A DNA stretch of 64,000 nucleotides from Streptomyces drozdowiczii. GTDB taxonomy: Bacteria; Actinomycetota; Actinomycetes; Streptomycetales; Streptomycetaceae. Shown one piece after another: positions 1 through 64,000 of this stretch. The stretch lies in NCBI RefSeq assembly GCF_026167665.1, contig NZ_CP098740.1, positions 6,386,001 through 6,450,000 on the forward strand, read 5' to 3'. The position numbers were made by a program, and so were the translations under genes. How positions within the stretch are numbered: the first letter of the stretch is position 1; each line of letters starts with the position of its first letter. The notes under the pieces are model-generated. The model did not search any database. It had not been told where the DNA came from and saw only the letters and a program-made list of their open reading frames with translations.

Positions 1-767
1 CGGCGGCCCTCGCGGCGAGGGCCGAGCGGTTCGCGCTGCGCTCCGCGACCCTCGTCGGCGTCATCCACGAGAGCTTCGTGCCCCGGGTCACCGCCTACGG
101 GGTGGACCCGAGCCGCATCCGCACGGTGCCCAACTGGAGCCATGTGAGCACCCCTTCGGCCGACCGCGCCGCGACCAGGGCCCGGCTCGGCTGGCGCGAG
201 GACACCCCCGTCGTCCTGCACTCCGGCAACATGGGCCTCAAACAGGGCCTGGAGGTCCTGGTCGACGCGGCCCGGCTCGCCCCCGAGATCCGGATCGTCC
301 TGATGGGCGACGGCAATCAGCGCGACGCCCTGCGCGCCCGCGCCGCCGGGCTGCCCAACCTCGACTTCCTCCCCCCGGCCGACGCGGCGGAGTTCACCGA
401 CATCCTGGCCGCCGCCGACGTCCTCGCCGTCACCCAGCGCGCCTCGGTGCTCGACATGAGCGTGCCCTCGAAGCTCACCTCCTACTTCGTGTCGGGGCGC
501 CCCGTCGTCGCCTCCGTGGCCGAGGAGGGCGGCACCGCCGAGGAGGTGCGGCGCTCCGGGGCCGCGCTCCTCGTCGCACCCGAGGACCCGGCCGCCGTGC
601 TCGGCGCCGTCCGCAAACTGGTCGAGTCACCCGCCGAGGCCGACGCGCTCGGCGCCAACGGGCCGCGCTACGTGGCCCGCCATCTGGGCCGGGAAGCGGC
701 GCTGGCCCGCTTCGACGCCCTGCTCACCGAGGCCCTGCGGGACGGCCGGGAAGGCCCACGCCGATGA
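1..767 (+). CDS. glycosyltransferase family 4 (5' end outside the window)
   Basis: The reading frame is open from the first bases of the window, so the N-terminal half is missing; the GTG at 78 is internal. The visible part is the C-terminal Rossmann lobe of a GT-B retaining glycosyltransferase. It has the linker NWSH, the glycine-rich turn VVLHSGNMG (about residues 45-53 counted from 78), GDGNQRD, and the nucleotide-sugar-binding stretch SVPSKLTSYFVSGRPVVAS. The layout resembles WcaI/WbuB-type enzymes that add a sugar to an undecaprenyl-linked repeat unit on the cytoplasmic face of the membrane. Its stop overlaps the start of the Wzz-like gene by 4 bp (ATGA), which implies translational coupling in an exopolysaccharide operon. 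The sugar specificity cannot be read from the sequence. Confidence 0.9.
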   Translation, partial: AALAARAERFALRSATLVGVIHESFVPRVTAYGVDPSRIRTVPNWSHVSTPSADRAATRARLGWREDTPVVLHSGNMGLKQGLEVLVDAARLAPEIRIVLMGDGNQRDALRARAAGLPNLDFLPPADAAEFTDILAAADVLAVTQRASVLDMSVPSKLTSYFVSGRPVVASVAEEGGTAEEVRRSGAALLVAPEDPAAVLGAVRKLVESPAEADALGANGPRYVARHLGREAALARFDALLTEALRDGREGPRR

Positions 768-2488
768 CCGAACCGATCCGCGCCCTGGACGAGCAGGACG
801 AACCCGCCCTGCTCCGGGACCAGTTCCGCCAGCTCCTGCGCTACCGGACCCTGCTCGTCACCGGTGTGCTCCTCGGACTCCTGGGCAGCGGCTGGCTCGC
901 CCTGAGCGGGGAGGACACCTACGCGGCCACCGGCGAGGTGTCCGTACGGTCCGCCACCTCCGACCCCTTCGCCGCCGGGGCCTCCGCCGACAAGGGCATC
1001 AACATCGGCTCCGAACGCCAGACCGCCGTCAGCGACGCCGTGGGCACCATCGCGGCCGGCGCGCTCGCCAAACAGGGCGACACCGTCGAGGTCGGCGCCC
1101 TGCTCTCCGGGCTCCAGGTCACCAACCCGCCCAACACCCTCGTCCTCAAGTTCGCCTACACCGGCCGCACCCCCGAGCAGGCCAGGGCCCGGGCCGAAGC
1201 CCTCGCCGAGGCCTATCTGGAGATACGCCGGGAGCGCACCGAGGACAGCATCGACAACATGGTCGACGGCTACCGCGCCCAGCTCAAACCCCTCACCGAA
1301 CAGCGCGACCGGCTCGCCGAGCAGGAGACCGGCACCGGCGACGACGTCTCCAGCGCCCGCGCCAACCTCATCGTCGCGATCTCCGCGCTCAACCAGAAGG
1401 TCTCCGAACTCCGCGCCCTGGACACCACACCCGGCTACCTCAACAAGAAGCCCGTCGCCCCGCAGCACCCCACCGGGGCGGGCCTGCCGCTCCTCCTCGG
1501 ACTCGGCGGCGTCGTCGGACTCGCCCTCGGGCTGCTGATGTCCTGGGTGCGGCTCGTCTTCGACCCGGCCGTCCGCTCCACCAGGGAACTCGTCCGCTCC
1601 CTGGGCGCCCCGCTGCTCGGCACCCTGCCCCGGGAGCGCGCGACCGCCGGCACGCTGCTCGCGATCGGCCGCCCCGGCAGCAGGCTCGCCGAGGAGTACC
1701 GGGCGGTCGCCTTCCGGCTGGCCTACGACCCGTCCTTCGCCGAACGCCGCCGCCTCCTGGTGACCGCGCCCCGGGGCGACAACGACATGGCGCGGGCCGC
1801 CGCCGCCAACCTCGCCGCCGCCTTCGCCGAGATGGGCCGCGACGTCCTGCTGGTCGAGGCCGATCTGCGGACCCCGTCCCTGGCCGACGATCTCGGCGCC
1901 GCCCACCCGGGCCGCAGCCCCCGCTGGGCGACGGGCAACCAGGACCGCGGCTGGCCGTCCGACAGCCGGGCCAACGTCGACGTGCCGGGGTCCGGCGCCT
2001 TCACCCTGGTTGCCGGCCGCCGCACCGACAACGTGCCGCGCGCCCTGACCTCCGCCCCCGTCAGCCGCATCATCGCCGAGGGCGGCAGGCCCGGCGCGGT
2101 CGTCATCGTGCTCGCCCCGCCCGTCCTCTCGTACGCGGACGCCGTCGCCCTCGTCGACCGCGTCGAAGGCGTCGTCATCGTCTGCCAACCGCGTGAGGTG
2201 CACCGCAGCGACCTCGAACGCATCCGCGAGATCATCGGCGCGGCGGGCGGCTCCGTCCTCGGCACCCTGCTCCACCCCGGCCACGGCCGGCTGGACCGGC
2301 GGGCCCGCCGCAACGCGCCCCGGGACGGGCGGGGGCGACAGCCGGCCACGCGGGAACCCGCCGCCCCACGCGGCAGGTACGGCGATCCCGAGGTGGCCGG
2401 CCGCACCGGCGACCCCGCGGAGACGCTCGGCCTGCGCACCGTGGACGACGGCCGCGGCGGCCGCAACAGCGCGGCCGGACACCGATGA
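764..2488 (+). CDS. Wzz/BY-kinase-like polysaccharide chain-length protein with degenerate P-loop
   Basis: 574 residues. An N-terminal transmembrane helix (about 29-47) is followed by an extracytoplasmic region with helical stretches (about 150-215), a second membrane helix (about 243-263) and a cytoplasmic domain shaped like a bacterial tyrosine-kinase domain (about 325-500). The Walker A' segment DVLLVEADLRTP is well kept. The P-loop position, however, reads TAPRGDNDMARAAAANLA, without the GK(S/T) of active kinases, and the Walker B position reads VIVLAPPVL without the usual Asp. The Gly/Arg-rich C-terminus lacks a tyrosine cluster. In this family the protein controls polymer length with the Wzy polymerase; here it probably acts as a scaffold without kinase activity. 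It overlaps both neighbours by 4 bp. Confidence 0.82.
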   Translation: MTEPIRALDEQDEPALLRDQFRQLLRYRTLLVTGVLLGLLGSGWLALSGEDTYAATGEVSVRSATSDPFAAGASADKGINIGSERQTAVSDAVGTIAAGALAKQGDTVEVGALLSGLQVTNPPNTLVLKFAYTGRTPEQARARAEALAEAYLEIRRERTEDSIDNMVDGYRAQLKPLTEQRDRLAEQETGTGDDVSSARANLIVAISALNQKVSELRALDTTPGYLNKKPVAPQHPTGAGLPLLLGLGGVVGLALGLLMSWVRLVFDPAVRSTRELVRSLGAPLLGTLPRERATAGTLLAIGRPGSRLAEEYRAVAFRLAYDPSFAERRRLLVTAPRGDNDMARAAAANLAAAFAEMGRDVLLVEADLRTPSLADDLGAAHPGRSPRWATGNQDRGWPSDSRANVDVPGSGAFTLVAGRRTDNVPRALTSAPVSRIIAEGGRPGAVVIVLAPPVLSYADAVALVDRVEGVVIVCQPREVHRSDLERIREIIGAAGGSVLGTLLHPGHGRLDRRARRNAPRDGRGRQPATREPAAPRGRYGDPEVAGRTGDPAETLGLRTVDDGRGGRNSAAGHR

Positions 2489-3723
2489 GAGCCCGTACCG
2501 CGATCGTCTGCTCGGTCGCGGACCAGGGGGTGGCCGCCCTCACCAACATCCTGGTGCTGGTGGCCGCCGCCCGGCTCTCCACCGTAGCCGGATTCGCCCG
2601 CTTCTCCGCCGTCTACCTCGTCTTCACCGTCCTGCTCGGCGTCTCCGGCGCCTTCACGGGGCAGCCGCTCGTGCTCCGCCGGGGCGGCGGCGAGGACACC
2701 CGGTCCGCCTGCCGGTCCGCCCTCTGCTTCACGCTGCTCGCCGCCACCGCCCTCGGCGGCCTGCTCGCCGCCGTCTGCGTCCTGCTGCCCGGCTCCACGG
2801 CACGCGCCCTGATGACGCTGGGCCTGGTCCTGCCGGTGGTGCTCGGGCAGGACATCGCCCGTTACGCCTTCGCCACACTGCACGCCCAGCATCTCGCCCT
2901 GGCCGCCGACACCCTCCGGCTGGTCGGCGTCATCGGCGCCCTGGCCGTACAGCCGCACGGGGCCCCGGCCGCCCGGCTGGTCGCGGTCTGGGGGCTCTCC
3001 GCCCTTCCCGCGCTGCTGCTGTCCGCGGCCGCCCTGCACGGCAGGACCAGGGGGACCCCGGTGGCGCTGCGGCCGCTGCTCGCGAAGGGGCACCTCGGCC
3101 GGAGGTTCGTCGTCGAGTTCGGCGTCGGCAACGCCACCTCCCAGCTCTCCGTCCTCGGCCTCGGCGCCGTCGGCAACCCCCTCGTCGTGGGCGCCCTGCG
3201 CGGCGCCACCACGCTCTTCGGCCCGCTCAACGTGCTGTTCACCTCCGCCACCGGCTTCGGCCCCCCGCTCCTCGGGCGCCTCGCGACCGACCGGCTCCGG
3301 GTGCGCGCGACCGCCGCGCTGGCCGCCGTCCTGGCCCTGACGGCCGCCGCCTGGGCCACCGTCCTCGCCCTGCTGCCCGGCTCCGTCGGCCGCCACCTGC
3401 TCGGCGCGACCTGGCCCACGGCGGCGGCGCTCCTCCCGGCCACCGGCAGCCAGTACGCGGCGATGGCCGCCGGCACCTGCGGACTGCTGGCACTCCGGCT
3501 CCTGGACCCGCGCACCACGCTCTCGATCCAGGTGGTGTTCTCGCTCGCCGCGGTCGCCTTCCTCGCCACCGGTTACGCGATCGGCGGGGTGACCGGAGCC
3601 GCCTGGGGCCTGTGCCTGGGCTCCGTCTGCAAGGCCGTCGCGACCTGGACCCGGGTGGCCCGGCTGACCCGGGCGGGCGCGCGGGCGCCGGGGCGGATCA
3701 GCGCGGACGCCGCCCGGACCTGA
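2485..3723 (+). CDS. polysaccharide flippase-like (Wzx/MATE-type) membrane protein
   Basis: 412 residues with about 11-12 hydrophobic segments spread over the whole length and short Arg-rich loops, as in MOP-superfamily lipid-linked oligosaccharide flippases. The N-terminal pattern DQGVAALTNILVLVAAARL resembles Wzx/RfbX proteins. The ATG overlaps the end of the Wzz-like gene (ATGA), so the pair is translationally coupled. The likely role is moving undecaprenyl-pyrophosphate repeat units across the membrane for the polymerase encoded just downstream on the other strand. The last 26 bp overlap tail-to-tail with that polymerase gene. Sequence families of flippases are poorly conserved, so the call rests on topology and neighbourhood. 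Confidence 0.75.
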   Translation: MRARTAIVCSVADQGVAALTNILVLVAAARLSTVAGFARFSAVYLVFTVLLGVSGAFTGQPLVLRRGGGEDTRSACRSALCFTLLAATALGGLLAAVCVLLPGSTARALMTLGLVLPVVLGQDIARYAFATLHAQHLALAADTLRLVGVIGALAVQPHGAPAARLVAVWGLSALPALLLSAAALHGRTRGTPVALRPLLAKGHLGRRFVVEFGVGNATSQLSVLGLGAVGNPLVVGALRGATTLFGPLNVLFTSATGFGPPLLGRLATDRLRVRATAALAAVLALTAAAWATVLALLPGSVGRHLLGATWPTAAALLPATGSQYAAMAAGTCGLLALRLLDPRTTLSIQVVFSLAAVAFLATGYAIGGVTGAAWGLCLGSVCKAVATWTRVARLTRAGARAPGRISADAART

Positions 3724-5170
3724 AACTCGTCACCAGCGCCAGGCACAGGGCCGCGATCGCCAGCTTCCCCGCCGCCTGCAACAACGGCCCGCGCAGCAGG
3801 ATGAACGTGTACCCGGCGATCAGCGGCGCCGCGATGGCCAGCACGCTGCCCGGACCCGGCCCGTCCCGCGAGACCGCCCGTGCGTAACGCCGGTCGGTGC
3901 GCGCGGCCCCGTACCCCGTCAGCGCCAGCCCGCCGACCAGGCCCACCATCCCGAAGTCGACCCACAGCTCCGCCCACAGCGGCGCGGAGAGGTTGGTCAT
4001 GTTCATCCCCATCCACTGCCCGACCCGCACCCCGGTGTCCTCCGGCTTCCCGCTCCACGCCGCCCTCGGCACGAAGAAGAACGCGGACCCGGCCAGCTGC
4101 CGCCCGTAGGTGTGCCCACGGGTGCCGACCCAGGTGACCGTGTTGGCGAACATCACCGTCTGGTCGTAGTCCTTCGTGGCCAGCGGCTCGAACACCGAGG
4201 ACGACTGGACCGGCCGGTACCCCTCGTCGTCGTACCGGAAGCGGTCCGCGTAGGGGAACAGCACCAGCGCCCCGACCACCCCGAGCGCCAGCACCGACCG
4301 GTACATCGCCGCACTGCGCGGGAAGGCCGTGAACAGCAGCGAGACCAGCACCGTCAGGAACCAGTAACGGGCGTTGGAAATGGGGTTGTTCACGATCAGG
4401 TTGACGGCCGCCAGCCCGCACCAGACCAAGACGGTCGACGGCGAGCGCCTGGCCCGGCGCGAGGTCACCAGCCTGCGCGTGCAGAACAGCAGCGCAAGGA
4501 GCGCCGGCACCGTGCCGAAGCCCTTCAGGAACGCCGAGCCCACATTGGACTCGCCCGACGCCACCCCGCTCTCGGCGACCGATGCGCTGATCTCCTGCCT
4601 GCTGGAGAAGAAGACCGCGGGCCCGCCCAGCTTCAGCACGTAGTACCCGCTCGCCGCGAACGCCACCAGCACCAGCAGCCGCAGCCGCACCGGGTGCGCG
4701 GTGGCACCGTGCCCGTCCCCGCGCGCCGTGCGACGGCGGCGCAGCGGACGCCGCGAGGCCAGCAACGCCCCGAGGTCGAAGGCCGCGCACCCCACGAGGA
4801 CCAGCGCGACGGCGGTCACCAGATCGGCGCGCGGCCCGACCGCGGGCGTCGGCGTCTGCCCGATGACCACCTGCGCGAACGGCGCCACCCCCATCGCGAT
4901 GTACACGAACATCCAGAAGACGCCCTGGAGGAGCCGCCGCCGCGTGGACAGGATCATCGTCGCGAGCCGCGCCCCCGCGTAACAGGTCAGGACGAGCTGC
5001 AACCAGTACGCGGTGTCCCGCACCCCGGTCCCGGGCTGGGCGGCGATCAGCGCGGGCAGGAAGCACACCAGGGCGAGGACGATCGGCACGGCCAGCGCCC
5101 GCGACAGCATCGCCCAGGACAGCGGGCGGGCCGTCGCGGAGGGCGCCGCACCCTCATGCACGGATGCCAT
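3698..5170 (-). CDS. Wzy-like O-antigen/exopolysaccharide polymerase, multi-pass membrane protein
   Basis: About 490 residues with roughly ten transmembrane segments and one larger central loop, the layout of Wzy-type polymerases. Loop residues include the RYDDEGYRP and NPISNARYW regions. I chose the ATG at 5170 (MASVHEG), which is preceded by an AACGGGGAG purine stretch; a GTG at 5206 would add 12 residues but has no ribosome-binding site. The protein would join flipped repeat units on the outside of the membrane. It is divergent from the GT4 gene at 5285 and convergent with the flippase gene, overlapping it by 26 bp. No primary-sequence signature proves polymerase activity; the alternative is a ligase of similar topology. 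Confidence 0.72.
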   Translation of the reverse strand: MASVHEGAAPSATARPLSWAMLSRALAVPIVLALVCFLPALIAAQPGTGVRDTAYWLQLVLTCYAGARLATMILSTRRRLLQGVFWMFVYIAMGVAPFAQVVIGQTPTPAVGPRADLVTAVALVLVGCAAFDLGALLASRRPLRRRRTARGDGHGATAHPVRLRLLVLVAFAASGYYVLKLGGPAVFFSSRQEISASVAESGVASGESNVGSAFLKGFGTVPALLALLFCTRRLVTSRRARRSPSTVLVWCGLAAVNLIVNNPISNARYWFLTVLVSLLFTAFPRSAAMYRSVLALGVVGALVLFPYADRFRYDDEGYRPVQSSSVFEPLATKDYDQTVMFANTVTWVGTRGHTYGRQLAGSAFFFVPRAAWSGKPEDTGVRVGQWMGMNMTNLSAPLWAELWVDFGMVGLVGGLALTGYGAARTDRRYARAVSRDGPGPGSVLAIAAPLIAGYTFILLRGPLLQAAGKLAIAALCLALVTSFRSGRRPR

Positions 5171-5284
5171 CAACTCCCCGTTCCCGAAGCGCGGTTGCGT
5201 AGCCACACATTAACGAATCACCACACGGGAGGAGATGTGGCGACTAGTCTGGGCAGCGCCGGAACGAGGGCGAGGGGGACCCTG

Positions 5285-6475
5285 GTGAAGATCCTGCACA
5301 TCGTCACGCTGCACACCCCGGACCACGCCTTCGGCGGTCCGACCCGGGTGGCCCTGAACCTCTCCAAGGCGCAGCGCGCCGGGGGCGACGACGCGAGGAT
5401 CATGGCGCTGGGCGACGGCTTCGACGGGCCCCTGCCCCGCGAGGTGGAGGGCGTCCCCGTCCACCTCTTCCAGGCCCGCCACCTGCTGCCGGTGTTCGAG
5501 GTCAGCGGGATCACCTCCGCCGCCCTGCTGCGGACCGCCCGCCGCATGATGCGCGGCGCCGACCTCGTCCACGTCCACCTGATGCGCGACCTGGTCACCC
5601 TGCCCGCCGCCCTCATCGCCCTGGCCACCGGCACCCCCCTGGTCGTCCAGACCCACGGCATGGTCGACCCGACCGAGAAACGGGTCGCCCAGCTCACCGA
5701 CCTCCTGGGCGTCCGCCGGGTGCTGCGCGGCGCCGACGCGGTCCTCCACCTCACCGAGGCCGAGCGCGTCGACGTCAACGCCGTCGCCGCCCCCGTGCCG
5801 CTCACCCGGACCGTGCGCCTGGTCAACGGGGTGCGCCCGCAGCCGTTCAAACCGGCCCGCGAGCCCGGCCGCCCGCCGACCGTGCTGTTCCTCGCCCGCA
5901 TCCAGGAGCGCAAGCGCCCCGAGGACTTCGTCGCCGCGATGCCCGCCGTCCTCGCCGAACACCCCGACGCCCGCTTCGTCCTCGCGGGCCCGGACACCGG
6001 GGCCCTGCCCGGCACCCTCGAACTGGCGCGCCGCCTCGGCGTGACGGACTCGCTGGACCACGTCGGGCCGCTCGGCCACGAGGAGGTGCTGGCGGCGGGC
6101 CGCGAGGCCGACGTGTACGTCCTGCCGTCCATCGAGGAACCCCTGGGCGTCTCCGTCCTGGAAGCGATGTCCGTCGGCACCCCGGCCGTCATCACCCGCA
6201 CCTGCGGGCTCGGGCCCGATGTGGCGCGCGCCGGGGCGGGCCGGGTGATCGACAGCCGCGTCGGGGAGGACGCCGCCAACGCGGACAAGGTCGCGCGCGC
6301 CATCCTGGAACTCCTCGAGCCGGGCGCCAACGCCGAGGCGGGCAAGGCCGCCTGGGAGCTGGTCAACGAACACTTCACCATCGAGGTGGTCACCCGCACC
6401 CTCCGGCGGACCTACGAGGACGTGGTCCGCCGGAGAAGCGAAGGCATCAAGAGGACGGCTGCGCACGCGACTTGA
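5285..6475 (+). CDS. glycosyltransferase family 4
   Basis: 396 residues beginning (M)KILHIVTLHTPDHAFGGPTRVAL, the usual N-terminal lobe of a GT-B GT4 enzyme with the GG-T loop. The C-terminal lobe shows TVLFLARIQERKRPEDF and EEPLGVSVLEAMSVGTPAV, the EX7E element of retaining GT4 enzymes. The GTG at 5285 is chosen because it follows a GAGGGGGAC ribosome-binding site and starts the protein at the family norm. An in-frame GTG at 5237, right after GGGAGGAG, is the main alternative and would add 16 residues. The protein is cytoplasmic and probably extends the lipid-linked repeat unit. The gene's 3' end overlaps the convergent GT2 gene by 29 bp. Confidence 0.9.
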   Translation: MKILHIVTLHTPDHAFGGPTRVALNLSKAQRAGGDDARIMALGDGFDGPLPREVEGVPVHLFQARHLLPVFEVSGITSAALLRTARRMMRGADLVHVHLMRDLVTLPAALIALATGTPLVVQTHGMVDPTEKRVAQLTDLLGVRRVLRGADAVLHLTEAERVDVNAVAAPVPLTRTVRLVNGVRPQPFKPAREPGRPPTVLFLARIQERKRPEDFVAAMPAVLAEHPDARFVLAGPDTGALPGTLELARRLGVTDSLDHVGPLGHEEVLAAGREADVYVLPSIEEPLGVSVLEAMSVGTPAVITRTCGLGPDVARAGAGRVIDSRVGEDAANADKVARAILELLEPGANAEAGKAAWELVNEHFTIEVVTRTLRRTYEDVVRRRSEGIKRTAAHAT

Positions 6476-7274
6476 GGGCGATCTGCCAGCGGTAGAAGCT
6501 CATCGCCAGGGCGAAGTCGAACCCGGCGCGCCCGTCCAGGAACCCCCGCCGGTAGACGTACATATAGGCGAAGGACATCAGCGGCTTGAACGGCGCCCGG
6601 TGGAACAGCTGCCCCTGCCGCGACTTGGCGCGGCGCACCTGCTCCTTCACCTCCGGGTGGTGGTTGAGCCACGCCTCCCAGTCCGAGTAGCGGTTGTGCC
6701 GCTCGAACCAGGCGGTCACCGGGTCCAGGTCCTGGTGCTCGATCGGATGGCGCAGCGCCGCCGTGCTCTGCGCGACCGGCTGGTAGTGCCCCTCCACCTC
6801 CCCGATGCCGGGCGCGTCCAGATCGCCCACTTCCGGGTAGTGGCAGCGGGTCCGGTCGGTCAGCGAGCGTTTGCGGATGGTGTAGCCGTGCCGCAGCCGC
6901 TTCCCGGCGAACCAGTAGCCGAGCGGGATGTCGTACGCGGCGGGCTTCGGCGCGTCCGGATCGGCGAAGATCCCCCGCAGCTCGTCCAGCAGTCCGGGGC
7001 TCAGCCGCTCGTCCCCGTCGAGCAGCAGGATCCAGTCCAGGTCCGTGCGCACCCGGTCCAGGCACCACTGCTTCTTCCGCGGATGCCCGCCGTCCCAGCT
7101 GTACAGGACGACCTCGGCGCCGCACTCGGCGGCGATCTTCGCGGTGTCGTCGGAGCTGTGCGAGTCCACGACGACCACCGCCTCGAAATGGCCGATGACC
7201 GACCGCACGGCCTCCGCGATGTTCAGCCCCTCGTTCTTCGTGGGGATCGCCACGGCTATCGGCAGCTTCTTCAT
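6447..7274 (-). CDS. glycosyltransferase family 2
   Basis: 275 residues. MKKLPIAVAIPTKNEGLNIAEAV opens a GT-A fold; VVVDSHSSDDT supplies the nucleotide-binding Asp, and ILLLDGDERLSP contains the DxD-type metal-binding motif. This architecture matches WaaE/KdtX-like GT2 enzymes that decorate glycans. The ATG at 7274 overlaps the stop of the upstream lipoprotein gene (ATGA), so three genes on this strand (beta-propeller protein, lipoprotein, GT2) form one coupled operon. It presumably adds a sugar to the same exopolysaccharide. Donor and acceptor are unknown. Confidence 0.9.
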   Translation of the reverse strand: MKKLPIAVAIPTKNEGLNIAEAVRSVIGHFEAVVVVDSHSSDDTAKIAAECGAEVVLYSWDGGHPRKKQWCLDRVRTDLDWILLLDGDERLSPGLLDELRGIFADPDAPKPAAYDIPLGYWFAGKRLRHGYTIRKRSLTDRTRCHYPEVGDLDAPGIGEVEGHYQPVAQSTAALRHPIEHQDLDPVTAWFERHNRYSDWEAWLNHHPEVKEQVRRAKSRQGQLFHRAPFKPLMSFAYMYVYRRGFLDGRAGFDFALAMSFYRWQIALKSRAQPSS

Positions 7275-7984
7275 CCGTTGCCCCCTTCGGGCAGCCAGGC
7301 CCAGCAGCCTGTGGAGGTGAAGGCGAGCGCCGCCTCCGGAATCGTGAGCGTGGTCCGCTTCCCGTCGTGCGAGGAGCCGGATGCCAGTACCTTCCCGCCC
7401 GGGCCGGTCACCTCCCAGGTGCAGTTCGCGGTGGGGGAGACGTCCCGGTAGCGTCCCGGCCGCAGCTCGCCGTCCCGGTGCGTACCGTCGGCGTACCCGT
7501 GCGAGGCCCGCTCCACGAGGTCCTTGTGCCGGGGGCACAGATGGGTGACAGCGGGCTCGGCGCCGGTGATCTCACCCGTCACGACGGCCCCCACCGCCGT
7601 GTCCCGGTCCACCTTGACCAGGTAGTCGAGCCGGTCGCAGGTCTCCTGCCCGGTCTGGAGCACCGCCGCCGGGTCCATGCCCACGGGCACCCGGTCGGTC
7701 AGATACTCCTTCTGCTTCTTGGTGAACGTGCCGGTCGCGGGCGTCAGCCGGTCGGTGGGGATCTTGGGCGGCTCGCTGCTCCGGGTGCCCTCCGGGCCGG
7801 CGGGCGCGGAGGGATCGGCCTCCGCTCCGGCCGCGGGCGCGGACGGCGCCGCGCTGCTCGAAACCGCGGGGCCCGCGGCCTTGCCGGCCCCGGCCCCGCC
7901 GCCGTCGTCGGAGGAGGAGCCGCAGGCGGCCAGCGCCACCGTCGCGAGAACGACGGCGGCGCCGGCCAGGAACGTGTTCCTCAT
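7271..7984 (-). CDS. secreted lipoprotein of unknown function
   Basis: 237 residues. The N-terminus is a clean lipoprotein signal (hydrophobic 5-20, lipobox LAAC with Cys21), followed by a Ser/Gly/Pro/Ala-rich linker to about residue 75. The folded part (about 76-237) contains several Cys residues (CDRLDYL, HLCPRH, NCTWEV, GCWAWLP) that could form disulfides. The C-terminal segment, CTWEVTGPGGKVLASGS followed by a TLTIPEAALAF strand, looks like a small beta-sandwich found in other actinobacterial surface proteins. I do not recognise a named family. It overlaps both neighbours by 4 bp, so it is made together with the large beta-propeller protein and the GT2 enzyme, suggesting a cell-surface role linked to the polysaccharide. 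Confidence 0.82.
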   Translation of the reverse strand: MRNTFLAGAAVVLATVALAACGSSSDDGGGAGAGKAAGPAVSSSAAPSAPAAGAEADPSAPAGPEGTRSSEPPKIPTDRLTPATGTFTKKQKEYLTDRVPVGMDPAAVLQTGQETCDRLDYLVKVDRDTAVGAVVTGEITGAEPAVTHLCPRHKDLVERASHGYADGTHRDGELRPGRYRDVSPTANCTWEVTGPGGKVLASGSSHDGKRTTLTIPEAALAFTSTGCWAWLPEGGNG

Positions 7985-10230
7985 GCACTGTTCCTCAGCG
8001 CGTAGTGCGCACTGACCTGGGCGGCGGTCAGCGCGGTCGGGTAGACGGCGGTCTCGTCGATCTGGCCGGCGAAGAAGTTGCTCGTCGGCCGGTTCGGCCA
8101 GGTCGCGAGGTTGTCCCCGCCCACCCGCCAGTAGCCGGTGTAGCTCTGGTTCTTGGTGTACCGGGAGTTCGACGCGCGCAGCTGCCCGTCCACGTACAGG
8201 GCCATGCCACCGGAACCCTGGGTGGCGACGACATGGTGCCAGGCGCCGTCGTTGTACGCCCCGGTGGTGCTGACGGTCTGACCGCCGCCGTTGGAGGTGC
8301 CGAACGTCAGACGCCCGTTGTTGAGCATGTACACATGCTTGTCGTACTTGCCGCTCAGCTCCATGGTGTTGCTGCCGAAGCCGATGATCTTCCCTCCCCG
8401 GGTCGTCGTGGTCTTGATCCAGGTCTCCACGGAGAACGCCGTGGGCTGCGGCCGCCCGCGGTTGCTGTACGCGTACTGCGTGGACCCGTTGAAGCCGATG
8501 GCGGTCGAGGGCCCGGCCACCGCTGCCGGGGTCTGCCGGTACGAGGGCGAGTTGCGCAGGAAGCCGTTGTCCAGCCCCGGCCCGGTGTCGGCGGCGAAGG
8601 TGGACGTGCCCTCGTCGTAGCGCCAGTACAGGCTCGCCCCGTCGGCGACGACCTTCGCCGGATAGCTCTCCGCCTTGGCCGCCACGGTCGCGCTCACCGC
8701 GGGCGACTTCGCGCTGGTGTTGGTGCCGTCGCTCGCGGTGATCCGGTACGTGTGGGTCTCGCCGGGCGCCACATCGGTGTCCGTCCACCGCAGCTGCGGA
8801 CGGTCCCAGAAGACGGAGTACCCCGTCGTCGTGTGGACCGGGGTGGCCGCCCCGTCCTTGTAGATCCGGTACGTGAGCACCCCGTCGTCGGTGTCGAAAC
8901 TGGTCTGCCAGTTCACGTCCACCTTGTTCGGGGCGACCGTGGAGACGCTGACGTTCGGCACCCAGGGCGCCCCCGTGTCCGGGCCGTCGGCGAACCGGGT
9001 GAGCCCCTGCTGCGCCTTGCTGTTGACCGTGGTGAACTCGCCGCCCACCCACAGGTAGTGGCGGCCGCCCTTGTCGGTCTGCGCCATCACCCGCGGGCCG
9101 ACCGGCTCGCCGATCCCGTCGTTGGTGTCCGGGAACCACGGCAGCAGCTTCGGGTCGTCCACCGACTGGGCCAGCAGGTGCTTGCGCGGCTGGTCGGGGA
9201 ACTCGCCCATGGACGCGCAGTCGTGCGCGTGACTGCCGCTGTAGAGCACCCCGTCGTGCACCAGGAGGGCCTGTGTGGCGCCCAGGCAGGTGTCGCGCCA
9301 CACCTGGTTGAACGTGGTGAGGTCGACGGCGATACGCCCGTCGAACACCCCGCCCCCGGTGCCCTCGTTGGCGGTGTAGAACTGCTTGGCGTCGCTGGTG
9401 AGGTCCTGCACCGTGGAGGTGTTCGGGATGAAGCCCGGGTAGCTCTTGTCCAGCGCTCCGCCGGTGGCGTCCACCACCGCCAGCGCGTGCGAGCTGGTGC
9501 CGTTCACGGTGAAGAAGTCCCCGCCGAGCACCACATGCTGCCCGTCCGGGGTGACCTCCACCGCCCGGCCCACCTCGTCCGCGTTCGCCGTCCACGGCTT
9601 CAGCGCCGCACCGGTGGTGACGGCGGCGAAGAAGTTGCGGGGCTGCCCCGCCACGCTCTTGAAGTCGCCCCCGAGGTACACCGTGTCGTCGGTGACCGCG
9701 AGCGCCCGCACGGTGGCGGAGACGGCGACCTTGAAGTTCTGGCGCGGGGTGCAGGTGGCGGTGTCGATGGCCGCGATGTTGCTGACGCCCACCCCGTTCA
9801 CCGCACCGAACTGCCCGCCCGCGTACAGGGTTTCACCGTCCGGCGACAGGGCCAGCGCGCGGACCGTCGCGGTCCCCGAGGACAGCGTGAACGACAGGGA
9901 GCAACCGGTGGGCGCCCCGGTCGCGGTGTCGAACGCGGCGAAGTTCACCGCGGGCTGCTCGGAGGTCCCGGCGGCCGCACCCGGCGGCCGTACGGTGGAG
10001 AAGGTGCCGCCCGCGTAGACCACACCGTCGTCGGACGCGGCCATCGACCAGACGATGCCGTTGGTCTGCCAGGTGGACAGGTCGTCCGCGGTGATCGAGA
10101 CGGGTGCGGTGAGGGCGGCGGCCGGAGGACTGCCCGCGGCGGCGGCGCTCAGGGCGCCCGCGAGCAGGCCGAGCGCCGCGGTCGCGGCCCGCGTCCGGCC
10201 GCGTCGGCGCCCCGTGGTTCGGTTCATCAT
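7981..10230 (-). CDS. secreted beta-propeller, FnIII and LamG/concanavalin-like surface protein
   Basis: 749 residues. A Sec signal (about 1-40, ending AAA-LTAPV) precedes a repeat region (about 45-400) of short blades such as VVYAGGTFSTV, TLYAGGQFGAVNG, TVYLGGDFKSVAG and HVVLGGDFFTVNG, the delta-60/beta-propeller signature. One fibronectin type III domain follows (about 415-510; PNVSVSTVAPNKVDVNWQ). A LamG-like jelly roll (about 520-745) ends the protein, with FSVETWIKTTT, WHHVVATQG and ALYVDGQLR. The architecture suggests binding of extracellular glycan rather than catalysis; no catalytic motif was seen. The gene is first in an operon with a lipoprotein and a GT2 gene inside the exopolysaccharide locus. 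Confidence 0.87.
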   Translation of the reverse strand: MMNRTTGRRRGRTRAATAALGLLAGALSAAAAGSPPAAALTAPVSITADDLSTWQTNGIVWSMAASDDGVVYAGGTFSTVRPPGAAAGTSEQPAVNFAAFDTATGAPTGCSLSFTLSSGTATVRALALSPDGETLYAGGQFGAVNGVGVSNIAAIDTATCTPRQNFKVAVSATVRALAVTDDTVYLGGDFKSVAGQPRNFFAAVTTGAALKPWTANADEVGRAVEVTPDGQHVVLGGDFFTVNGTSSHALAVVDATGGALDKSYPGFIPNTSTVQDLTSDAKQFYTANEGTGGGVFDGRIAVDLTTFNQVWRDTCLGATQALLVHDGVLYSGSHAHDCASMGEFPDQPRKHLLAQSVDDPKLLPWFPDTNDGIGEPVGPRVMAQTDKGGRHYLWVGGEFTTVNSKAQQGLTRFADGPDTGAPWVPNVSVSTVAPNKVDVNWQTSFDTDDGVLTYRIYKDGAATPVHTTTGYSVFWDRPQLRWTDTDVAPGETHTYRITASDGTNTSAKSPAVSATVAAKAESYPAKVVADGASLYWRYDEGTSTFAADTGPGLDNGFLRNSPSYRQTPAAVAGPSTAIGFNGSTQYAYSNRGRPQPTAFSVETWIKTTTTRGGKIIGFGSNTMELSGKYDKHVYMLNNGRLTFGTSNGGGQTVSTTGAYNDGAWHHVVATQGSGGMALYVDGQLRASNSRYTKNQSYTGYWRVGGDNLATWPNRPTSNFFAGQIDETAVYPTALTAAQVSAHYALRNSA

Positions 10231-10280
10231 TCAGCTCCGAAGGTGAGAACGAGCTTGCGGCCCGCTGGCCGCGGTCGAGT

Positions 10281-10302
10281 GGGCGGGGCCGGAGCCCCGC
10301 CC
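10281..10302 (-). terminator. intrinsic hairpin after the GDP-mannose dehydratase gene
   Basis: A perfect 9-bp stem, GGGCGGGGC / GCCCCGCCC, encloses a 4-base loop in the 143-bp gap between gmd and the beta-propeller gene. There is no strong U-tract, as is common in Streptomyces. It probably separates the two transcripts. Confidence 0.6.
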
Positions 10303-10373
10303 GAGCCGGCGCGTGCGACCCCACCGCGTCGCCGGTGGGGGTGGGGGAGCGCGCCGGAGTCCTGGGGCGTGTC

Positions 10374-11387
10374 CTATCTGTCCACGCGCACGGCGGCCCC
10401 CGCGAGTTCGTCGGAGAGCCGGCGCACATCGGCGTCGACCATGATCCGGGCCAGCTCCCGGGCCCGTACGGCCGGTTTCCAGCCCAGCAGCTGCCCGGCC
10501 TTCGAGGCGTCCCCGATCAGCGCGTCGACCTCGCTGGGCCGCTCGTACTTCGCGTCGTAGCGGACGTACTCGCGCCAGTCGAGGCCGGCGTGCTCGAAGG
10601 CGTACTCCAGGAACTGCCGGACGCTGACGCCCTCGCCGGTGGCCACCACGTAGTCGTCCGGGGTTTCGCACTGGAGCATGCGCCACATCGCGTCCACGTA
10701 CTCGGGGGCGTAACCCCAGTCGCGTATCGCGTCCAGGTTGCCCAGATGCAGCCGGGACTGGAGGCCCGCCTTGATCCGGGCCACACCACGGGTGATCTTC
10801 CGGGTCACGAAGGTCTCCCCGCGCCGGGGCGACTCATGGTTGAACAGGATGCCGTTCACCGCGAACATCCCGTACGCCTCGCGGTAGTTGACCGTCGCCC
10901 AGTACGAGTAGACCTTGGCGACGCTGTACGGGCTGCGCGGGTGGAACGGGGTCAGTTCGTTCTGCGGCGGCGGGCTCGCGCCGAACATCTCCGAGGAGGA
11001 CGCCTGGTAGATCCGGGTGTCGATGCCACTGGCCCGGACCGCCTCCAGGAGCCGGATCGTGCCCAGACCGGTCACGTCCCCCGTGTACAGCGGCGCGTCG
11101 AAGGAGACCCGCACATGCGACTGCGCGCCCAGGTTGTACACCTCGTCGGGCCGGATGTCCCGCAACAGGTTCACCAGCGCGACCCCGTCGGCCAGATCCG
11201 CGTGGTGCAGCACGAAGGACCGGTGCTCCTGCTCCGGGCCCTGGTAGATGTGGTCGATCCGCTCCGTGTTGAAACTGGACGAGCGGCGGATCAGGCCGTG
11301 GACCGTGTACCCCTTCTGGAGCAGCAGCTCCGACAGGTACGAACCGTCCTGTCCGGTCACCCCGGTGATGAGCGCGGTCTTCGCCAC
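10374..11387 (-). CDS. gmd: GDP-mannose 4,6-dehydratase
   Basis: 337 residues, an extended SDR enzyme. The N-terminal [16 protein letters not shown] is the NAD(P)-binding glycine motif of Gmd. The catalytic residues appear in [10 protein letters not shown] (Ser/Thr and Glu positions) and [12 protein letters not shown] (YxxxK). [24 protein letters not shown] sequence, seen here as [17 protein letters not shown], is diagnostic for Gmd. The GTG at 11387 (VAKTALITG) follows AGAAGGGGGAAAC; the ATG 27 bp upstream has no ribosome-binding site. It makes GDP-4-keto-6-deoxymannose from GDP-mannose, the first step to GDP-L-fucose. The next enzyme is encoded divergently at 11500, so the two share a 112-bp promoter region. 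Confidence 0.96.
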
Positions 11388-11499
11388 GTTTCCCCCTTCT
11401 GCGGTCGGCTGCAAGGCAGTTGGTCATGGAATGTCAATGTCTGAGGGATCCGGGACAAAACATCAACGTTTCTCCCGGCTGCTGGCACAATCCGAAAAC

Positions 11500-12477
11500 A
11501 TGACGACAGATCTCCCCGGCCCTCCCCGGGAACGCGTCCCGTCCCTGCTACGCCCCGGTGCCCGCGTGTTCGTCGCCGGCCACCGGGGCCTGGTCGGGTC
11601 GGCGGTGGTCCGCCGCCTCACCGCCGACGGCCATGAGGTGGTCACCCGCGGCCGCGACCGCCTCGATCTCCGGGACGCCGAGCGCACCGCCGCCTTCCTG
11701 CGCGGCATACGCCCGGACGCCGTGGTGCTGGCCGCCGCCCGGGTCGGCGGGATCATGGCCAACAGCACGTATCCCGTGCAGTTCATCGAGGACAACCTGC
11801 GCATCCAGCTGAGCGTGATCGCGGGTGCGCACGCGGCCGGTACCGAGCGGCTGCTCTTCCTCGGCTCGTCCTGCATCTACCCGAAGCACGCCCCCCAGCC
11901 GATCCCCGAGAGCGCGCTGCTCACCGGACCCCTGGAACCCACCAACGAGGCGTACGCGCTGGCGAAGATCGCCGGCATCGTGCAGACGCAGTCCTACCGC
12001 CGCCAGTACGGCGCCTCCTACATCAGCGCCATGCCGACCAATCTCTACGGCCCCGGCGACAGCTTCGACCTGGAGACCTCGCACGTCCTGCCCGCCCTGA
12101 TCCGCCGCTTCCACGAGGCCCGCGAGTCCGGCGCACCCGCCCTCACGCTCTGGGGGTCCGGAAACCCCCGTCGCGAGTTCCTGCACGTGGACGACCTCGC
12201 CGCCGCCTGCGTGCTCCTGCTGGAGCGTTACGACGACGACGCACCGGTCAACGTCGGCTGCGGCGACGACCTCACCATCCGCGAACTCGCCGCCATGGTG
12301 GCCGACGTGACGGCCTATCAGGGCGAGACCCGCTGGGACACGGGCAAACCCGACGGCACCCCGCGCAAACTCCTGGACGTCTCCCGGCTGACCTCCCTCG
12401 GCTTCGCACCGCGCATCCCGCTGAAGGAGGGCATCGCGGAGACGTACTCCTGGTGGCTCCGGCAGCGGGCCGCGTAG
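11500..12477 (+). CDS. fcl: GDP-L-fucose synthase
   Basis: 325 residues. FVAGHRGLVGSAVVRRL is the NADP-binding motif of the epimerase/reductase, and LLFLGSSCIYPKHAPQPIPE and AYALAKIAGI provide the Ser and YxxxK catalytic residues typical of Fcl/WcaG. The C-terminus (GNPRREFLHVDDLA) is also characteristic. It epimerises and reduces GDP-4-keto-6-deoxymannose to GDP-L-fucose and so completes the pathway with the divergent gmd. The ATG at 11500 was chosen because upstream in-frame codons run through the intergenic region and back into gmd. The encoded precursor implies that the exopolysaccharide contains L-fucose or a fucose-derived residue. Confidence 0.95.
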   Translation: MTTDLPGPPRERVPSLLRPGARVFVAGHRGLVGSAVVRRLTADGHEVVTRGRDRLDLRDAERTAAFLRGIRPDAVVLAAARVGGIMANSTYPVQFIEDNLRIQLSVIAGAHAAGTERLLFLGSSCIYPKHAPQPIPESALLTGPLEPTNEAYALAKIAGIVQTQSYRRQYGASYISAMPTNLYGPGDSFDLETSHVLPALIRRFHEARESGAPALTLWGSGNPRREFLHVDDLAAACVLLLERYDDDAPVNVGCGDDLTIRELAAMVADVTAYQGETRWDTGKPDGTPRKLLDVSRLTSLGFAPRIPLKEGIAETYSWWLRQRAA

Positions 12478-12483
12478 CCGCCC

Positions 12484-12520
12484 CCGCCCGGCCGGGCGGC
12501 CCGCTCCCGTCCGCGACGGG
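12484..12520. terminator. bidirectional terminator between convergent fcl and sugar transferase genes
   Basis: A 16-bp perfect palindrome (12484-12499, CCGCCCGGCCGGGCGG) and a second short hairpin, CCCGTC cgc GACGGG (12506-12520), lie in the 87-bp convergent gap. Confidence 0.55.
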
Positions 12521-12564
12521 CGGACCACCCGGCCCCCTTCCCCGATCCTCATCCGCCCCCGCCC

Positions 12565-14103
12565 TCAGTACGCCCCGCGGCCGTCGGTGACGGCGCGCAG
12601 CGTGCGGGCCATGAGCCCCATGTCCGTGGCCACCGACCAGTTGTCGACGTACCAGAGGTCCAGCGACACCGTCTCCTGCCACGAGAGGTCGGACCGGCCG
12701 CTGACCTGCCACAGGCCCGTCAGCCCCGGTTTCACCGCGAGCCTCCGCAACTCCCGCTCGTCGTACCGGGACACCTCGTCCGGCAGCGGCGGACGCGGGC
12801 CGACCAGGGACATGTCACCCTTGAGTACGTTGATGAGCTGGGGCAGTTCGTCCAGCGACGAGCGCCGCAGCAGCCGGCCGAGCCGGGTCACCCGGGGGTC
12901 CCGGCGCATCTTGAACATCGGGCCGTCGTTCTCGTTGGCCTCGGTGAGCCGCGCCTTGCGCCGCTCGGCGTCCACCACCATCGTGCGGAACTTCCACATG
13001 ACGAACGGGTGGTTGTGCCGCCCCTGACGGACCTGCCGGTGGAAGACCGGCCCCGCCGAGGTCAGCCGGACCGCCACCGCGATCAGCAGCAACAAGGGGG
13101 CCAGGGCGACCAGCCCGCAGGCGGCCCCCGTCCGGTCCACCGCCGCCTTCAGGGCCGGCTGGAGCCCCCGGCGCAGCGGCGGCACGATGTGCAGCAGGGT
13201 GAGCCCGGCCGCCGAAGAGGGGCGTATCCGGTCCGCCGCGGTCTCCGAGAGGTGCGAGAGCACCGACACCTCCAGACCGCCGTCGTGCAGGCCCCAGGTC
13301 AGCTGCCGCAACCGCTCCTCGGCCAGCCCCGGACCCGGGACCACCAGCGCGAGGTCCGCCTCGTGCGCGAAGGAAGCGCCCAGCACCGTCGAGGCGTCGT
13401 CCCCCGCCGGGGCCGGAGCCAGCCGCCCCGGCACCGGGACCTCGCAGCTCAGCGCCGCCGCGCCCACCGGCAGGGCGGCCACCACGCGATAGCCGTGGTC
13501 CTCCCGCGAGGTGAGCAGCCGCACCGCCCGGTCCACCCCCGCGGCCTCGCCGACCACCAGCACCCGGCGCGCCGTCCGGCGCCTCCCGGACCGGGCCAGC
13601 CGGCGCGCCCCCGAGATGCCCGTCCCCGCCAGAAGCCCGGGGACGAGGGCGACGACGGCCGCCCCCGGGTCGATCGGTGCGTCGAGGGCGGTCCACAGCA
13701 CCGCCAGCACACCGATGAGCAGCAACCAGTCCCCGGGCGTGGTCAGCGCCCCGGGCGGACGGCCCGGCGCACGTAGGACGTACCGCCCCCGCGCGGCCCG
13801 CACCCCGCACCACACCAGGGTGGCCGCGGACGCCCCGGCCAGGGCCTCGGGCTGCCCGTCGGCGCGGAGCACCAGCCAGGCGGGTAAACCGAGCCCGGCG
13901 GATTCGGCGCACACCACCAGGGGCAGCAGGCCCGGGCGCCTGCCGGGCGCCCCGGCGCCGCGTTCCCGCCGTACGTCCGGCAGCTGCCGCGGCCGGCCGA
14001 TGTCCTGGCCGCGCGGCATTCCCGACGAGGTCCGCGGACGTGGCGCTCCCGCCAGTCCCACGGGCCTCGGTATATCGGATTCGGGTAGCTCGACATGCCC
14101 CAT
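12565..14103 (-). CDS. polyprenyl glycosylphosphotransferase (initiating sugar-phosphate transferase), with a TTA codon
   Basis: 512 residues. The C-terminal about 190 residues are a bacterial sugar transferase (PGT) domain with the membrane re-entrant helix, KFRTM, DELPQLINVLKGDMSLVGPRP and PGLTGLWQVSGRSDLSW, as in WbaP/CpsE. The N-terminal part holds several hydrophobic segments and a CoA-binding-like Rossmann region (VLVVGEAAGVDRA). It transfers sugar-1-phosphate to undecaprenyl phosphate, the committed first step of polymer assembly. The ATG at 14103 follows a GGGGGG ribosome-binding site. Codon 73 (13885-13887 on the other strand) is TTA, the codon read by the bldA tRNA, which would tie polymer initiation to development. 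It is convergent with fcl. Confidence 0.92.
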   Translation of the reverse strand: MGHVELPESDIPRPVGLAGAPRPRTSSGMPRGQDIGRPRQLPDVRRERGAGAPGRRPGLLPLVVCAESAGLGLPAWLVLRADGQPEALAGASAATLVWCGVRAARGRYVLRAPGRPPGALTTPGDWLLLIGVLAVLWTALDAPIDPGAAVVALVPGLLAGTGISGARRLARSGRRRTARRVLVVGEAAGVDRAVRLLTSREDHGYRVVAALPVGAAALSCEVPVPGRLAPAPAGDDASTVLGASFAHEADLALVVPGPGLAEERLRQLTWGLHDGGLEVSVLSHLSETAADRIRPSSAAGLTLLHIVPPLRRGLQPALKAAVDRTGAACGLVALAPLLLLIAVAVRLTSAGPVFHRQVRQGRHNHPFVMWKFRTMVVDAERRKARLTEANENDGPMFKMRRDPRVTRLGRLLRRSSLDELPQLINVLKGDMSLVGPRPPLPDEVSRYDERELRRLAVKPGLTGLWQVSGRSDLSWQETVSLDLWYVDNWSVATDMGLMARTLRAVTDGRGAY

Positions 14104-15747
<1,644 letters not shown>

Positions 15748-15756
15748 TCCGCGTGG

Positions 15757-16800
15757 TCAGCGGCTGCCGCGTTCGTCCTCGGCCCGGGAGGGCCAGGCGG
15801 CGGCCGAGCGGCCCGGGGCGAGCTGGTCGACCACCTCGGCCAGCTCCTCGCAGGCGCGCTCGATGCGGTGCCGGATGTTCTGCTGCTCGGCGACCATGGC
15901 GGCCAGCAGGAGGGCGGTGAGGGCGACGGCCCCGTTGAGCACCGTGAGGTTGATCATCACTTCCACGATGGTGTGCCCCGCGAATGGTCCGGTCCCGTCC
16001 GTCCCCGCCACGATCGCCAGGACGGACACCAGCAGAGCGCACGGCGCGCTGCCCGCGAGCCGGAAGCGCAGGGCGGCCCAGATGACGATCGGGAACACCA
16101 GATAGAGCATCGACAGCGAGCTACGGGTGGCGACGAGTGCCCCGGCGACCGCGACCGCCGACAGCGCCACGGCCTCCGCCCAGCGGTCCGTGAACCGGGG
16201 CGGCCGCACCCGGCCGAGCACCAGCACGACGGGCGTGACCACCAGGACCCCCATGACGTCGCCGGCCCACCACGCCGCCCAGACGGACCAGAAGTTCCCG
16301 GCGGGCAGCTTGCCGTCCACCACGAGCATCGTCGTCCCGGCGGTCGCGCCGATCACCATGGCGGCCATCGCCCCGAGGAACACCAGCACGACGCCGTCGC
16401 GCAGCCGGTCCAGCTCCCGGCGGAAACCGGTCCGCCGCAACAGCGCGTACGCGCAGAGGGGCGCGAGCGTGTTGCCCGCCGCCACGACGAGCGTGGACGG
16501 CGTCACCGTACCGCCCAGCATGCCCACGACGACCAGCGAGCCGACCGCGATCCCGGGCCAGACGCGTAATCCGTCGTACAGCAGGCAGCCCAGCGCGATC
16601 CCGGTCGGCGGCCACAGCGGCGTCACCACCGCGCCATGGACGGTCAGCTCCCGCAGCAGGCCCAGCCGGGCCGCCCCGTAGTAGACGGCGGCGACGCCCA
16701 CGACACGCAGGACCGCCACCAGGTACCGGCGGTTCCTCTCGCTGTGGATCACGCCTCTCATCAGACACCGGCCCGAGGCGGACGGCGGTGTGACACGCAC
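15757..16800 (-). CDS. MASE1-domain integral membrane sensor without output domain, with a TTA codon
   Basis: 347 residues with about eight transmembrane helices between residues 27 and 300. Typical MASE1 residues include TPLWPPTGIALG, the AGNTLAPLCAYALLRR segment and WAAWWAGDVMGVLVVTPVVL. The C-terminus (about 300-347) is a short, mostly charged helix (EQQNIRHRIERACEELAEVV), with no kinase, GGDEF or phosphatase domain. The preceding gene on the same strand, 18 bp away, encodes a soluble SpoIIE phosphatase, so the two may form a split sensor-phosphatase. Codon 78 is TTA (16567-16569), suggesting bldA-dependent translation. The start is uncertain: GTG at 16800 or ATG at 16761, neither with a good ribosome-binding site. 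Confidence 0.82.
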   Translation of the reverse strand: MRVTPPSASGRCLMRGVIHSERNRRYLVAVLRVVGVAAVYYGAARLGLLRELTVHGAVVTPLWPPTGIALGCLLYDGLRVWPGIAVGSLVVVGMLGGTVTPSTLVVAAGNTLAPLCAYALLRRTGFRRELDRLRDGVVLVFLGAMAAMVIGATAGTTMLVVDGKLPAGNFWSVWAAWWAGDVMGVLVVTPVVLVLGRVRPPRFTDRWAEAVALSAVAVAGALVATRSSLSMLYLVFPIVIWAALRFRLAGSAPCALLVSVLAIVAGTDGTGPFAGHTIVEVMINLTVLNGAVALTALLLAAMVAEQQNIRHRIERACEELAEVVDQLAPGRSAAAWPSRAEDERGSR

Positions 16801-16818
16801 GGGCGGCCGGGGTCCGCC

Positions 16819-17652
16819 TCACCCTCCGCCGGAGCCGGGGCCCCCGTGGCGCAGCACGAGCACCGCCGCGTCGTCCTGGTGCCCCGTGCGCTCGGCGGAG
16901 CCCATGACCGCGTCGGCCAGCGCGTCCGCGTCCTCGGCCACCCGGGAACGTACGAGCCGCACCACCTCGTCCAGCCCTTCGTCCAGGGAGTACGAGGGAC
17001 CCTCGACCACCCCGTCGGTCAGCAGCACGAACGCCCCCTCGCCGCCGAGCGAGCGCGTGGTGACCGGATACTCCTCGCCCGACTGCACCCCGAGCGGCAG
17101 CCCGCCCTCGTCGTCCGTGGTGCCGGCCCGGCCGTCGGCGGTGGACCAGACGGCGGCCACATGACCGGCCCGGGCACTGCGCAGCTCCCGGGTCGCGGGG
17201 TCGAGACGTACGAAGGTGCAGGTGGCGAGCAGTCCGGTGTCGGCGGCGAGCAACAGGTCGTTGGTACGGCTCATGACCTCGCCCGGATCATCGGCCGTGA
17301 GCGCGAAGGCGCGCATCGCGATCCTGGTCTGGCCCATGAAGGCGGCGGCCTCCACATCGTGCCCCTGGACGTCCCCCACGGCGAAGGCCAGCGCCCCGTC
17401 GGGGAGCACGAACCCGTCGTACCAGTCGCCGCCGATGTCCAGGCCGCTGCGCGCCGGGGCGTACCGGGCGGCGGACCGCAGCCCCGGCGCCGAGGGCAGG
17501 CCGGGGGGCAGCATCTCGCGCTGGATCGCCTCGGCCAGCTCCACCCTGGCCTGGTGCAGCTCCACCTCGCGGCGGGCCCGGGAGGTGAGGTCGTGGAGGG
17601 TGGTGAGCAGTTCGTCGGAGCTGGCCGACCGGGAAGGACGACGCCGGTTCAT
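16819..17652 (-). CDS. SpoIIE-type PP2C serine phosphatase
   Basis: 277 residues. An N-terminal amphipathic helix (about 10-50, ending QREMLPPGLP) leads into the PP2C/SpoIIE core (about 55-270). Metal-binding acidic motifs are visible: LDIGGDWYDGF, VGDVQGHDVEAA, LLTDGVVEG and GHQDDAAVLVL. Such proteins dephosphorylate anti-anti-sigma factors in actinobacterial partner-switching pathways. No transmembrane or sensor domain is present, and the next gene in the operon supplies a MASE1 membrane sensor. No anti-sigma or STAS gene is adjacent, so the target cannot be named. It is divergent from the DUF1876 gene across 168 bp. Confidence 0.9.
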   Translation of the reverse strand: MNRRRPSRSASSDELLTTLHDLTSRARREVELHQARVELAEAIQREMLPPGLPSAPGLRSAARYAPARSGLDIGGDWYDGFVLPDGALAFAVGDVQGHDVEAAAFMGQTRIAMRAFALTADDPGEVMSRTNDLLLAADTGLLATCTFVRLDPATRELRSARAGHVAAVWSTADGRAGTTDDEGGLPLGVQSGEEYPVTTRSLGGEGAFVLLTDGVVEGPSYSLDEGLDEVVRLVRSRVAEDADALADAVMGSAERTGHQDDAAVLVLRHGGPGSGGG

Positions 17653-17820
17653 GGGCCGCTCCGCGGGGACGGGTGGGATGGCGGGCCGGGTCCCTGCATC
17701 CTATTTCGGCGGGGGCCGGGCGCAGGCCGGGCGGGCGGCGGCGGCCGGTCGGGTGGATGCTGGAAGTGGACCCGTGCGTCGGCCCGCGCCCGCCGGCCGG
17801 TGCGGGCCGGGAGGTATGCG

Positions 17821-18120
17821 ATGAACCGCACGCTGGAATGGACGGTGCGCGTCGAGCTCTCCGAGGAGGGCGGGACGACCAAGGCGGAAGCGGTGCTGGA
17901 CACGGGCACCGCGAGGCTCACCGGCCAGGGGATCGCCCGGCTGAGCCCCCAGGACCCCGACGTCCCCACGATCGGCGACGAGGTCGCGGCGAGCCGCGCG
18001 ATGCACGACGTCGCCGGACAGCTGATGAGCGTGGCCGACCGCGCCATCGGCGAGGCCGGTGCCGGCCGCCAGGACGGCCCGGTGCCACCGCCCTACGCCT
18101 GGTCGGACGCCACGGCCTGA
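17821..18120 (+). CDS. DUF1876 small protein
   Basis: 99 residues. The opening WTVRVELSEEGGTTKAEAVLDTGTARLTGQG and the later PTIGDEVAASRAMHDVAGQLM are typical of DUF1876, a small alpha/beta family with a double-stranded-RNA-binding-like fold found mainly in actinobacteria, often in several copies per genome. The ATG follows a GGGAGG ribosome-binding site. Function is unknown. It is monocistronic, with a hairpin 47 bp downstream. Confidence 0.85.
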   Translation: MNRTLEWTVRVELSEEGGTTKAEAVLDTGTARLTGQGIARLSPQDPDVPTIGDEVAASRAMHDVAGQLMSVADRAIGEAGAGRQDGPVPPPYAWSDATA

Positions 18121-18166
18121 GCACACGGCGAGCGCATCCCGCCCGGCGTTCGAAGGAACATCCGTG

Positions 18167-18195
18167 CGCCCGTTCCGGCGGTAACGGAACGGGCG
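18167..18195 (+). terminator. hairpin downstream of the DUF1876 gene
   Basis: A perfect 10-bp stem, CGCCCGTTCC / GGAACGGGCG, with a 9-base loop, followed by TTCAAC. It is likely the terminator of the DUF1876 transcript. Confidence 0.6.
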
Positions 18196-18333
18196 TTCAA
18201 CAGGGCTCGCGGTCTGTTTGTTACGCACCCGCAGGCCCCGCGCGCAGAGCCGCCGGCGGGGCGCCGTGCCATGTCGCCCGCACGGACGACCCCGTCAATC
18301 CGGCACCGTACGGCTGGTTGCAGCGGACAGGAA

Positions 18334-18362
18334 TTGACAGGTACCCGTAGCTTTCCCTACAT
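18334..18362 (+). promoter_or_regulatory. candidate vegetative-type promoter
   Basis: TTGACA (18334-18339) is a perfect -35 hexamer, 17 bp from CTACAT (18357-18362). It lies in the 406-bp gap upstream of the secreted lamin-tail gene and would give a leader of roughly 155 bases. The -10 box is weak, so confidence is moderate. Confidence 0.45.
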
Positions 18363-18455
18363 GCCGACTACAGCCGTGTGTGACGGAAATGTCCGCACTT
18401 CGTAACACGCCCCGATGCCGTTCCCGCACGGCCGCCGACGGGTCCAAGGTGTGGC

Positions 18456-18506
18456 TCCCGGCAGGACGCCGGGAACGTTGAACCGCCCGGACCCCACCGG
18501 TCCGGG
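18456..18506 (+). promoter_or_regulatory. two tandem hairpins in the leader of the lamin-tail gene
   Basis: TCCCGGC aggac GCCGGGA (18456-18474) and CCCGGACC ccacc GGTCCGGG (18486-18506) are two perfect stems 11 bp apart, ending 20 bp before the ATG at 18527. They could control translation or mRNA stability. I do not recognise a known riboswitch. Confidence 0.45.
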
Positions 18507-18526
18507 CCTGCACCTGAGGGGTCTTC

Positions 18527-19018
18527 ATGTCCCGTTCCGCACGGCGGATCACCGCCGCCGTCCTCGCTTCCGGCGCACTGGTCGCAGCCGCCGCCCTCCC
18601 CGCGGTCGCCGACGGTCGCGACCACGGCCGTGACCACGGCCGGGGCCACCACGCCCCGCGTTCGGCCGTCGTCCTGGGCAAGGTCCAGTACGACAGCCCC
18701 GGTCGCGACAACGGCTCGAACCGGAGCCTGAACGGTGAGTGGGTCACCGTCACCAACACCGGGCGGCACACGGTGAACCTGCGCGGCTGGACGCTCAGCG
18801 ACGAGAGCCACCGCACCTACAAGTTCGACCTGCGCCTGCCCGGCCGCTCCTCGGTGCGCGTCCACACCGGCGTCGGCCGCGACACCCGCCACGACGTCTA
18901 CCAGGACCGGCGCAGCTACGTCTGGGACAACAGCGACACGGCCACCCTGCGCGACGCGCACGGCCACAAGGTCGACTCCAAGTCCTGGGGGCACCGCCAC
19001 CACGGTCCCCGCCGCTGA
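18527..19018 (+). CDS. secreted lamin-tail-domain protein
   Basis: 163 residues. A Sec signal peptide (about 1-29, AVA-DG cleavage) is followed by a His/Arg-rich linker (DHGRDHGRGHHAPR) and a lamin tail domain (about 45-150) with its hallmark strands LNGEWVTVTNTG, VNLRGWTLSDE and SYVWDNSDTATLRDAHG. In bacteria this immunoglobulin-like domain occurs in secreted proteins; its ligand is unknown. The protein ends with a basic tail (GHRHHGPRR). The ATG follows GAGGGG. It is flanked by its own candidate promoter and a strong terminator, so it is monocistronic. The His-rich linker might bind metal, but that is speculation. Confidence 0.88.
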   Translation: MSRSARRITAAVLASGALVAAAALPAVADGRDHGRDHGRGHHAPRSAVVLGKVQYDSPGRDNGSNRSLNGEWVTVTNTGRHTVNLRGWTLSDESHRTYKFDLRLPGRSSVRVHTGVGRDTRHDVYQDRRSYVWDNSDTATLRDAHGHKVDSKSWGHRHHGPRR

Positions 19019-19035
19019 CCCACCGGCGGCACCTC

Positions 19036-19071
19036 GCGGCGCACTCCGGCCCACCGGCCGGGGTGCGCCGC
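19036..19071 (+). terminator. strong hairpin terminator after the lamin-tail gene
   Basis: A 16-bp stem with one U-G pair (arms starting GCGGCGCAC and ending GTGCGCCGC) and a 4-base CACC loop. It lies between two convergent genes and may work both ways. Confidence 0.7.
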
Positions 19072-19084
19072 ACCCGTATGCCCG

Positions 19085-21156
19085 TCAGGAGTCGTCGTCC
19101 CGGAGGTCCTGCTCCGTCCACAGCGCCTTGCCGTTCGTGCTGTAGCGGGTGCCCCAGTGGTTGGCGAGCTGCGACACGATGAACAGGCCCCGCCCGCCCT
19201 CGTCGACCGTCCGGGCGTGCCGCAGATGCGGGGCGACCGGGCTGGTGTCGTGCACCTCGCAGGTCAGCGCGCGGTCCAGCAGCAGCCGCAGTTGCAGGGG
19301 CGGCGTCCCGTAGCGGACCGCGTTGGTGATCAGCTCGCTGACGATCAGCTCGGTCGCCTCGATGGTGTCCTCGTCCAGCTCCCAGCCCTCCAGCCGGTCC
19401 CTGACCAGGGTGCGGGCGACCGCCGGGGTGGTCCGGTCGTGGGCCAGCTCCCAGGTCGCCACCCGGTCCGGCGGCACCACGCCCGTCCGGGCGAGCAGCA
19501 GGGCGGCCCCGTCCGGATCGGCCTCGGCCGGCAGGTTGTACACGATCGCGTCGCACAGGTCCCGCAGCGGGCGCTCCGGAAAGGCCAGGGCCTCCCGCAC
19601 CCCATCCACCGACCGCTCCTCGGGCAGCAGCGAACCGGTGAGGAACGCCAGCACACTGCCCTCGTCCAGCCGCACCGAGCCCGTCGCGAAGGGCGCGCTG
19701 TCCGTCGAGAAGAGCGCCGGCCCCTCCGGCACGTCCAGCACCAGCGGACGCCCGTCCGGCCCGACGGCCACCGGCGCCGGATGCCCGGCCCGCGCCACCG
19801 TGCACAGCTGCGTGAACGGGTCGTAGACCGCGTACAGGCAGGTCGCGGTCAGCGGCTGGCGGTGCAGCGAGTCCCCGGGCGGCAGCGACCGCCGCTCCTC
19901 GACCAGCCGGTCCGCCGTGTCGTTGAGCCGGGCCAGCACCTCGTCGGGCTCCAGGTCGAGCCCGGCCAGCGCGTGGATGACGGTGCGCAGCTGCCCCATG
20001 GTGATGGCGGTCTGCAACCCGTGTCCGGCGACATTGCCGATGATGAGGGCCGTCCGGGCGCCGGAGAGCCCGATCGTGTCGAACCAGCAGCCGCTGTTGC
20101 GCCCCGGCAGCAGGACGTGCGCGGTCTCGATCGCGACCCGGTCGCCCTCGTGCTGGGGGAGCAGCCGGCGCTGGACGGTCGAGGCGATCACATGCTCGCG
20201 GGCGAAGCGCAGCGCGTTCTCGATGCTCAGCGCCGCGTGCGCGGCGGCGTTCAGCGCGAGGGTGAGGTCGCGCTCGTTGTACGGGTCGCCCCGGTGCCGG
20301 TACAGGCTCACTAGGCCGAGCACGGAGCCGTGCAGCTTCAGCGGCGCCACGATCATCGAGTGCGCCCCGGTCGCCTCGATCATCCGGCGCGTCGCCGGGT
20401 CGGCGTCCAGCCAGGGCGTGTCCGGGGCCAGCTGGACCAGCCGGGGCCGCAGATCCGCGACGGCGAGGGCGAACGGGGTCGCCTCCGGCAGCCGGCGCAG
20501 CTCACCGACCAGGTTGTCCGGCGCCGCCACCGTGCCCCGTACCGCCGCACGCCGCAGCGGGACGTCCCGGTCCAGGGGCTCAGCGGCGGGTCGGCCCCGC
20601 GCAGCACCTCGTCCACCACCTCAACCACGGCCAGGTCGGCGAACGCGGGCACCAGCGCCGACACCAGCCCCTCGCAGGTCGCCGCCACATCGAGGGAGTG
20701 GCCCGCCCCCCGGCGCACGGCGGCCAGCACATCGGCCCGGACGTGCGCCTTGTCCCGCTCGTCGACGTCGACCACGGCCGCCAGCAGGCCGAGCGGGCGG
20801 CCGTCCGCGGCGTCCAGCCGGTGCAGGGTGACGTTCAGGTGGCGAGAGGGGCCGGGGGCCCGGGCGACGCGCCCGCGCACCGCGTGGTTGACCACCGGTG
20901 CGCCCGTCTTCAGGACCTGGCGCAGCAGGTGTTCCGCCTCCTCCGGGTCGTCCAGCCGGTAGGCGTCGGTGAAGTGGAGGCCGAGGAGCTGATCCGGGTC
21001 CGCCACCTCGGTCAGGGCGTTGACGCGGACCACCCGGAGATCCAGGTCCAGGACGTGCAGGCCGACCGCGGACTGGCTGAACAGCGTGTCGAGCAGCGCC
21101 CCCGCCATGTCGTCTCCCGGGGCCGCACCGGGGGCCGTGGTACCGGTGTCCGACAC
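19085..21156 (-). pseudogene. PAS-GAF-SpoIIE-HATPase phosphatase, interrupted by a one-base frameshift
   Basis: Two frames together encode one normal multidomain protein of about 690 residues. The 5' frame (GTG 21156, preceded by a TTGGGGG site) encodes a PAS domain (GALLDTLFSQSAVGLHVLDLDLRVVRVN) and the start of a GAF domain (AATCEGLVSALVPAFADLAVVEVVDE). The 3' frame resumes the GAF domain, then a SpoIIE phosphatase core (ETAHVLLPGRNSGCWFDTIGL) and a GHKL anti-sigma-type ATPase (ATELIVSELITNAVRYG, DEGGRGLFIVSQLA). The frames join if one G is added to the GGGG run at 20575-20578, giving SPLDRDVPLRR. The classical D-rich metal motifs of the phosphatase core are altered (NVAGHG). This is either a sequencing error or a real inactivation. 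Confidence 0.82.
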
Positions 21157-21348
21157 GTCGCACCCCCAACGGGCTCCGCCGCCCTGGCGATCGGCAGCTC
21201 TCCGGACAGCCTGCGTGCCCCCGCGCCCCGCCCGCCACCGCGCGGCGCCGAACGGGTGAGGCCGCACGGGCTCGCGGGAGGCGGCAACCTTTCCGCGCCC
21301 GGCGGCCACTGAGAAGTACCCCACCCCCCACTCCGGAAGGCACGTACC

Positions 21349-23232
21349 GTGGCTCTCGCGCACCCTCGCACCTCCCGCAGACGCCGTACCACCCGGACCC
21401 TGCTCGGCGCCGTCACCGCCGGCATCCTCGCCGCCGCCGGACTGGTCGTCACCGGCCACACGTCGCACGCCGCGACCGCACGCCAGGTGGAGGCGCTGGA
21501 CCGGGGCGTCGTCAGCGTGCACACCGGCTCCGGCAACCTCATCAGCTGGCGCTGGCTCGCCACCGACCCCGACTCCGTCGCCTTCAACGTCTACCGCGCG
21601 GGTACGAAGGTCAACGCCTCGCCCGTCACCGGCTCGACCAACTACTTCCACACCGGCGCGCCCAACTCGGCCGACTACACCGTGCGCGCGGTGGTCGACG
21701 GCGTCGAGCAGGGCGACTCCGCGCACGCGGTCCAGTTCCGCGCCGGATACAAGGACGTGCCCATCTCCCCGCCCCCGGGCGGCACGACCCCCGACGGCGT
21801 CGCCTACACCTACGAGGCCAACGACGCCTCCGTCGGCGACCTCGACGGCGACGGCGCACTCGACTTCGTACTGAAGTGGCAGCCCACCAACGCCAAGGAC
21901 AACTCCCAGTCCGGCTACACCGGCAACACGATCCTGGACGGCATCAGGCTCGACGGCACCCGGCTGTGGCGGATCGACCTGGGCCGCAACATCCGCTCCG
22001 GGGCGCACTACACGCAGTTCCAGGTGTACGACTACGACGGCGACGGCCGGGCCGAGGTGGCGGTGAAGACCGCCGACGGCAGCGTCGACGGCCGGGGCAC
22101 CGTGATCGGCAGCGCGTCGGCCGACCACCGCAACTCCTCCGGCTACGTCCTGTCGGGACCCGAATACCTCACCATGTTCAACGGCTCGACGGGCGCCGCC
22201 ATGGGCACCGTCGACTACGTCCCCGCACGCGGCACCGTCTCCTCGTGGGGCGACGGCTACGGCAACCGCGTCGACCGCTTCCTCGCCGGCACCGCCTACC
22301 TGGACGGCGGCAGGCCCTCACTGATCATGGCGCGCGGCTACTACACCCGTACGGTGATCGCCGCCTGGGACTGGCGCGGCGGGGCCTTCACCCGGCGCTG
22401 GACCTTCGACACCAACAGCTCCACCAACTCCGGCCGGGGCTACGACGGCCAGGGCAACCACCAGCTGTCGGTGGCCGACGTGGACGGCGACGGCAGGGAC
22501 GAGATCGTCTACGGCGCCATGGCCGTGGACGACGACGGCCGGGCCCTGTGGACCACGAGGAACGGCCACGGCGACGCCATGCACGTCGGCGACCTGGACC
22601 CGTCGCGCCCGGGCCTGGAGGAGTTCAAGGTGGACGAGGACGGCTCGAAGCCCTCGTCCTGGATGGCCGACGCGAGGACGGGGCAGATCATCTGGTCGAC
22701 GCCCGCCGGGGGCGACAACGGACGCGGGGTCAGCGACGACATCTGGGCCGGCAGCCCCGGCGCCGAGTCCTGGTCGTCCGCCGCCTCCGGGATACGCGAC
22801 CCGCACGGCACGGTGGTCGCGAGCCGCAAGCCTTCCAGCACCAATTTCCTGGCCTGGTGGGACGGTGACACCACCCGGGAACTGCTGGACGGCACCCACA
22901 TCGACAAGTACGGCACCTCCGGCGACACCCGCCTGCTGACCGGCGCCTCGGTCCATTCCGGCAACGGCACCAAGGCCACCCCGGTCATCTCCGGCGACCT
23001 GTTCGGCGACTGGCGCGAGGAGGTGGTCTGGGCGACCACGAACAACACCGCGCTGCGGATCTACTCCACGCCGTACGAGACCCCCACCAGGATTACCACC
23101 CTGCTCCACGACACCACCTACCGCACCGCTCTGGCCTGGCAGAACACCGCGTACAACCAGCCGCCGCACCCCGGTTTCTTCCTCGGCAACGGCATGGCGG
23201 CCGCCCCGAGGCCCACGGTGTGGACCCCCTGA
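21349..23232 (+). CDS. secreted rhamnogalacturonan lyase, polysaccharide lyase family 11
   Basis: 627 residues. A basic N-terminus (SRRRRTTRTLL) and hydrophobic stretch to about residue 45 form a signal peptide. The mature protein begins RQVEALDRGVVSV, then an FnIII-like segment, then an eight-bladed propeller with repeated calcium motifs DLDGDGALDF, DYDGDGRAEV and DVDGDGRDEI. The motifs FKVDEDGSKPS, GRGVSDDIWAGSPGAE and LFGDWREEVVW match YesW/YesX-type PL11 lyases. These cleave the rhamnose-galacturonic acid backbone of pectin by beta-elimination outside the cell. The start is GTG after a GGAAGG site. It is monocistronic with a strong terminator. Confidence 0.93.
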   Translation: MALAHPRTSRRRRTTRTLLGAVTAGILAAAGLVVTGHTSHAATARQVEALDRGVVSVHTGSGNLISWRWLATDPDSVAFNVYRAGTKVNASPVTGSTNYFHTGAPNSADYTVRAVVDGVEQGDSAHAVQFRAGYKDVPISPPPGGTTPDGVAYTYEANDASVGDLDGDGALDFVLKWQPTNAKDNSQSGYTGNTILDGIRLDGTRLWRIDLGRNIRSGAHYTQFQVYDYDGDGRAEVAVKTADGSVDGRGTVIGSASADHRNSSGYVLSGPEYLTMFNGSTGAAMGTVDYVPARGTVSSWGDGYGNRVDRFLAGTAYLDGGRPSLIMARGYYTRTVIAAWDWRGGAFTRRWTFDTNSSTNSGRGYDGQGNHQLSVADVDGDGRDEIVYGAMAVDDDGRALWTTRNGHGDAMHVGDLDPSRPGLEEFKVDEDGSKPSSWMADARTGQIIWSTPAGGDNGRGVSDDIWAGSPGAESWSSAASGIRDPHGTVVASRKPSSTNFLAWWDGDTTRELLDGTHIDKYGTSGDTRLLTGASVHSGNGTKATPVISGDLFGDWREEVVWATTNNTALRIYSTPYETPTRITTLLHDTTYRTALAWQNTAYNQPPHPGFFLGNGMAAAPRPTVWTP

Positions 23233-23237
23233 GCCGA

Positions 23238-23275
23238 CGCCCGCCCTCCCGGTACCGCTGCCGGGAGGGCGGGCG
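23238..23275. terminator. bidirectional terminator between the PL11 lyase and phosphoglucomutase genes
   Basis: A perfect 15-bp stem, CGCCCGCCCTCCCGG / CCGGGAGGGCGGGCG, with an 8-base loop, sits in the 54-bp gap between two converging genes. Confidence 0.8.
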
Positions 23276-23286
23276 CCCTGCCGGGG

Positions 23287-24926
23287 TCAGGACTCCAGCG
23301 CCGCCGAGACCACGGTCTTGGCCTCCTCCTGCACCTGGGCCAGGTGCTCGGCACCCCGGAAGGACTCCGCGTACACCTTGTAGACGTCCTCGGTGCCCGA
23401 GGGGCGGGCCGCGAACCAGGCGTTCTCCGTGGTCACCTTGATCCCGCCGATCGCGGCTCCGTTGCCCGGTGCCGTGGTCAGCACGGCGGTCACCGGCTCA
23501 CCCGCGAGCGTGTCCGCACCGACCTGCTCGGGGAGAGGCGCGCGAGGACCGCCTTCTGCTCCCGGTCCGCCGGGGCGTCGATCCGCGCGTACGCGGGCTC
23601 ACCGAAGCGGGCGGTCAGCGCGGCGTAGTGCTGGGACGGGGACTCGCCGGTGACCGCCTGGATCTCGGAGGCCAGCAGGGCGAGCAGGATGCCGTCCTTG
23701 TCGGTCGTCCACACCGAGCCGTCCCGGCGCAGGAACGACGCCCCGGCCGACTCCTCGCCGCCGAAGCCCAGCGAGCCGTCGGACAGCCCGTCCACGAACC
23801 ACTTGAAGCCGACCGGCACCTCGACCAGCTCCCGGCCGAGGTCGGCGGCGACCCGGTCGATCATGCCGGACGACACCAGGGTCTTGCCGACGCCCGCCCC
23901 GGACGGCCAGTTCTCCCGGTGCGCGTACAGGTAGTCGATGGCCACGGCCAGATAGTGGTTCGGGTTCATCAGCCCGCCGTCCGGGGTGACGATGCCGTGC
24001 CGGTCGGCGTCGGCGTCGTTGCCGGTGGCGATCTGGTAGCGGTCGCGCTGAGCGATCAGCGACGCCATCGCGTGCGGCGACGAGCAGTCCATCCGGATCT
24101 TCCCGTCCCAGTCCAGCGTCATGAACCGCCAGGTGGGATCGGTCAGCGGGTTGACCACGGTCAGGTCCAGCCGGTGCTGCTCGGCGATCCGCCCCCAGTA
24201 CGCGACCGAAGCGCCGCCCAGCGGGTCGGCGCCGATCCGCACCCCGGCCCCGCGCACCGCGTCCAGGTCCAGGACGGACGGCAGATCCGCCACATAGGTG
24301 CCGAGGAAGTCGTACCTGCCGGTCGTGGAGGCGCCGAGCGCCCGGGTGTACGGCATCCGGCGGACGTCCTTGAGCCCGCCCGTGATGATCTCGTTGGCCC
24401 GGTCCTGGATCCAGCCGGTCGCGTCCGACCCGGCCGGACCGCCGCTCGGCGGGTTGTACTTGAACCCGCCGTCGCCCGGCGGGTTGTGCGACGGGGTGAC
24501 CACGACCCCGTCCGCGAGGCCGGTGGTGCGGCCGCGGTTGTACGTGAGGATGGCGTGCGAGACCGCGGGCGTCGGGGTGTACCCGTCCTCGGAGTCGATG
24601 AGGACCCGCACGTCGTTGGCGGCGAACACCTCCAGGGCGGTGACCCTCGCCGGCTCCGACAGGGCGTGGGTGTCCGCCCCCAGGAACAGCGGCCCGTCGG
24701 TGCCCTGCCGCGCCCGGTACTCGCTGATGGCCTGGCTCGTCGCCGCGATGTGGTCTTCGTTGAACGCGGTGGCCGTGGACGAACCGCGGTGCCCGGAGGT
24801 GCCGAACGCCACCCGCTGGCCGGGCTCGGCCGGATCGGGGTGCAGCGCGTAGTACGCCGTCACCAGCCGTGCCACATCGGTCAGGTCCTCGGGGCGCGCC
24901 TGCTGTCCGGCTCGTGCGTGCGGCAT
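23287..24926 (-). pseudogene. pgm: alpha-D-glucose phosphoglucomutase, interrupted by a one-base frameshift
   Basis: The two frames reconstruct a full-length phosphoglucomutase of about 546 residues that interconverts glucose-1-phosphate and glucose-6-phosphate. The large 5' frame has [10 protein letters not shown], the catalytic serine loop [11 protein letters not shown], the metal loop NDADADRHG and the sugar loop [10 protein letters not shown]. The phosphate-binding tail ([15 protein letters not shown]) is in the other frame at 23287-23493. Adding one G to the GGGG run at 23530-23533 restores [15 protein letters not shown] and joins both frames. The ATG at 24926 has a GGAGGAG site. As such an enzyme is normally well conserved, a base-calling error is the likeliest explanation; a true mutant would lose phosphate binding. 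Confidence 0.9.
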
Positions 24927-24972
24927 CTGCCACTCCTCCGTATCGGTCGGTCGGTGCGATGTGCCCGTGCGG

Positions 24973-25707
24973 CTATTTTCGCCGGTCATGGTCCTCGGCG
25001 GGCGGTCGCCCCGCCGCCCGCACGGCCACCGCCGCCGCGTACCCGGCGGGGACCGAGACATCGGTGACGGCCCAGCCCGGCGGGCCGAGCGGGTGCGGGC
25101 CGGTGCCGACGTGCTCGCGGTGCAGGCCGCCCGCCAGGCCGGTGCCCTCGCCCTTGAGGTACGCCTCCTTGCGCGTCCACACCCGGGCGAAGGCGGCGGG
25201 CCGCTCCTCCTGCGGCAGCGCGTCCAGCTCGTCCGCCTCGGCCGGGTGCAGCTGCGCGGCGATCTCCCGCACCACCCGCGCCCCGGGGACGCGCTCCACG
25301 TCCACCCCGACCGGGACGCCCGCGAAGGCCAGCAGCGCGACGCCCCGGGTGTGGGAGAGCGAGAAGTGCGTGCCGCCGCCGGTCGCGGGGCGGCCGTGCG
25401 GGCCGTCGCAGGAGGGGCAGCGCTCCCGCGTCAGCCGTACGGCCTCCGGGGCGACGCCCTGGAGGGCGCCGAGCAGCAGACGCAGGGCCAGGTGGGCGGA
25501 GGTGTAGCAGGCCCGGTCCGCGGGGAAGGCCAGCCGCTCCATCCGGGCCAGCTCCGAGGCGTCGAGGATGCCGGGCGCCAGCACCCGGGCGGCCTCGGCC
25601 GCGCTTTCCGTGTCGACCAGCCACAGGGACGGGGCGCCGGAGGCCCAGGAGGGCGCGGGCCCCTGGTAGCCGTCCTCGGTCAGCGTGAACTCGTGGGGCT
25701 GGTACAC
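24973..25707 (-). CDS. 4'-phosphopantetheinyl transferase, Sfp type
   Basis: 244 residues. The Sfp/AcpT signature is clear: [26 protein letters not shown] (first metal-binding Asp) and [19 protein letters not shown] (WxxKEAxxK). [10 protein letters not shown] segment is typical of actinobacterial Sfp-like enzymes. It transfers the phosphopantetheine arm of CoA to a serine in carrier proteins. No carrier protein is adjacent; the nearest in the window is the ACP at 44651, which may be one substrate. The start is inferred: GTG 25707 follows GAGGAAA at 9 bp, and in-frame codons further upstream lack a site. Confidence 0.93.
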
Positions 25708-25865
25708 CGTTACGTCGTTTCCTCGGCGGGGGCGGGCACCTCGGGCGGGCACCGGTGGGGCAGGGGCGCTCTTATCCTATGGAGATCCGGAACGTGCCCG
25801 ACGTATGTTCGATCACCGTGTGCCCCCGCGCTCCTGGCGGCGGCCCCTCGGACAGGAGAGAACCC

Positions 25866-26345
25866 ATGCCGTCGGACAGCCGGCCCGCAGTGCTCCGGGA
25901 GGCCCGGGCGGACGACGCCGGGCCCCTCACCCGGCTCTTCCTCGCCTCCCGCGCCGCCGCCATGCCGTATCTGGCGCGGGTGCACAGCGACGAGGCCACC
26001 CTCGCCTGGCTGACCCATGTGGTGCTGCCCGGCACCGATGTGCGGGTGGCGGAGACCCGCGAGGGCGGGGAGCCGCGGATCGCCGGCTTCCTCTCGCTGG
26101 ACGGCTCCGAGCTGGAACACCTCTACATCGACCCCGGGCTGCGCCGCCGGGGCATCGGCTCGCTTCTGCTGGCGGCGGCCAAGGAGGCCAGCCCCGGAGG
26201 ACTCACCCTCTACACCTTCCAGCGCAACACCGGGGCCCGGTCCTTCTACGAGCGCCACGGGTTCACCGCGGTCGCGTACGACGACGGCAGCCGCAACGAG
26301 GAGAAGGAGCCGGACGTCCGGTACCGGTGGGCGCCCGGCGAGTGA
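25866..26345 (+). CDS. GNAT-family N-acetyltransferase
   Basis: 159 residues. The fold shows beta4 followed by the acetyl-CoA pyrophosphate loop LEHLYIDPGLRRRGIGSLLL (motif A, R/QxxGxG/A), and the C-terminal NTGARSFYERHGFTAV motif B. The ATG at 25866 follows AGGAGAG. The substrate is unknown. It is divergent from the phosphopantetheinyl transferase gene and convergent with the TetR gene. Confidence 0.9.
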   Translation: MPSDSRPAVLREARADDAGPLTRLFLASRAAAMPYLARVHSDEATLAWLTHVVLPGTDVRVAETREGGEPRIAGFLSLDGSELEHLYIDPGLRRRGIGSLLLAAAKEASPGGLTLYTFQRNTGARSFYERHGFTAVAYDDGSRNEEKEPDVRYRWAPGE

Positions 26346-26378
26346 ACCACTCCGGCTTACGGGCCTGTCCGGCGAGGA

Positions 26379-27107
26379 TCAGTGCCGCGGCCTGCCGCCG
26401 TCCCCCGCCAGGCGCGTCAGCCACTCGTGCAGCAGGCGCTGCTCGGCTTCGCTCAGGACGCCGGTGGCGTCGGGGAGGGCGGCGCGCAGCGCGCGGGCCG
26501 CCGGGGCGGGGCCCGACTCCGTGGCGGGGACCACCGGCTCGGCGCGGGTGACCGCGGCGATCATCGACTCGCGCAGGACGGTCAGCAGCGCCGGATCGCG
26601 GTGTTCCACGGGGGTGGCGTGCCAGGTGGTGACCCCGCCCTGGCCGGTGGCCCGGATGATCTGGGCGGCCAGCTCCTCGTCGACCCGCAGCCACCCCGAG
26701 GCCGCCAGCCGGCGCACCCGGCCGCGCAGGATCTCCAGGCCCGCGCGGTGCGCCGCGTCCGACGCCGAGCCGGTGGCCCGGTTCATCACGGCGAAGAGCT
26801 CCGGGCGCGAGATCCCGAACTCCACCACCACGTCCCAGGCGCGGCGCAGCTCCTCCACCGGATCCTCCGGCGCGGGGTCGAGCCGAGCGCGCTTGCCCTC
26901 CAGGAACTGCGCGTAGCCGTGCTCGGCGACCGCTTCGAGCAGCCCGTCCTTGTCGCCGAAGTGGCGGTAGATGGCCGGTGGCTGCATCCCGGCCGCGGCG
27001 GCGACCGCGCGGGTGCTGACCGCGCCGGGGCCGCCGCTCTCCAGCAGCTCGACGGCCGCCTCGATGATGCGCCGACGAGGGTCGGCGGGTGTCTCGCGGA
27101 TAGGCAT
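26379..27107 (-). CDS. TetR-family transcriptional regulator
   Basis: 242 residues. The N-terminal helix-turn-helix (about 12-58) is standard: RRRIIEAAVELLESGGPGAVSTRAVAAAAGMQPPAIYRHFGDKDGLLEAV. The rest is an all-helical ligand-binding and dimerisation domain with a TetR_C-like pattern. The ATG at 27107 (MPIRETPAD) was preferred over codons to 27137. It is divergent from the NmrA-type reductase gene, with repeats and an inverted repeat between them; by the usual TetR arrangement it should repress that gene and itself. The ligand is unknown. Confidence 0.92.
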   Translation of the reverse strand: MPIRETPADPRRRIIEAAVELLESGGPGAVSTRAVAAAAGMQPPAIYRHFGDKDGLLEAVAEHGYAQFLEGKRARLDPAPEDPVEELRRAWDVVVEFGISRPELFAVMNRATGSASDAAHRAGLEILRGRVRRLAASGWLRVDEELAAQIIRATGQGGVTTWHATPVEHRDPALLTVLRESMIAAVTRAEPVVPATESGPAPAARALRAALPDATGVLSEAEQRLLHEWLTRLAGDGGRPRH

Positions 27108-27143
27108 GTATCGATGATATCGAGCGTTTGCTTCCACTGTGAG

Positions 27144-27177
27144 TTCCAGTGTTATCGTGAAAATGATTCCACTGGAA
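27144..27177. promoter_or_regulatory. candidate TetR operator, inverted repeat
   Basis: TTCCAGTG (27144-27151) and CACTGGAA (27170-27177) form a perfect 8-bp inverted repeat 18 bp apart in the divergent promoter of the TetR and NmrA-like genes. A related TTCCACTG lies just upstream at 27132. Position and symmetry fit an operator. Confidence 0.5.
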
Positions 27178-27216
27178 ATGCCGCTGGAAGTACCACTGGA
27201 AACACTGCTGGGAGAA
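27169..27216 (+). repeat. four 12-bp tandem repeats upstream of the NmrA-like gene
   Basis: CCACTGGAAATG, CCGCTGGAAGTA, CCACTGGAAACA and CTGCTGGGAGAA are consecutive 12-mers sharing the core C(C/T)(A/G)CTGGAA; the fourth is the most diverged and contains the ribosome-binding site GGGAGAA. The first unit overlaps the candidate operator. Such iterated half-sites could bind several regulator dimers. Confidence 0.65.
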
Positions 27217-27220
27217 CTCT

Positions 27221-28081
27221 GTGATCATCGTTACCGGAGCCACCGGAAAGCTCGGCCGCCGCACCGTCGAGCGCCTGCTGGAGCGCGTCCCCGCCGACCG
27301 TGTGGGCGTCAGTGTCCGCGATCCCCGCAAGGCCGGGGACCTCGCCGCCCGCGGTGTCCGCGTCCGGCAGGGCAGCTTCGACGACCCCGCCTCGCTCGTC
27401 CACGCGTTCGAGGGTGCCGAACAGGTGCTGATCGTCTCCCTGGACCGTACGGGCGAGGGGTGTGTCAACGGCCACCGCGCCGCGATCGACGCCGCCGTGA
27501 AGGCCGGTGCCGGCCGCATCCTCTACACGAGCCAGATGGGCGCCGCCCACGACTCCCGCTTCGAGGCGTGCCGCGACCACGCCCGGACCGAGGACCTGCT
27601 GCGCGCCACCGGCCTGCCCTGGACCTCGCTGCGCAACGGCTTCTACGCCGCCAGCGCCCTGTAGTTCCTGGAGGCCGCCCGCCACACCGGCGACATCGCC
27701 CTCCCCGCCGACGGCCCCGTCGCCTGGACCGGCCACGACGATCTCGCCGAGGCCACCGCGGTCGTCCTGGCCGAGGAGGGCCGCTTCGAGGGGCCCACCC
27801 CGCCGCTCACCGGTCCGGCGGCGCTCGACTTCGACGCCGTAGCCGGAATGGCGGCCCAGGTCACCGGGCGGCCCTTCACCCGCACCGTCGTCCCCGGCGA
27901 CGCCTACCGCGAGCAGGTCCTCGCGCACGGCGCCCCGGCCCCGGTCGCCGACCTGCTGCTGAGCATCTTCGAGGCGGCGCGGCACGGGGAGTTCGCCGCC
28001 GTCGACCCGACCCTGTCCGAACTGATCGGACGGGAACCCGCCGCCTTCCGCACGCTGCTGGAACGCGGCTGGTCCGAGTAG
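27221..28081 (+). pseudogene. NmrA/QorB-type NAD(P)H-binding reductase with an in-frame amber stop
   Basis: The frame encodes (M)IIVTGATGKLGRRTVERLL, the Rossmann glycine motif, and continues through LYTSQMGAAHDS to NGFYAASAL, where a TAG at 27662-27664 interrupts it. The same frame continues without a shift: FLEAARHTGDIALPADGPVAW and PAALDFDAVAGMAAQVTGR to a TAG at 28081. The full protein of 286 residues would be a normal NmrA-like atypical SDR. A single C-to-T change (CAG to TAG) explains the break. The GTG start follows GGGAGAA. The truncated product of 147 residues would lack part of the substrate domain. It might be read through, but nothing supports that specifically. Confidence 0.85.
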
Positions 28082-28128
28082 CCCCGGCCCGGTGCGGGCA
28101 CCCCGTCCGAGCTGCCACCTTTCATCGG

Positions 28129-28353
28129 CTTGCATATTTACGCAAATTCCTTGCGGGAGCGACCGGCTCCGGGCGCCTGAGGGGATCCGTGGCCAAATGC
28201 CCTTCTTGTCAGGCAAGTTGGCGTGCCCGGGCGGCGCCCGCAAGGCTGCGAACTTCTGCCGGAGTGGTGGACTCCACGTCAATTCTCTGCAACTCTCTGA
28301 CCGCAAAACGCAAAAGGTCATCCCGCCCGTGCAGAAAGTCATGTACGGGCGGG
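28129..28353 (+). promoter_or_regulatory. 329-bp leader/promoter region of the alpha-1,3-glucanase gene
   Basis: The gap 28082-28410 has no gene. It contains CTTGCATATTTACGCAAATT and CTTGCG (28129-28155), a tandem CGCAAAACGCAAAA (28302-28315) framed by TGACC / GGTCA (28298-28320), and a perfect 9-bp inverted repeat CCCGCCCGT / ACGGGCGGG (28322-28330 and 28345-28353). The AT-rich first element and the CGCAAA copies look like binding sites for a LacI-type sugar regulator; the second repeat may be an mRNA hairpin. Confidence 0.5.
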
Positions 28354-28410
28354 GTCGCAGACTGAGCCGCGCCTCGGCCGCCCTGCGCCGAGGCAGCAGA
28401 TCGGGGACAG

Positions 28411-31400
28411 ATGAGAACGCGACGCTGGAGATGGCGGATCCTTTCCGCGACCGTCTCCACCAGCCTGATGATGGTCGCCTGGCCGGCGCTGAACGCCTCG
28501 GCCGCCGGCGGCCCGAACATCGCCGCCGGCCACCGCGCCGCCGCGAGCAGCGGCACATCCGCCGGGAACATCGCCGACGGACAGCAGTCCACCTACTGGG
28601 AGGGGTCGGGCAAGTCCCTGCCCCAGTGGGTACAGAGCGACCTGGGCAAGGTCACCCGCATCGACCAGGTCACGCTGAAGCTCCCCGCCGACTGGTCGGC
28701 CCGCCGCCAGACGCTCTCCCTCCAGGGCAGCGTCGACGGCACCAGCTTCACCACGCTGAAGACCTCGGCCTCCTACTCCTTCGCACCGGGCAGCTCCAAC
28801 AAGGTCACGATCAGCTTCCCGGCCACTCAGGCCCGCTTCGTCCGGGCCGACATCACCGCGAACACCGCGTCCGACAACGGCCAGCTCGCCGAACTGGAGG
28901 TCCGGGCGGCGGCCGAGTCCTCGGTGAACCTCGCCGCCGGGCGCCCGCTCACAGCCAGCAGCAACACCCAGACGTACATCGCGGCCAACGCCAACGACGG
29001 CAACCGGGCCAGCTACTGGGAGAGCCGCAACAACGAGTTCCCGCAGTGGCTCCAGGCCGACCTGGGCTCCTCCGTGCGCGTCGACCGCGTGGTGCTGCGG
29101 CTGCCCGACGGCTGGGAGACCCGCAGCCAGACGCTGAAGATCCAGGGCAGCGCCAACGGCTCCGACTTCACGGACCTGACCCAGGCCAAGGCGTACACCT
29201 TCAGCCCCGGCTCCGAGACGGCGACGATCACCTTCGACGCCACCACCACCCGCTACGTCCGCGTCCTGGTCACCGCCAACAGCGTCCAGCCCGGCGCCCA
29301 GGTCTCCGAGCTGGAGATCTACGGCCCCGAGACCGGCGACACCCAGGCACCGAGCGCCCCGACGCAGCTGGCGTACACCGAACCGGCCACCGGGCAGATC
29401 AAGCTGACCTGGAAGCCCTCGACGGACGACACCGCCGTCACCGGCTACGACATCTACGCCGACAACACCCTGCTCACCAGCGTCGCCGGTGACGTCACCA
29501 CGTACACCGACACCCGCCCGGCCGGCTCCACCGTCTCGTACTACGTACGGGCCAAGGACGCCGCGGGCAACGTCTCGGGCAACAGCAACACCGTCACCCG
29601 CAAGGGGGACTCCGGTGACACCCAGGCGCCCACCGCACCGGCGAACCTGAGCTTCACCGAGCCCGCCTCCGGACAGATCAAGCTGACCTGGACGGCGTCC
29701 ACCGACAACAAGGGCGTCACCGGGTACGACATCTACGCCAACAACGTGCTGCGCAAGACCGTGGCCGGCGATGTCACCACGTACACCGACACCCAGCCCG
29801 CCGGCACCACCGTCTCGTACGTCGTACGGGCCAAGGACGCGGCGGGCAACGTCTCGGGCGACAGCAACACCGTCACCCGCAACGGCTCCACCGGCGCGGC
29901 CTCCAACCTCGCCGTCGGCAAGCCCATCACCGCCTCCTCCGTGGTGCACACCTTCGTCGCGGAGAACGCCAACGACAATCAGCTCTCCACCTACTGGGAG
30001 GGCGCCGGCGGCAGCTACCCCAACACCCTCACGGTGAAGCTGGGCGCCAACGCGGACACCCAGAGCGTCGTCGTGAAGCTCAACCCGGACAGCAGCTGGG
30101 GGGCCAGGACCCAGAACATCCAGGTCCTCGGCCGGGAGCAGAGCGCCTCGTCCTTCACCAGCCTGGTCGCCGCCAAGGACTACGCGTTCAGCCCGGGCAG
30201 CGCCAACACGGTGACGATCCCGGTCGACGCCCGAGTGGCCGACGTCCAGCTGAAGTTCACCTCCAACACCGGCGCGCCCGCCGGGCAGGTCGCGGAGTTC
30301 CAGGTCCTGGGCGCCCCGGCACCCAACCCGAACCTCCAGGTCAGCGCAGTGACGGCGAGCCCGGCCGCACCCGTCGAGTCGGACCCGGTCACGCTCACCG
30401 CGACGGTGCGCAACACCGGCGCCGTCGCCGCCCCGGCCGGCAAGCTCGAATTCCGGCTCGGCGGCACCAAGGTCGCGACCGCCAACGTGGGTGCGCTCGC
30501 CGCCGGGGCCTCCGCGCAGGTCAGCGCGAACATCGGGGCGCGGGGCGCGGGCACGTACACGCTGAGCGCGGTCGCCGACCCGGACAACCAGATCATCGAG
30601 CAGAACGAGACCGACAACACCTACACCAGCGCCTCCGGCCTGGTCGTGAAGCCGGTCGCCAGCTCCGACCTGGTGCCCACCGCGGTCACCACCTCGCCCT
30701 CGGCACCGGCCCAGGGCGACAACGTCACCTTCTCCGTCGCCATCCGGAACCAGGGCACGGTCGCCTCCGCCTCGGGCGGTCACGCCGTCACCGTCACCCT
30801 GCTCGACTCCAAGGGCGCCACGGTGAAGACCCTCACCGGCAGCTACAACGGCTCGATCGCCGCGGGCGCCACCAGCTCCCCGGTGAACCTGGGCTCCTGG
30901 ACGGCGGCCAACGGCTCGTACACCGTGAAGACGGTCGTCGCGGACGACGCCGAGGAACTGCCGGTCAAGCGCGAGAACAACACCGTCAGCAGCTCCTTCT
31001 TCGTCGGGCGCGGCGCCAACATGCCGTACGACACCTACGAGGCGGAGGACGGCGTCACCGGCGGCGGCGCCAAGGTCGTCGGGCCGAACAGGACCGTCGG
31101 CGACATCGCGGGCGAGGCGTCGGGCCGCAAGGCGGTCACGCTGAACAGCACCGGAAACTACGTCGAGTTCACCACCCGGGCCAGCACCAACACCCTGGTG
31201 ACCCGCTACTCCATCCCGGACTCCGCGGGCGGCGGCGGCATCGACTCCACGCTCAACGTCTACGTGGACGGCACCTTCCTCAAGACGATCGACCTCACCT
31301 CGAAGTACGCCTGGCTGTACGGCGCCGAGACCGGCCCCGGCAACTCCCCGGGCTCCGGTTCACCCCGGCACATCTACGACGAGGCCAACGTGATGCTGGG

Positions 31401-32688
31401 CAGGACCGTCCCGGCGGGCAGCAAGATCCGGCTCCAGAAGGACACGGCGAACACCAGCACCTACGCGATCGACTTCGTCAGCCTGGAGCAGGCCGCCCAG
31501 ATCGCCAACCCGGACCCGGCCGCCTACGCCGTTCCGGCCGGCTTCACCCATCAGGACGTCCAGAACGCCCTGGACAAGGTGCGCATGGACACCACGGGCA
31601 AGCTGGTGGGCGTCTACCTGCCCGCGGGCGACTACCAGACCGCGAGCAAGTTCCAGGTGTACGGCAAGGCCGTCAAGGTGATCGGTGCGGGGCCCTGGTA
31701 CACCAGGTTCCACGCGCCCTCGACCCAGGAGAACACCGACATCGGCTTCCGGGCCGAGGCGAGCGCCAAGGGCTCGACGTTCGCGAACTTCGCGTACTTC
31801 GGGAACTACACCTCGCGCATCGACGGACCGGGCAAGGTGTTCGACTTCTCCAACGTGTCGGACATGGTCATCGACAACATCTGGAACGAGCACACGGTGT
31901 GCCTCTACTGGGGTGCCAACACCGACAACATCACCATCAAGAACTCCCGTATCCGGGACACGTTCGCCGACGGCATCAACATGACCAACGGCTCGACCGA
32001 CAACCACGTCGTCAACAACGAGTCGCGGGCCACCGGTGACGACAGCTTCGCGCTGTTCTCGGCGATCGACGCCGGCGGCGCGGACATGAAGAACAACGTC
32101 TACGAGAACCTCACCTCGCTCCTGACCTGGCGCGCGGCCGGTGTGGCCGTCTACGGCGGCTACGACAACACCTTCCGCAACATCCGCATCGCGGACACCC
32201 TGGTGTACTCGGGGATCACGGTCAGCTCGCTCGACTTCGGCTACCCGATGAACGGCTTCGGGACCGGCCCGACGACGGTCGAGAACGTCTCCGTGGTCCG
32301 CTCCGGCGGCCATTTCTGGGGCACCCAGACCTTCCCCGGCATCTGGCTGTTCTCCGCCTCCAAGGTCTTCCAGGGCATCCGGATCAACCACGTCGACATC
32401 GTCGACCCGACGTACAGCGGCATCATGTTCCAGACCAACTACGTGGGAGGCCAGCCGCAGTTCCCGATCAAGGACACCATCCTGACCGACATCTCGATCT
32501 CCGGCGCCCACAAGAGCGGCGACGCCTTCGACGCCAAGTCCGGCTTCGGGCTGTGGGCCAACGAGATGCCCGAGGCCGGCCAGGGACCCGCCGTCGGTGA
32601 GGTCACCTTCAACGGGCTCAGGTTCAGCGACAACGCCCAGGACGTGAAGAACACGACGTCCACCATGAAGATCAACATCAACCCGTAG
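28411..32688 (+). CDS. secreted multidomain alpha-1,3-glucanase (GH87, mutanase/mycodextranase type)
   Basis: 1425 residues with a signal peptide (about 1-32). Domains in order: discoidin/F5-8C (about 36-165), discoidin (170-307), FnIII (311-400), FnIII (404-492), discoidin (497-635), CARDB (640-745), CARDB (751-865), a CBM6-like domain (871-1030; TYEAEDGVTGGGAKVVG) and a right-handed beta-helix GH87 catalytic domain (about 1035-1425). Three aspartates, Asp1187 (FADGIN) and Asp1210-Asp1211 (TGDDSF), have the same spacing as the catalytic Asp trio I recall from Paenibacillus AglFH1. It cuts alpha-1,3-glucan of fungal walls or biofilms to nigero-oligosaccharides outside the cell. The ATG follows GGGGACAG. 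The importer and alpha-glucosidase genes follow. Confidence 0.88.
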   Translation: MRTRRWRWRILSATVSTSLMMVAWPALNASAAGGPNIAAGHRAAASSGTSAGNIADGQQSTYWEGSGKSLPQWVQSDLGKVTRIDQVTLKLPADWSARRQTLSLQGSVDGTSFTTLKTSASYSFAPGSSNKVTISFPATQARFVRADITANTASDNGQLAELEVRAAAESSVNLAAGRPLTASSNTQTYIAANANDGNRASYWESRNNEFPQWLQADLGSSVRVDRVVLRLPDGWETRSQTLKIQGSANGSDFTDLTQAKAYTFSPGSETATITFDATTTRYVRVLVTANSVQPGAQVSELEIYGPETGDTQAPSAPTQLAYTEPATGQIKLTWKPSTDDTAVTGYDIYADNTLLTSVAGDVTTYTDTRPAGSTVSYYVRAKDAAGNVSGNSNTVTRKGDSGDTQAPTAPANLSFTEPASGQIKLTWTASTDNKGVTGYDIYANNVLRKTVAGDVTTYTDTQPAGTTVSYVVRAKDAAGNVSGDSNTVTRNGSTGAASNLAVGKPITASSVVHTFVAENANDNQLSTYWEGAGGSYPNTLTVKLGANADTQSVVVKLNPDSSWGARTQNIQVLGREQSASSFTSLVAAKDYAFSPGSANTVTIPVDARVADVQLKFTSNTGAPAGQVAEFQVLGAPAPNPNLQVSAVTASPAAPVESDPVTLTATVRNTGAVAAPAGKLEFRLGGTKVATANVGALAAGASAQVSANIGARGAGTYTLSAVADPDNQIIEQNETDNTYTSASGLVVKPVASSDLVPTAVTTSPSAPAQGDNVTFSVAIRNQGTVASASGGHAVTVTLLDSKGATVKTLTGSYNGSIAAGATSSPVNLGSWTAANGSYTVKTVVADDAEELPVKRENNTVSSSFFVGRGANMPYDTYEAEDGVTGGGAKVVGPNRTVGDIAGEASGRKAVTLNSTGNYVEFTTRASTNTLVTRYSIPDSAGGGGIDSTLNVYVDGTFLKTIDLTSKYAWLYGAETGPGNSPGSGSPRHIYDEANVMLGRTVPAGSKIRLQKDTANTSTYAIDFVSLEQAAQIANPDPAAYAVPAGFTHQDVQNALDKVRMDTTGKLVGVYLPAGDYQTASKFQVYGKAVKVIGAGPWYTRFHAPSTQENTDIGFRAEASAKGSTFANFAYFGNYTSRIDGPGKVFDFSNVSDMVIDNIWNEHTVCLYWGANTDNITIKNSRIRDTFADGINMTNGSTDNHVVNNESRATGDDSFALFSAIDAGGADMKNNVYENLTSLLTWRAAGVAVYGGYDNTFRNIRIADTLVYSGITVSSLDFGYPMNGFGTGPTTVENVSVVRSGGHFWGTQTFPGIWLFSASKVFQGIRINHVDIVDPTYSGIMFQTNYVGGQPQFPIKDTILTDISISGAHKSGDAFDAKSGFGLWANEMPEAGQGPAVGEVTFNGLRFSDNAQDVKNTTSTMKININP
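29338..29886 (+). repeat. tandem duplication of a fibronectin type III coding unit
   Basis: Two units of 279 bp (29338-29616 and from 29617) encode near-identical FnIII domains: DTQAPSAP.../DTQAPTAP..., GQIKLTW, VTGYDIYA, VAGDVTTYTDT and VRAKDAAGNVSG occur in both. The high nucleotide similarity indicates recent duplication or gene conversion. Confidence 0.8.
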
Positions 32689-32703
32689 CAACCACCGCAC
32701 ACA

Positions 32704-32735
32704 GGGGCGTCGTCCGGTCCGCCGGGCGGCGCCCC
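32704..32735 (+). terminator. hairpin terminator after the GH87 gene
   Basis: A 13-bp stem with two G-U pairs (arms GGGGCGTCGTCCG and CGGGCGGCGCCCC) and a 6-base loop, 16 bp after the stop codon. It separates the glucanase transcript from the importer operon. Confidence 0.65.
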
Positions 32736-32786
32736 GTGCTGCACTCGCGCCGGATTCCGCATGCGGCGTACCGATGGCTGTCAAAC

Positions 32787-32816
32787 TTTTACGAAAACTG
32801 CGCGAGATATTGCGTT
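32787..32816 (+). promoter_or_regulatory. AT-rich candidate operator/promoter of the importer operon
   Basis: CTTTTACGAAAACTGCG followed by ATATTGCG is the only AT-rich stretch of the 214-bp gap before the binding-protein gene. The TTTACG(C)AAA core is shared with 28137-28146 upstream of the glucanase gene, suggesting one regulator for both. Confidence 0.4.
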
Positions 32817-32902
32817 CACATGTCGACGCTGGTTGAGTGTGCCTCGCCCCGGCAGTCAGTCGGCCGAGGGCCATCCACGCTCATGCCCGAAGGGGACCAT
32901 CG

Positions 32903-34327
32903 ATGAGAAGTGCTGGGTTGCGCCGCACACGCCGTATCAGCCGTGCCTCCGCGGCTGCCCTTGTCACCGCACTTGCGCTGACCTCGCTCGCGTCCTGCGG
33001 CACGAGCAGCAGCAAGGACGACGACTCGAGCAGTTCGTCCAAGGGTTCGTCCGACCCCTCGGCTCCGCTGGACCCGAAGACCAAGGTGACGATCTCCATC
33101 GACTGCATGCCGCCGGCCGCCAAGGCCGCGGAGCTGCGGGAGTGGAAGGAGGACATCAAGACGTTCAACGAGAAGTACCCGAACGTCACGATCAACGGCA
33201 AGTCCACCCCGGGCCAGTGCAACGAGCCGCCCCGCTTCACCGCCATGCTGAAGGGCAAGTCGCAGCCCGACGTCTTCTACGCCTACTTCAGCGACCTCCA
33301 GCAGGTCCTGGACAACGACGGCGCCGAGGACATCTCCGCGTACGTCAACGACAAGACCGTGCCCGCGCTGAAGGACATCCAGCCGCAGGTCGTCGACGTG
33401 GCCCGCAAGGACGGCAAGCTCTACGGCCTGCCGACCAGCAACTACACCATGGGCCTGATGATCAACCGGAAGCTGTTCAAGCAGGCCGGTCTCGACCCGA
33501 ACACCCCGCCCGCCACCTGGGACGAGGTGCGCGCCGCCGCCAAGAAGATCGCGGGCCTCGGCAAGGGCATCTCCGGCTACGGCGAGTACAGCGCCGGCAA
33601 CAACGGCGGCTGGCACTTCGCCGCCACGCAGTTCGGCCTCGGCGGGGAGATAGTCGACGCCTCCGGCAAGAAGGCCGCCTTCAACAACGAGACCGGCAAG
33701 CAGGTCCTCCAGCAGCTGCACGACATGCGCTGGGAGGACGACAGCATGGGCAAGACCCAGCTGCTCAAGTGGGGCGACCTCCAGAAGCAGATCGCCAGCG
33801 ACAAGCTCGGCATGTTCCTCGCCGCCCCCGACGACATCGCCTACATGGTGCAGCAGCTCGGCGCCTCGTACGAGACCTTCGGCCTGGGCCCGATCCCCGG
33901 CGCCAAGGGCACCCTCTTCGGCGGCAACAACTACCTGATCAAGAAGGGCAGCTCGCCCGACCAGATCAAGGCCGCCATCGCCTGGCTCAACTTCAAGAAC
34001 CTAACCCCCGGCAAGGGCCAGTTCGACTGGGCCCGCACCAAGGCCGACAAGCTCCCCGTCGGACTGCCGCAGCCGAACTTCTTCCTCGGCGAGAGCAAGA
34101 CCAAGGACGACGCCGCACGCGCCCAGAACGCGACGATGCCCGTCGAGAACTTCAAGGCCTTCATGGACAACCCCGTCCCCGGCAAGGCCGAGCCCCCGAA
34201 GGCCCAGGAGATCTACAAGATCCTCGACAACGCCATGTCGGGCGTCCTGACCAACAAGAACGCCGACATCGACAAGCTGCTCTCCACCGCCGAGCAGCAG
34301 GTCAACCAGGTTCTGGCGAACCAGTAA
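32903..34327 (+). CDS. sugar ABC transporter solute-binding lipoprotein (CUT1, MalE-like)
   Basis: 474 residues. A lipoprotein signal ends at LASC (Cys32), followed by a Ser/Asp/Lys-rich linker to about residue 60. The body is a family-1 extracellular binding protein: FNEKYPNVTINGK, SQPDVFYAYFSDLQQ, KLYGLPTSNYTMGLMINRKLFKQAG and FLAAPDDIAYMVQQLG. It captures the oligosaccharide on the outer membrane face and hands it to the two permeases encoded next. The ATG at 32903 follows GAAGGGGACC. The context (GH87 upstream, GH13 downstream) suggests nigero- or other alpha-gluco-oligosaccharides as ligand. A strong hairpin directly after the stop would favour its expression over the permeases. Confidence 0.93.
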   Translation: MRSAGLRRTRRISRASAAALVTALALTSLASCGTSSSKDDDSSSSSKGSSDPSAPLDPKTKVTISIDCMPPAAKAAELREWKEDIKTFNEKYPNVTINGKSTPGQCNEPPRFTAMLKGKSQPDVFYAYFSDLQQVLDNDGAEDISAYVNDKTVPALKDIQPQVVDVARKDGKLYGLPTSNYTMGLMINRKLFKQAGLDPNTPPATWDEVRAAAKKIAGLGKGISGYGEYSAGNNGGWHFAATQFGLGGEIVDASGKKAAFNNETGKQVLQQLHDMRWEDDSMGKTQLLKWGDLQKQIASDKLGMFLAAPDDIAYMVQQLGASYETFGLGPIPGAKGTLFGGNNYLIKKGSSPDQIKAAIAWLNFKNLTPGKGQFDWARTKADKLPVGLPQPNFFLGESKTKDDAARAQNATMPVENFKAFMDNPVPGKAEPPKAQEIYKILDNAMSGVLTNKNADIDKLLSTAEQQVNQVLANQ

Positions 34328-34334
34328 CGGACGC

Positions 34335-34365
34335 GCGGGGCCGGGTCACGCGGACCCGGCCCCGC
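34335..34365 (+). terminator. intra-operon hairpin between the binding protein and permease genes
   Basis: A perfect 13-bp stem, GCGGGGCCGGGTC / GACCCGGCCCCGC, with a 5-base loop starts 8 bp after the stop of the binding-protein gene. It lacks a U-tract. It probably acts as a partial terminator or 3' mRNA stabiliser, as described for malE-malF type gaps. Confidence 0.75.
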
Positions 34366-34418
34366 ATCCGGACCCCGTCCGCTACGCGCTCGTCGTACAC
34401 CGGCACCGAGGAGACACC

Positions 34419-35378
34419 ATGTCGGCCCCAACCCTGTCCCCCCGCAAGGCGACCCGGCCTCGCCCAGGACACCGAAGCTCCGCCCGCCCGGACTCCGCCC
34501 GCGAGGAGTTCCTGCGCGCCCTGCGCCGCAACATCTCAGCGCACGGCTTCCTGATCGGAGCGGTGCTCTGCTTCTCCCTCTTCTCCTGGTATCCGATGGT
34601 CCGGGAATTCATCCTGGCCTTCCAGAAGAACGAGGACGGCACCACCACCTGGGCCGGCTGGTCCAACCTCACGTACGTCTTCAACGACCCGGCCTTCTGG
34701 CAGGCATGGCGCAACACCCTGCTGTTCACCGTCCTCGCCCTGCTCCTCGGCTTCGTCGTCCCGTTCGCCGTCGCCGTCGTGCTCAACGAGTTCCGGCACG
34801 GCCAGGGCTACCTGCGGCTGCTCGTCTACCTCCCCGTGATGCTGCCGCCGGTCGCCTCGGTCCTGCTCTTCAAGTACTTCTACGACCCCGGCTACGGGCT
34901 CTTCAACCGCATCCTGGGCATCTTCCACCTGCCCGAACAGCAGTGGCTCCAGGACACCAGCACCTCGATGCTCTCCGTCGTCATCGCGGCGACCTGGATG
35001 AACATGGGCGGCGCCACCCTCATCTACCTCGCCGCGCTCCAGGGCATCCCCGGCGAGCTGTACGAGGCCGCCGAGCTCGACGGCGCCGGGCTGCTGCGGA
35101 AGATCTGGCACGTCACCATCCCGCAGACCCGCCTCATCCTCTCGCTCCTGCTGCTCATGCAGATCATCGCGACGATGCAGGTCTTCACCGAGCCCTTCCT
35201 GCTCACCAACGGCGCCGGACCCGAGGGCTCCACCACCACCGTCGTCTACCTCATCTACCAGTACGCCTTCAACTTCAACAACTACGGCAGCGCGGCGGCA
35301 CTCGGCCTCGTCCTGCTCGTCGTCCTCGCGGGATTCTCCGCGGTGTACGTACGGCTGAGCCGCAGCAGCGAAGACTAG
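34419..35378 (+). CDS. sugar ABC transporter permease (MalF-like)
   Basis: 319 residues with six transmembrane helices (first about 42-62). The EAA loop that contacts the ATPase is EAAELDGAGLLRKIWHVTIPQ (about 205-225). The N-terminal 35 residues are basic and cytoplasmic. With the next permease it forms the membrane channel of a CUT1 importer. No ATPase gene is nearby; in Streptomyces CUT1 systems commonly share MsiK. The ATG at 34419 follows GAGGAGA. Confidence 0.94.
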   Translation: MSAPTLSPRKATRPRPGHRSSARPDSAREEFLRALRRNISAHGFLIGAVLCFSLFSWYPMVREFILAFQKNEDGTTTWAGWSNLTYVFNDPAFWQAWRNTLLFTVLALLLGFVVPFAVAVVLNEFRHGQGYLRLLVYLPVMLPPVASVLLFKYFYDPGYGLFNRILGIFHLPEQQWLQDTSTSMLSVVIAATWMNMGGATLIYLAALQGIPGELYEAAELDGAGLLRKIWHVTIPQTRLILSLLLLMQIIATMQVFTEPFLLTNGAGPEGSTTTVVYLIYQYAFNFNNYGSAAALGLVLLVVLAGFSAVYVRLSRSSED

Positions 35379-35394
35379 GACGGGAGCCAAGACC

Positions 35395-36354
35395 ATGGCA
35401 TCGAACACGCTTGTCTCCCGGCGCGGGAGCACTCCACGCAAGTCCGCACGCCGCACGTCCGACGGCGGCGCCGAACGGGCCCGCCAGCGCACCCTGATCT
35501 CACCGGCCCAGCTCGGCCGGCCGCGCGGCAAGGCCGTCTACTGGATCGTCTTCGGCCTGGTGATGGTCCTGTTCACGGCGGTCTTCCTCGGCCCGCTCTA
35601 CTGGATGGTCACCGGCGGCCTGAAGACCACCCAGGAAGTGGTGCAGAGCCCGCCCACGGCCTTCCCCAGCTCCCTCCACACCGAGAACTACAGCCAGGCA
35701 TGGACGGTCATGGACCTGTCCAAGCTGCTGTTCAACACCCTGTACTACGCCTTCGGGGCACTCGCCTTCCAGCTGATCTTCGACGTCGCCGCCGCCTACT
35801 CGCTGTCCAAGCTGCGGCCGATCTTCGGCAAGGTCATCCTCGGCATGATGTTGGCCACCCTGATGATCCCGGCCACCGTGCTCGTCGTCCCGCAGTACCT
35901 CACGGTCCTGGACGTGCCCCTGGTCCAGCGCAACCTGGTCAACTCGCCCTGGGCGATCTGGCTGCCGTCGGTCACCAACGCCTTCAACATCTTCCTGCTG
36001 AAGCGGTTCTTCGACTCCATCCCGGGCGAACTCCTCGACGCCGCGGCCATGGACGGCGCCTCACCCCTGCGCACCCTGCGCTCGATCATCCTGCCCATCT
36101 CCCGGCCGATCCTCGGGGTCGTCTCCATCTTCGCCGTCGTCGGCGTGTGGAAGGACTTCCTCTGGCCGATGCTCACGCTGCCCGACCCGAACAAGCAGAC
36201 CCTCAACGTGGGCATCTACTCACTGGCCAGCGGCGTCCCCGAGAACGTCCTGATCGCCGCGCTCACCATCGCGTCGATCCCGACGCTGCTGATCTTCCTG
36301 CTCTTCCAGCGCAACATCATGAGCGGTCTCACCGCGGGCGGCCTCAAGGGCTGA
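35395..36354 (+). CDS. sugar ABC transporter permease (MalG-like)
   Basis: 319 residues, six transmembrane helices, with a long basic N-terminus (about 1-50). The EAA loop reads DAAAMDGASPLRTLRSIILPI (about 218-238), and the C-terminus FQRNIMSGLTAGGLKG is the classic MalG ending that sits in the channel. It starts 17 bp after the previous permease, with a GGGAGCC site, so they are one operon. It pairs with the MalF-like subunit. Confidence 0.95.
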   Translation: MASNTLVSRRGSTPRKSARRTSDGGAERARQRTLISPAQLGRPRGKAVYWIVFGLVMVLFTAVFLGPLYWMVTGGLKTTQEVVQSPPTAFPSSLHTENYSQAWTVMDLSKLLFNTLYYAFGALAFQLIFDVAAAYSLSKLRPIFGKVILGMMLATLMIPATVLVVPQYLTVLDVPLVQRNLVNSPWAIWLPSVTNAFNIFLLKRFFDSIPGELLDAAAMDGASPLRTLRSIILPISRPILGVVSIFAVVGVWKDFLWPMLTLPDPNKQTLNVGIYSLASGVPENVLIAALTIASIPTLLIFLLFQRNIMSGLTAGGLKG

Positions 36355-36386
36355 CGCCCGCTCCCCGGAACCGCCTTCCCCTCAGC

Positions 36387-36439
36387 ACTCCGCCGCCGGC
36401 TCTTCCATCCTGCCCCGCTTACCGGGCCGGCGGCGGAGT
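36387..36439 (+). terminator. intra-operon hairpin between the permease and alpha-glucosidase genes
   Basis: A perfect 13-bp stem, ACTCCGCCGCCGG / CCGGCGGCGGAGT, with a 27-base loop lies in the 109-bp gap before the GH13 gene, ending 25 bp before its start. It may attenuate transcription of the enzyme gene or stabilise the permease mRNA. Confidence 0.6.
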
Positions 36440-36463
36440 CCCACCTGCCCGAAAGGAACGTCC

Positions 36464-38089
36464 GTGGCAGCCAACCGTCCGTCCGAGGCCACCGCACCCT
36501 GGTGGCGCGACGCCGCCATCTACCAGATCTACGTACGCAGCTTCGCCGACGGCGACGGCGACGGCACCGGCGACCTGGCAGGGGTACGGGCCAGGCTGCC
36601 CTACCTCGTCGAACTGGGCGTGGACGCCCTCTGGTTCACCCCCTGGTACCTCTCGCCGCTGGCCGACGGCGGTTACGACGTGGCCGACTACCGTACGATC
36701 GACCCCGCGTTCGGCACCCTCGCCGAGGCCGAGAAGCTGATCGCCGAGGCCCGCGAGCTGGGCATCCGCACCATCGTCGACATCGTGCCCAACCATGTGT
36801 CGGACCAGCACCCCTGGTTCCGCGCCGCCCTGGAAGCCGGCTCCGGCAGCCCCGAGCGCGACCTCTTCCACTTCCGCAAGGGCCGCGGCGCGAACGGCGA
36901 GATCCCGCCCAACGACTGGGTCTCCGAATTCGGCGGCACCCCCTGGACCAGGCTGGACGACGGCGAGTGGTACCTCCACCTCTTCGCCACCCAGCAGCCC
37001 GACCTCAACTGGGCCCACCCCGCCGTCCGCCGCGAGCACGAGGACGTCCTGCGCTTCTGGTTCGAACGCGGCGTCGCCGGCGTACGCATCGACTCCGCCG
37101 CCCTGCTCGCCAAGGACCCCGCGCTCCCCGACTTCACCCTCGGCAGCGACCCGCACCCCTTTGTCGACCGGGACGAACTCCACGACATCTACCGCTCCTG
37201 GCGCGCCATCGCCGACGAGTACGACGGGGTCTTCGTCGGCGAGGTCTGGCTCCCCGACACCGAGCGCTTCGCCCGCTACCTGCGCCCGGACGAGCTGCAC
37301 ACCGCCTTCAACTTCAACTTCCTGGCCTGCCCCTGGGACCCGGAGAAGCTGCGGACCGCCATCGACGACACGCTCTCCGAGCACGCCTCGGTCGGCGCCC
37401 CCGCCACCTGGGTCCTCTGCAACCACGACGTCACCCGTACCGTCACCCGCTACGGCCGCGAGGAGACCGGGTTCGACTTCGCCGCCAAGACCTTCGGCAC
37501 CCCCACCGACCTCGCCCTCGGCACCCGCCGGGCCCGCGCCGCCGCCCTCCTCTCGCTGGCCCTGCCCGGCGCGGCCTACCTCTACCAGGGCGAGGAACTG
37601 GGCCTGCCCGAGGCCGACATCCCGCTCGACCGCATCCAGGACCCGATGCACTTCCGCAAGAACGGCACCGACCCGGGCCGGGACGGCTGCCGGGTGCCCA
37701 TGCCCTGGGCGGCGGGCGAACCGTACGCCGGATTCGGGGCCACCACGGAGACCTGGCTCCCGCAGCCCGACGGCTGGTCCGGCTACGCCGCCGACATCCA
37801 GAACGGCGACCCGGACTCCATGCTCAGCCTGTACCGCGAGGCCCTGCGGCTGCGGCGCTCCGAAGCGGGCTTCGGGACCGGGGGAGAGCCCGGCATCCGG
37901 CGGCTGACCTGGCTCGACGCCCCGCCCGGGGTGCTCGCCTTCGCCCGGACCGACGGACTGCTCTGCGTCGTCAACCTGGCCGCCGAAGCCGCGGAGCTGC
38001 CCCCGCACAGCGCGGTGCTGCTCACCAGCGGACCGCTGGACGAGGCCGGCCGCCTCCCGCAGGACACGGCGGTGTGGCTGCGCGCCTGA
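36464..38089 (+). CDS. cytoplasmic GH13 alpha-glucosidase
   Basis: 541 residues, no signal peptide. The (beta/alpha)8 barrel motifs are all present: DIVPNH, GVRIDS with the nucleophile Asp210, FVGEVWL with the acid/base Glu260, and NHDVTR with the transition-state Asp322. DRIQDPMHFRKNGTDPGRDGCRVPMPW is a signature of oligo-1,6-/alpha-glucosidases (GH13_30-like). A C-terminal beta domain follows (about 455-541). It would hydrolyse imported alpha-gluco-oligosaccharides to glucose. The GTG start follows AAAGGAACG. It is the last gene of the importer operon, followed by a long terminator hairpin. Specificity for alpha-1,3 linkages is inferred only from context. Confidence 0.93.
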   Translation: MAANRPSEATAPWWRDAAIYQIYVRSFADGDGDGTGDLAGVRARLPYLVELGVDALWFTPWYLSPLADGGYDVADYRTIDPAFGTLAEAEKLIAEARELGIRTIVDIVPNHVSDQHPWFRAALEAGSGSPERDLFHFRKGRGANGEIPPNDWVSEFGGTPWTRLDDGEWYLHLFATQQPDLNWAHPAVRREHEDVLRFWFERGVAGVRIDSAALLAKDPALPDFTLGSDPHPFVDRDELHDIYRSWRAIADEYDGVFVGEVWLPDTERFARYLRPDELHTAFNFNFLACPWDPEKLRTAIDDTLSEHASVGAPATWVLCNHDVTRTVTRYGREETGFDFAAKTFGTPTDLALGTRRARAAALLSLALPGAAYLYQGEELGLPEADIPLDRIQDPMHFRKNGTDPGRDGCRVPMPWAAGEPYAGFGATTETWLPQPDGWSGYAADIQNGDPDSMLSLYREALRLRRSEAGFGTGGEPGIRRLTWLDAPPGVLAFARTDGLLCVVNLAAEAAELPPHSAVLLTSGPLDEAGRLPQDTAVWLRA

Positions 38090-38113
38090 CGGACGCCCCG
38101 GCGGGCCGCATCC

Positions 38114-38159
38114 GCCGCACGGGCCGGGACGCGTGGGAGCGCGTCCAGGCCCGTGCGGC
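38114..38159 (+). terminator. large hairpin terminator of the glucan operon
   Basis: Outer 12-bp stem GCCGCACGGGCC / GGCCCGTGCGGC and inner 6-bp stem GACGCG / CGCGTC, with a 2x2 internal loop and a 6-base cap. It ends the GH13 transcript. Confidence 0.75.
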
Positions 38160-38198
38160 AGGTTCGCGGGCGGGCCGGGGCTGCGGCACAGTGGGCTT

Positions 38199-38525
38199 AT
38201 GGACGCTCCCCACGACCTCAATGCCCTCGCCGCCGAGCACCTGGCCGCCGCCCGCGACGCGCCGCACGGCCGCAGCGCCCACCTCCTGCTCCACCAGGAC
38301 CCGCTGCGGCAGACCGTCATCGCGCTCACCTCGGGCTCCGCGCTCGACGAGCACAACGCCCCGCCCGCCGCCTCGCTCCAGGTCCTGCGCGGCTCCGTCC
38401 GGCTCACCGCCGCCTCCGGCGACGTCGAACTGACACCCGGACGGCTGCACCCGATCCCGCAGGAGCGGCACGGGCTGCTCGCCCTGGAGGACGCGGTCGT
38501 CCTCCTCACCGCCGTCAACCCCTGA
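38199..38525 (+). CDS. small cupin-domain protein
   Basis: 108 residues. A single cupin barrel is visible: LDEHNAPPAASLQVLRGSVRLTAASGDVELTPGRLHPIPQERHGLLALEDAVVLLTAV. The usual GDxxxxPxxxxH pattern is partly kept (the second histidine in RHGLLALED). Related short proteins lie near metabolic genes in many actinobacteria; the ligand is unknown. The ATG at 38199 was chosen for length. The gene is separated from the glucan operon by a strong terminator and its 3' end lies 11 bp before the 14-bp palindrome of the next gene. Confidence 0.8.
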   Translation: MDAPHDLNALAAEHLAAARDAPHGRSAHLLLHQDPLRQTVIALTSGSALDEHNAPPAASLQVLRGSVRLTAASGDVELTPGRLHPIPQERHGLLALEDAVVLLTAVNP

Positions 38526-38535
38526 CACCCCCTTG

Positions 38536-38549
38536 TGAGAGCGCTCTCA
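38536..38549. promoter_or_regulatory. perfect 14-bp palindrome, LacI-type (CebR-box-like) operator
   Basis: TGAGAGCGCTCTCA is a perfect palindrome that differs by two symmetric bases from the CebR box TGGGAGCGCTCCCA of Streptomyces cellobiose genes. It ends 19 bp before the GTG of the GNAT gene and lies 450 bp past the alpha-glucosidase gene. A LacI-family regulator is the likely binder. Confidence 0.7.
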
Positions 38550-38568
38550 GAGTAGGCAGGATGGGCCG

Positions 38569-39195
38569 GTGACCTCGCTTCCCGGCCTCCGGCCCTACCG
38601 CCCCGAAGACAGCGCCGCCCTCTCCGAGATCTGCATACGCACCGCCGCGGGCGGCGACGACGCCCGGGACATCTACCCGGACCACGACCTGGTGCCGTCC
38701 ATCTTCGCCACGCCCTACGCCGAGCTGGAACCGGACCTCACCTTCGTCGTGGACGACGGCACGGGCCGCGCGGTCGGCTACATCCTCGGCACCGCCGACA
38801 CCCCCCGCTTCGTGAAGGAGTACCGCGAGCACTGGCTGCCCAGGGTCGCGGACCGCTTCCCGCTGCCCGAGGGCCCGCCGCGGACCCCCTCCGACGAGAT
38901 GGCCGCCCTCCTGCACAACCCCGAGCGCATGGTCCTGCCCGAACTCGCCGGCCACCCCGCCCACCTGCACATCGACCTGCTGCCCGACTGGCAGCGCAAG
39001 GGGTACGGGAGGGAGCTGATGCACACCTTCCTCGCGGCCCTGGACGCCAAGGGGGTCGAGGGCGTCCACCTCTCCATGCTCACCTCCAACACGAGGGCCA
39101 GGGCCTTCTACGACCGGGTCGGCTTCACCGAGATCCCCGTTGCCGATCCCGGCCCCGTCACCTACCTCGTACGCGGCACGAAGGCCGATTCCTAG
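38569..39195 (+). CDS. GNAT-family N-acetyltransferase (OGA-associated type)
   Basis: 208 residues. The N-terminal LRPYRPEDSAALSEICIRTAAGGDDARDIYPD and PPRTPSDEMAALLHNPERMVLPELAGHPAHLHIDLLPDWQRKGYGRELM are typical of the acetyltransferase family also found fused to bacterial and human O-GlcNAcase-type hydrolases. Motif A is QRKGYGR; the C-terminus has NTRARAFYDRVGFTEI. It binds acetyl-CoA; the amine acceptor is unknown. The GTG start has only a weak upstream purine run, so the transcript may be near leaderless. The CebR-like palindrome just upstream suggests sugar-responsive control. Confidence 0.88.
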   Translation: MTSLPGLRPYRPEDSAALSEICIRTAAGGDDARDIYPDHDLVPSIFATPYAELEPDLTFVVDDGTGRAVGYILGTADTPRFVKEYREHWLPRVADRFPLPEGPPRTPSDEMAALLHNPERMVLPELAGHPAHLHIDLLPDWQRKGYGRELMHTFLAALDAKGVEGVHLSMLTSNTRARAFYDRVGFTEIPVADPGPVTYLVRGTKADS

Positions 39196-39287
39196 GGCGC
39201 GTCCGGAGGGTGCGGCCCGCGATTGCTGGGCAGGTACTGGTCGACCGCCGCCGCCGGGCGGCGGATTCCGGCTGGGAGGCGTGTGAC

Positions 39288-40172
39288 GTGAACGAGCGGA
39301 CCGTGTGGCAATTCACCGACGACCGGGGGCAGTTGTCGGCAACCGGCGAGCGCCCGCAACGGGTGCTCGCGTACATCCAGGCCGGCGCGACCCTGTGGGA
39401 CCACGGGATACGCCCGGCCGGGCTCTTCGGCTCCGGCCACGACGACCCGGCCGCCCCCGACCCCGCGAAGACCGGGTCGCTCCCGCTCGACGGCATCGCC
39501 TACGCCGGTGCCGGGGCCGCCCTGGACGTGGACGCCTTACTGCGCTGCGCACCGGACCTCGTCGTCGCCGTCAGCTACGGCGGCGGCCAGGTCTACGGCC
39601 TCGACCCGGAGACCGCCAAGCACCTGGAGGGCCAGCTCCCGGTCGTCGTCATCGACGTCGGCCAGGCGCGCACCCTCGCCGACATCGGCGACCGGTTCAC
39701 GGAGCTGGCCCGCTCGCTCGGCGCGGAGGAACCGGCCTCGGCGACCCGGGAACTGGACGCCGCCAGGGCCCGCCTGCGCGCCCTCACCGCGGGCCCGGAC
39801 AGGGCGAGGGTCCTCGCCCTGTCCCCGGCGGACCAGGAGCAGGCCTACCTGGCCCGCCCCCGCATGTGGCCCGAACTCCGGGTCCTCGCGGACCTCGGCG
39901 TCGGCCTGATCGAACCCGCCGAGGGCCCCGGGGCCAACTGGTCCACGACCGGCTGGACCGAGGCCGCCGCCCTGCGCCCCGACGTCGTCCTCGCCGACAT
40001 CCGGGTCAACGCGGTCCCGCTCGCCGAGCTGCGCGACAACGCCGAGTGGGCGGCCGTCGCCGCGACGGCCCGGGTGGTCCCGTGGAACCCGGAACCGGTG
40101 TGCAGCGCCCACGCCCACGCCCGGTTCCTGGAGCTGGTGGCCGACGCGCTGGACTCTCCGGGCACGGCCTGA
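39288..40172 (+). CDS. TroA/FepB-fold periplasmic-binding-like protein without signal peptide, with a TTA codon
   Basis: 294 residues. The fold resembles class III (siderophore/B12-type) binding proteins: RPQRVLAYIQAGATLWDHGIRPAGLFGSG, LDVDALLRCAPDLVVAVSYGG, and RVLALSPADQEQAYLARPRMWPELRVLADLGVGLIEPA. The N-terminus (VNERTVWQFTDDRG) has no hydrophobic signal or lipobox, so it is probably cytoplasmic or secreted by another route. The start is GTG 39288 after GGGAGG; upstream extension to 39210 adds no signal. Codon 84 is TTA (39537-39539), pointing to bldA control. No permease or ATPase adjoins it. Function is unknown. Confidence 0.8.
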   Translation: MNERTVWQFTDDRGQLSATGERPQRVLAYIQAGATLWDHGIRPAGLFGSGHDDPAAPDPAKTGSLPLDGIAYAGAGAALDVDALLRCAPDLVVAVSYGGGQVYGLDPETAKHLEGQLPVVVIDVGQARTLADIGDRFTELARSLGAEEPASATRELDAARARLRALTAGPDRARVLALSPADQEQAYLARPRMWPELRVLADLGVGLIEPAEGPGANWSTTGWTEAAALRPDVVLADIRVNAVPLAELRDNAEWAAVAATARVVPWNPEPVCSAHAHARFLELVADALDSPGTA

Positions 40173-40193
40173 GGCCCCGGGCCGACCGGGGCC
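40173..40193 (+). terminator. short hairpin directly after the TroA-like gene
   Basis: A perfect 8-bp stem, GGCCCCGG / CCGGGGCC, with a 5-base loop begins at the base after the stop codon. Confidence 0.55.
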
Positions 40194-40251
40194 GTACGGT
40201 GGGCCGGACGTTCCGTCACCCCGCCGCCCCACCCCGGGAGATCCATTCCTC

Positions 40252-41184
40252 ATGCCCGACCGCCCCGACTTCCTGGTCATCGGTGAATGCGTCGCCGACA
40301 TCGTCCGCGTCCCGGGCGCCCCCGACCGGGTGCACCCCGGGGGCAGCCCGGCCAACCTGGCGTACGGCCTGGCCAGGCTCGGCCACGACGCGGAGCTGCT
40401 GACCCAGCTGGGCCGGGACGACAACGGACGGCTGATCCGCGCGCATCTCACCGGGGCGGGCGTCGAGGTGCTGACGGACGGAGCCCCCGGCCCCACCCCG
40501 TCGGCCGTCGTCACCCTGGACGGCGAGGGCCGCGCCGCGTACGCGTTCGACATCGCCTGGACGCTCGGGCAGGTCGCCCTCGACCGGCAGCCCCGGCACG
40601 TCCACACCGGGTCGATCGCGGCGGTGACCGAACCCGGGGCGGCCACGGTGCTCGCCGCCGTCGAGTCGCTGCGGACGGCCGCCACCGTCAGCTACGACCC
40701 CAATGTGCGGCCCGCGCTGATGGGGGACCACGGCACCGCCGTGCGCCGGGTCGAGCGGTGCGTGGGCCTCAGCGACGTCGTCAAGGCCAGCGACGAGGAC
40801 CTGGACTGGCTGTACCCCGGCCAGGACCCGGCCGACGCCGCCCGTCGCTGGCTCGCCTCGGGCCCCGCCCTCGTCCTCGTCACCCGGGGCGGCGACGGCG
40901 CCACGGCGATCCTGCCCGGCGGCCAGGTGGACATCGGCGCGCTCCCCGCCGAGGTCGTGGACACGGTGGGCGCGGGGGACGCCTTCATGTCCGGCACCCT
41001 CCACGCGCTCGCCGCGCACGGTCTGCTCGGCGCGTCCGGCCGGAAGCGGCTGCGCTCCCCGGAGCGCGGCACGGTGAGCGACGTACTGCGCCACGCGGCG
41101 GCCTCGGCGGCGGTGACGGTCGCCCGGGCCGGCGCGAACCCGCCGGACGAGGCGGAGCTGCGCGGGGCGCTGGGAACGGCCTGA
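40252..41184 (+). CDS. PfkB-family sugar kinase
   Basis: 310 residues. The N-terminal IGECVADIVRV and HPGGSPANLAYGLARLG (PfkB signature 1) and the C-terminal VVDTVGAGDAFMSGTLHAL (signature 2, with catalytic Asp in GAGD) define a ribokinase/fructokinase-type enzyme. ATP-dependent phosphorylation of a monosaccharide or nucleoside in the cytoplasm is the likely reaction. Length and motifs fit actinobacterial fructokinases. The gene stands 81 bp before the ketosynthase gene, so a shared transcript is possible but not shown. No substrate transporter is near except the glucan importer. Confidence 0.93.
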   Translation: MPDRPDFLVIGECVADIVRVPGAPDRVHPGGSPANLAYGLARLGHDAELLTQLGRDDNGRLIRAHLTGAGVEVLTDGAPGPTPSAVVTLDGEGRAAYAFDIAWTLGQVALDRQPRHVHTGSIAAVTEPGAATVLAAVESLRTAATVSYDPNVRPALMGDHGTAVRRVERCVGLSDVVKASDEDLDWLYPGQDPADAARRWLASGPALVLVTRGGDGATAILPGGQVDIGALPAEVVDTVGAGDAFMSGTLHALAAHGLLGASGRKRLRSPERGTVSDVLRHAAASAAVTVARAGANPPDEAELRGALGTA

Positions 41185-41265
41185 AATCCGGTCGGGACCG
41201 CACCCTCGACGGCCTCCGACGCGTTCCCCTTCGGAGAGACCGACGACGCAGGGGAGGGCCGGGGC

Positions 41266-42513
41266 ATGGTGCGGGACACGGGGACGGCGACCGTGGTGAC
41301 GGGGCTGGGGCTGGTCACCCCCGCGGGCGACGACGAGCGCGCCTTCTGGGCCGGGCTGTGCGCGGGGCGGTCCACGGCCCGGCGCTGCGAGGAACTGGCC
41401 GGGCTGCCCGCCGACTTCGCCTGCCGGGCCGACCGGACCGATCTGGACGAGGCCATCGGGGGCCGGGCCGGCTGGCGGATGGCGCGGTTCGCGAAGATGG
41501 CCCTGGTCGCGGCGCGCCGGGCCGTCGACGACGCCGGACTGCGCCCGGACCGCTGGGACGGCGGCCGGGTGGGCGTCGTGCTCGGCGTCGGCGTCGGCGG
41601 GGTCTCCACCCTCGTGGACAACGTCCGCCGGTTCGACGGCGGCGGCGCGCAGGCCGTCTCGCCGCTCCTCGCGCCGATGATGATGCCCAACGCGGCGGCC
41701 GGCGAGATCGCCATCGACCTGGGCGCCCACGGCCCCAGCCTGGCCCCGGCCACCGCCTGCGCCTCGGGCGCCACCGCCCTCGCCACCGCGCACGACCTCC
41801 TGGCCACCGGCCGCTGCGACCTCGTCGTCGCGGGCGGCGCGGAATCCGTCCTGACGCCCCTGGTGGCCGCCGCCTTCGGCCAGCTGGGCGCGCTCTCCAC
41901 GCGCACCGGCGACCCGGCCGCCGCGTCCCGCCCCTTCGCGCCCGACCGTGACGGCTTCGTCCTCGGCGAGGGCGCCGGCGTGCTCGTCCTGGAGCGGGGC
42001 GCGCACGCGGCGGCCCGGGGCGCCCGGCTACGGGCCGTGCTCGCCGGGACCGGGGCCGCCACGGACGCCCACCACCCCACCGCGCCCGACCCCGGCGGCC
42101 ACGGCGCCCGGCGCGCCGTCGAAGCCGCCCTGGACGCGGCGGGCTGGGCCGCCCACGAGGTCGGCCACGTCAACGCGCACGGCACCTCGACCCCGCTGAA
42201 CGACGCGATGGAGGCCGAGCTGATCGCCGGCCTCTTCCCGCACCGGCCCCCGGTCACCGCCCCGAAGGGGGTCCTCGGGCACACGCTCGCCGCCGCCGGC
42301 GCGATCGAGGCCGCCGCCACCGTGCTCACCCTCGAACACGGGGTCGTCCCGCCGGTCGCCAACCTGGACGCGCCGCCCGCCGACTGGGACATCGACTGCG
42401 TCACCAAGCAGCCGCGCCGCCTGCGCGTCGACCGGGCCGTCAGCCACTCCTTCGGCTTCGGCGGGCACAACGTCGCCCTCTGCTTCGAACGGGTTCGCCC
42501 CTCCGGCCGGTGA
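41266..42513 (+). CDS. beta-ketoacyl-ACP synthase (FabF/KS-alpha type), first copy
   Basis: 415 residues. TVVTGLGLVTPAGDDERAFW is the FabF-like N-terminus. The catalytic triad is intact: Cys165 in ATACASGATA, His305 in VNAHGTST, and Lys334/His339 in APKGVLGHT; the C-terminus has HSFGFGGHN. It should extend an acyl-ACP by Claisen condensation. A second ketosynthase of very similar sequence lies at 44887, but neither is a chain-length factor because both keep the Cys. Downstream are an acyl-CoA oxidase-like enzyme and an ACP. The ATG follows GGGGAGGG. The pair may have diverged by duplication. Confidence 0.93.
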   Translation: MVRDTGTATVVTGLGLVTPAGDDERAFWAGLCAGRSTARRCEELAGLPADFACRADRTDLDEAIGGRAGWRMARFAKMALVAARRAVDDAGLRPDRWDGGRVGVVLGVGVGGVSTLVDNVRRFDGGGAQAVSPLLAPMMMPNAAAGEIAIDLGAHGPSLAPATACASGATALATAHDLLATGRCDLVVAGGAESVLTPLVAAAFGQLGALSTRTGDPAAASRPFAPDRDGFVLGEGAGVLVLERGAHAAARGARLRAVLAGTGAATDAHHPTAPDPGGHGARRAVEAALDAAGWAAHEVGHVNAHGTSTPLNDAMEAELIAGLFPHRPPVTAPKGVLGHTLAAAGAIEAAATVLTLEHGVVPPVANLDAPPADWDIDCVTKQPRRLRVDRAVSHSFGFGGHNVALCFERVRPSGR

Positions 42514-42564
42514 ACATCTGCACGAGCGCGGTGTCCTGACCGTACGCCGGTCGTTCAGCCTTGT

Positions 42565-44409
42565 ATGACCACCACGCTCACCGGCGCCGATCCTCTCGCA
42601 CGCCCGCTCACCTCCGTACTCCTCGGCGCCGACGCCCGCCGCGAGCACGGCTTCTGGCGGCGGCTCGTCGCCACCGAACCGTTCCGGCTGCCGCCCGGTC
42701 CCGCCGCCGGCGGCACCCCGGACGAACGGCTCGCCCGCGCGTACGCACGACTGCGCACCCTCAACGACTCCCTGGACAGCGCCGCCCGCCCGGCCTCCGA
42801 CTTCCGGGCGCTGGCGGCCCTGCACGAATGGCTGGCCCCGGTCGACCCGGCGCTCGCCACCATCGCGGGCATCCACTACAACCTCTTCCTCGGCAGCCTC
42901 CTGGACCACATCGCCGACAGCCCCCGCGACCTGTCGGACTTCCTGGCGCTGCGGCGTACCGGAACCTTCCTGTGTACGGAGGTGGCGCACGGCAACGACG
43001 CGGCGGCCGTCGAGACGACCGCCTCCCACGACCCCGTACGCGACGGGTTCGTGCTGCACACCCCGCACTGCGGGGCGCAGAAGTTCATGCCCAACACGGG
43101 GCAGCCGGGCGGCCCCAAGTCGGGGCTCGTCGCCGCGCGGCTGCTGGCCGGCGGGGCCGACCGGGGGGTGTTCCTGTTCCTGGTGCCGCTCACCGACGCC
43201 ACCGGTCCGCTGCCGGGCGTACGGGTGCGCAGGCTGCCGGCCCGCATGGGCAGCCCCGTCGACCACAGCCTGACCTCGTTCGACCAGGTCTTCGTGGGAC
43301 GCGAGGCGCTGCTGACGGGCCCGCAGGGGCGGATCGACGCCGACGGCGAGTTCCGCAGCGCCATCGAGGGCCGCCGGCGCCGCTTCCTCGCCTCCATCGC
43401 CCGGGTCGTCACCGGCAGGATCTCCATGTCCGCCAGCGCCGTCGGCTCCGCGCGCGCCACGCTGGCCGTCGCGGTGCGGTACGGCGGACACCGCCAGGTC
43501 TCCGCCGTACGCGGGGCACGGCTGCCCGTGCTCGCGTACCGCACCCACCACGGGCCGCTCGCCGAAGCCATGGCCACCGTCTTCGCCATGAGCCTGCTGC
43601 ACCGCCGCGTCCTGGACCGCTGGGAGGCGGCCCAGGCGGGGCCCGAGGCCGGGCGGGAGGCGGCCGAGCGCCTCGTGGACATCGCCAAGGGCTGGATCAC
43701 CTGGCAGGCCAGGGCCGTGATCGTGGAATCCCGGGAACGCTGCGGCGCCCAGGGCCTCCTGGAGAACAACGGGATGGCCGCGCTCGTCACCGGCGTCGAG
43801 GGCGCCATCACCGCCGAGGGCGACAACCTCGCCGTCCACGCCAGGGCCGCCGCCGCCCTGCTCGCCGACCGCCCCGCGTACGAGCCCGCCGCCCCGGCCC
43901 ACGGCGACCTCACCGACCTCCGGTTCCTGGTCCGCCTCCTGGGGTGCGCCGAGGAGCTGTGGTTCGCGCGCGCCGGGGCCCGGGCGGCCGACGCCGCGCA
44001 CGGCGACCCGCTGGGCCGCTGGAACGCGGCGGCGGGCCCGGCGCTGCGCGGGGTCGAGGCGCACGCCTGCCGGCAGGCGGCCGAGGCGTACGCGGAGGCG
44101 GTCGAGGCGCTGCCGCCCGGGGCGGACCGGGACCGGCTCGTCGAGCTGGCCCGGCTGTTCGCCCTGGGCCGGGTCGCCCGCGACAGCGGCGACCTGCTCG
44201 CGGCCGGCCACCTGAGCGCAGGTCGGGCGGAGGCGCTGACGGACCACACGGAACGGCTCATCGCGGCGGTCGCCCCCCACCTCCCGGAGCTGGCCGACTC
44301 CTTCGCCCTCCCCGACGAGCTGCTCGCCGACTGGCCGATCACGGGCCCCGGTTACGCCGAGGCGTACGACGATCCGGAGGCCCACTGGCACGCGGAGGCG
44401 GGGCGATGA
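42565..44409 (+). CDS. acyl-CoA oxidase/dehydrogenase-like flavoprotein
   Basis: 614 residues, the size of actinobacterial acyl-CoA oxidases. Characteristic segments include TGTFLCTEVAHGNDAAAVETTA (FAD-binding TEXXHG-like motif), HTPHCGAQKFMPNTGQ, RVRRLPARMGSPVDHSLTSFDQVFV, and the C-terminal helical domain CGAQGLLENNGMAALVTGVEGAITAEGDN. These enzymes introduce a trans-2 double bond in a thioester, passing electrons to O2. Its place between two ketosynthases and an ACP suggests that it acts on a carrier- or CoA-bound chain made by them. The start codon lies 52 bp past the first KS; the 3' end overlaps a small ORF by 4 bp. Confidence 0.88.
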   Translation: MTTTLTGADPLARPLTSVLLGADARREHGFWRRLVATEPFRLPPGPAAGGTPDERLARAYARLRTLNDSLDSAARPASDFRALAALHEWLAPVDPALATIAGIHYNLFLGSLLDHIADSPRDLSDFLALRRTGTFLCTEVAHGNDAAAVETTASHDPVRDGFVLHTPHCGAQKFMPNTGQPGGPKSGLVAARLLAGGADRGVFLFLVPLTDATGPLPGVRVRRLPARMGSPVDHSLTSFDQVFVGREALLTGPQGRIDADGEFRSAIEGRRRRFLASIARVVTGRISMSASAVGSARATLAVAVRYGGHRQVSAVRGARLPVLAYRTHHGPLAEAMATVFAMSLLHRRVLDRWEAAQAGPEAGREAAERLVDIAKGWITWQARAVIVESRERCGAQGLLENNGMAALVTGVEGAITAEGDNLAVHARAAAALLADRPAYEPAAPAHGDLTDLRFLVRLLGCAEELWFARAGARAADAAHGDPLGRWNAAAGPALRGVEAHACRQAAEAYAEAVEALPPGADRDRLVELARLFALGRVARDSGDLLAAGHLSAGRAEALTDHTERLIAAVAPHLPELADSFALPDELLADWPITGPGYAEAYDDPEAHWHAEAGR

Positions 44410-44561
44410 GCGGCACCCGGGCGCGCCGGGCGGCACGGGCCGTACAGGGGCTCGGGGCGGGGGCCGTCCTCCTCGCCTACTGGACGACCGTCGCCCTGTT
44501 GGCGCGGTGGTGCGGGGCGCCCCGGACGGGCGTTGGCGAATCGGTTCGCCGCAAGGCGTAA
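44406..44561 (+). CDS. small membrane peptide of 51 residues
   Basis: The ATG overlaps the stop of the oxidase gene (ATGA), so it would be translationally coupled. It encodes a basic N-terminus (SGTRARRAARAV), one predicted transmembrane helix (about 14-35, GAGAVLLAYWTTVALLARW) and a basic tail. Third-position GC bias continues through it. I recognise no family. It may be a real small gene of the fatty-acid-like cluster or only a fortuitous open frame. Confidence 0.45.
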   Translation: MSGTRARRAARAVQGLGAGAVLLAYWTTVALLARWCGAPRTGVGESVRRKA

Positions 44562-44650
44562 CCGGATCGACGCTGCTCAGTTGTTCCGGCGTCGGGGCCG
44601 TGTGCGCCGGCGCCGGACACCCCCCGGATGGGCGTGAGGAAAGGAAGACC

Positions 44651-44890
44651 ATGAGCACGATCCACCCCCGCATCACCGACGTACTCAGCCGTACCTTCAA
44701 GGTGCCCGTGGCCGAGATCCTCCCGGACTCCACGATGGACAGCCTGGACATGGACTCCCTCGCGGCCGCCGAGTTCGCCGTCGTCCTCCGGGAGACCACC
44801 GGGGTCGAGCTGGACACCGGCACCCTGACCCGGGGGACCACCCTTGCCGAGCTCACGGCGCACCTGCACGCGTCGGCCGGCGCCCGATGA
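44651..44890 (+). CDS. acyl carrier protein
   Basis: 79 residues. LDMDSLAAAEFAVVL carries Ser36 in the DSL phosphopantetheine motif; the four-helix pattern and acidic composition are normal for ACPs. The ATG follows GGAAAGGAAG. It overlaps the second ketosynthase start by 4 bp (ATGA), so carrier and ketosynthase are made together. It needs a phosphopantetheinyl transferase to become active; one is encoded at 24973 in the same window. Confidence 0.93.
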   Translation: MSTIHPRITDVLSRTFKVPVAEILPDSTMDSLDMDSLAAAEFAVVLRETTGVELDTGTLTRGTTLAELTAHLHASAGAR

Positions 44891-46110
44891 GGACACCGGC
44901 CGTCGCCGTCACCGGGCTCGGCATGATCACCCCGGTCGGCAACGACACCGAGTCCACCTGGGACGGGGTGTGCGCCGCGGTGAGCCCGGCCCGCACCGTC
45001 CCCGCGCTCGCCGGGTGCGCGATCGACTTCGCCTGCGTGGTCGACGGCATCGACCTGGACGCCGAGATCGGCCGCCGTACCGCCTTCCGGATGGGCCGGT
45101 ACGTCAAGTTCGCGGTCCTGGCCGCCCGGGAGGCCGTCGCCGACGCCGGGCTCGACCCGGCCGGCTGGGACGGCAGCCGGGTCGCGGTCGTCGTCGGCAC
45201 CAGCAGCGGGGGCTCGGCGCACCTCACCGACCAGGCGCTGGTCCTGGAGCGGAAGGGCCCGGAGGCGACCTCGCCGGCCGGGGTCCTGCTGACCATCCCC
45301 AACATGCCCGCCGCCGAGATCGCGATCGAGATGCGGGCCACCGGCCCCAGCATGGCCCCGTGCACGGCCTGTTCGTCCGGTGTCACCGCGCTGTCCGTCG
45401 CCCGTGACCTCCTGGCGACCGGGCAGTGCGACGTGGCCATCGCGGGGGCGACCGAGTCGACCGTCTTCCCGATCGCCATGACCGGCTTCGCCCGGTCGGG
45501 GGCCGCCGCCCGCGCGGACGGCGACCTGTCCCGGCTCAGCCGGCCCTTCGCCGCCGACCGGGCCGGACTCGTCATGGGCGAGGGCGCCGCGGTCATGGTG
45601 CTGGAACGCGTGGCGGACGCGGAGGCCAGGGGCGCCGAGCCCCGGGCCCTGCTCGCCGGCACCGGGGCCACCACGGACGCCCACCACCCCACCAGCCCGC
45701 ACCCCGACGGCCGGATCGCCCGGGCCGCCGTCGAGGCCGCCCTGCGCGACGCGGGCTGGCGGGCCGACGAGGTGGAGCACGTCAACGCGCACGGCACCGC
45801 GACCGTACGCAACGACGCCGCCGAGGCCGCGCTGATCAGCCGGGTGTACCCGCACCGGCCACCCGTCACCGCCCCCAAGGGCGTGCTCGGGCACTGCATG
45901 GGCGCGGCCGGGGCGATCGAGGCGGGGCTGACGGTCCTCACCCTCCAGCGCGGGGTCGTCCCGCCGGTCGCCAACCTGGACGCGCCCGCGCCCGGGTTCG
46001 ACATCGACTGCGTCACCAAGGTGCCGTTGGTGCGGCCGGTCCGCCGGGCCGTCAGCCACTCCTTCGGCTTCGGCGGGCACAACGCGGTGGTGGCCCTGCA
46101 ACGTCCATGA
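44887..46110 (+). CDS. beta-ketoacyl-ACP synthase (FabF/KS-alpha type), second copy
   Basis: 407 residues. AVTGLGMITPVGNDTEST opens a FabF-type condensing enzyme. Cys162 (PCTACSSGVTALS), His302 (VNAHGTAT) and the APKGVLGHCMGAAG Lys-His pair are intact; the end HSFGFGGHN is shared with the first copy. Long blocks are identical between the two (AHHPT, HRPPVTAPKGVLGH, VVPPVANLDAP), so they are close paralogues. It overlaps the ACP gene by 4 bp and is the last gene of the cluster. It is followed 35 bp later by the cobalamin riboswitch. Confidence 0.93.
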   Translation: MRTPAVAVTGLGMITPVGNDTESTWDGVCAAVSPARTVPALAGCAIDFACVVDGIDLDAEIGRRTAFRMGRYVKFAVLAAREAVADAGLDPAGWDGSRVAVVVGTSSGGSAHLTDQALVLERKGPEATSPAGVLLTIPNMPAAEIAIEMRATGPSMAPCTACSSGVTALSVARDLLATGQCDVAIAGATESTVFPIAMTGFARSGAAARADGDLSRLSRPFAADRAGLVMGEGAAVMVLERVADAEARGAEPRALLAGTGATTDAHHPTSPHPDGRIARAAVEAALRDAGWRADEVEHVNAHGTATVRNDAAEAALISRVYPHRPPVTAPKGVLGHCMGAAGAIEAGLTVLTLQRGVVPPVANLDAPAPGFDIDCVTKVPLVRPVRRAVSHSFGFGGHNAVVALQRP

Positions 46111-46144
46111 TCCCCCGGGGCGGCCCTGAACTGCGCGGACGCCC

Positions 46145-46325
46145 GTGGTAGCGTCCCCGGAGCCAGTCGAACTCCTCGTGGGAGTCAGGGAATCCGGTGC
46201 GAATCCGGAACTGACGCGCAGCGGTGAGGGGGACGGGCGGGGCCACGGCCACTGGGAGACCCGGCGTCTCCCGGGAAGGCGTCCCGCCCGGACGAACCCG
46301 AGTCCGAAGACCTGCTGGCGACCGC
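46145..46325 (+). ncRNA. cobalamin riboswitch
   Basis: The B12-box core GGGAATCCGGTGCGAATCC (46188-46206), followed by GGAACTGACGCGCAGCGGT, matches the cobalamin aptamer consensus, and the 3' AGTCCGAAGACCTGC (46301-46315) is its closing element. GC-rich arms between them (46225-46295) form the variable P-region. It precedes a B12-type ABC importer operon, and should turn it off when adenosylcobalamin is plentiful. Exact ends are estimates. Confidence 0.93.
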
Positions 46326-46393
46326 CGTCCGGGACCGGGCGGCGGACCGTACAGCGGGCCCCGCGCATGGGCCCAGAGACGCCGAGGTACCCC

Positions 46394-47434
46394 GTGCCGC
46401 CGATATCCGGCCCCGCCCGTTCCGCCGCCCTGCTCACCGCCGCGCTCCTGCTGCTGACGGCCTGCGGGGGGTCTCCCTCCGAACAGGCCGACGCACCGGG
46501 CAAGGCCGACGGCTATCCGGTCACGCTCAAGAACTGCGGGCGCACCGTCACCGTGGACGCCCCGCCCCGGCGCGCGGTCTCCGTCGACCAGGGCACCACG
46601 GAGATCCTGCTCTCGCTCGGCCTCCAGGACCGGATCGCGGCCACCGCCACCTGGACCGACCCGGTGATGAAGGGCCTGGAGAAGGCCAACGCCGGCGTGA
46701 AGCGCATCGCCGACAACCGGCCCTCCTCCGAGAAGGTCCTCGACCAGGAGCCCGACTTCGTCGCCGCCGACTTCGAGTCGACCCTCGCCAAGGGCGGCGT
46801 CGCCCCGCGCGAACAGTTCGAGAAGCTGGGCGTCCCCACCTATGTCGCGCCCGCCGACTGCACCGCCAAGGACAACACCAAGGACGGCGACGGCGTCCGC
46901 ACCGGCGCCCTCACCATGGACAGCGTCTACGCCGAAGTGCGCGACCTGGCCCGGGTGTTCGGTGTGCCGGAGCGCGGCGAGAAGCTGGTCGCGCGGCTCC
47001 GGGAGCGTATCCGGAAGGCCGCCGACGGCATCGACGGATCCGGCACCTCCGTCATGTACTGGTTCGCCAACTCCGAGTCCCCCTATCTGGCGGGCTGCTG
47101 CGGGGCGCCGGGCATCATGACCCGGGAGCTGGGCCTCAAGAACGTCTTCGACGACACGCACGACGAGTGGCCCCAGATCAACTGGGAGACCGTCGCCGAC
47201 CGCGACCCGGACGTCCTCGTCATCGGGGACCTCACCCGCAAGTCGCAGACCGCCGAGAGCGCCGCCGGGAAGATCGCCTTCCTGGAGTCCAACCCCGTCA
47301 CGAAGAAGATGGACGCCGTGCGCCACAAGCGTTACGTCCTGCTCAGCGGCCAGGCCATGAACCCGACCATCCGCACGGTCGAGGGCGTGGAGCTGGTGGC
47401 CGCCGGGCTGCGCGACTTCGGGCTCGCGGGGTGA
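46394..47434 (+). CDS. btuF: cobalamin-type ABC transporter substrate-binding lipoprotein
   Basis: 346 residues. The signal peptide ends in a lipobox LTAC (Cys24). The body is a class III binding protein: RAVSVDQGTTEILLSLGLQDRIAATATW, PSSEKVLDQEPDFVAADFES, and MYWFANSESPYLAGCCGAPGIMTRELGLKNVFDDTHDEW. The GTG at 46394 follows CCGAGG; an ATG at 46367 lacks a site and would lengthen the signal. The riboswitch in its leader points to corrinoid as ligand; without that it would be called an iron-siderophore protein. Its stop overlaps the permease start (GTGA). Confidence 0.9.
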   Translation: MPPISGPARSAALLTAALLLLTACGGSPSEQADAPGKADGYPVTLKNCGRTVTVDAPPRRAVSVDQGTTEILLSLGLQDRIAATATWTDPVMKGLEKANAGVKRIADNRPSSEKVLDQEPDFVAADFESTLAKGGVAPREQFEKLGVPTYVAPADCTAKDNTKDGDGVRTGALTMDSVYAEVRDLARVFGVPERGEKLVARLRERIRKAADGIDGSGTSVMYWFANSESPYLAGCCGAPGIMTRELGLKNVFDDTHDEWPQINWETVADRDPDVLVIGDLTRKSQTAESAAGKIAFLESNPVTKKMDAVRHKRYVLLSGQAMNPTIRTVEGVELVAAGLRDFGLAG

Positions 47435-48528
47435 CGGCCACCGACCTGCCCGAAAAGGCTCTGCCCGAAAAGGCCCCGCCCGGTAAGGCCCCGCACACCG
47501 CACGCCCCCGCGCCCGCGCACTGCGCGGCGGCCTCCTGTGGACCGGCGGCGTCGTGCTGCTCACCCTGTCCGTCGCGGTCGCCGTCACCATCGGACCGGC
47601 CCGGATCTCCGTCGTGGACGTCTGGTCCGCCGTCGCCGCGCACCTCGGTGTGGGCGAGGCCCGGCTCAGCCCGATCCGCGACGGCATCATCTGGAACCTG
47701 CGCATGCCGCGTACGCTGCTCGCCGCCGTCTGCGGGGCGGGCCTCGCGGTCTGCGGGACCGTCATGCAGTCCCTGCTGCGCAACCCGCTGGCCGACCCGT
47801 TCGTCCTCGGCGTCTCCTCCGGCGCGTCCACCGGCGCGGTCCTGGTCGTCGTGCTCGGCGTCGGCGGGGGAGCGGTGACGCTGCCGGCGGGGGCGTTCAT
47901 CGGGGCGCTCTGCTCCTTCGCCCTGGTGATGCTGCTCAGCCACACCCTGGGCGGCTCCACCGACCGGGTCGTCCTCTCCGGCGTCGCCGCCATGCAGCTG
48001 TTCTCGGCGCTGACCTCGTTCGTCGTCATGACCGCCGCCGACGCCGAGCAGACCCGGGGCGTGCTGTTCTGGCTGCTCGGCTCGCTCGGCGGGGTCGGCT
48101 GGACCGACGTCTGGGTCTGCTCCGCCGTCCTCGCCGTCAGCCTGGTCGTCTGCCTGGGCCACGCCCGTACGCTCGACGCCTTCGCCTTCGGGCAGGACGC
48201 GGCCGCCGCCCTCGGGGTGAACGTCGCCCGCGTGCGGACCGTCCTGCTCTGCACGACCGCGCTGCTCACCGCCGCGCTCGTCAGCTCGGCCGGGGCCATC
48301 GGCTTCGTCGGGCTGGTCCTGCCGCACGCCGCCCGCGCCCTCACCGGCTCGGGCCACCGCAGACTGCTGCCGGTCACCGCGCTCGCCGGGGCCGTCTTCC
48401 TCGTCTGGGTCGACACGCTCGCCCGGACCGTCCTCGACCCCCAGGAGGTCCCGGTGGGCGTCGTCACCGCTCTGATCGGCGTGCCCGCCTTCGTCGCCGT
48501 CCTCTACCGCACCAGGCGGCCCGCGTGA
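47431..48528 (+). CDS. btuC: FecCD/BtuC-type ABC transporter permease
   Basis: 365 residues with about ten transmembrane helices. Family residues include LRMPRTLLAAVCGAGLAVCGTVMQSLLRNPLADPFVLGVSSGAS, TAALVSSAGAIGFVGLVLPHAAR and GVVTALIGVPAFVAVL. The N-terminal 35 residues are Lys/Pro-rich with a PEKALPEKA repeat. It forms the channel for a corrinoid importer with the flanking gene products. GTG start, coupled to the binding-protein gene (GTGA) and to the ATPase gene (GTGA). Confidence 0.94.
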   Translation: MTATDLPEKALPEKAPPGKAPHTARPRARALRGGLLWTGGVVLLTLSVAVAVTIGPARISVVDVWSAVAAHLGVGEARLSPIRDGIIWNLRMPRTLLAAVCGAGLAVCGTVMQSLLRNPLADPFVLGVSSGASTGAVLVVVLGVGGGAVTLPAGAFIGALCSFALVMLLSHTLGGSTDRVVLSGVAAMQLFSALTSFVVMTAADAEQTRGVLFWLLGSLGGVGWTDVWVCSAVLAVSLVVCLGHARTLDAFAFGQDAAAALGVNVARVRTVLLCTTALLTAALVSSAGAIGFVGLVLPHAARALTGSGHRRLLPVTALAGAVFLVWVDTLARTVLDPQEVPVGVVTALIGVPAFVAVLYRTRRPA

Positions 48529-49310
48529 CCGGGGCCGGGACGACGGACGAGGGCCTGCGGGCCGAGCGGGTCGCCCGGGAGGCCGGCGGCCGCCTCCTCC
48601 TGGACGGCGTGACACTCGCGCCGGAGCCCGGCACCACCGTGGGCCTGATCGGCCCCAACGGCTCCGGCAAGTCCACGCTGCTGCGCATCCTCGCCGGGGT
48701 CCTCGCCCCGCACACGGGCGTCGTCACCCTGGACGGCGCTCCGCTGCCCGAGGTCGGCCGCCGCGCGGTGGCCCGGCGCGTCGCCGTCGTCGACCAGCAC
48801 GCCGCCACCCAGGACGAGCTGAGCGTCCTGGACGTCGTACGCCTGGGCCGCATCCCGCACCGGCGCGCCTGGTCGGCACCGACGGAGGCGGACGCGGCGG
48901 CGGTGGACGAGGCGCTGGAACGTACCGGGCTGACCGACCGGCGCGACCAGTCCTGGCACACACTGTCGGGCGGGGAGCGCCAGCGCGTCCAGATCGCCCG
49001 CGCGCTCGCCCAGCGGCCGCGCGAACTCCTCCTCGACGAGCCGACCAACCACCTCGACATCCAGCACCAGCTGGAACTGCTCGCCCTGGTCGCCTCGCTC
49101 CCGCTGACCGCCGTCGTCGCCCTGCACGACCTCAATCTGGCCGCCATGTTCTGCGACCGGATCGTGGTGCTCAGCGGCGGCCGGGCGGTCGCGGGCGGGA
49201 CACCCGCGCAGGTCATCACCGAGGAACTGATCGAGGAGGTCTACCGGGTGCGGTCCGTCGTCACACCGGACGGCCCGCAGGGGCGGCCCTCGGTGCGCTT
49301 CCTGCCCTGA
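48525..49310 (+). CDS. btuD: ABC transporter ATPase of the corrinoid importer
   Basis: 261 residues. Walker A GPNGSGKST, signature LSGGERQRV, Walker B ELLLDEPTNHLD and the H-loop ALHDLNLA are all intact, as in FecE/BtuD/HemV ATPases. It drives uptake of cobalamin or related corrinoid. GTG start, overlapping the permease stop by 4 bp. It is the last gene of the riboswitch-led operon and is followed by a strong terminator. Confidence 0.94.
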   Translation: MTGAGTTDEGLRAERVAREAGGRLLLDGVTLAPEPGTTVGLIGPNGSGKSTLLRILAGVLAPHTGVVTLDGAPLPEVGRRAVARRVAVVDQHAATQDELSVLDVVRLGRIPHRRAWSAPTEADAAAVDEALERTGLTDRRDQSWHTLSGGERQRVQIARALAQRPRELLLDEPTNHLDIQHQLELLALVASLPLTAVVALHDLNLAAMFCDRIVVLSGGRAVAGGTPAQVITEELIEEVYRVRSVVTPDGPQGRPSVRFLP

Positions 49311-49329
49311 CGGGCCCGGGCACACGAGA

Positions 49330-49356
49330 GGGCGGACCCGTCGGGCGGGTCCGCCC
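49330..49356. terminator. bidirectional terminator after the corrinoid importer operon
   Basis: A perfect 11-bp stem, GGGCGGACCCG / CGGGTCCGCCC, with a 5-base loop between converging genes (btuD and the DUF2382 gene), with CCTCGCTTGTC after it. Confidence 0.8.
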
Positions 49357-49396
49357 CTCGCTTGTCGTGCGGTACGGCCGGCATGCCGGCGCGGGG

Positions 49397-50404
49397 TCAG
49401 CGGTGACGTCCTCGGCCCATGTCGCCGCCGGTGTCCTTGCCGGGCATGTCCTTTTCGCCCTTGGTGGTGCCGTCCGCGTAGTCGATCTGCTCCTTGCGCA
49501 GCTCGGCGGAGACCTCCTTCTGCTCGGTCACCCTCTGGGTTTCCATCCGGACGCGCTCGACCGGGACGGTCTCCTTGCGCGTCGTGGCGCGTTCCGCGTG
49601 CAGGGTGACCTCCACGTCCTGCTCCGTCAGATCGCCCGCGCGCGCCGTCCTGTCGCCCGGCTGAAGCGGCTCGCGGACCACCCGTACCTCCTCGTGCGAG
49701 ACCGGCACGCTGCGCGTGACGTTCTCGGTGACGACGTACTTGTGGAGGCGGGCCTTGCCGCTCTCGTACTCCTCGGTGCCGATGTGCAGCTGCTCCTCGG
49801 AGCGGATCATCTCCTCCTTGCCGCCCAGGTCGGCCCCGGACCGGGTACCCGCGCCGGCTCCGGCCAGCGGGCGTCCCGCGCCCGTGCCCGCCGCCTCGGT
49901 GTCCCGGTGCCTGCCGGTGCCGGCCGTCTGCGCGCGGTCCGTGCCGGCCGCGCCCATGGCCCCGGCCCCCGCGCCTGCTCCGGCCCCGGCCGCCGCGCCG
50001 GTGCCGGCCGCGCCCATGGTGCCGGTGCCCGTGGTGGTCGGTGCGCCGGTCCCGGACTTGTCGCCCAGGTTGCCCCGGGTGTTCCTGGTCAGGCCGTAGT
50101 GGCGGTACAGCTCCTCCTCCTCGGACACCGACAGATGCGCGTCCGCGTCCACCCGGGGGGCTTCCTTGACCTGGTCCTTGCCGTGGGAGATGTGCAGGTC
50201 GGAGCCCACTCGACGGGCTCCGGCGAGAGGCACGAAACTCTCCTTCATGCCGAACAGGCCGGTCTTCACCGTGATCCAGTCCGGGCGGCCGGTGTTGTCG
50301 TCGACATACACGCGGCCCACGTTGCCGATCTTCTCGCCCTCGGTGTCGTACACCGTCAGGCCGTCGAGCTCTCCGGAATCCGTGAAACCGTCAGCGGCTC
50401 CCAT
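49397..50404 (-). CDS. PRC-barrel and DUF2382 domain stress protein
   Basis: 335 residues. An N-terminal PRC-barrel (about 12-95: LDGLTVYDTEGEKIGNVGRVYVDDNTGRPDWITVKTGLFGMKESFVPL) is followed by an acidic helical part, then a low-complexity Gly/Ala/Thr linker (about 130-200, repeated GAGAG, GTGT and MGAAGT units), and a C-terminal DUF2382 domain (about 220-320; EEQLHIGTEEYESGKARLHKYVVTENVTRSVPVSHEEVRVVREPL). Proteins of this type (YsnF-related) are associated with stress in actinobacteria and deinococci; activity is unknown. The ATG at 50404 has a GAGGAGG site. It interrupts the B12 gene set. Confidence 0.9.
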   Translation of the reverse strand: MGAADGFTDSGELDGLTVYDTEGEKIGNVGRVYVDDNTGRPDWITVKTGLFGMKESFVPLAGARRVGSDLHISHGKDQVKEAPRVDADAHLSVSEEEELYRHYGLTRNTRGNLGDKSGTGAPTTTGTGTMGAAGTGAAAGAGAGAGAGAMGAAGTDRAQTAGTGRHRDTEAAGTGAGRPLAGAGAGTRSGADLGGKEEMIRSEEQLHIGTEEYESGKARLHKYVVTENVTRSVPVSHEEVRVVREPLQPGDRTARAGDLTEQDVEVTLHAERATTRKETVPVERVRMETQRVTEQKEVSAELRKEQIDYADGTTKGEKDMPGKDTGGDMGRGRHR

Positions 50405-50805
50405 ATCCGAATCCTCCTCGCCCGGGCGCGTCCTGTGGGTGGGTCCAGCAGAGAAGGCGCGTCCGGATTCCATCGCGCCTCACCCGGATGGACGCTGCAA
50501 CCGCCCGGCCACCCGGGGCGGCGCGCCGCATCCGCCTCGGACCGCCGCAGCCCCCGCGTCACGCGGCTGCGCGGCTTCCGCGCCCGTTACGCCATCCGGG
50601 TGAACGGGCCGGTCCCCGGACGCCCCGGCCCCGCCGCATATGATCAACGGGTCCACGCCGACCGGCGTCCCGCCGCGCCACCCGGGGGTGCCCCATCCGT
50701 TTCGTACGCATCCGGCTCCCCGCGCAGCGCGGCGAGCTGCTCGCCCGGCGCGAGGACGGCGCGGAGCTGCACCACCTCCTGTGGCGCCTCGGCCCCGGCT
50801 GGCGG

Positions 50806-51369
50806 GTGTGCAGCAGCGCGGTCCTGGGCGGCGGCATCGGCCCGCGCGAGTGGATCCTCAACGCGCAGGTGCCCGGCGGCTATCCCCGCATGGACCCGGA
50901 CCGCCACCTCGCCGAGATCGCCGCCGCCGCACACCTCACCGGCCACGGCGCCGGCCTCCTGACCGCCGCCGACGTCACCGCGTACACCACCGCCGACGAC
51001 GGGGACGTGCACGCCACCGCCACCTGCGGTCTGGGCGTACGCGGCTGGGCCGCCGCACCGGCCGAGGGCACCGGCGGACCGCCGCGCCCCGGCACCGTCA
51101 ACATCGTGGTGACCTTTCCGGTACCGCTGACCGACGCCGCCCTGGTCAACGCCGTGGCCACCGCCACCGAGGCCAAGGTGCAGGCGCTCCTGGACGCCGG
51201 ACTCGACTGCTCCGGCACCCCCACGGACGCCGTCTGCCTCGCCGCGCCCGAACCGGGGCCGGAGACCGGCGCCGCCGAACCGTTCGCCGGTCCGCGCTCC
51301 CGCTGGGGCGCGCGACTCGCCAGAGCCGTACACGCCGCCGTGCTGGAAGGCGCGCTGCGGCAACCCTGA
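50806..51369 (+). CDS. cbiZ: adenosylcobinamide amidohydrolase (CbiZ type), start uncertain
   Basis: The product has SSAVLGGGIGPREWILNAQVPGGYPRMDPDRHLAEIAAAAHL, LTAADVTAYTTADDGDV and GTVNIVVTFPVPLTDAALVNAVATATEAKVQALLDAGLDCSGTPTDAV, the CbiZ family pattern. CbiZ removes the aminopropanol arm of adenosylcobinamide so corrinoids can enter B12 synthesis. The frame from GTG 50806 lacks the family's N-terminus. Upstream codons in this frame from 50644 read PIRFVRIRLPAQRGELLARREDGAELHHLLW, clearly family-like, but no ATG/GTG precedes it. If one C in the CCCC run at 50691-50694 is removed, GTG 50688 starts a full protein of about 226 residues. It stands near the B12 importer genes. Confidence 0.87.
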   Translation: MCSSAVLGGGIGPREWILNAQVPGGYPRMDPDRHLAEIAAAAHLTGHGAGLLTAADVTAYTTADDGDVHATATCGLGVRGWAAAPAEGTGGPPRPGTVNIVVTFPVPLTDAALVNAVATATEAKVQALLDAGLDCSGTPTDAVCLAAPEPGPETGAAEPFAGPRSRWGARLARAVHAAVLEGALRQP

Positions 51370-51419
51370 GAAACCGAAGCCGCCGCGCACTCCGGAGCGC
51401 GGCCGACGAAGGGAACCCC

Positions 51420-52325
51420 ATGACTTCAGCAGTCCCCGCAGCACCCCAGCGGCCGGTCGTCGCCGTACTCGGAGCCGGGATCATGGGCGCGGCCATGGCC
51501 CGCAGCCTGCTCCGCGCCGGTCTGGAGGTCCGGGCCTGGAACCGCACCCAGGCCAAGGCCGCCCCGCTCGCCGCCGACGGCGCCACCGTCACCGACACGG
51601 CGGCCGAGGCCGTGCGCGGCGCCCATGTCGTGCTCACCGCGCTCACCGACACGACCGCCGTCGCCGCCGCGCTCACCGCCGCGTCCGACGGGCTGCACCG
51701 GGGCCAGGTGCTGCTCCAGACCTCCACGGTCGGCCCGGACGGCGCCGTCGAACTGGCCCAGCGCGCCGCCGACCTCGGGCTGATCCACCTCGACGCCCCG
51801 GTCGTCGGCACCCGGCAGCCCGCCGAGCAGGGCGCGCTCACCGTCCTCCTCTCCGGCCCGGAGGCCGCCCGCCCGGTCGTCGAACCGGTGCTGGACGCGA
51901 TCGGGCAGCGCACGGTCTGGGCCGGTGAGGAGCCGGGCGCGGCGTCCCGGCTGAAGCTCGTGGTCAACGCCTGGGTCGTCAACATGGTCGGCGGCGTCGC
52001 GGAGTGCCTGAACCTCGCCGAGGGGCTGGGCGTCGACCCGCGTACGTTCCTCGGCCTCGTCAAGGGCGGACCGCTCGACTCCGGTTACCTCCAGGCCAAG
52101 TCCGCCGCCGTCCTGGACGGCGACCTCACGCCGAGCTTCGCCCTGTCCACCGCCCTCAAGGACACCCGCCTCATCCTCGACGCAGCCGCCCAGGCCGGGG
52201 TCCGGCTGGACCTGGCCGCCGCCTCGGCCGCCCGCTTCGAGCGCGCGGAGGCCGCCGGACACGGCGAGGAGGACATGATCGCCACCTACTTCGCGGGCCG
52301 GGCCCCCGGGCGGGACGGCGACTGA
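51420..52325 (+). CDS. NAD(P)-dependent beta-hydroxyacid dehydrogenase/imine reductase-like
   Basis: 301 residues. AVLGAGIMGAAMARSLLRAGLEVRAWNRT is the N-terminal Rossmann motif; VLLQTSTVGPDGAVEL and HLDAPVVGTRQPAEQGALTVL follow the 3-hydroxyisobutyrate dehydrogenase pattern, and GAASRLKLVVNAW carries the catalytic Lys. It reduces or oxidises a small hydroxyacid, semialdehyde or imine in the cytoplasm; the substrate is not predictable. The ATG at 51420 follows GAAGGGAACC, 51 bp after the CbiZ gene. Confidence 0.9.
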   Translation: MTSAVPAAPQRPVVAVLGAGIMGAAMARSLLRAGLEVRAWNRTQAKAAPLAADGATVTDTAAEAVRGAHVVLTALTDTTAVAAALTAASDGLHRGQVLLQTSTVGPDGAVELAQRAADLGLIHLDAPVVGTRQPAEQGALTVLLSGPEAARPVVEPVLDAIGQRTVWAGEEPGAASRLKLVVNAWVVNMVGGVAECLNLAEGLGVDPRTFLGLVKGGPLDSGYLQAKSAAVLDGDLTPSFALSTALKDTRLILDAAAQAGVRLDLAAASAARFERAEAAGHGEEDMIATYFAGRAPGRDGD

Positions 52326-52331
52326 CCGGAC

Positions 52332-52346
52332 CGGGGCCCGGCCCCG
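52332..52346 (+). terminator. short hairpin after the NAD(P)-dependent dehydrogenase gene
   Basis: CGGGGC ccg GCCCCG, a 6-bp stem with 3-base loop, 7 bp past the stop codon. The remaining 218 bp to the next gene hold a GTCGA aa TCGAC element (52462-52473) but no clear gene. Confidence 0.45.
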
Positions 52347-52564
52347 TAACGGCGCGAGACCGCCCCACCGGTACGGGGGAGCCCGGTGGGACGGCCGCCC
52401 TCAGCGTGCCACAGGACGGCCCGCCGCAGGGGCCGACCGGCGCGTACCGGGCCGTGATTGAGTCGAAATCGACGGTACGGGAATACCCGGGCGCCACCCG
52501 TCCTTGCCGCAGCTGGGGCGCCCGTCGGCGGGCGCCGGCGCACGGAACAGGGGAGAAGGAGTTC

Positions 52565-53482
52565 ATGCCGAAGGCGTACGTGTTCACCCGCAACGGCGGC
52601 CCGGAGGTGGAGGGCTTCGCCGATCTGGAACGGCCGAAACCCGGCCCCGGCGAACTGCTCGTCGCCGTCCGCGCGGCGGGCGTCAACCCGGTCGACTGGA
52701 AGCTGCGCACCGGCTACACGCGGCCCGGCAGCGAGCCGCTGCCGTTCCCGACCGTCTTCGGCAGCGAGGCCGCCGGCACCGTCGTGGAGACCGGCCCCGG
52801 AGTGGAGGGCTTCGCGCCCGGCGACGAGGTGTTCGGCAACCCGCTGACCGGCGGGTACGCCGAGTACACGCTCATGCCCGCAGCCGTCACCGCCCACAAG
52901 CCGGCCGCCCTGTCCTTCACCGACGCGGCGGTCCTGCCCGTCGCCGCCGCCACCGCCTACGACGGCCTGCGCCAGCTGGACCTCGCGCCCGGCGCCACGC
53001 TCCTGGTCACCGGGGCCGGCGGCGGCGTGGGCAGCGCCGCCGTCCAGCTCGCCCGCCACGCGGGCCTCCGGGTCCTCGGCGTCGCGAGCGCGGCCAAGAA
53101 GGACTTCGTGGAGTCCCTGGGCGCCGAGCACATCCCGTCCGGCACCGGCCTCGCCGACCGGGTGCGGGCAGCCGCGCCCGAGGGCGTGGACGCCGTCTTC
53201 GACCTGGTCGGCGGCGACACCCTGCGCGAGGCGGCCGGGCTGACCGACCCGGCCGCGCTCATCAGCGCCGGCGGCAAGCCCCTGGTGACCGAACTCGGCG
53301 GAGAACCCGTCCGGCGGGCCCGTACCGCCGCCGTCCTCGACGAAGTGGCGCGGCTGACCGTCGAAGGGGTCCTGCGCACCCAGGTGACCCGGACCGTGCC
53401 CCTCGACCGGGCGGCCGACGCGCTGCGCGCGGTGGAGGACGGCCACGCCCTGGGCAAGACCGTGATCGAGGTGACCGCGTGA
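52565..53482 (+). CDS. zinc-independent NADP-dependent quinone-type oxidoreductase (MDR family)
   Basis: 305 residues. KAYVFTRNGGPEVEGFADLERPKPGPGELLVAVRAAGVNPVDWKLR and FPTVFGSEAAGTVVETGPGVEGFAPGDEVFG form the catalytic domain; LLVTGAGGGVGSAAVQLARHAGLRVLGVASAAKKDFVESLGAEH is the Rossmann domain of quinone oxidoreductases. Cys/His zinc ligands are absent. It reduces a quinone or enone with NADPH. The ATG at 52565 follows GAAGGAG, and its stop overlaps the next gene (GTGA). Confidence 0.92.
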   Translation: MPKAYVFTRNGGPEVEGFADLERPKPGPGELLVAVRAAGVNPVDWKLRTGYTRPGSEPLPFPTVFGSEAAGTVVETGPGVEGFAPGDEVFGNPLTGGYAEYTLMPAAVTAHKPAALSFTDAAVLPVAAATAYDGLRQLDLAPGATLLVTGAGGGVGSAAVQLARHAGLRVLGVASAAKKDFVESLGAEHIPSGTGLADRVRAAAPEGVDAVFDLVGGDTLREAAGLTDPAALISAGGKPLVTELGGEPVRRARTAAVLDEVARLTVEGVLRTQVTRTVPLDRAADALRAVEDGHALGKTVIEVTA

Positions 53483-54195
53483 CCACGCACCCGGAGCCGG
53501 GCCACCCGCTCGACGACCCGGTCGGCAGCGCGCTGCGCGGGCCGCACGCCCACTTCGCCGAGGGCCGGGGCCGCGTGCTGCGCTACCCCGCCGCGGTCGC
53601 CCCCTGGGTGGCCCTCCCGCCGGATCCCGGGCCGGCCGACTGGGCCGACGTGGCGGCGCTCACCGGGCCGGGCGGAGGCGTCACGATCACCGCCTTCCGG
53701 GAGCCCCCGCCCGCCGACTGGGAGATCACCTTCCATGCCCCCGGCGTCCAGCTGGTGGACGCGGGCGTGGCCGCGGAGCCCCTGCCGGAAGCGGTCCGGC
53801 TGGGCCCCGCCGACGTACCGGAGATGCTCGACCTGGTCGCCCGCACCCGGCCGGGCCCCTTCGAGCCCCGGACCGTCGAGCTCGGCACCTACCTCGGGGT
53901 GCGCCGGGACGGGGTGCTCGTCGCCATGGCGGGTGAGCGGATGCGCCCGCCGGGCTGGAGCGAGATCAGCGCCGTCTGCACCGACGCGTCGGTACGCGGC
54001 CAAGGGCTCGGCGGCGGACTCGTGCGCGCCGTCGCCCACGAGATCCGGCAGCGCGGCGAGATCCCGTTCCTGCACGCGGCGGCCGCCAACACCGGAGCCG
54101 TCCGGCTCTACGAGTCGCTGGGCTTCGAGCTCCGCCGAGGGGTCGAATTCCTGGCTGCCCTCGTCCCGGCCGGGGTGCCCGTGGCGGCGCGCTGA
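53479..54195 (+). CDS. GNAT-family N-acetyltransferase (FR47-like)
   Basis: 238 residues. The N-terminal half (about 1-100) lacks an obvious motif apart from WVALPPDPGPADWADVAALTGPGG, and the C-terminal half is a FR47-type acetyltransferase: EISAVCTDASVRGQGLGGGLVRAVAHEIRQRGEIPFLHAAAANTGAVRLYESLGFELRRGVEFLA. Acetyl-CoA binding sits in RGQGLGGG. The acceptor is unknown. GTG start, translationally coupled to the preceding oxidoreductase gene. Confidence 0.88.
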   Translation: MTTHPEPGHPLDDPVGSALRGPHAHFAEGRGRVLRYPAAVAPWVALPPDPGPADWADVAALTGPGGGVTITAFREPPPADWEITFHAPGVQLVDAGVAAEPLPEAVRLGPADVPEMLDLVARTRPGPFEPRTVELGTYLGVRRDGVLVAMAGERMRPPGWSEISAVCTDASVRGQGLGGGLVRAVAHEIRQRGEIPFLHAAAANTGAVRLYESLGFELRRGVEFLAALVPAGVPVAAR

Positions 54196-54340
54196 GAGGG
54201 GGCAGGGCGGTGTCTCCGCGCTTTCCGGGACCTTCGGCGCGGCCCCCGGGGCCGTAAGCCTCGTGTGCGCCACCCCTCCGACCGGGTCGAATGGGGGCAG
54301 GCGCCGGCATCCGGCCGGCCGATCCCGGAAGGAGAGGGCC

Positions 54341-55552
54341 TTGACGTTCGGACTCCTGAGCCGGCCCGCGCCCCCCGTGACGCTTCCCGGCACCGACCTC
54401 GGAGAGGCCGCCGTGCGCGCCCCCCGGGTCGGGAACGGGGTGCTGTTCGGCGCGCTGGCCCTGCTGACCGCCGCGATCGTCTGCCTGGACGTGTCGACGG
54501 GCCAGGATCTGCGCCTGGTGCCCCTGCTGGTGGTGGTACCGGCCTTCGTCTCGGTCTTCGGCACCATCGCCCAGACCACCGGTGTCGCCGCCTTCGTCCT
54601 GGCGGTGTCCGTCGCCTCGCGCCTGGCGGCCGGGGGAAGCAACTGGGACATCGCGAGCAGTGTCGTCTTCACCGTCCTGGCGTGTCTCCTCGGTATCGGC
54701 GCCTGCGTGCTGCGCATCCGGCACGCCATCGAGGTCGCCCGGCTCCGCTCCGCCGCCGTCGCGCTCCAGCGCCAGATCCTGCGCCCGCTGCCCATCCCCA
54801 CCGACCAGATCACCGCCCACGGCTCGTACACGCCGATCGAGGAGGACCACCTGGTCGGCGGGGACATCTACGAGGTCGTGCAGTCGCCCTACGGCACCCG
54901 CGTGATCATCGGCGACGTCCAGGGCAAGGGGCTTCCCGCGATCGGTGTGGGCTTCGCCGTCCTCGGCGCGTTCCGCGAGGCGGCCATCCGCGAACCCTCC
55001 CTCATCGGTGTCGTGGACCGGCTGGAGGACGCCGTCGTCCGGCAGAACGCCTTCGCCGCCCAGACCGGCGACACGGAACGCTTCGTGACCGCGCTCGTCC
55101 TCGGGTTCGACGGCGACGGCCGGGTCCGGGCCGTCAACTGCGGCCATCTGCCGCCGCGCCTGGTGCACGACGGGGTCGCCGTCACCGTGCCGCTGCGCCG
55201 GACGTCGGTACCGTTGGGCATGGCGGAACTCAGCGACGAGGGCCGCACCGCGGAACGGCTCGACTTCCCGCCCGGCGCGACGCTCCTGATGTTCACCGAC
55301 GGGGTGACCGAGGCCCGCGACCCCGAGGGGCGCTTCTATCCGCTCGACGCCCGGCTGAGCCGCTGGGCACGCCAGGGGCCCCGGGAACTGCTCGACGCGC
55401 TCGGACACGACCTGGAGGAGTTCTCCGGCGGTGTGCGACGCGACGACATCGCCGTACTGGCGCTGAGCCGGGTCTCCGCGTCGGCCCCCGCTCCGACCGA
55501 ACCGACGCTGTACGAGGCGATGCCGCCCGCCGAGGCGTTCAGCGGGCGGTAA
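54341..55552 (+). CDS. membrane-anchored SpoIIE-type PP2C phosphatase with a TTG start
   Basis: 403 residues. Three to four transmembrane helices (about 35-130: GVLFGALALLTAAIVCLDV, LRLVPLLVVVPAFVSVFGTIAQ, SVVFTVLACLLGIGACVL) precede a SpoIIE core (about 150-375): LVGGDIYEVVQSPYGTRVIIGDVQGKGLPAIG, RFVTALVLGFDGDG and MFTDGVTEARDPEG. Metal-ligand Asp positions are intact. The start is the TTG at 54341, 3 bp after GGAAGGAGAGGG; no ATG or GTG is close. It should relay an unknown signal to an anti-anti-sigma factor. This is the third SpoIIE phosphatase in the window. Confidence 0.9.
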   Translation: MTFGLLSRPAPPVTLPGTDLGEAAVRAPRVGNGVLFGALALLTAAIVCLDVSTGQDLRLVPLLVVVPAFVSVFGTIAQTTGVAAFVLAVSVASRLAAGGSNWDIASSVVFTVLACLLGIGACVLRIRHAIEVARLRSAAVALQRQILRPLPIPTDQITAHGSYTPIEEDHLVGGDIYEVVQSPYGTRVIIGDVQGKGLPAIGVGFAVLGAFREAAIREPSLIGVVDRLEDAVVRQNAFAAQTGDTERFVTALVLGFDGDGRVRAVNCGHLPPRLVHDGVAVTVPLRRTSVPLGMAELSDEGRTAERLDFPPGATLLMFTDGVTEARDPEGRFYPLDARLSRWARQGPRELLDALGHDLEEFSGGVRRDDIAVLALSRVSASAPAPTEPTLYEAMPPAEAFSGR

Positions 55553-55573
55553 CAGGCACCCACCAGGCATTCG

Positions 55574-55607
55574 ATGTCCCGGCGAGACTTCTGTCGCGCC
55601 GGGACAT
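55574..55607 (+). terminator. 11-bp inverted repeat, terminator and/or operator before the TetR gene
   Basis: ATGTCCCGGCG (55574-55584) and CGCCGGGACAT (55597-55607) are perfect complements with a 12-base loop, followed by TTTTC. It fits an intrinsic terminator of the phosphatase gene. It also lies 23 bp before the TetR start codon and could be an autoregulatory operator. Confidence 0.65.
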
Positions 55608-55629
55608 TTTCGGGTGTACGGTGAAAGAC

Positions 55630-56307
55630 ATGCAGGCGGAACAGAAGATTCCGGACAGGCGGGGCCGCAAGGCCCGCCGGACCCGGGACGCGCTGGCCGG
55701 GGCCGCGTTCGAGCTCGTGCTCGACCGGGGGCTCCGGGAGGTCACGGTCGAGGAGATCGCGGAACGCGCCGACCTGGACCGCCGCACCTTCAGCCGGTAC
55801 TTCGCCGGCAAGGAGGACGCCGTCCTTGACTCGGTCCGGGGCGACGGCGACCGCATCAACGAGGCCCTGCGCGCCCGCCCGGCCGACGAGCCCCCGCTCA
55901 CCGCCTACCGCCGGGCCGTCCAGGACTGGCTCGCGGACCCCGAGATCCCGGCCTGGCACCGCCGCCCGCGCATCTACGAGCTGCTGGTACTCGCCGAGCG
56001 CGAACCGACCCTCTACGCGGCCTTCCACCACATCCGGGTGGACGCCCAGGCGGACTCGGTCGCCATCATCGCGGACCGGCTCGGCACCGACCCCCTCAGC
56101 GACCTGCGGCCCGCCGTCACGGTCGCCGCCGGAGCCGGCGCCCTGCTCGCCGCCCAGGCCGCCTGGGTCCGCGGCGACCGCCCCGACGAGCTGCCCCGGC
56201 TCGTGGAACGGGCGTTCGATGCCCTGGTCGGCGAACTCTTCACCGGCCCCGCGCCGCACAGCACCACCAGCACCACCAGCACCACGGAAGGAAACGGCAC
56301 ATCATGA
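55630..56307 (+). CDS. TetR-family transcriptional regulator
   Basis: 225 residues. RRTRDALAGAAFELVLDRGLREVTVEEIAERADLDRRTFSRYFAGKEDAV is a complete helix-turn-helix; the rest is helical and of the AcrR/TetR_C type. A Ser/Thr-repeat tail (STTSTTSTTEGNG) ends it. ATG 55630 is preferred over GTG 55621. The stop overlaps the SDR gene start by 4 bp, so the regulator is cotranscribed with two oxidoreductases rather than divergent. Confidence 0.9.
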   Translation: MQAEQKIPDRRGRKARRTRDALAGAAFELVLDRGLREVTVEEIAERADLDRRTFSRYFAGKEDAVLDSVRGDGDRINEALRARPADEPPLTAYRRAVQDWLADPEIPAWHRRPRIYELLVLAEREPTLYAAFHHIRVDAQADSVAIIADRLGTDPLSDLRPAVTVAAGAGALLAAQAAWVRGDRPDELPRLVERAFDALVGELFTGPAPHSTTSTTSTTEGNGTS

Positions 56308-57071
56308 GCACCACCCCCACCGACCAGGAGTTCGCCGGCCGCACCGCCCTCGTCACCGGCGGGGCCTCCGGCATCGGCCTGGCCCTCGCCCACCGGCTCG
56401 CCGGCGCGGGCGCCTCGGTCGTGGTCGCCGACTACAACGAGGAGAGCGCCCGCGAGGCGGCCGCCGCCCTGGAGAGCGCCGGCGGCCGGGCCGCCGCCGT
56501 GGCCATGGACGTCACCGACCCCGCGTCCGTCGAGGCGGGCGTGCGGTTCGCCGTCGACACCTTCGGCGCCCTGCACCTCGCCGTGAACAACGCCGGCATC
56601 GGCGGACCCAGCAACCCGACCGGTGAGTACGCCGTCGCGGACTGGGACCGGGTCGTCGCGACCAACCTCAGCGGCGTCTTCTACTCGATGCGCTACGAAC
56701 TGCCCGCCATCGTCGCCGCGGGCGGCGGCGCGATCGTCAACATGTCCTCGATCCTGGGCACCAACGGCTTCGCCGGCTCGCCGGCCTACGTCGCCGCCAA
56801 GCACGGCGTCGTCGGCCTCACCAAGACCGCCGCCCTCGAGTACGCCGCCCAGAACGTCCGGATCAACGCGGTGGGCCCCGGCTTCATCGACACCCCGCTG
56901 CTGCGGAACACGGAGGGCCCGGCCCGCGACCACCTGATCTCGCTGCACCCGGCGGGCCGCCTGGGCACGTCCGAGGAGGTCGCGGAGCTGGCCGCCTTCC
57001 TGCTCTCCGACCGCGCCTCGTTCATCCACGGCAGCTACCACCTGGTGGACGGCGGCTACTCGGCCTCCTGA
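56304..57071 (+). CDS. classical short-chain dehydrogenase/reductase
   Basis: 255 residues. TGGASGIGLALAHRL is the cofactor glycine motif, VADYN suggests NAD preference (acidic residue after beta-2), NNAG and SSI with YVAAK form the catalytic Ser-Tyr-Lys set (YVAAKHGVVGLTK). It matches 3-oxoacyl reductase/glucose dehydrogenase-like SDRs. The substrate is not clear. It is coupled to the TetR gene in front and followed by an alcohol dehydrogenase 86 bp later. Confidence 0.93.
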   Translation: MSTTPTDQEFAGRTALVTGGASGIGLALAHRLAGAGASVVVADYNEESAREAAAALESAGGRAAAVAMDVTDPASVEAGVRFAVDTFGALHLAVNNAGIGGPSNPTGEYAVADWDRVVATNLSGVFYSMRYELPAIVAAGGGAIVNMSSILGTNGFAGSPAYVAAKHGVVGLTKTAALEYAAQNVRINAVGPGFIDTPLLRNTEGPARDHLISLHPAGRLGTSEEVAELAAFLLSDRASFIHGSYHLVDGGYSAS

Positions 57072-57096
57072 GGGGGTTTCGGGGGGCAGCGCATTC

Positions 57097-57126
57097 GGGG
57101 TCAGCACATTTCCGGGGGTCAGCACA
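57097..57126 (+). repeat. direct repeat in the gap before the alcohol dehydrogenase gene
   Basis: GGGGTCAGCACA occurs at 57097-57108 and 57115-57126, 18 bp start to start, 32 bp before the ATG. It may be a regulator-binding site, for instance for the cotranscribed TetR protein. Confidence 0.4.
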
Positions 57127-57157
57127 GAAGACAGCCACAGAGGTCGAGGAGGACCCC

Positions 57158-58198
57158 ATGAAGGCAGTTCAGTACCGCGAGATCGGCGCCGCACCCGAGG
57201 TCGTCACCGTGCCCGACCCGGAGCCGGGCCCCGGGCAGGTGCTGCTGAAGGTCACGGCGGCGGGCGTCTGCCACTCCGACATCGCCGTGATGAGCTGGAC
57301 CGCGGACCAGTTCCCGTACCCGCTGCCCCTCACCCTCGGCCACGAGGGCGTCGGCACGATCGCCGCGCTCGGCGACGGCGTCACCGGCCTGGAGACCGGC
57401 CAGTCCGTCGCGGTCTACGGCCCCTGGGGCTGCGGCACCTGCGTGAAGTGCGCCGAGGGCAAGGAGAACTACTGCCTGCGCGCCGCCGAGCTGGGCATCA
57501 ACCCGCCCGGCCTCGGCTCGCCCGGCGCCATGGCCGAGTACATGATCGTGGACGACCCGCGCCACCTGCTGCCCATCGGCGACCTCGACCCCGTGAGGAC
57601 CGTGCCGCTCACCGACGCCGGCCTCACCCCGTACCACGCCATCAAGCGCTCGCTGCCGAAGCTGGTGCCCGGGGCCACCGTCGTCGTCATCGGCACCGGC
57701 GGCCTCGGCCATGTGGCGATCCAGCTGCTGCGCGCCCTGACGTCCGCCCGGGTCGTCGCCCTCGACGTCACCGAGGACAAGCTCGCCCTCGCCCGCGCCG
57801 TCGGGGCGCACGAGACCGTCCTGTCCGACGAGCACGCGGCCGCCCGCATCCGTGAGCTGACGGGCGGCATCGGCGCCCAGGTCGTCCTGGACTTCGTCGG
57901 CGCCCCGCCGACCGTCGCCACCGCCGGCGCGGCGGCCGCCATCGACTCCGACGTGACCATCGTCGGCATCGGCGGGGGAGCGCTGCCCGTGGGCTTCGGC
58001 GCCCTTCCGTTCAACACGACGGTCACCGCCCCGTACTGGGGATCGCGTTCCGAGCTGGCCGAGGTGCTGGAGCTGGCCCACGCCGGTGCGGTGGACGTGC
58101 ACGTCGAGACCTACCCGCTGGACGAGGCGCCGCTCGCCTACGAGCGCCTGCACGCCGGCAAGATCAACGGCCGGGCGGTCATCCTCCCGCAGAGCTGA
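57158..58198 (+). CDS. zinc-dependent alcohol dehydrogenase (MDR family)
   Basis: 346 residues. GVCHSD (catalytic zinc Cys), GHEGVG (GHE motif) and the structural-zinc cluster GCGTCVKCAEGKENYC are all intact. VVIGTGGLGHVAIQLLRALTSARVVALD is the coenzyme-binding motif with an Asp suggesting NAD. It interconverts an alcohol and an aldehyde. It resembles medium-chain NAD-dependent ADHs from actinobacteria. With the SDR and TetR upstream it may form a small inducible oxidation pathway. The gene is convergent with the Nudix gene and followed by a strong hairpin. Confidence 0.94.
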   Translation: MKAVQYREIGAAPEVVTVPDPEPGPGQVLLKVTAAGVCHSDIAVMSWTADQFPYPLPLTLGHEGVGTIAALGDGVTGLETGQSVAVYGPWGCGTCVKCAEGKENYCLRAAELGINPPGLGSPGAMAEYMIVDDPRHLLPIGDLDPVRTVPLTDAGLTPYHAIKRSLPKLVPGATVVVIGTGGLGHVAIQLLRALTSARVVALDVTEDKLALARAVGAHETVLSDEHAAARIRELTGGIGAQVVLDFVGAPPTVATAGAAAAIDSDVTIVGIGGGALPVGFGALPFNTTVTAPYWGSRSELAEVLELAHAGAVDVHVETYPLDEAPLAYERLHAGKINGRAVILPQS

Positions 58199-58211
58199 GC
58201 CGTGGCGGGCG

Positions 58212-58238
58212 GGGCGGGGCCGGCATCAGGCCCCGCCC
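58212..58238. terminator. bidirectional terminator between ADH and Nudix genes
   Basis: A perfect 10-bp stem, GGGCGGGGCC / GGCCCCGCCC, with a 7-base loop in the 27-bp convergent gap; it overlaps the last codons of the Nudix gene. Confidence 0.75.
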
Positions 58239-58717
58239 TCCGCCAGACGCCCCCGCAGCCGGTCCACGAAGACCCGCTGCCCCTTCACCAGCCGCACCGC
58301 CGCCTCCTCGGGCGTGCACCAGGCGAACCGGTCCATCTCCGGGAACTCCCGCAGCGTCCCCGACTTCCGGGGCCACTCCATCGCGAACGTGCCCGGCACC
58401 GCGCTCGCCGGATCGGCATCGCCCTCCACCGCCCACACGGTCACCGTCTTCCCGCTGGGCTGCCGGGCCTCGCCGAGATCCACCCACGCACCGTCCGGCG
58501 CCGGATGCCCGAACTCCTCCTCGAACTCCCGGCGCGCCGCAGCCCTCGGCTCCTCGTCGGGGCCGTACTCGCCCTTGGGCACCGACCAGGCGGCCTCCTC
58601 GCGCCCCGTCCAGAACGGCCCGCCCATGTGGCCGATGAACACTTCGAGGCCGCGCCCGGCACCGGTGCGGAACAGCAGGAGGCCCGCGCTGCGGCGGGCG
58701 GTCTTCTTGGCCGTCAT
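58226..58717 (-). CDS. Nudix hydrolase
   Basis: 163 residues. The Nudix box GX5EX7REUXEEXGU is complete in GEYGPDEEPRAAARREFEEEFG (about 57-78), with Arg-Glu-x2-Glu-Glu metal ligands. SAGLLLFRTGAGRGLEVFIGHMGGPFW is the family N-terminus typical of the actinobacterial ADP-ribose/NTP-type subfamily. It hydrolyses a nucleoside diphosphate linked to another moiety; the substrate is unknown. ATG 58717 is chosen; ATG 58738 would add seven residues. No strong ribosome-binding site. Confidence 0.92.
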   Translation of the reverse strand: MTAKKTARRSAGLLLFRTGAGRGLEVFIGHMGGPFWTGREEAAWSVPKGEYGPDEEPRAAARREFEEEFGHPAPDGAWVDLGEARQPSGKTVTVWAVEGDADPASAVPGTFAMEWPRKSGTLREFPEMDRFAWCTPEEAAVRLVKGQRVFVDRLRGRLAEGGA

Positions 58718-58751
58718 ACCGCCAAGTGTGCGCGGCAACCGGCCGCCGGGG

Positions 58752-58796
58752 CCTGTCCGGCGGATCCTCGCGGGCCACGAAGGTCCGCCGGACAGG
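58752..58796 (-). terminator. 13-bp inverted repeat, terminator of the dha operon and REP-like element
   Basis: CCTGTCCGGCGGA (58752-58764) and TCCGCCGGACAGG (58784-58796) are perfect complements with a 19-base spacer, directly past the dhaM stop codon. The sequence GGGCCTGTCCGGC (58749-58761) recurs exactly at 26361-26373 between two other converging genes, suggesting a dispersed extragenic palindrome. Confidence 0.7.
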
Positions 58797-58798
58797 TC

Positions 58799-59203
58799 CT
58801 AGACCTTGCGGTAGTCGTACGCCTCCGAGGCCGCCGCTGCCACCGCGTCGAGGTCCCCGCCCGCCGACGCCGTGACCACCGCGGCCACCGCGCCCTCCAC
58901 GAACGGGGCGTCCACCAGCCGCGTCCCGGCCGGGAGTTCGTCGCCCTCGGCGAGCATCGCCTTCACCGTGAGGACCGCGCTCCCCAGATCGACCAGGACG
59001 GCGACCCCCGCCCCGCCGTCCACCGCCCGGGCGGCCTTTGCGATCAGCTCCGCGCTCGTCCCGAGCCCGCCCGCCCCGGTGCCGCCCGCCGCGGCCACCG
59101 GAGCCGTCGCCCCGCCCGCCGCCAGCCCCCGGGCCAGCTCCGCCACGGACTCGGCCACCGCCCCGCTGTGCGAGACCAGCACGATGCCCACCTGCGCGCT
59201 CAC
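58799..59203 (-). CDS. dhaM: DhaM-like PTS EIIA-type phosphotransfer protein
   Basis: 134 residues. VGIVLVSHSGAVAESVAELARGL contains the phosphorylated His (SHS, about residue 11) of the EIIA-mannose-like fold, as in DhaM. LVDLGSAVLTVKAML and VDAPFVEGAVAAVVTASAGG are also typical. It passes phosphate from HPr to DhaL-bound ADP in PEP-dependent dihydroxyacetone kinases. Only the EIIA domain is present, without the EI/HPr-like extensions of the E. coli protein. ATGA overlap with dhaL. Confidence 0.92.
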   Translation of the reverse strand: MSAQVGIVLVSHSGAVAESVAELARGLAAGGATAPVAAAGGTGAGGLGTSAELIAKAARAVDGGAGVAVLVDLGSAVLTVKAMLAEGDELPAGTRLVDAPFVEGAVAAVVTASAGGDLDAVAAAASEAYDYRKV

Positions 59204-59805
59204 TCCGCGCCCCCGTCCGCCTCCGCCAGCGCCGCGATCAGCAGCGCCGCCGAGGTCGCCCCCGGGTCCTGATGCCCCTCGCTCCGCTCGCCCAGATAGC
59301 TCGCCCGCCCCTTGCGCGCCCGGAGCGGCACGGTCGCCTCCGCACCCGCGGCCGCCGCGTCCCGGCCCGCCGCGAACGAGGTTCCCAGCGCCTCCACGCC
59401 CGGCAGCAGCGCGTCGAGCATCGTCTTGTCACCGGCCTGCGCCCCGCCCAGCTGCGCCACCGCGGCGACGCCCTCGCCGAGCGCCCGCGCCAGATCGGCG
59501 GGGGACACGGCGGCGGCGTCGCCCAGCGCCTTGCCCGTACGCCGCAGCAGCGTCCCGTACAGCGGGCCCGAGGCGCCGCCGACCGTCGAGATCAGCTGCC
59601 GTCCGGCCAGGGCCAGCACGGCCCCCGGCGTCCGCGGCGGCTCCTTCGCCAGGGCCGCCGAGACCGCGGCGAACCCGCGCTGGAGATTGCTGCCGTGATC
59701 GGCGTCCCCGATCGCGGAGTCCAGCTCGGTCAGACGCGCCGCCTCACGGTCGACCAGACCGGCGGTCGCGGTCATCCAGCGGTGGAAGAAATCGGCGTCG
59801 AGCAC
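59200..59805 (-). CDS. dhaL: dihydroxyacetone kinase subunit DhaL
   Basis: 201 residues. The metal-ADP-binding loop LTELDSAIGDADHGSNLQRGF (three Asp in DSAIGDADHG) is complete; ISTVGGASGPLYGTLLR and GDKTMLDALLPG are the nucleotide-binding motifs. GTG 59805 follows TAGGAGATCAA. The subunit carries ADP/ATP for phosphoryl transfer to DhaK-bound dihydroxyacetone. It is the middle gene of dhaK-dhaL-dhaM, coupled to dhaM. Confidence 0.94.
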   Translation of the reverse strand: MLDADFFHRWMTATAGLVDREAARLTELDSAIGDADHGSNLQRGFAAVSAALAKEPPRTPGAVLALAGRQLISTVGGASGPLYGTLLRRTGKALGDAAAVSPADLARALGEGVAAVAQLGGAQAGDKTMLDALLPGVEALGTSFAAGRDAAAAGAEATVPLRARKGRASYLGERSEGHQDPGATSAALLIAALAEADGGAE

Positions 59806-59831
59806 TTGATCTCCTAGGTCCGTCACGCGGA

Positions 59832-60817
59832 TCAGCGTCCCCAGCGCAGCGCCGGCGTCTCGACCGGCGCGTCCCACAGCCGCAACAGCTCCTCGTCCAC
59901 CTGGCACAGCGTCACCGAGCAGCCCGCCATGTCGAGCGAGGTCACGTAGTTGCCCACGAGCGTACGGGCGACCACCACGCCCCGTTCCCGCAGTACCCGG
60001 TGCACCTCGGCGCCGAACCCGTACAGCTCCAGCAGCGGGGTCGCGCCCATGCCGTTGACCAGGGCGAGGACCGGGCCGCTGGGCCGCAGGTCGTCCAGGA
60101 CCGCGTTCACGGCGAAGTCCGCGATCTCCCCGGAGGTCATCATCGCCCGCCGCTCCCGGCCCGGTTCGCCGTGGATGCCGATGCCCAGTTCCAGCTCGCC
60201 CGCGGGCAGATCGAAGGTGGGGAGCCCTTCGCGGGCGTCGTGACGGAGCTGAGGGCCACGCCGAAGCTGCGCGAGGACTCGTCCACCCGGCGGGCGATCG
60301 CGGCCACCCGGTCCAGCGGGGCGCCCTCGTCGGCCGCCGCGCCCGCGATCTTCTCCACGAACAGGGTGGCCCCCGTGCCCCGGCGCCCGGCGGTGTAGAG
60401 GCTGTCGGTCACCGCGACGTCGTCGTCCACGAGCACCTGCTCGACGCGCAGCCCCTCCTCCTCGGCGAGCTCGGCCGCCATCTCGAAGTTGAGGACGTCC
60501 CCGGTGTAGTTCTTGACGACGAAGAGCACGCCCTCGCCGCTGTCCACGGCGGCCGCCGCCCGCACCATCTGGTCCGGCACCGGAGAGGTGAACACCTCGC
60601 CCGGACACGCCGCCGACAGCATTCCGGGCCCGACGAACCCGGCGTGCAGCGGCTCGTGCCCCGACCCGCCACCGGAGACCAGGGCCACCTTCCCGGCCAC
60701 GGGCGCGTCCCGGCGTACGACGACCCGGTTCTCCACGTCCACGGTCAGCTCGGGATGGGAGGCGGCGATCCCGCGCAACGCGTCGGCCACCACGGTTTCG
60801 GGAACGTTGATCAGCAT
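59832..60817 (-). pseudogene. dhaK: dihydroxyacetone kinase subunit DhaK, interrupted by a one-base frameshift
   Basis: Two frames make one full DhaK of about 328 residues. The 5' frame (ATG 60817) reads LINVPETVVADALRGIAAS, LVSGGGSGHEPLHAGFVG, and VVKNYTGDVLNFEMA, then diverges after TTPAKGSP. The other frame resumes with FDLPAGELELGIGIHGEPG, the loop whose His forms the covalent hemiaminal with dihydroxyacetone in known DhaK proteins, and runs to ETPALRWGR. Adding one G to the GGGG run at 60219-60222 restores GSPTFDLPAG. DhaK binds dihydroxyacetone in the DhaKLM kinase. As dhaL and dhaM are intact, an error is more likely than a true loss. Confidence 0.9.
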
Positions 60818-60970
60818 GCGCAACGGAATCTCCCAGGAGAGCTGTCGGACCCGGACGGCGTGAACCGTTCCCACCGTAGGCCGTGATCGCGCCGCTGCGA
60901 AGACGGCGGGGCTACGCTGTCGCCGTCCGCCGCGCCCCGCGCCCCCTCCCGCAGGAACAGGTGACCGGAT

Positions 60971-61516
60971 TTGCTGTACATCGCGCTGCTCCGAGGGCTG
61001 AACGTGCCGGGCCGCTCCGTGAAGATGGAGCGGCTGCGCGGACTCTTCACGGAGCTGGGTCTCGCCTCCGTACGCAGCTACATCCAGAGCGGCAACGTCT
61101 TCTTCGAGTCCGACGAGACCGACCGGGCCGCCCTCGCCGCCCGTATCGGCGACCACCTCGCCGGGGCCCTCGGCTACGACGTCGCGGTCTGCCTGCGCAC
61201 GGTCCCCGAGCTGGAGGAGCTGATCGCGCTCGACCCGTTCAAGGACGTCACCGTCACCGACGACATCCGCTGCTGCGTCGTGTTCACGACCGAGCGCATC
61301 CCGTCGGATCTGGACCTGCCGATGCTCTCCCCGAAGAAGGACATGGAGATCATCGGCCACACCGACTACGACGCGTTCGTCGTCTGGCACCTCATCAACG
61401 GCAAGGCACCGGCCGCCAAGGGCTTCCAGGAAGGCGTCCTGGGCCGCGACGCGACCACCCGCTTCTTCCACACCGTCGCGAAGATCCTGGCCGCGGCCAG
61501 GAAGGGAACCGCCTAG
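60971..61516 (+). CDS. DUF1697 protein
   Basis: 181 residues. The family opening YIALLRGLNVPG(R)xVKMxxLR and RSYIQSGNVFFES, plus DFKDVTVT-type segments and a WHLINGKAP...FFHTVAKIL ending, match DUF1697, a family of unknown function in many bacteria. The start is TTG 60971 (LYIALLRGLN), since no ATG or GTG lies in frame near it; upstream GGAACAGGTGACCGG offers a weak site. It is divergent from dhaK and convergent with the molybdate regulator (4-bp overlap). Confidence 0.85.
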   Translation: MLYIALLRGLNVPGRSVKMERLRGLFTELGLASVRSYIQSGNVFFESDETDRAALAARIGDHLAGALGYDVAVCLRTVPELEELIALDPFKDVTVTDDIRCCVVFTTERIPSDLDLPMLSPKKDMEIIGHTDYDAFVVWHLINGKAPAAKGFQEGVLGRDATTRFFHTVAKILAAARKGTA

Positions 61517-61908
61517 GCCCGGTCGATGTGCACGCTGGTCGACTTCACCCGGGCGGTGGCCTGCACCCCGACCTCCAGGCCCAGTTCCTCCACGGCCTCC
61601 CGGGTCAGCAGGGACACCAGCCGGTGCGGTCCGGCCTGGATCTCGACCTGCGCGGCCACATCGCCCAGCTTCACGGCGGTGACGATGCCCGCGAACGCGT
61701 TGCGCGCGGAGGTGTACGAGACCTCCTCGTCGCCCGCTCCGCTCTGCGCGACCTCCACGGAGAAGGCCGCCAGGTCGCGGCCGTCGATGAGGCGGCGGCC
61801 GCCCTCGTCGCGGTGGGTCGCGACGCGCCCCGCGTCGGCCCAGCGCCGGGCGGTGTCGGGGCTGACACCCAGGAGCCGGGCCGCCTGCCCGATCGTGTAC
61901 GACTGCAT
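61513..61908 (-). CDS. MerR-like HTH with molybdate-binding TOBE/Mop domain
   Basis: 131 residues. The N-terminal MQSYTIGQAARLLGVSPDTARRWADAGRVATHRDEGGRRLIDGRDLAAF is a MerR/excisionase-type helix-turn-helix with its wing (about 1-50). The C-terminus (about 65-130, SARNAFAGIVTAVKLGDVAAQVEIQAGPHRLVSLLTREAVEELGLEVGVQATARVKSTSVHI) is a single Mop/TOBE domain that binds molybdate. This combination is an actinobacterial molybdate-responsive regulator or storage protein. ATG 61908 is the natural start. No modABC genes are in view. Confidence 0.93.
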   Translation of the reverse strand: MQSYTIGQAARLLGVSPDTARRWADAGRVATHRDEGGRRLIDGRDLAAFSVEVAQSGAGDEEVSYTSARNAFAGIVTAVKLGDVAAQVEIQAGPHRLVSLLTREAVEELGLEVGVQATARVKSTSVHIDRA

Positions 61909-61997
61909 GCGCCGTACCCTAACCGGCGCCCCGCCCCGCACGGCCGGGTGGACCAGCCGAGATGAGGAATCCGGGCCCGCGTCCTAGGGTGCGAACC

Positions 61998-63476
61998 ATG
62001 GCAGACAGCGCGGGGGACCGGGGTTCCGACGGGCACGACACGCCCGATCCGCGACGGTGGCGCGCGCTTGCCGTCTGCCTGGTCGCCGGGTTCATGACCC
62101 TCCTGGACGTCTCGATCGTCAACGTCGCGCTCCCCTCCATCAAGGAGGGGCTGCACACCCCGGAGTCCGACCTGCAATGGGTCCTCTCCGGTTACGCGCT
62201 GGCCTTCGGCCTGTTCCTCATCCCGGCCGGACGGCTCGGCGACGCCCGCGGCCGGCGCGCCGTGTTCATGGCGGGGCTCACGCTCTTCACGCTGTCCTCC
62301 GCGGCCTGCGGGGCCGCCCAGTCCAGCATGTGGCTGGTGATCGCCCGACTGGTCCAGGGGCTCGCCGGCGGCATGGTCTCGCCGCAGATCTCCGCTCTCA
62401 TCCAGCAGATGTTCCAGGGCCGCGAGCGCGGTCGCGCCTTCGGCATGTTCGGCACGGTGGTCGGCATCTCCACCGCCGTCGGCCCGCTCCTCGGCGGCCT
62501 GCTGATCCAGGCGGCCGGAGCCGAGGAGGGCTGGCGCTGGGTCTTCTACGTCAACCTGCCGCTGGGGCTCGTCTGCCTCCTGCTGGCCCGCCGCCTGCTG
62601 CCCGACACCCCGTCGGCCGGCCCGGTCCGGCTGCGGGACCTCGACCCGCTCGGCGTGCTGCTGCTCGGCACCGGGGTCCTGGCCCTGCTGCTGCCCTTCG
62701 TCCAGTCCCGCCAGTGGCCCGGCGACGAGAAGTGGCTGCTGCTGATCCTGGCCGTGGCGCTGCTCGGCGCGTTCGTCGGCTGGGAGTCCCGGTGCGGCCG
62801 GCGCGGCACCCAGCCGGTCGTGGACCTCCGGCTCTTCAAGGTGCGCTCGTACTGGCTTGGCTGCCTGCTCATCCTGCTGTACTTCGCCGGATTCACCTCG
62901 ATCTTCTTCATCACCACGCTCTACCTCCAGAGCGGCCTGCACTACACCGCCCTCCAGGCCGGTCTGGCGATCACCCCCTTCGCCCTCGGCTCCGCCGTCG
63001 CCGCGAGCCCCGGTGGCCGGCTCGTCGGACGCTTCGGCCGTCCCCTCGTCGTCGTCGGCCTGGCCGCCGTGGCCATCGGGCTCGGGGCCACCGCGCTCGC
63101 CGTCCACCTGGTGCCCGGCCGGGGTGCCGGCTGGGCGATGGCGGCCCCGCTGCTCTTCGCGGGGCTCGGCAGCGGCCTGGTCATCGCCCCCAACCAGACC
63201 CTGACGCTCTCCGAGGTGCCGGTGGCCACCGCGGGCAGCGCCGGCGGCACGCTCCAGACCGGGCAGCGCGTCGGCTCCGCGATCGGGATCGCCGCCGTCG
63301 GAGCGGTGTTCTTCGCCCAGGTCGGCGGGGACGGCTGGTCCGACGCGTACGACCACGGGCTCATCGTCTCCGTCGCCTTCGTCGTCGGCGCCCTGCTCGT
63401 CGCCATCGCCGACGTGGGCGGCGGCCGACGGGGCAGACGGCGTACACAGCACTCCCCACCCGCAGCCGCCTCCTGA
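61998..63476 (+). CDS. MFS drug-resistance transporter (DHA2, 14-TM)
   Basis: 492 residues with about 14 transmembrane helices. Motif A GRLGDARGRRAV (about 81-92), the N-terminal LDVSIVNVALPSIKEGLHTPESDLQWVLSGYAL, and motif C-like GPLLGGLLI are typical of DHA2 exporters driven by the proton gradient. The substrate is unknown. ATG 61998 was preferred to 61962, which would add a stretch with no hydrophobic segment. A GST-like gene follows 10 bp later, so the two are probably cotranscribed. Confidence 0.93.
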   Translation: MADSAGDRGSDGHDTPDPRRWRALAVCLVAGFMTLLDVSIVNVALPSIKEGLHTPESDLQWVLSGYALAFGLFLIPAGRLGDARGRRAVFMAGLTLFTLSSAACGAAQSSMWLVIARLVQGLAGGMVSPQISALIQQMFQGRERGRAFGMFGTVVGISTAVGPLLGGLLIQAAGAEEGWRWVFYVNLPLGLVCLLLARRLLPDTPSAGPVRLRDLDPLGVLLLGTGVLALLLPFVQSRQWPGDEKWLLLILAVALLGAFVGWESRCGRRGTQPVVDLRLFKVRSYWLGCLLILLYFAGFTSIFFITTLYLQSGLHYTALQAGLAITPFALGSAVAASPGGRLVGRFGRPLVVVGLAAVAIGLGATALAVHLVPGRGAGWAMAAPLLFAGLGSGLVIAPNQTLTLSEVPVATAGSAGGTLQTGQRVGSAIGIAAVGAVFFAQVGGDGWSDAYDHGLIVSVAFVVGALLVAIADVGGGRRGRRRTQHSPPAAAS

Positions 63477-63486
63477 GGAGAACGCG

Positions 63487-64000
63487 ATGAACGACTCCGC
63501 CGGCACCGACGGCAACAGCTCGTACGGTCACAAGCCCTTCAAGCGCTCCCGCAGCCACTTCGCGGACCGCGTCACCGCCGACGGCCGCGACGGCTGGCCC
63601 GTCGAGGCGGGCCGCTACCGGCTCGTCGCCAGCCGGGCCTGCCCCTGGGCCAGCCGCGCCCTGGTCTCCCGCCGGCTGCTCGGCCTGGAGGACGCGCTCT
63701 CGCTCGCCGTCGCCGACCCGCTCCAGGACGACCGCAGCTGGCGCTTCACGCTCGACCCGGATGGCCGGGACCCGGTGCTCGGCATCCGCTACCTCAGCGA
63801 GGCGTACGACGCCCGCGAGCGCGACTACCCGGGCGGCGTCAGCGTCCCGGCGATCGTCGACGTACCCAGCGGGAAGCTGGTCACCAACGACTACCAGCAG
63901 ATCACCCTGGACCTCGCCACCGAGTGGACCGCCCTGCACCGCCCCGGCGCGCCCGACCTCTACCCCGAGCCGCTGCGCGCGGAGATCGACGAGGTCATGG
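63487..64000 (+). CDS. glutathionyl-hydroquinone reductase-like GST (3' end outside the window)
   Basis: 171 residues visible, frame open to the window end. SYGHKPFKRSRSHFADRV, YRLVASRACPWASRALVSRRLLGLEDALSLAVADPLQDDRSWRF and VPAIVDVPSGKLVTNDYQQIT are the thioredoxin-fold domain of Xi-class GSTs (YqjG/ECM4), with the catalytic Cys in ACPWA. Because Streptomyces make mycothiol and not glutathione, the natural thiol is probably mycothiol. ATG follows GAGGAGAACGCG, 10 bp after the MFS gene. Confidence 0.92.
   Translation, partial: MNDSAGTDGNSSYGHKPFKRSRSHFADRVTADGRDGWPVEAGRYRLVASRACPWASRALVSRRLLGLEDALSLAVADPLQDDRSWRFTLDPDGRDPVLGIRYLSEAYDARERDYPGGVSVPAIVDVPSGKLVTNDYQQITLDLATEWTALHRPGAPDLYPEPLRAEIDEVM

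What the first reader, a model, noticed from the sequence alone, without database searches (positions are those of the whole stretch)
28411..38089. Self-contained alpha-1,3-glucan utilisation locus: GH87 glucanase, CUT1 importer and GH13 alpha-glucosidase
A giant secreted GH87 enzyme with three discoidin, two FnIII, two CARDB and one CBM6-like domain, and with the expected Asp1187/Asp1210/Asp1211 spacing, is followed by a complete binding protein/permease set and an intracellular alpha-glucosidase, each with its own RNA hairpin. GH87 enzymes are known as isolated secreted enzymes; a linked dedicated import and cleavage pathway for nigero-oligosaccharides is, as far as I know, not described as a unit. 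It would suit a predator of fungi or a biofilm-glucan degrader.
Basis: partly seen in the sequence, partly recalled or inferred. Interest (0 to 1): 0.75.

Follow-up and report, generated by a model that had tools for sequence, protein, structure and literature searches.

The report
Alpha-1,3-glucan import and digestion locus
Five neighbouring Streptomyces genes appear to cut up alpha-1,3-glucan (a polymer of fungal walls and dental plaque) outside the cell, import the pieces and digest them inside; the same block recurs beside such glucan-cutting enzymes in many actinobacteria, though its sugar specificity has not been tested.

Summary
Observation confirmed: a secreted 1425-aa GH87 alpha-1,3-glucanase with its three catalytic Asp, a lipoprotein sugar-binding protein (SBP), two CUT1 permeases and a cytosolic GH13 alpha-glucosidase, with intergenic hairpins.

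They are a conserved unit. In 150 Streptomyces genomes GH87 occurs in 87 and this SBP family in 88, both in 85. Of 80 fetched SBP loci, 76 carry the whole SBP-permease-permease-GH13 cassette and 64 have GH87 within 12 kb. The linkage recurs in at least three gene orders and in other families of the class. One order pairs the cassette with a close relative of Agl-ST, a known alpha-1,3-glucanase. The cassette GH13 forms its own clade apart from the host's maltase-like enzyme. Both promoters carry conserved TTGCG-type boxes, and 65 of 80 loci encode a MalR-related LacI regulator.

A comparable GH87/ABC/LacI cluster, with GH65 and GH31 enzymes, was already noted in Lachnoclostridium. 'CBM6-like' is part of the catalytic unit. 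Nigero-oligosaccharide specificity is inferred, not shown.

The parts
28129..28156 (+). Cluster of TTGCG/TTGCA-type boxes upstream of GH87 (CTTGCA..ACGCAAA..CTTGCGG), candidate operator
   Evidence: Unique in window; TTGCG/CGCAA boxes in the 320 bp upstream of 31 anchored GH87 starts: 99 against 29.6 +/- 5.2 in resampled sequence
28411..32688 (+). Secreted GH87 endo-alpha-1,3-glucanase, 1425 aa; catalytic unit residues 870-1406; Asp1187, Asp1210, Asp1211
   Evidence: signal peptide by eye
32697..32742 (+). Stem-loop after GH87
   Evidence: z -2.69 for 32689-32777
32778..32814 (+). Conserved promoter/operator block upstream of SBP; a further conserved TTGAGTGTGC follows just downstream
   Evidence: 67 of 81 loci match at least 24 of 37 bases; best in ten shuffles of one locus 18-20; unique in window
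32903..34327 (+). Lipoprotein sugar-binding protein (CUT1 SBP), 474 aa
   Evidence: Pfam SBP_bac_1, 117.5 bits; start and lipobox by eye
34335..34365 (+). Stem-loop between SBP and first permease
   Evidence: z -2.05 for 34328-34418
34419..35378 (+). CUT1 permease 1 (MalF/UgpA-like)
   Evidence: Pfam BPD_transp_1; NCBIfam matches below cut-offs
35395..36354 (+). CUT1 permease 2 (MalG/UgpE-like)
   Evidence: Pfam BPD_transp_1; NCBIfam matches below cut-offs
36387..36439 (+). Stem-loop before GH13
   Evidence: z -2.45 for 36355-36463
36464..38089 (+). Cytosolic GH13 alpha-glucosidase, 541 aa, with Asp-Ser-Ala at the nucleophile
   Evidence: Pfam Alpha-amylase, 339.9 bits; signature; clade apart from host paralogues; no signal peptide by eye
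38114..38159 (+). Strong stem-loop after GH13, likely end of the unit
   Evidence: z -4.40 for 38090-38170

Best explanation
This is a dedicated alpha-1,3-glucan utilisation locus. The secreted, multi-domain GH87 enzyme binds and cuts insoluble alpha-1,3-glucan (fungal wall or biofilm mutan) into short nigero-oligosaccharides. The lipoprotein SBP captures them and the two CUT1 permeases import them, powered by an ATPase encoded elsewhere (a shared MsiK-type ATPase is recalled, not shown). The cytosolic GH13 enzyme then cleaves them to glucose. In most related loci a MalR-related LacI repressor next to the cassette would control both transcription units through TTGCG-type boxes; in this strain's lineage that regulator is not in the locus. 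Shown: gene content, conservation, co-occurrence, conserved upstream sequence. Inferred: substrate, direction of flux, GH13 linkage specificity, regulator-operator pairing.
For: GH87 with conserved catalytic Asp. Co-occurrence in 150 Streptomyces genomes: GH87 in 87, SBP in 88, both in 85; the GH13 orthologue group in 86, of which 83 have GH87. In 345 genomes of the class all 45 with GH87 have an SBP relative at E<=1e-40 (60 genomes do), and 30 of the 32 with SBP at E<=1e-100 have GH87 (read off). Synteny: of 80 genus loci, 76 full cassettes and 64 with GH87 within 12 kb; of 80 named loci, 77 and 65. At least three gene orders and several GH87 subtypes. The GH87 downstream of GH13 in the second order, tested in one representative (L133), matches Agl-ST 7c7d at E 7e-248. 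A sample of 50 cassette GH13 sequences forms one clade (100/97); DSA at the nucleophile in 164 of 169. Locus LacI regulators group apart from the host's MalR-like pair. Conserved boxes at both promoters resemble the MalR core CTTGCAG (PMC5526262, passages). A GH87 enzyme releases glucose, nigerose and nigerotriose from a fungal wall (PMC10696023, abstract); S. castrisilvae grows on mutan (PMC11475409, passages).
Against: No biochemical data for this SBP or this GH13. GH13 is 54% identical to the host's AglA-like enzyme, so it could be a general alpha-glucosidase. Five type-C cassette GH13 sequences carry DVA instead of DSA although next to GH87. Three of 150 genomes have SBP and GH13 without GH87 (G034, G075, G149), and 2 of 32 class genomes with close SBP lack GH87 (G382, G456). 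16 of 80 genus loci and 15 of 80 named loci lack GH87 within 12 kb, some cut by contig ends. 9 of 27 GH87-bearing genomes of other genera do not show GH87 and SBP close together. Shared ancestry inflates the co-occurrence statistics.
Confidence: 0.8

Rival explanations
1. The locus serves mixed-linkage alpha-glucans (nigeran alpha-1,3/1,4, or alternan-like alpha-1,3/1,6), and importer and GH13 handle mixed-linkage oligosaccharides rather than nigero-oligosaccharides.
For: GH87 also contains mycodextranases (PMC13421300 and PMC11475409, passages); cassettes pair with several GH87 subtypes.
Against: The window GH87 is closest to Agl-FH1, and the second order's representative GH87 (L133) to Agl-ST, both deposited as alpha-1,3-glucanases.
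Confidence: 0.13
2. A MalEFG-AglA paralogue for maltodextrin uptake that happens to lie beside GH87.
For: Family resemblance of permeases and GH13 to maltose systems and of the related loci's LacI to the host's MalR-like pair.
Against: The host has a separate SBP-permease-permease-GH13 locus at about 5.05 Mb; the SBP is only 29% identical to its binding protein over the matched part; GH13 and LacI are separate clades; co-occurrence with GH87 in 85 of 150 genomes and at least three gene orders.
Confidence: 0.05
3. GH87 is mainly an antifungal weapon and the cassette is a minor scavenger or sensing system.
For: GH87 enzymes act on fungal walls (PMC10696023, abstract).
Against: A full importer with an intracellular glucosidase in 76 of 80 loci points to feeding.
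Confidence: 0.02

Closest known systems
Lachnoclostridium phytofermentans Cphy_1874-1877 region (PMC9061262, passages)
   Same: A GH87 gene near nigerose-degrading enzymes, with ABC-transporter and LacI genes in the cluster; proposed for nigerose degradation.
   Different: Intracellular step by GH65 nigerose phosphorylase and GH31 alpha-1,3-glucosidase, not GH13. Homology of its importer to this one was not tested.
Streptomyces malR-malEFG-aglA maltose operon
   Same: SBP-permease-permease-GH13 order with LacI/MalR regulator; MalR core CTTGCAG resembles the boxes here (PMC5526262, passages). The S. coelicolor gene order is recalled; the host's own copy was seen.
   Different: No GH87 beside the host's copy; SBP 29% over the matched part, GH13 54% identical; separate clades.
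Prevotella melaninogenica putative PUL (PMC13421300, passages)
   Same: GH87 within a putative utilisation locus with an alpha-glucosidase (GH97).
   Different: Bacteroidota locus with GH97 and GH99; 'GH13' does not occur in its main text.
Agl-FH1 (6k0m) and Agl-ST (7c7d) GH87 alpha-1,3-glucanases
   Same: Catalytic unit and, for Agl-FH1, the Asp triad motifs.
   Different: Known as enzymes; their own genomic neighbourhoods were not examined here.

Membership tests
GH87 alpha-1,3-glucanase | CatAgl_D1 and CatAgl_D2 domains above curated cut-offs | tested here: met
   266.3 and 353 bits against cut-off 27
GH87 alpha-1,3-glucanase | Three catalytic Asp of Agl-FH1 (D1045, D1068, D1069) | tested here: met
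   Asp1187/1210/1211 in motifs identical to 6k0m, same spacing; roles from PMC10696023 passages
GH87 alpha-1,3-glucanase | Hydrolysis of alpha-1,3-glucan | not testable with these tools
   Needs an enzyme assay
CUT1 ABC importer | Extracytoplasmic SBP plus two permeases | tested here: met
   SBP_bac_1 and two BPD_transp_1 proteins
CUT1 ABC importer | ATPase encoded in the locus | tested here: not met
   None among the genes scanned between 21.3 and 42.5 kb; MalK-like matches elsewhere in the genome, all below that family's cut-off. A shared MsiK is usual in Streptomyces (recalled).
GH13 alpha-glucosidase | Alpha-amylase catalytic domain with the Asp/Glu/Asp of regions II-IV | tested here: met
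   339.9 bits; RIDSA, GEVW and NHD motifs
GH13 alpha-glucosidase | Preference for alpha-1,3 linkages | not testable with these tools
   Only a clade-specific signature was found
malEFG-aglA maltose operon | Orthology of SBP and GH13 to the host's maltose-type genes | tested here: not met
   Separate locus and low SBP identity; separate GH13 clade
L. phytofermentans-type nigerose cluster | GH65 nigerose phosphorylase and GH31 alpha-1,3-glucosidase in the cluster | tested here: not met
   No GH65 or GH31 hit among the genes scanned between 21.3 and 42.5 kb

The most novel reading that the evidence does not exclude
An actinobacteria-wide alpha-1,3-glucan utilisation system: a new GH13 clade of cytosolic alpha-1,3-glucosidases marked by Asp-Ser-Ala, a nigero-oligosaccharide-specific CUT1 binding protein, and a dedicated MalR-paralogous repressor acting on TTGCG boxes, which can become detached from the locus as in this strain.
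Probability: 0.55. Interest if true: 0.65.

Novelty: new variant of a known kind. Interest (0 to 1): 0.5.

Why it matters
Alpha-1,3-glucan is a structural component of some fungal walls and of dental-plaque biofilms, and how bacteria feed on it is known mostly at the level of single secreted enzymes. A conserved locus would name the importer, the intracellular enzyme and the regulator, make each directly testable, and give a rule for predicting which actinobacteria eat this polymer. PMC11475409 (passages) says there is limited information on enzymatic degradation of mutan, and PMC13421300 (passages) that, to its authors' knowledge, no GH87-containing PUL had been experimentally characterised.

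Tried and rejected
Chance neighbourhood was rejected by co-occurrence and synteny. Identity with the host's maltose-type operon was rejected. Other flanking genes as part of the unit: representatives of ten recurring neighbour clusters in related loci gave unrelated domains (sensor kinase, symporter, oxidoreductases, proline racemase, citrate synthase and others). Generic promoter and terminator scans were uninformative. A search for the paper behind 8yie/8yif listed only papers that looked unrelated to the deposition. NCBIfam gave only sub-cut-off hits for GH87, permeases and GH13; the SBP was not scanned there because I gave an overlapping ORF of another frame (32761-34554), which also gave no Pfam hit. 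No structure prediction was run.

Limits of the counts. One search listed 102 SBP places; 80 of the 101 outside the window were fetched, leaving out 13 mid-list and the 8 weakest. One search kept the best 80 of 559 confirmed stretches, so that set is biased to close relatives. 7 and 9 of these two sets of 80 are cut near the SBP by contig ends. Of the 20 other-genus loci, 18 were chosen because GH87 and SBP lay close and 2 because GH87 was absent, so they are no unbiased sample; the unbiased figure is 18 of 27 GH87-bearing genomes of other genera (read off). The GH13 set of 86 uses the gap between 73% and 66% identity and includes two truncated matches (G047, G082); three of the four GH87 genomes without it (G050, G112, G142) may be misses, since or 30 shows cassette pieces there. 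The box count includes a few mis-anchored starts. The block search took the best match anywhere in each locus; its control was ten mononucleotide shuffles of one locus. In some searches spans out of frame, with a stop or too short were dropped; one search used a sample of 50 of the 169 cassette GH13 sequences. In the LacI tree, 90 rows form one clade (100/90), six type-C regulators another (99/100); the two together against the MalR-like pair are weakly supported (86/42), and three locus rows (L121_1, L157_0, L206_0) fell among distant regulators.

Literature searches behind 'not found': (open-access PMC full text only). PMC11475409, PMC13421300, PMC10696023, PMC5526262, PMC6828939, PMC9061262 and PMC10096246 were seen as passages; all other papers only as search listings.
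Full report
What is there. The ORFs are at the stated coordinates. GH87 28411-32688 has CatAgl_D1 (870-1027) and CatAgl_D2 (1048-1406), three F5/8C and two CARDB stretches, and FnIII-like sequence. Its best solved relative is Agl-FH1 6k0m (E 1.8e-122). Asp1187, 1210 and 1211 sit in motifs identical to 6k0m and match the spacing of D1045/D1068/D1069 (PMC10696023, passages). Next come the SBP (start at 32903 and lipobox by eye), two permeases and a GH13 enzyme without signal peptide (by eye). Four intergenic stretches fold better than shuffles (z -2.05 to -4.40).

The host has other copies. The genome (7.39 Mb, one contig) has further GH87 genes and a separate SBP-permease-permease-GH13 set at about 5.05 Mb flanked by two MalR-like LacI genes. 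The window's SBP is 29% identical to that binding protein over the matched part, and its GH13 is 54% identical to that maltase-like enzyme.

Co-occurrence. In 150 Streptomyces genomes GH87 was found in 87 and the SBP family at E<=1e-60 in 88; 85 have both, GH87 alone in G048 and G102, SBP alone in G034, G075 and G149. The GH13 orthologue group (at least 73% identity) occurs in 86, 83 of them with GH87; those without GH87 are the same three genomes, and the GH87 genomes without it are G048, G050, G112 and G142. Related genomes are not independent, so the Fisher p-values overstate the case; the repeated rearrangements below suffer less from that.

Synteny. Of 80 fetched genus loci, 76 have the full cassette, 64 GH87 within 12 kb, 65 a LacI gene within 8 kb, 62 cassette plus GH87. 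Of 80 named loci (the best 80 of 559), the figures are 77, 65, 56 and 62. GH87 lies upstream of SBP, downstream of GH13, or between permease 2 and GH13, with some divergent cases. At class level, 45 of 345 genomes have GH87 and all 45 have an SBP relative at E<=1e-40 (60 do in all); at E<=1e-100 it is 30 of 32 (read off). Among 27 GH87-bearing genomes of other genera, 18 have GH87 and SBP close together on one contig and 9 do not (read off). All 20 other-genus loci fetched hold the cassette, 19 with a LacI gene (18 of them chosen for closeness).

Two unlike glucanases share one cassette. The GH87 beside a second-order cassette (one representative, L133) matches Agl-ST 7c7d with E 7e-248, whereas the window enzyme is Agl-FH1-like. 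In loci of that order the GH13 is mostly 76-82% identical to the window's (71% in L147) while the SBPs are about 38-47% identical. A common substrate made of alpha-1,3-glucan fragments is the simplest reading.

GH13. A sample of 50 cassette GH13 sequences forms a clade apart from three host paralogues (100/97). In 164 of 169 the residue after the nucleophile is Ser; in the three paralogues and in five type-C cassettes it is Val. Residues of conserved region II are reported to matter for specificity in one GH13 subfamily (start of the abstract of PMC13000629, listing; that the nucleophile lies there is recalled), but nothing here shows alpha-1,3 preference.

Regulation. The regulator of these loci is a LacI protein (Pfam). 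In the tree, 90 rows from several families form one clade (100/90) that also holds three detached copies; six type-C regulators form another; the host's MalR-like pair stands apart, though the joint branch that separates it is weak (86/42). The SBP promoter block is conserved in 67 of 81 loci. The 320 bp upstream of GH87 hold 99 TTGCG/CGCAA boxes in 31 loci against 29.6 +/- 5.2 expected. MalR's core is CTTGCAG (PMC5526262, passages). Regulator binding to these boxes is inferred. In this window and its nearest kin (L091, L092, L094-L096) no local regulator was found, as in ten other loci of the 80. Six relatives have a copy elsewhere in one open frame; in this genome that copy falls into two frames. 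Because a GH87 paralogue at about 6.737 Mb is also split, an assembly error is possible.

What is known. A Lachnoclostridium cluster with GH87, nigerose phosphorylase, GH31 alpha-1,3-glucosidase, ABC-transporter and LacI genes is noted in PMC9061262 (passages). PMC13421300 describes a putative GH87/GH97/GH99 locus in Prevotella and says that, to its authors' knowledge, no GH87-containing PUL had been characterised (passages). PMC11475409 reports streptomycetes growing on mutan; the word 'transporter' does not occur in its main text. The actinobacterial GH13 version was not found in the searches named in Tried and rejected.

Verdict. A real, conserved locus whose most likely role is alpha-1,3-glucan use: a new variant of a known kind of glycan-utilisation locus. 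The substrate of importer and GH13 is the open point.

Noticed in passing
G000:C1:1679453-1680480 (L177 9457-10481): The nearest copy of the GH87-locus LacI regulator lies about 4.7 Mb from the locus and reads in two frames; six relatives have it in one open frame.
   Followed up: partly
G000:C1:6736952-6737439: A GH87 paralogue of this genome also seems to read in two frames (two overlapping matches), so assembly indels are possible.
   Followed up: no
L153, L156, L157, L159, L160, L161, L163: A third cassette type with GH87 between permease 2 and GH13; five of these GH13 enzymes carry DVA instead of DSA, perhaps for another substrate.
   Followed up: partly
G034, G075, G149: Three Streptomyces genomes with SBP and GH13 of this type but no GH87 found: perhaps users of fragments released by others.
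   Followed up: no
L191-L194: Loci in another family with two GH87 genes around one cassette, and in each two nearby LacI genes of this kind.
   Followed up: no
window 28001-36000: G+C falls to 65-69% against 70-78% in the other 2-kb blocks.
   Followed up: no
window 38536-38549: Perfect palindrome TGAGAGCGCTCTCA of LacI-operator type (recalled) before a GNAT gene; by rough reckoning, not a call, a few palindromes of this length are expected by chance in the window.
   Followed up: no
window 46162-46319: Cobalamin riboswitch, 84 bits.
   Followed up: no
window 21349-23232: Rhamnogalacturonan lyase family 11, another polysaccharide enzyme nearby.
   Followed up: no
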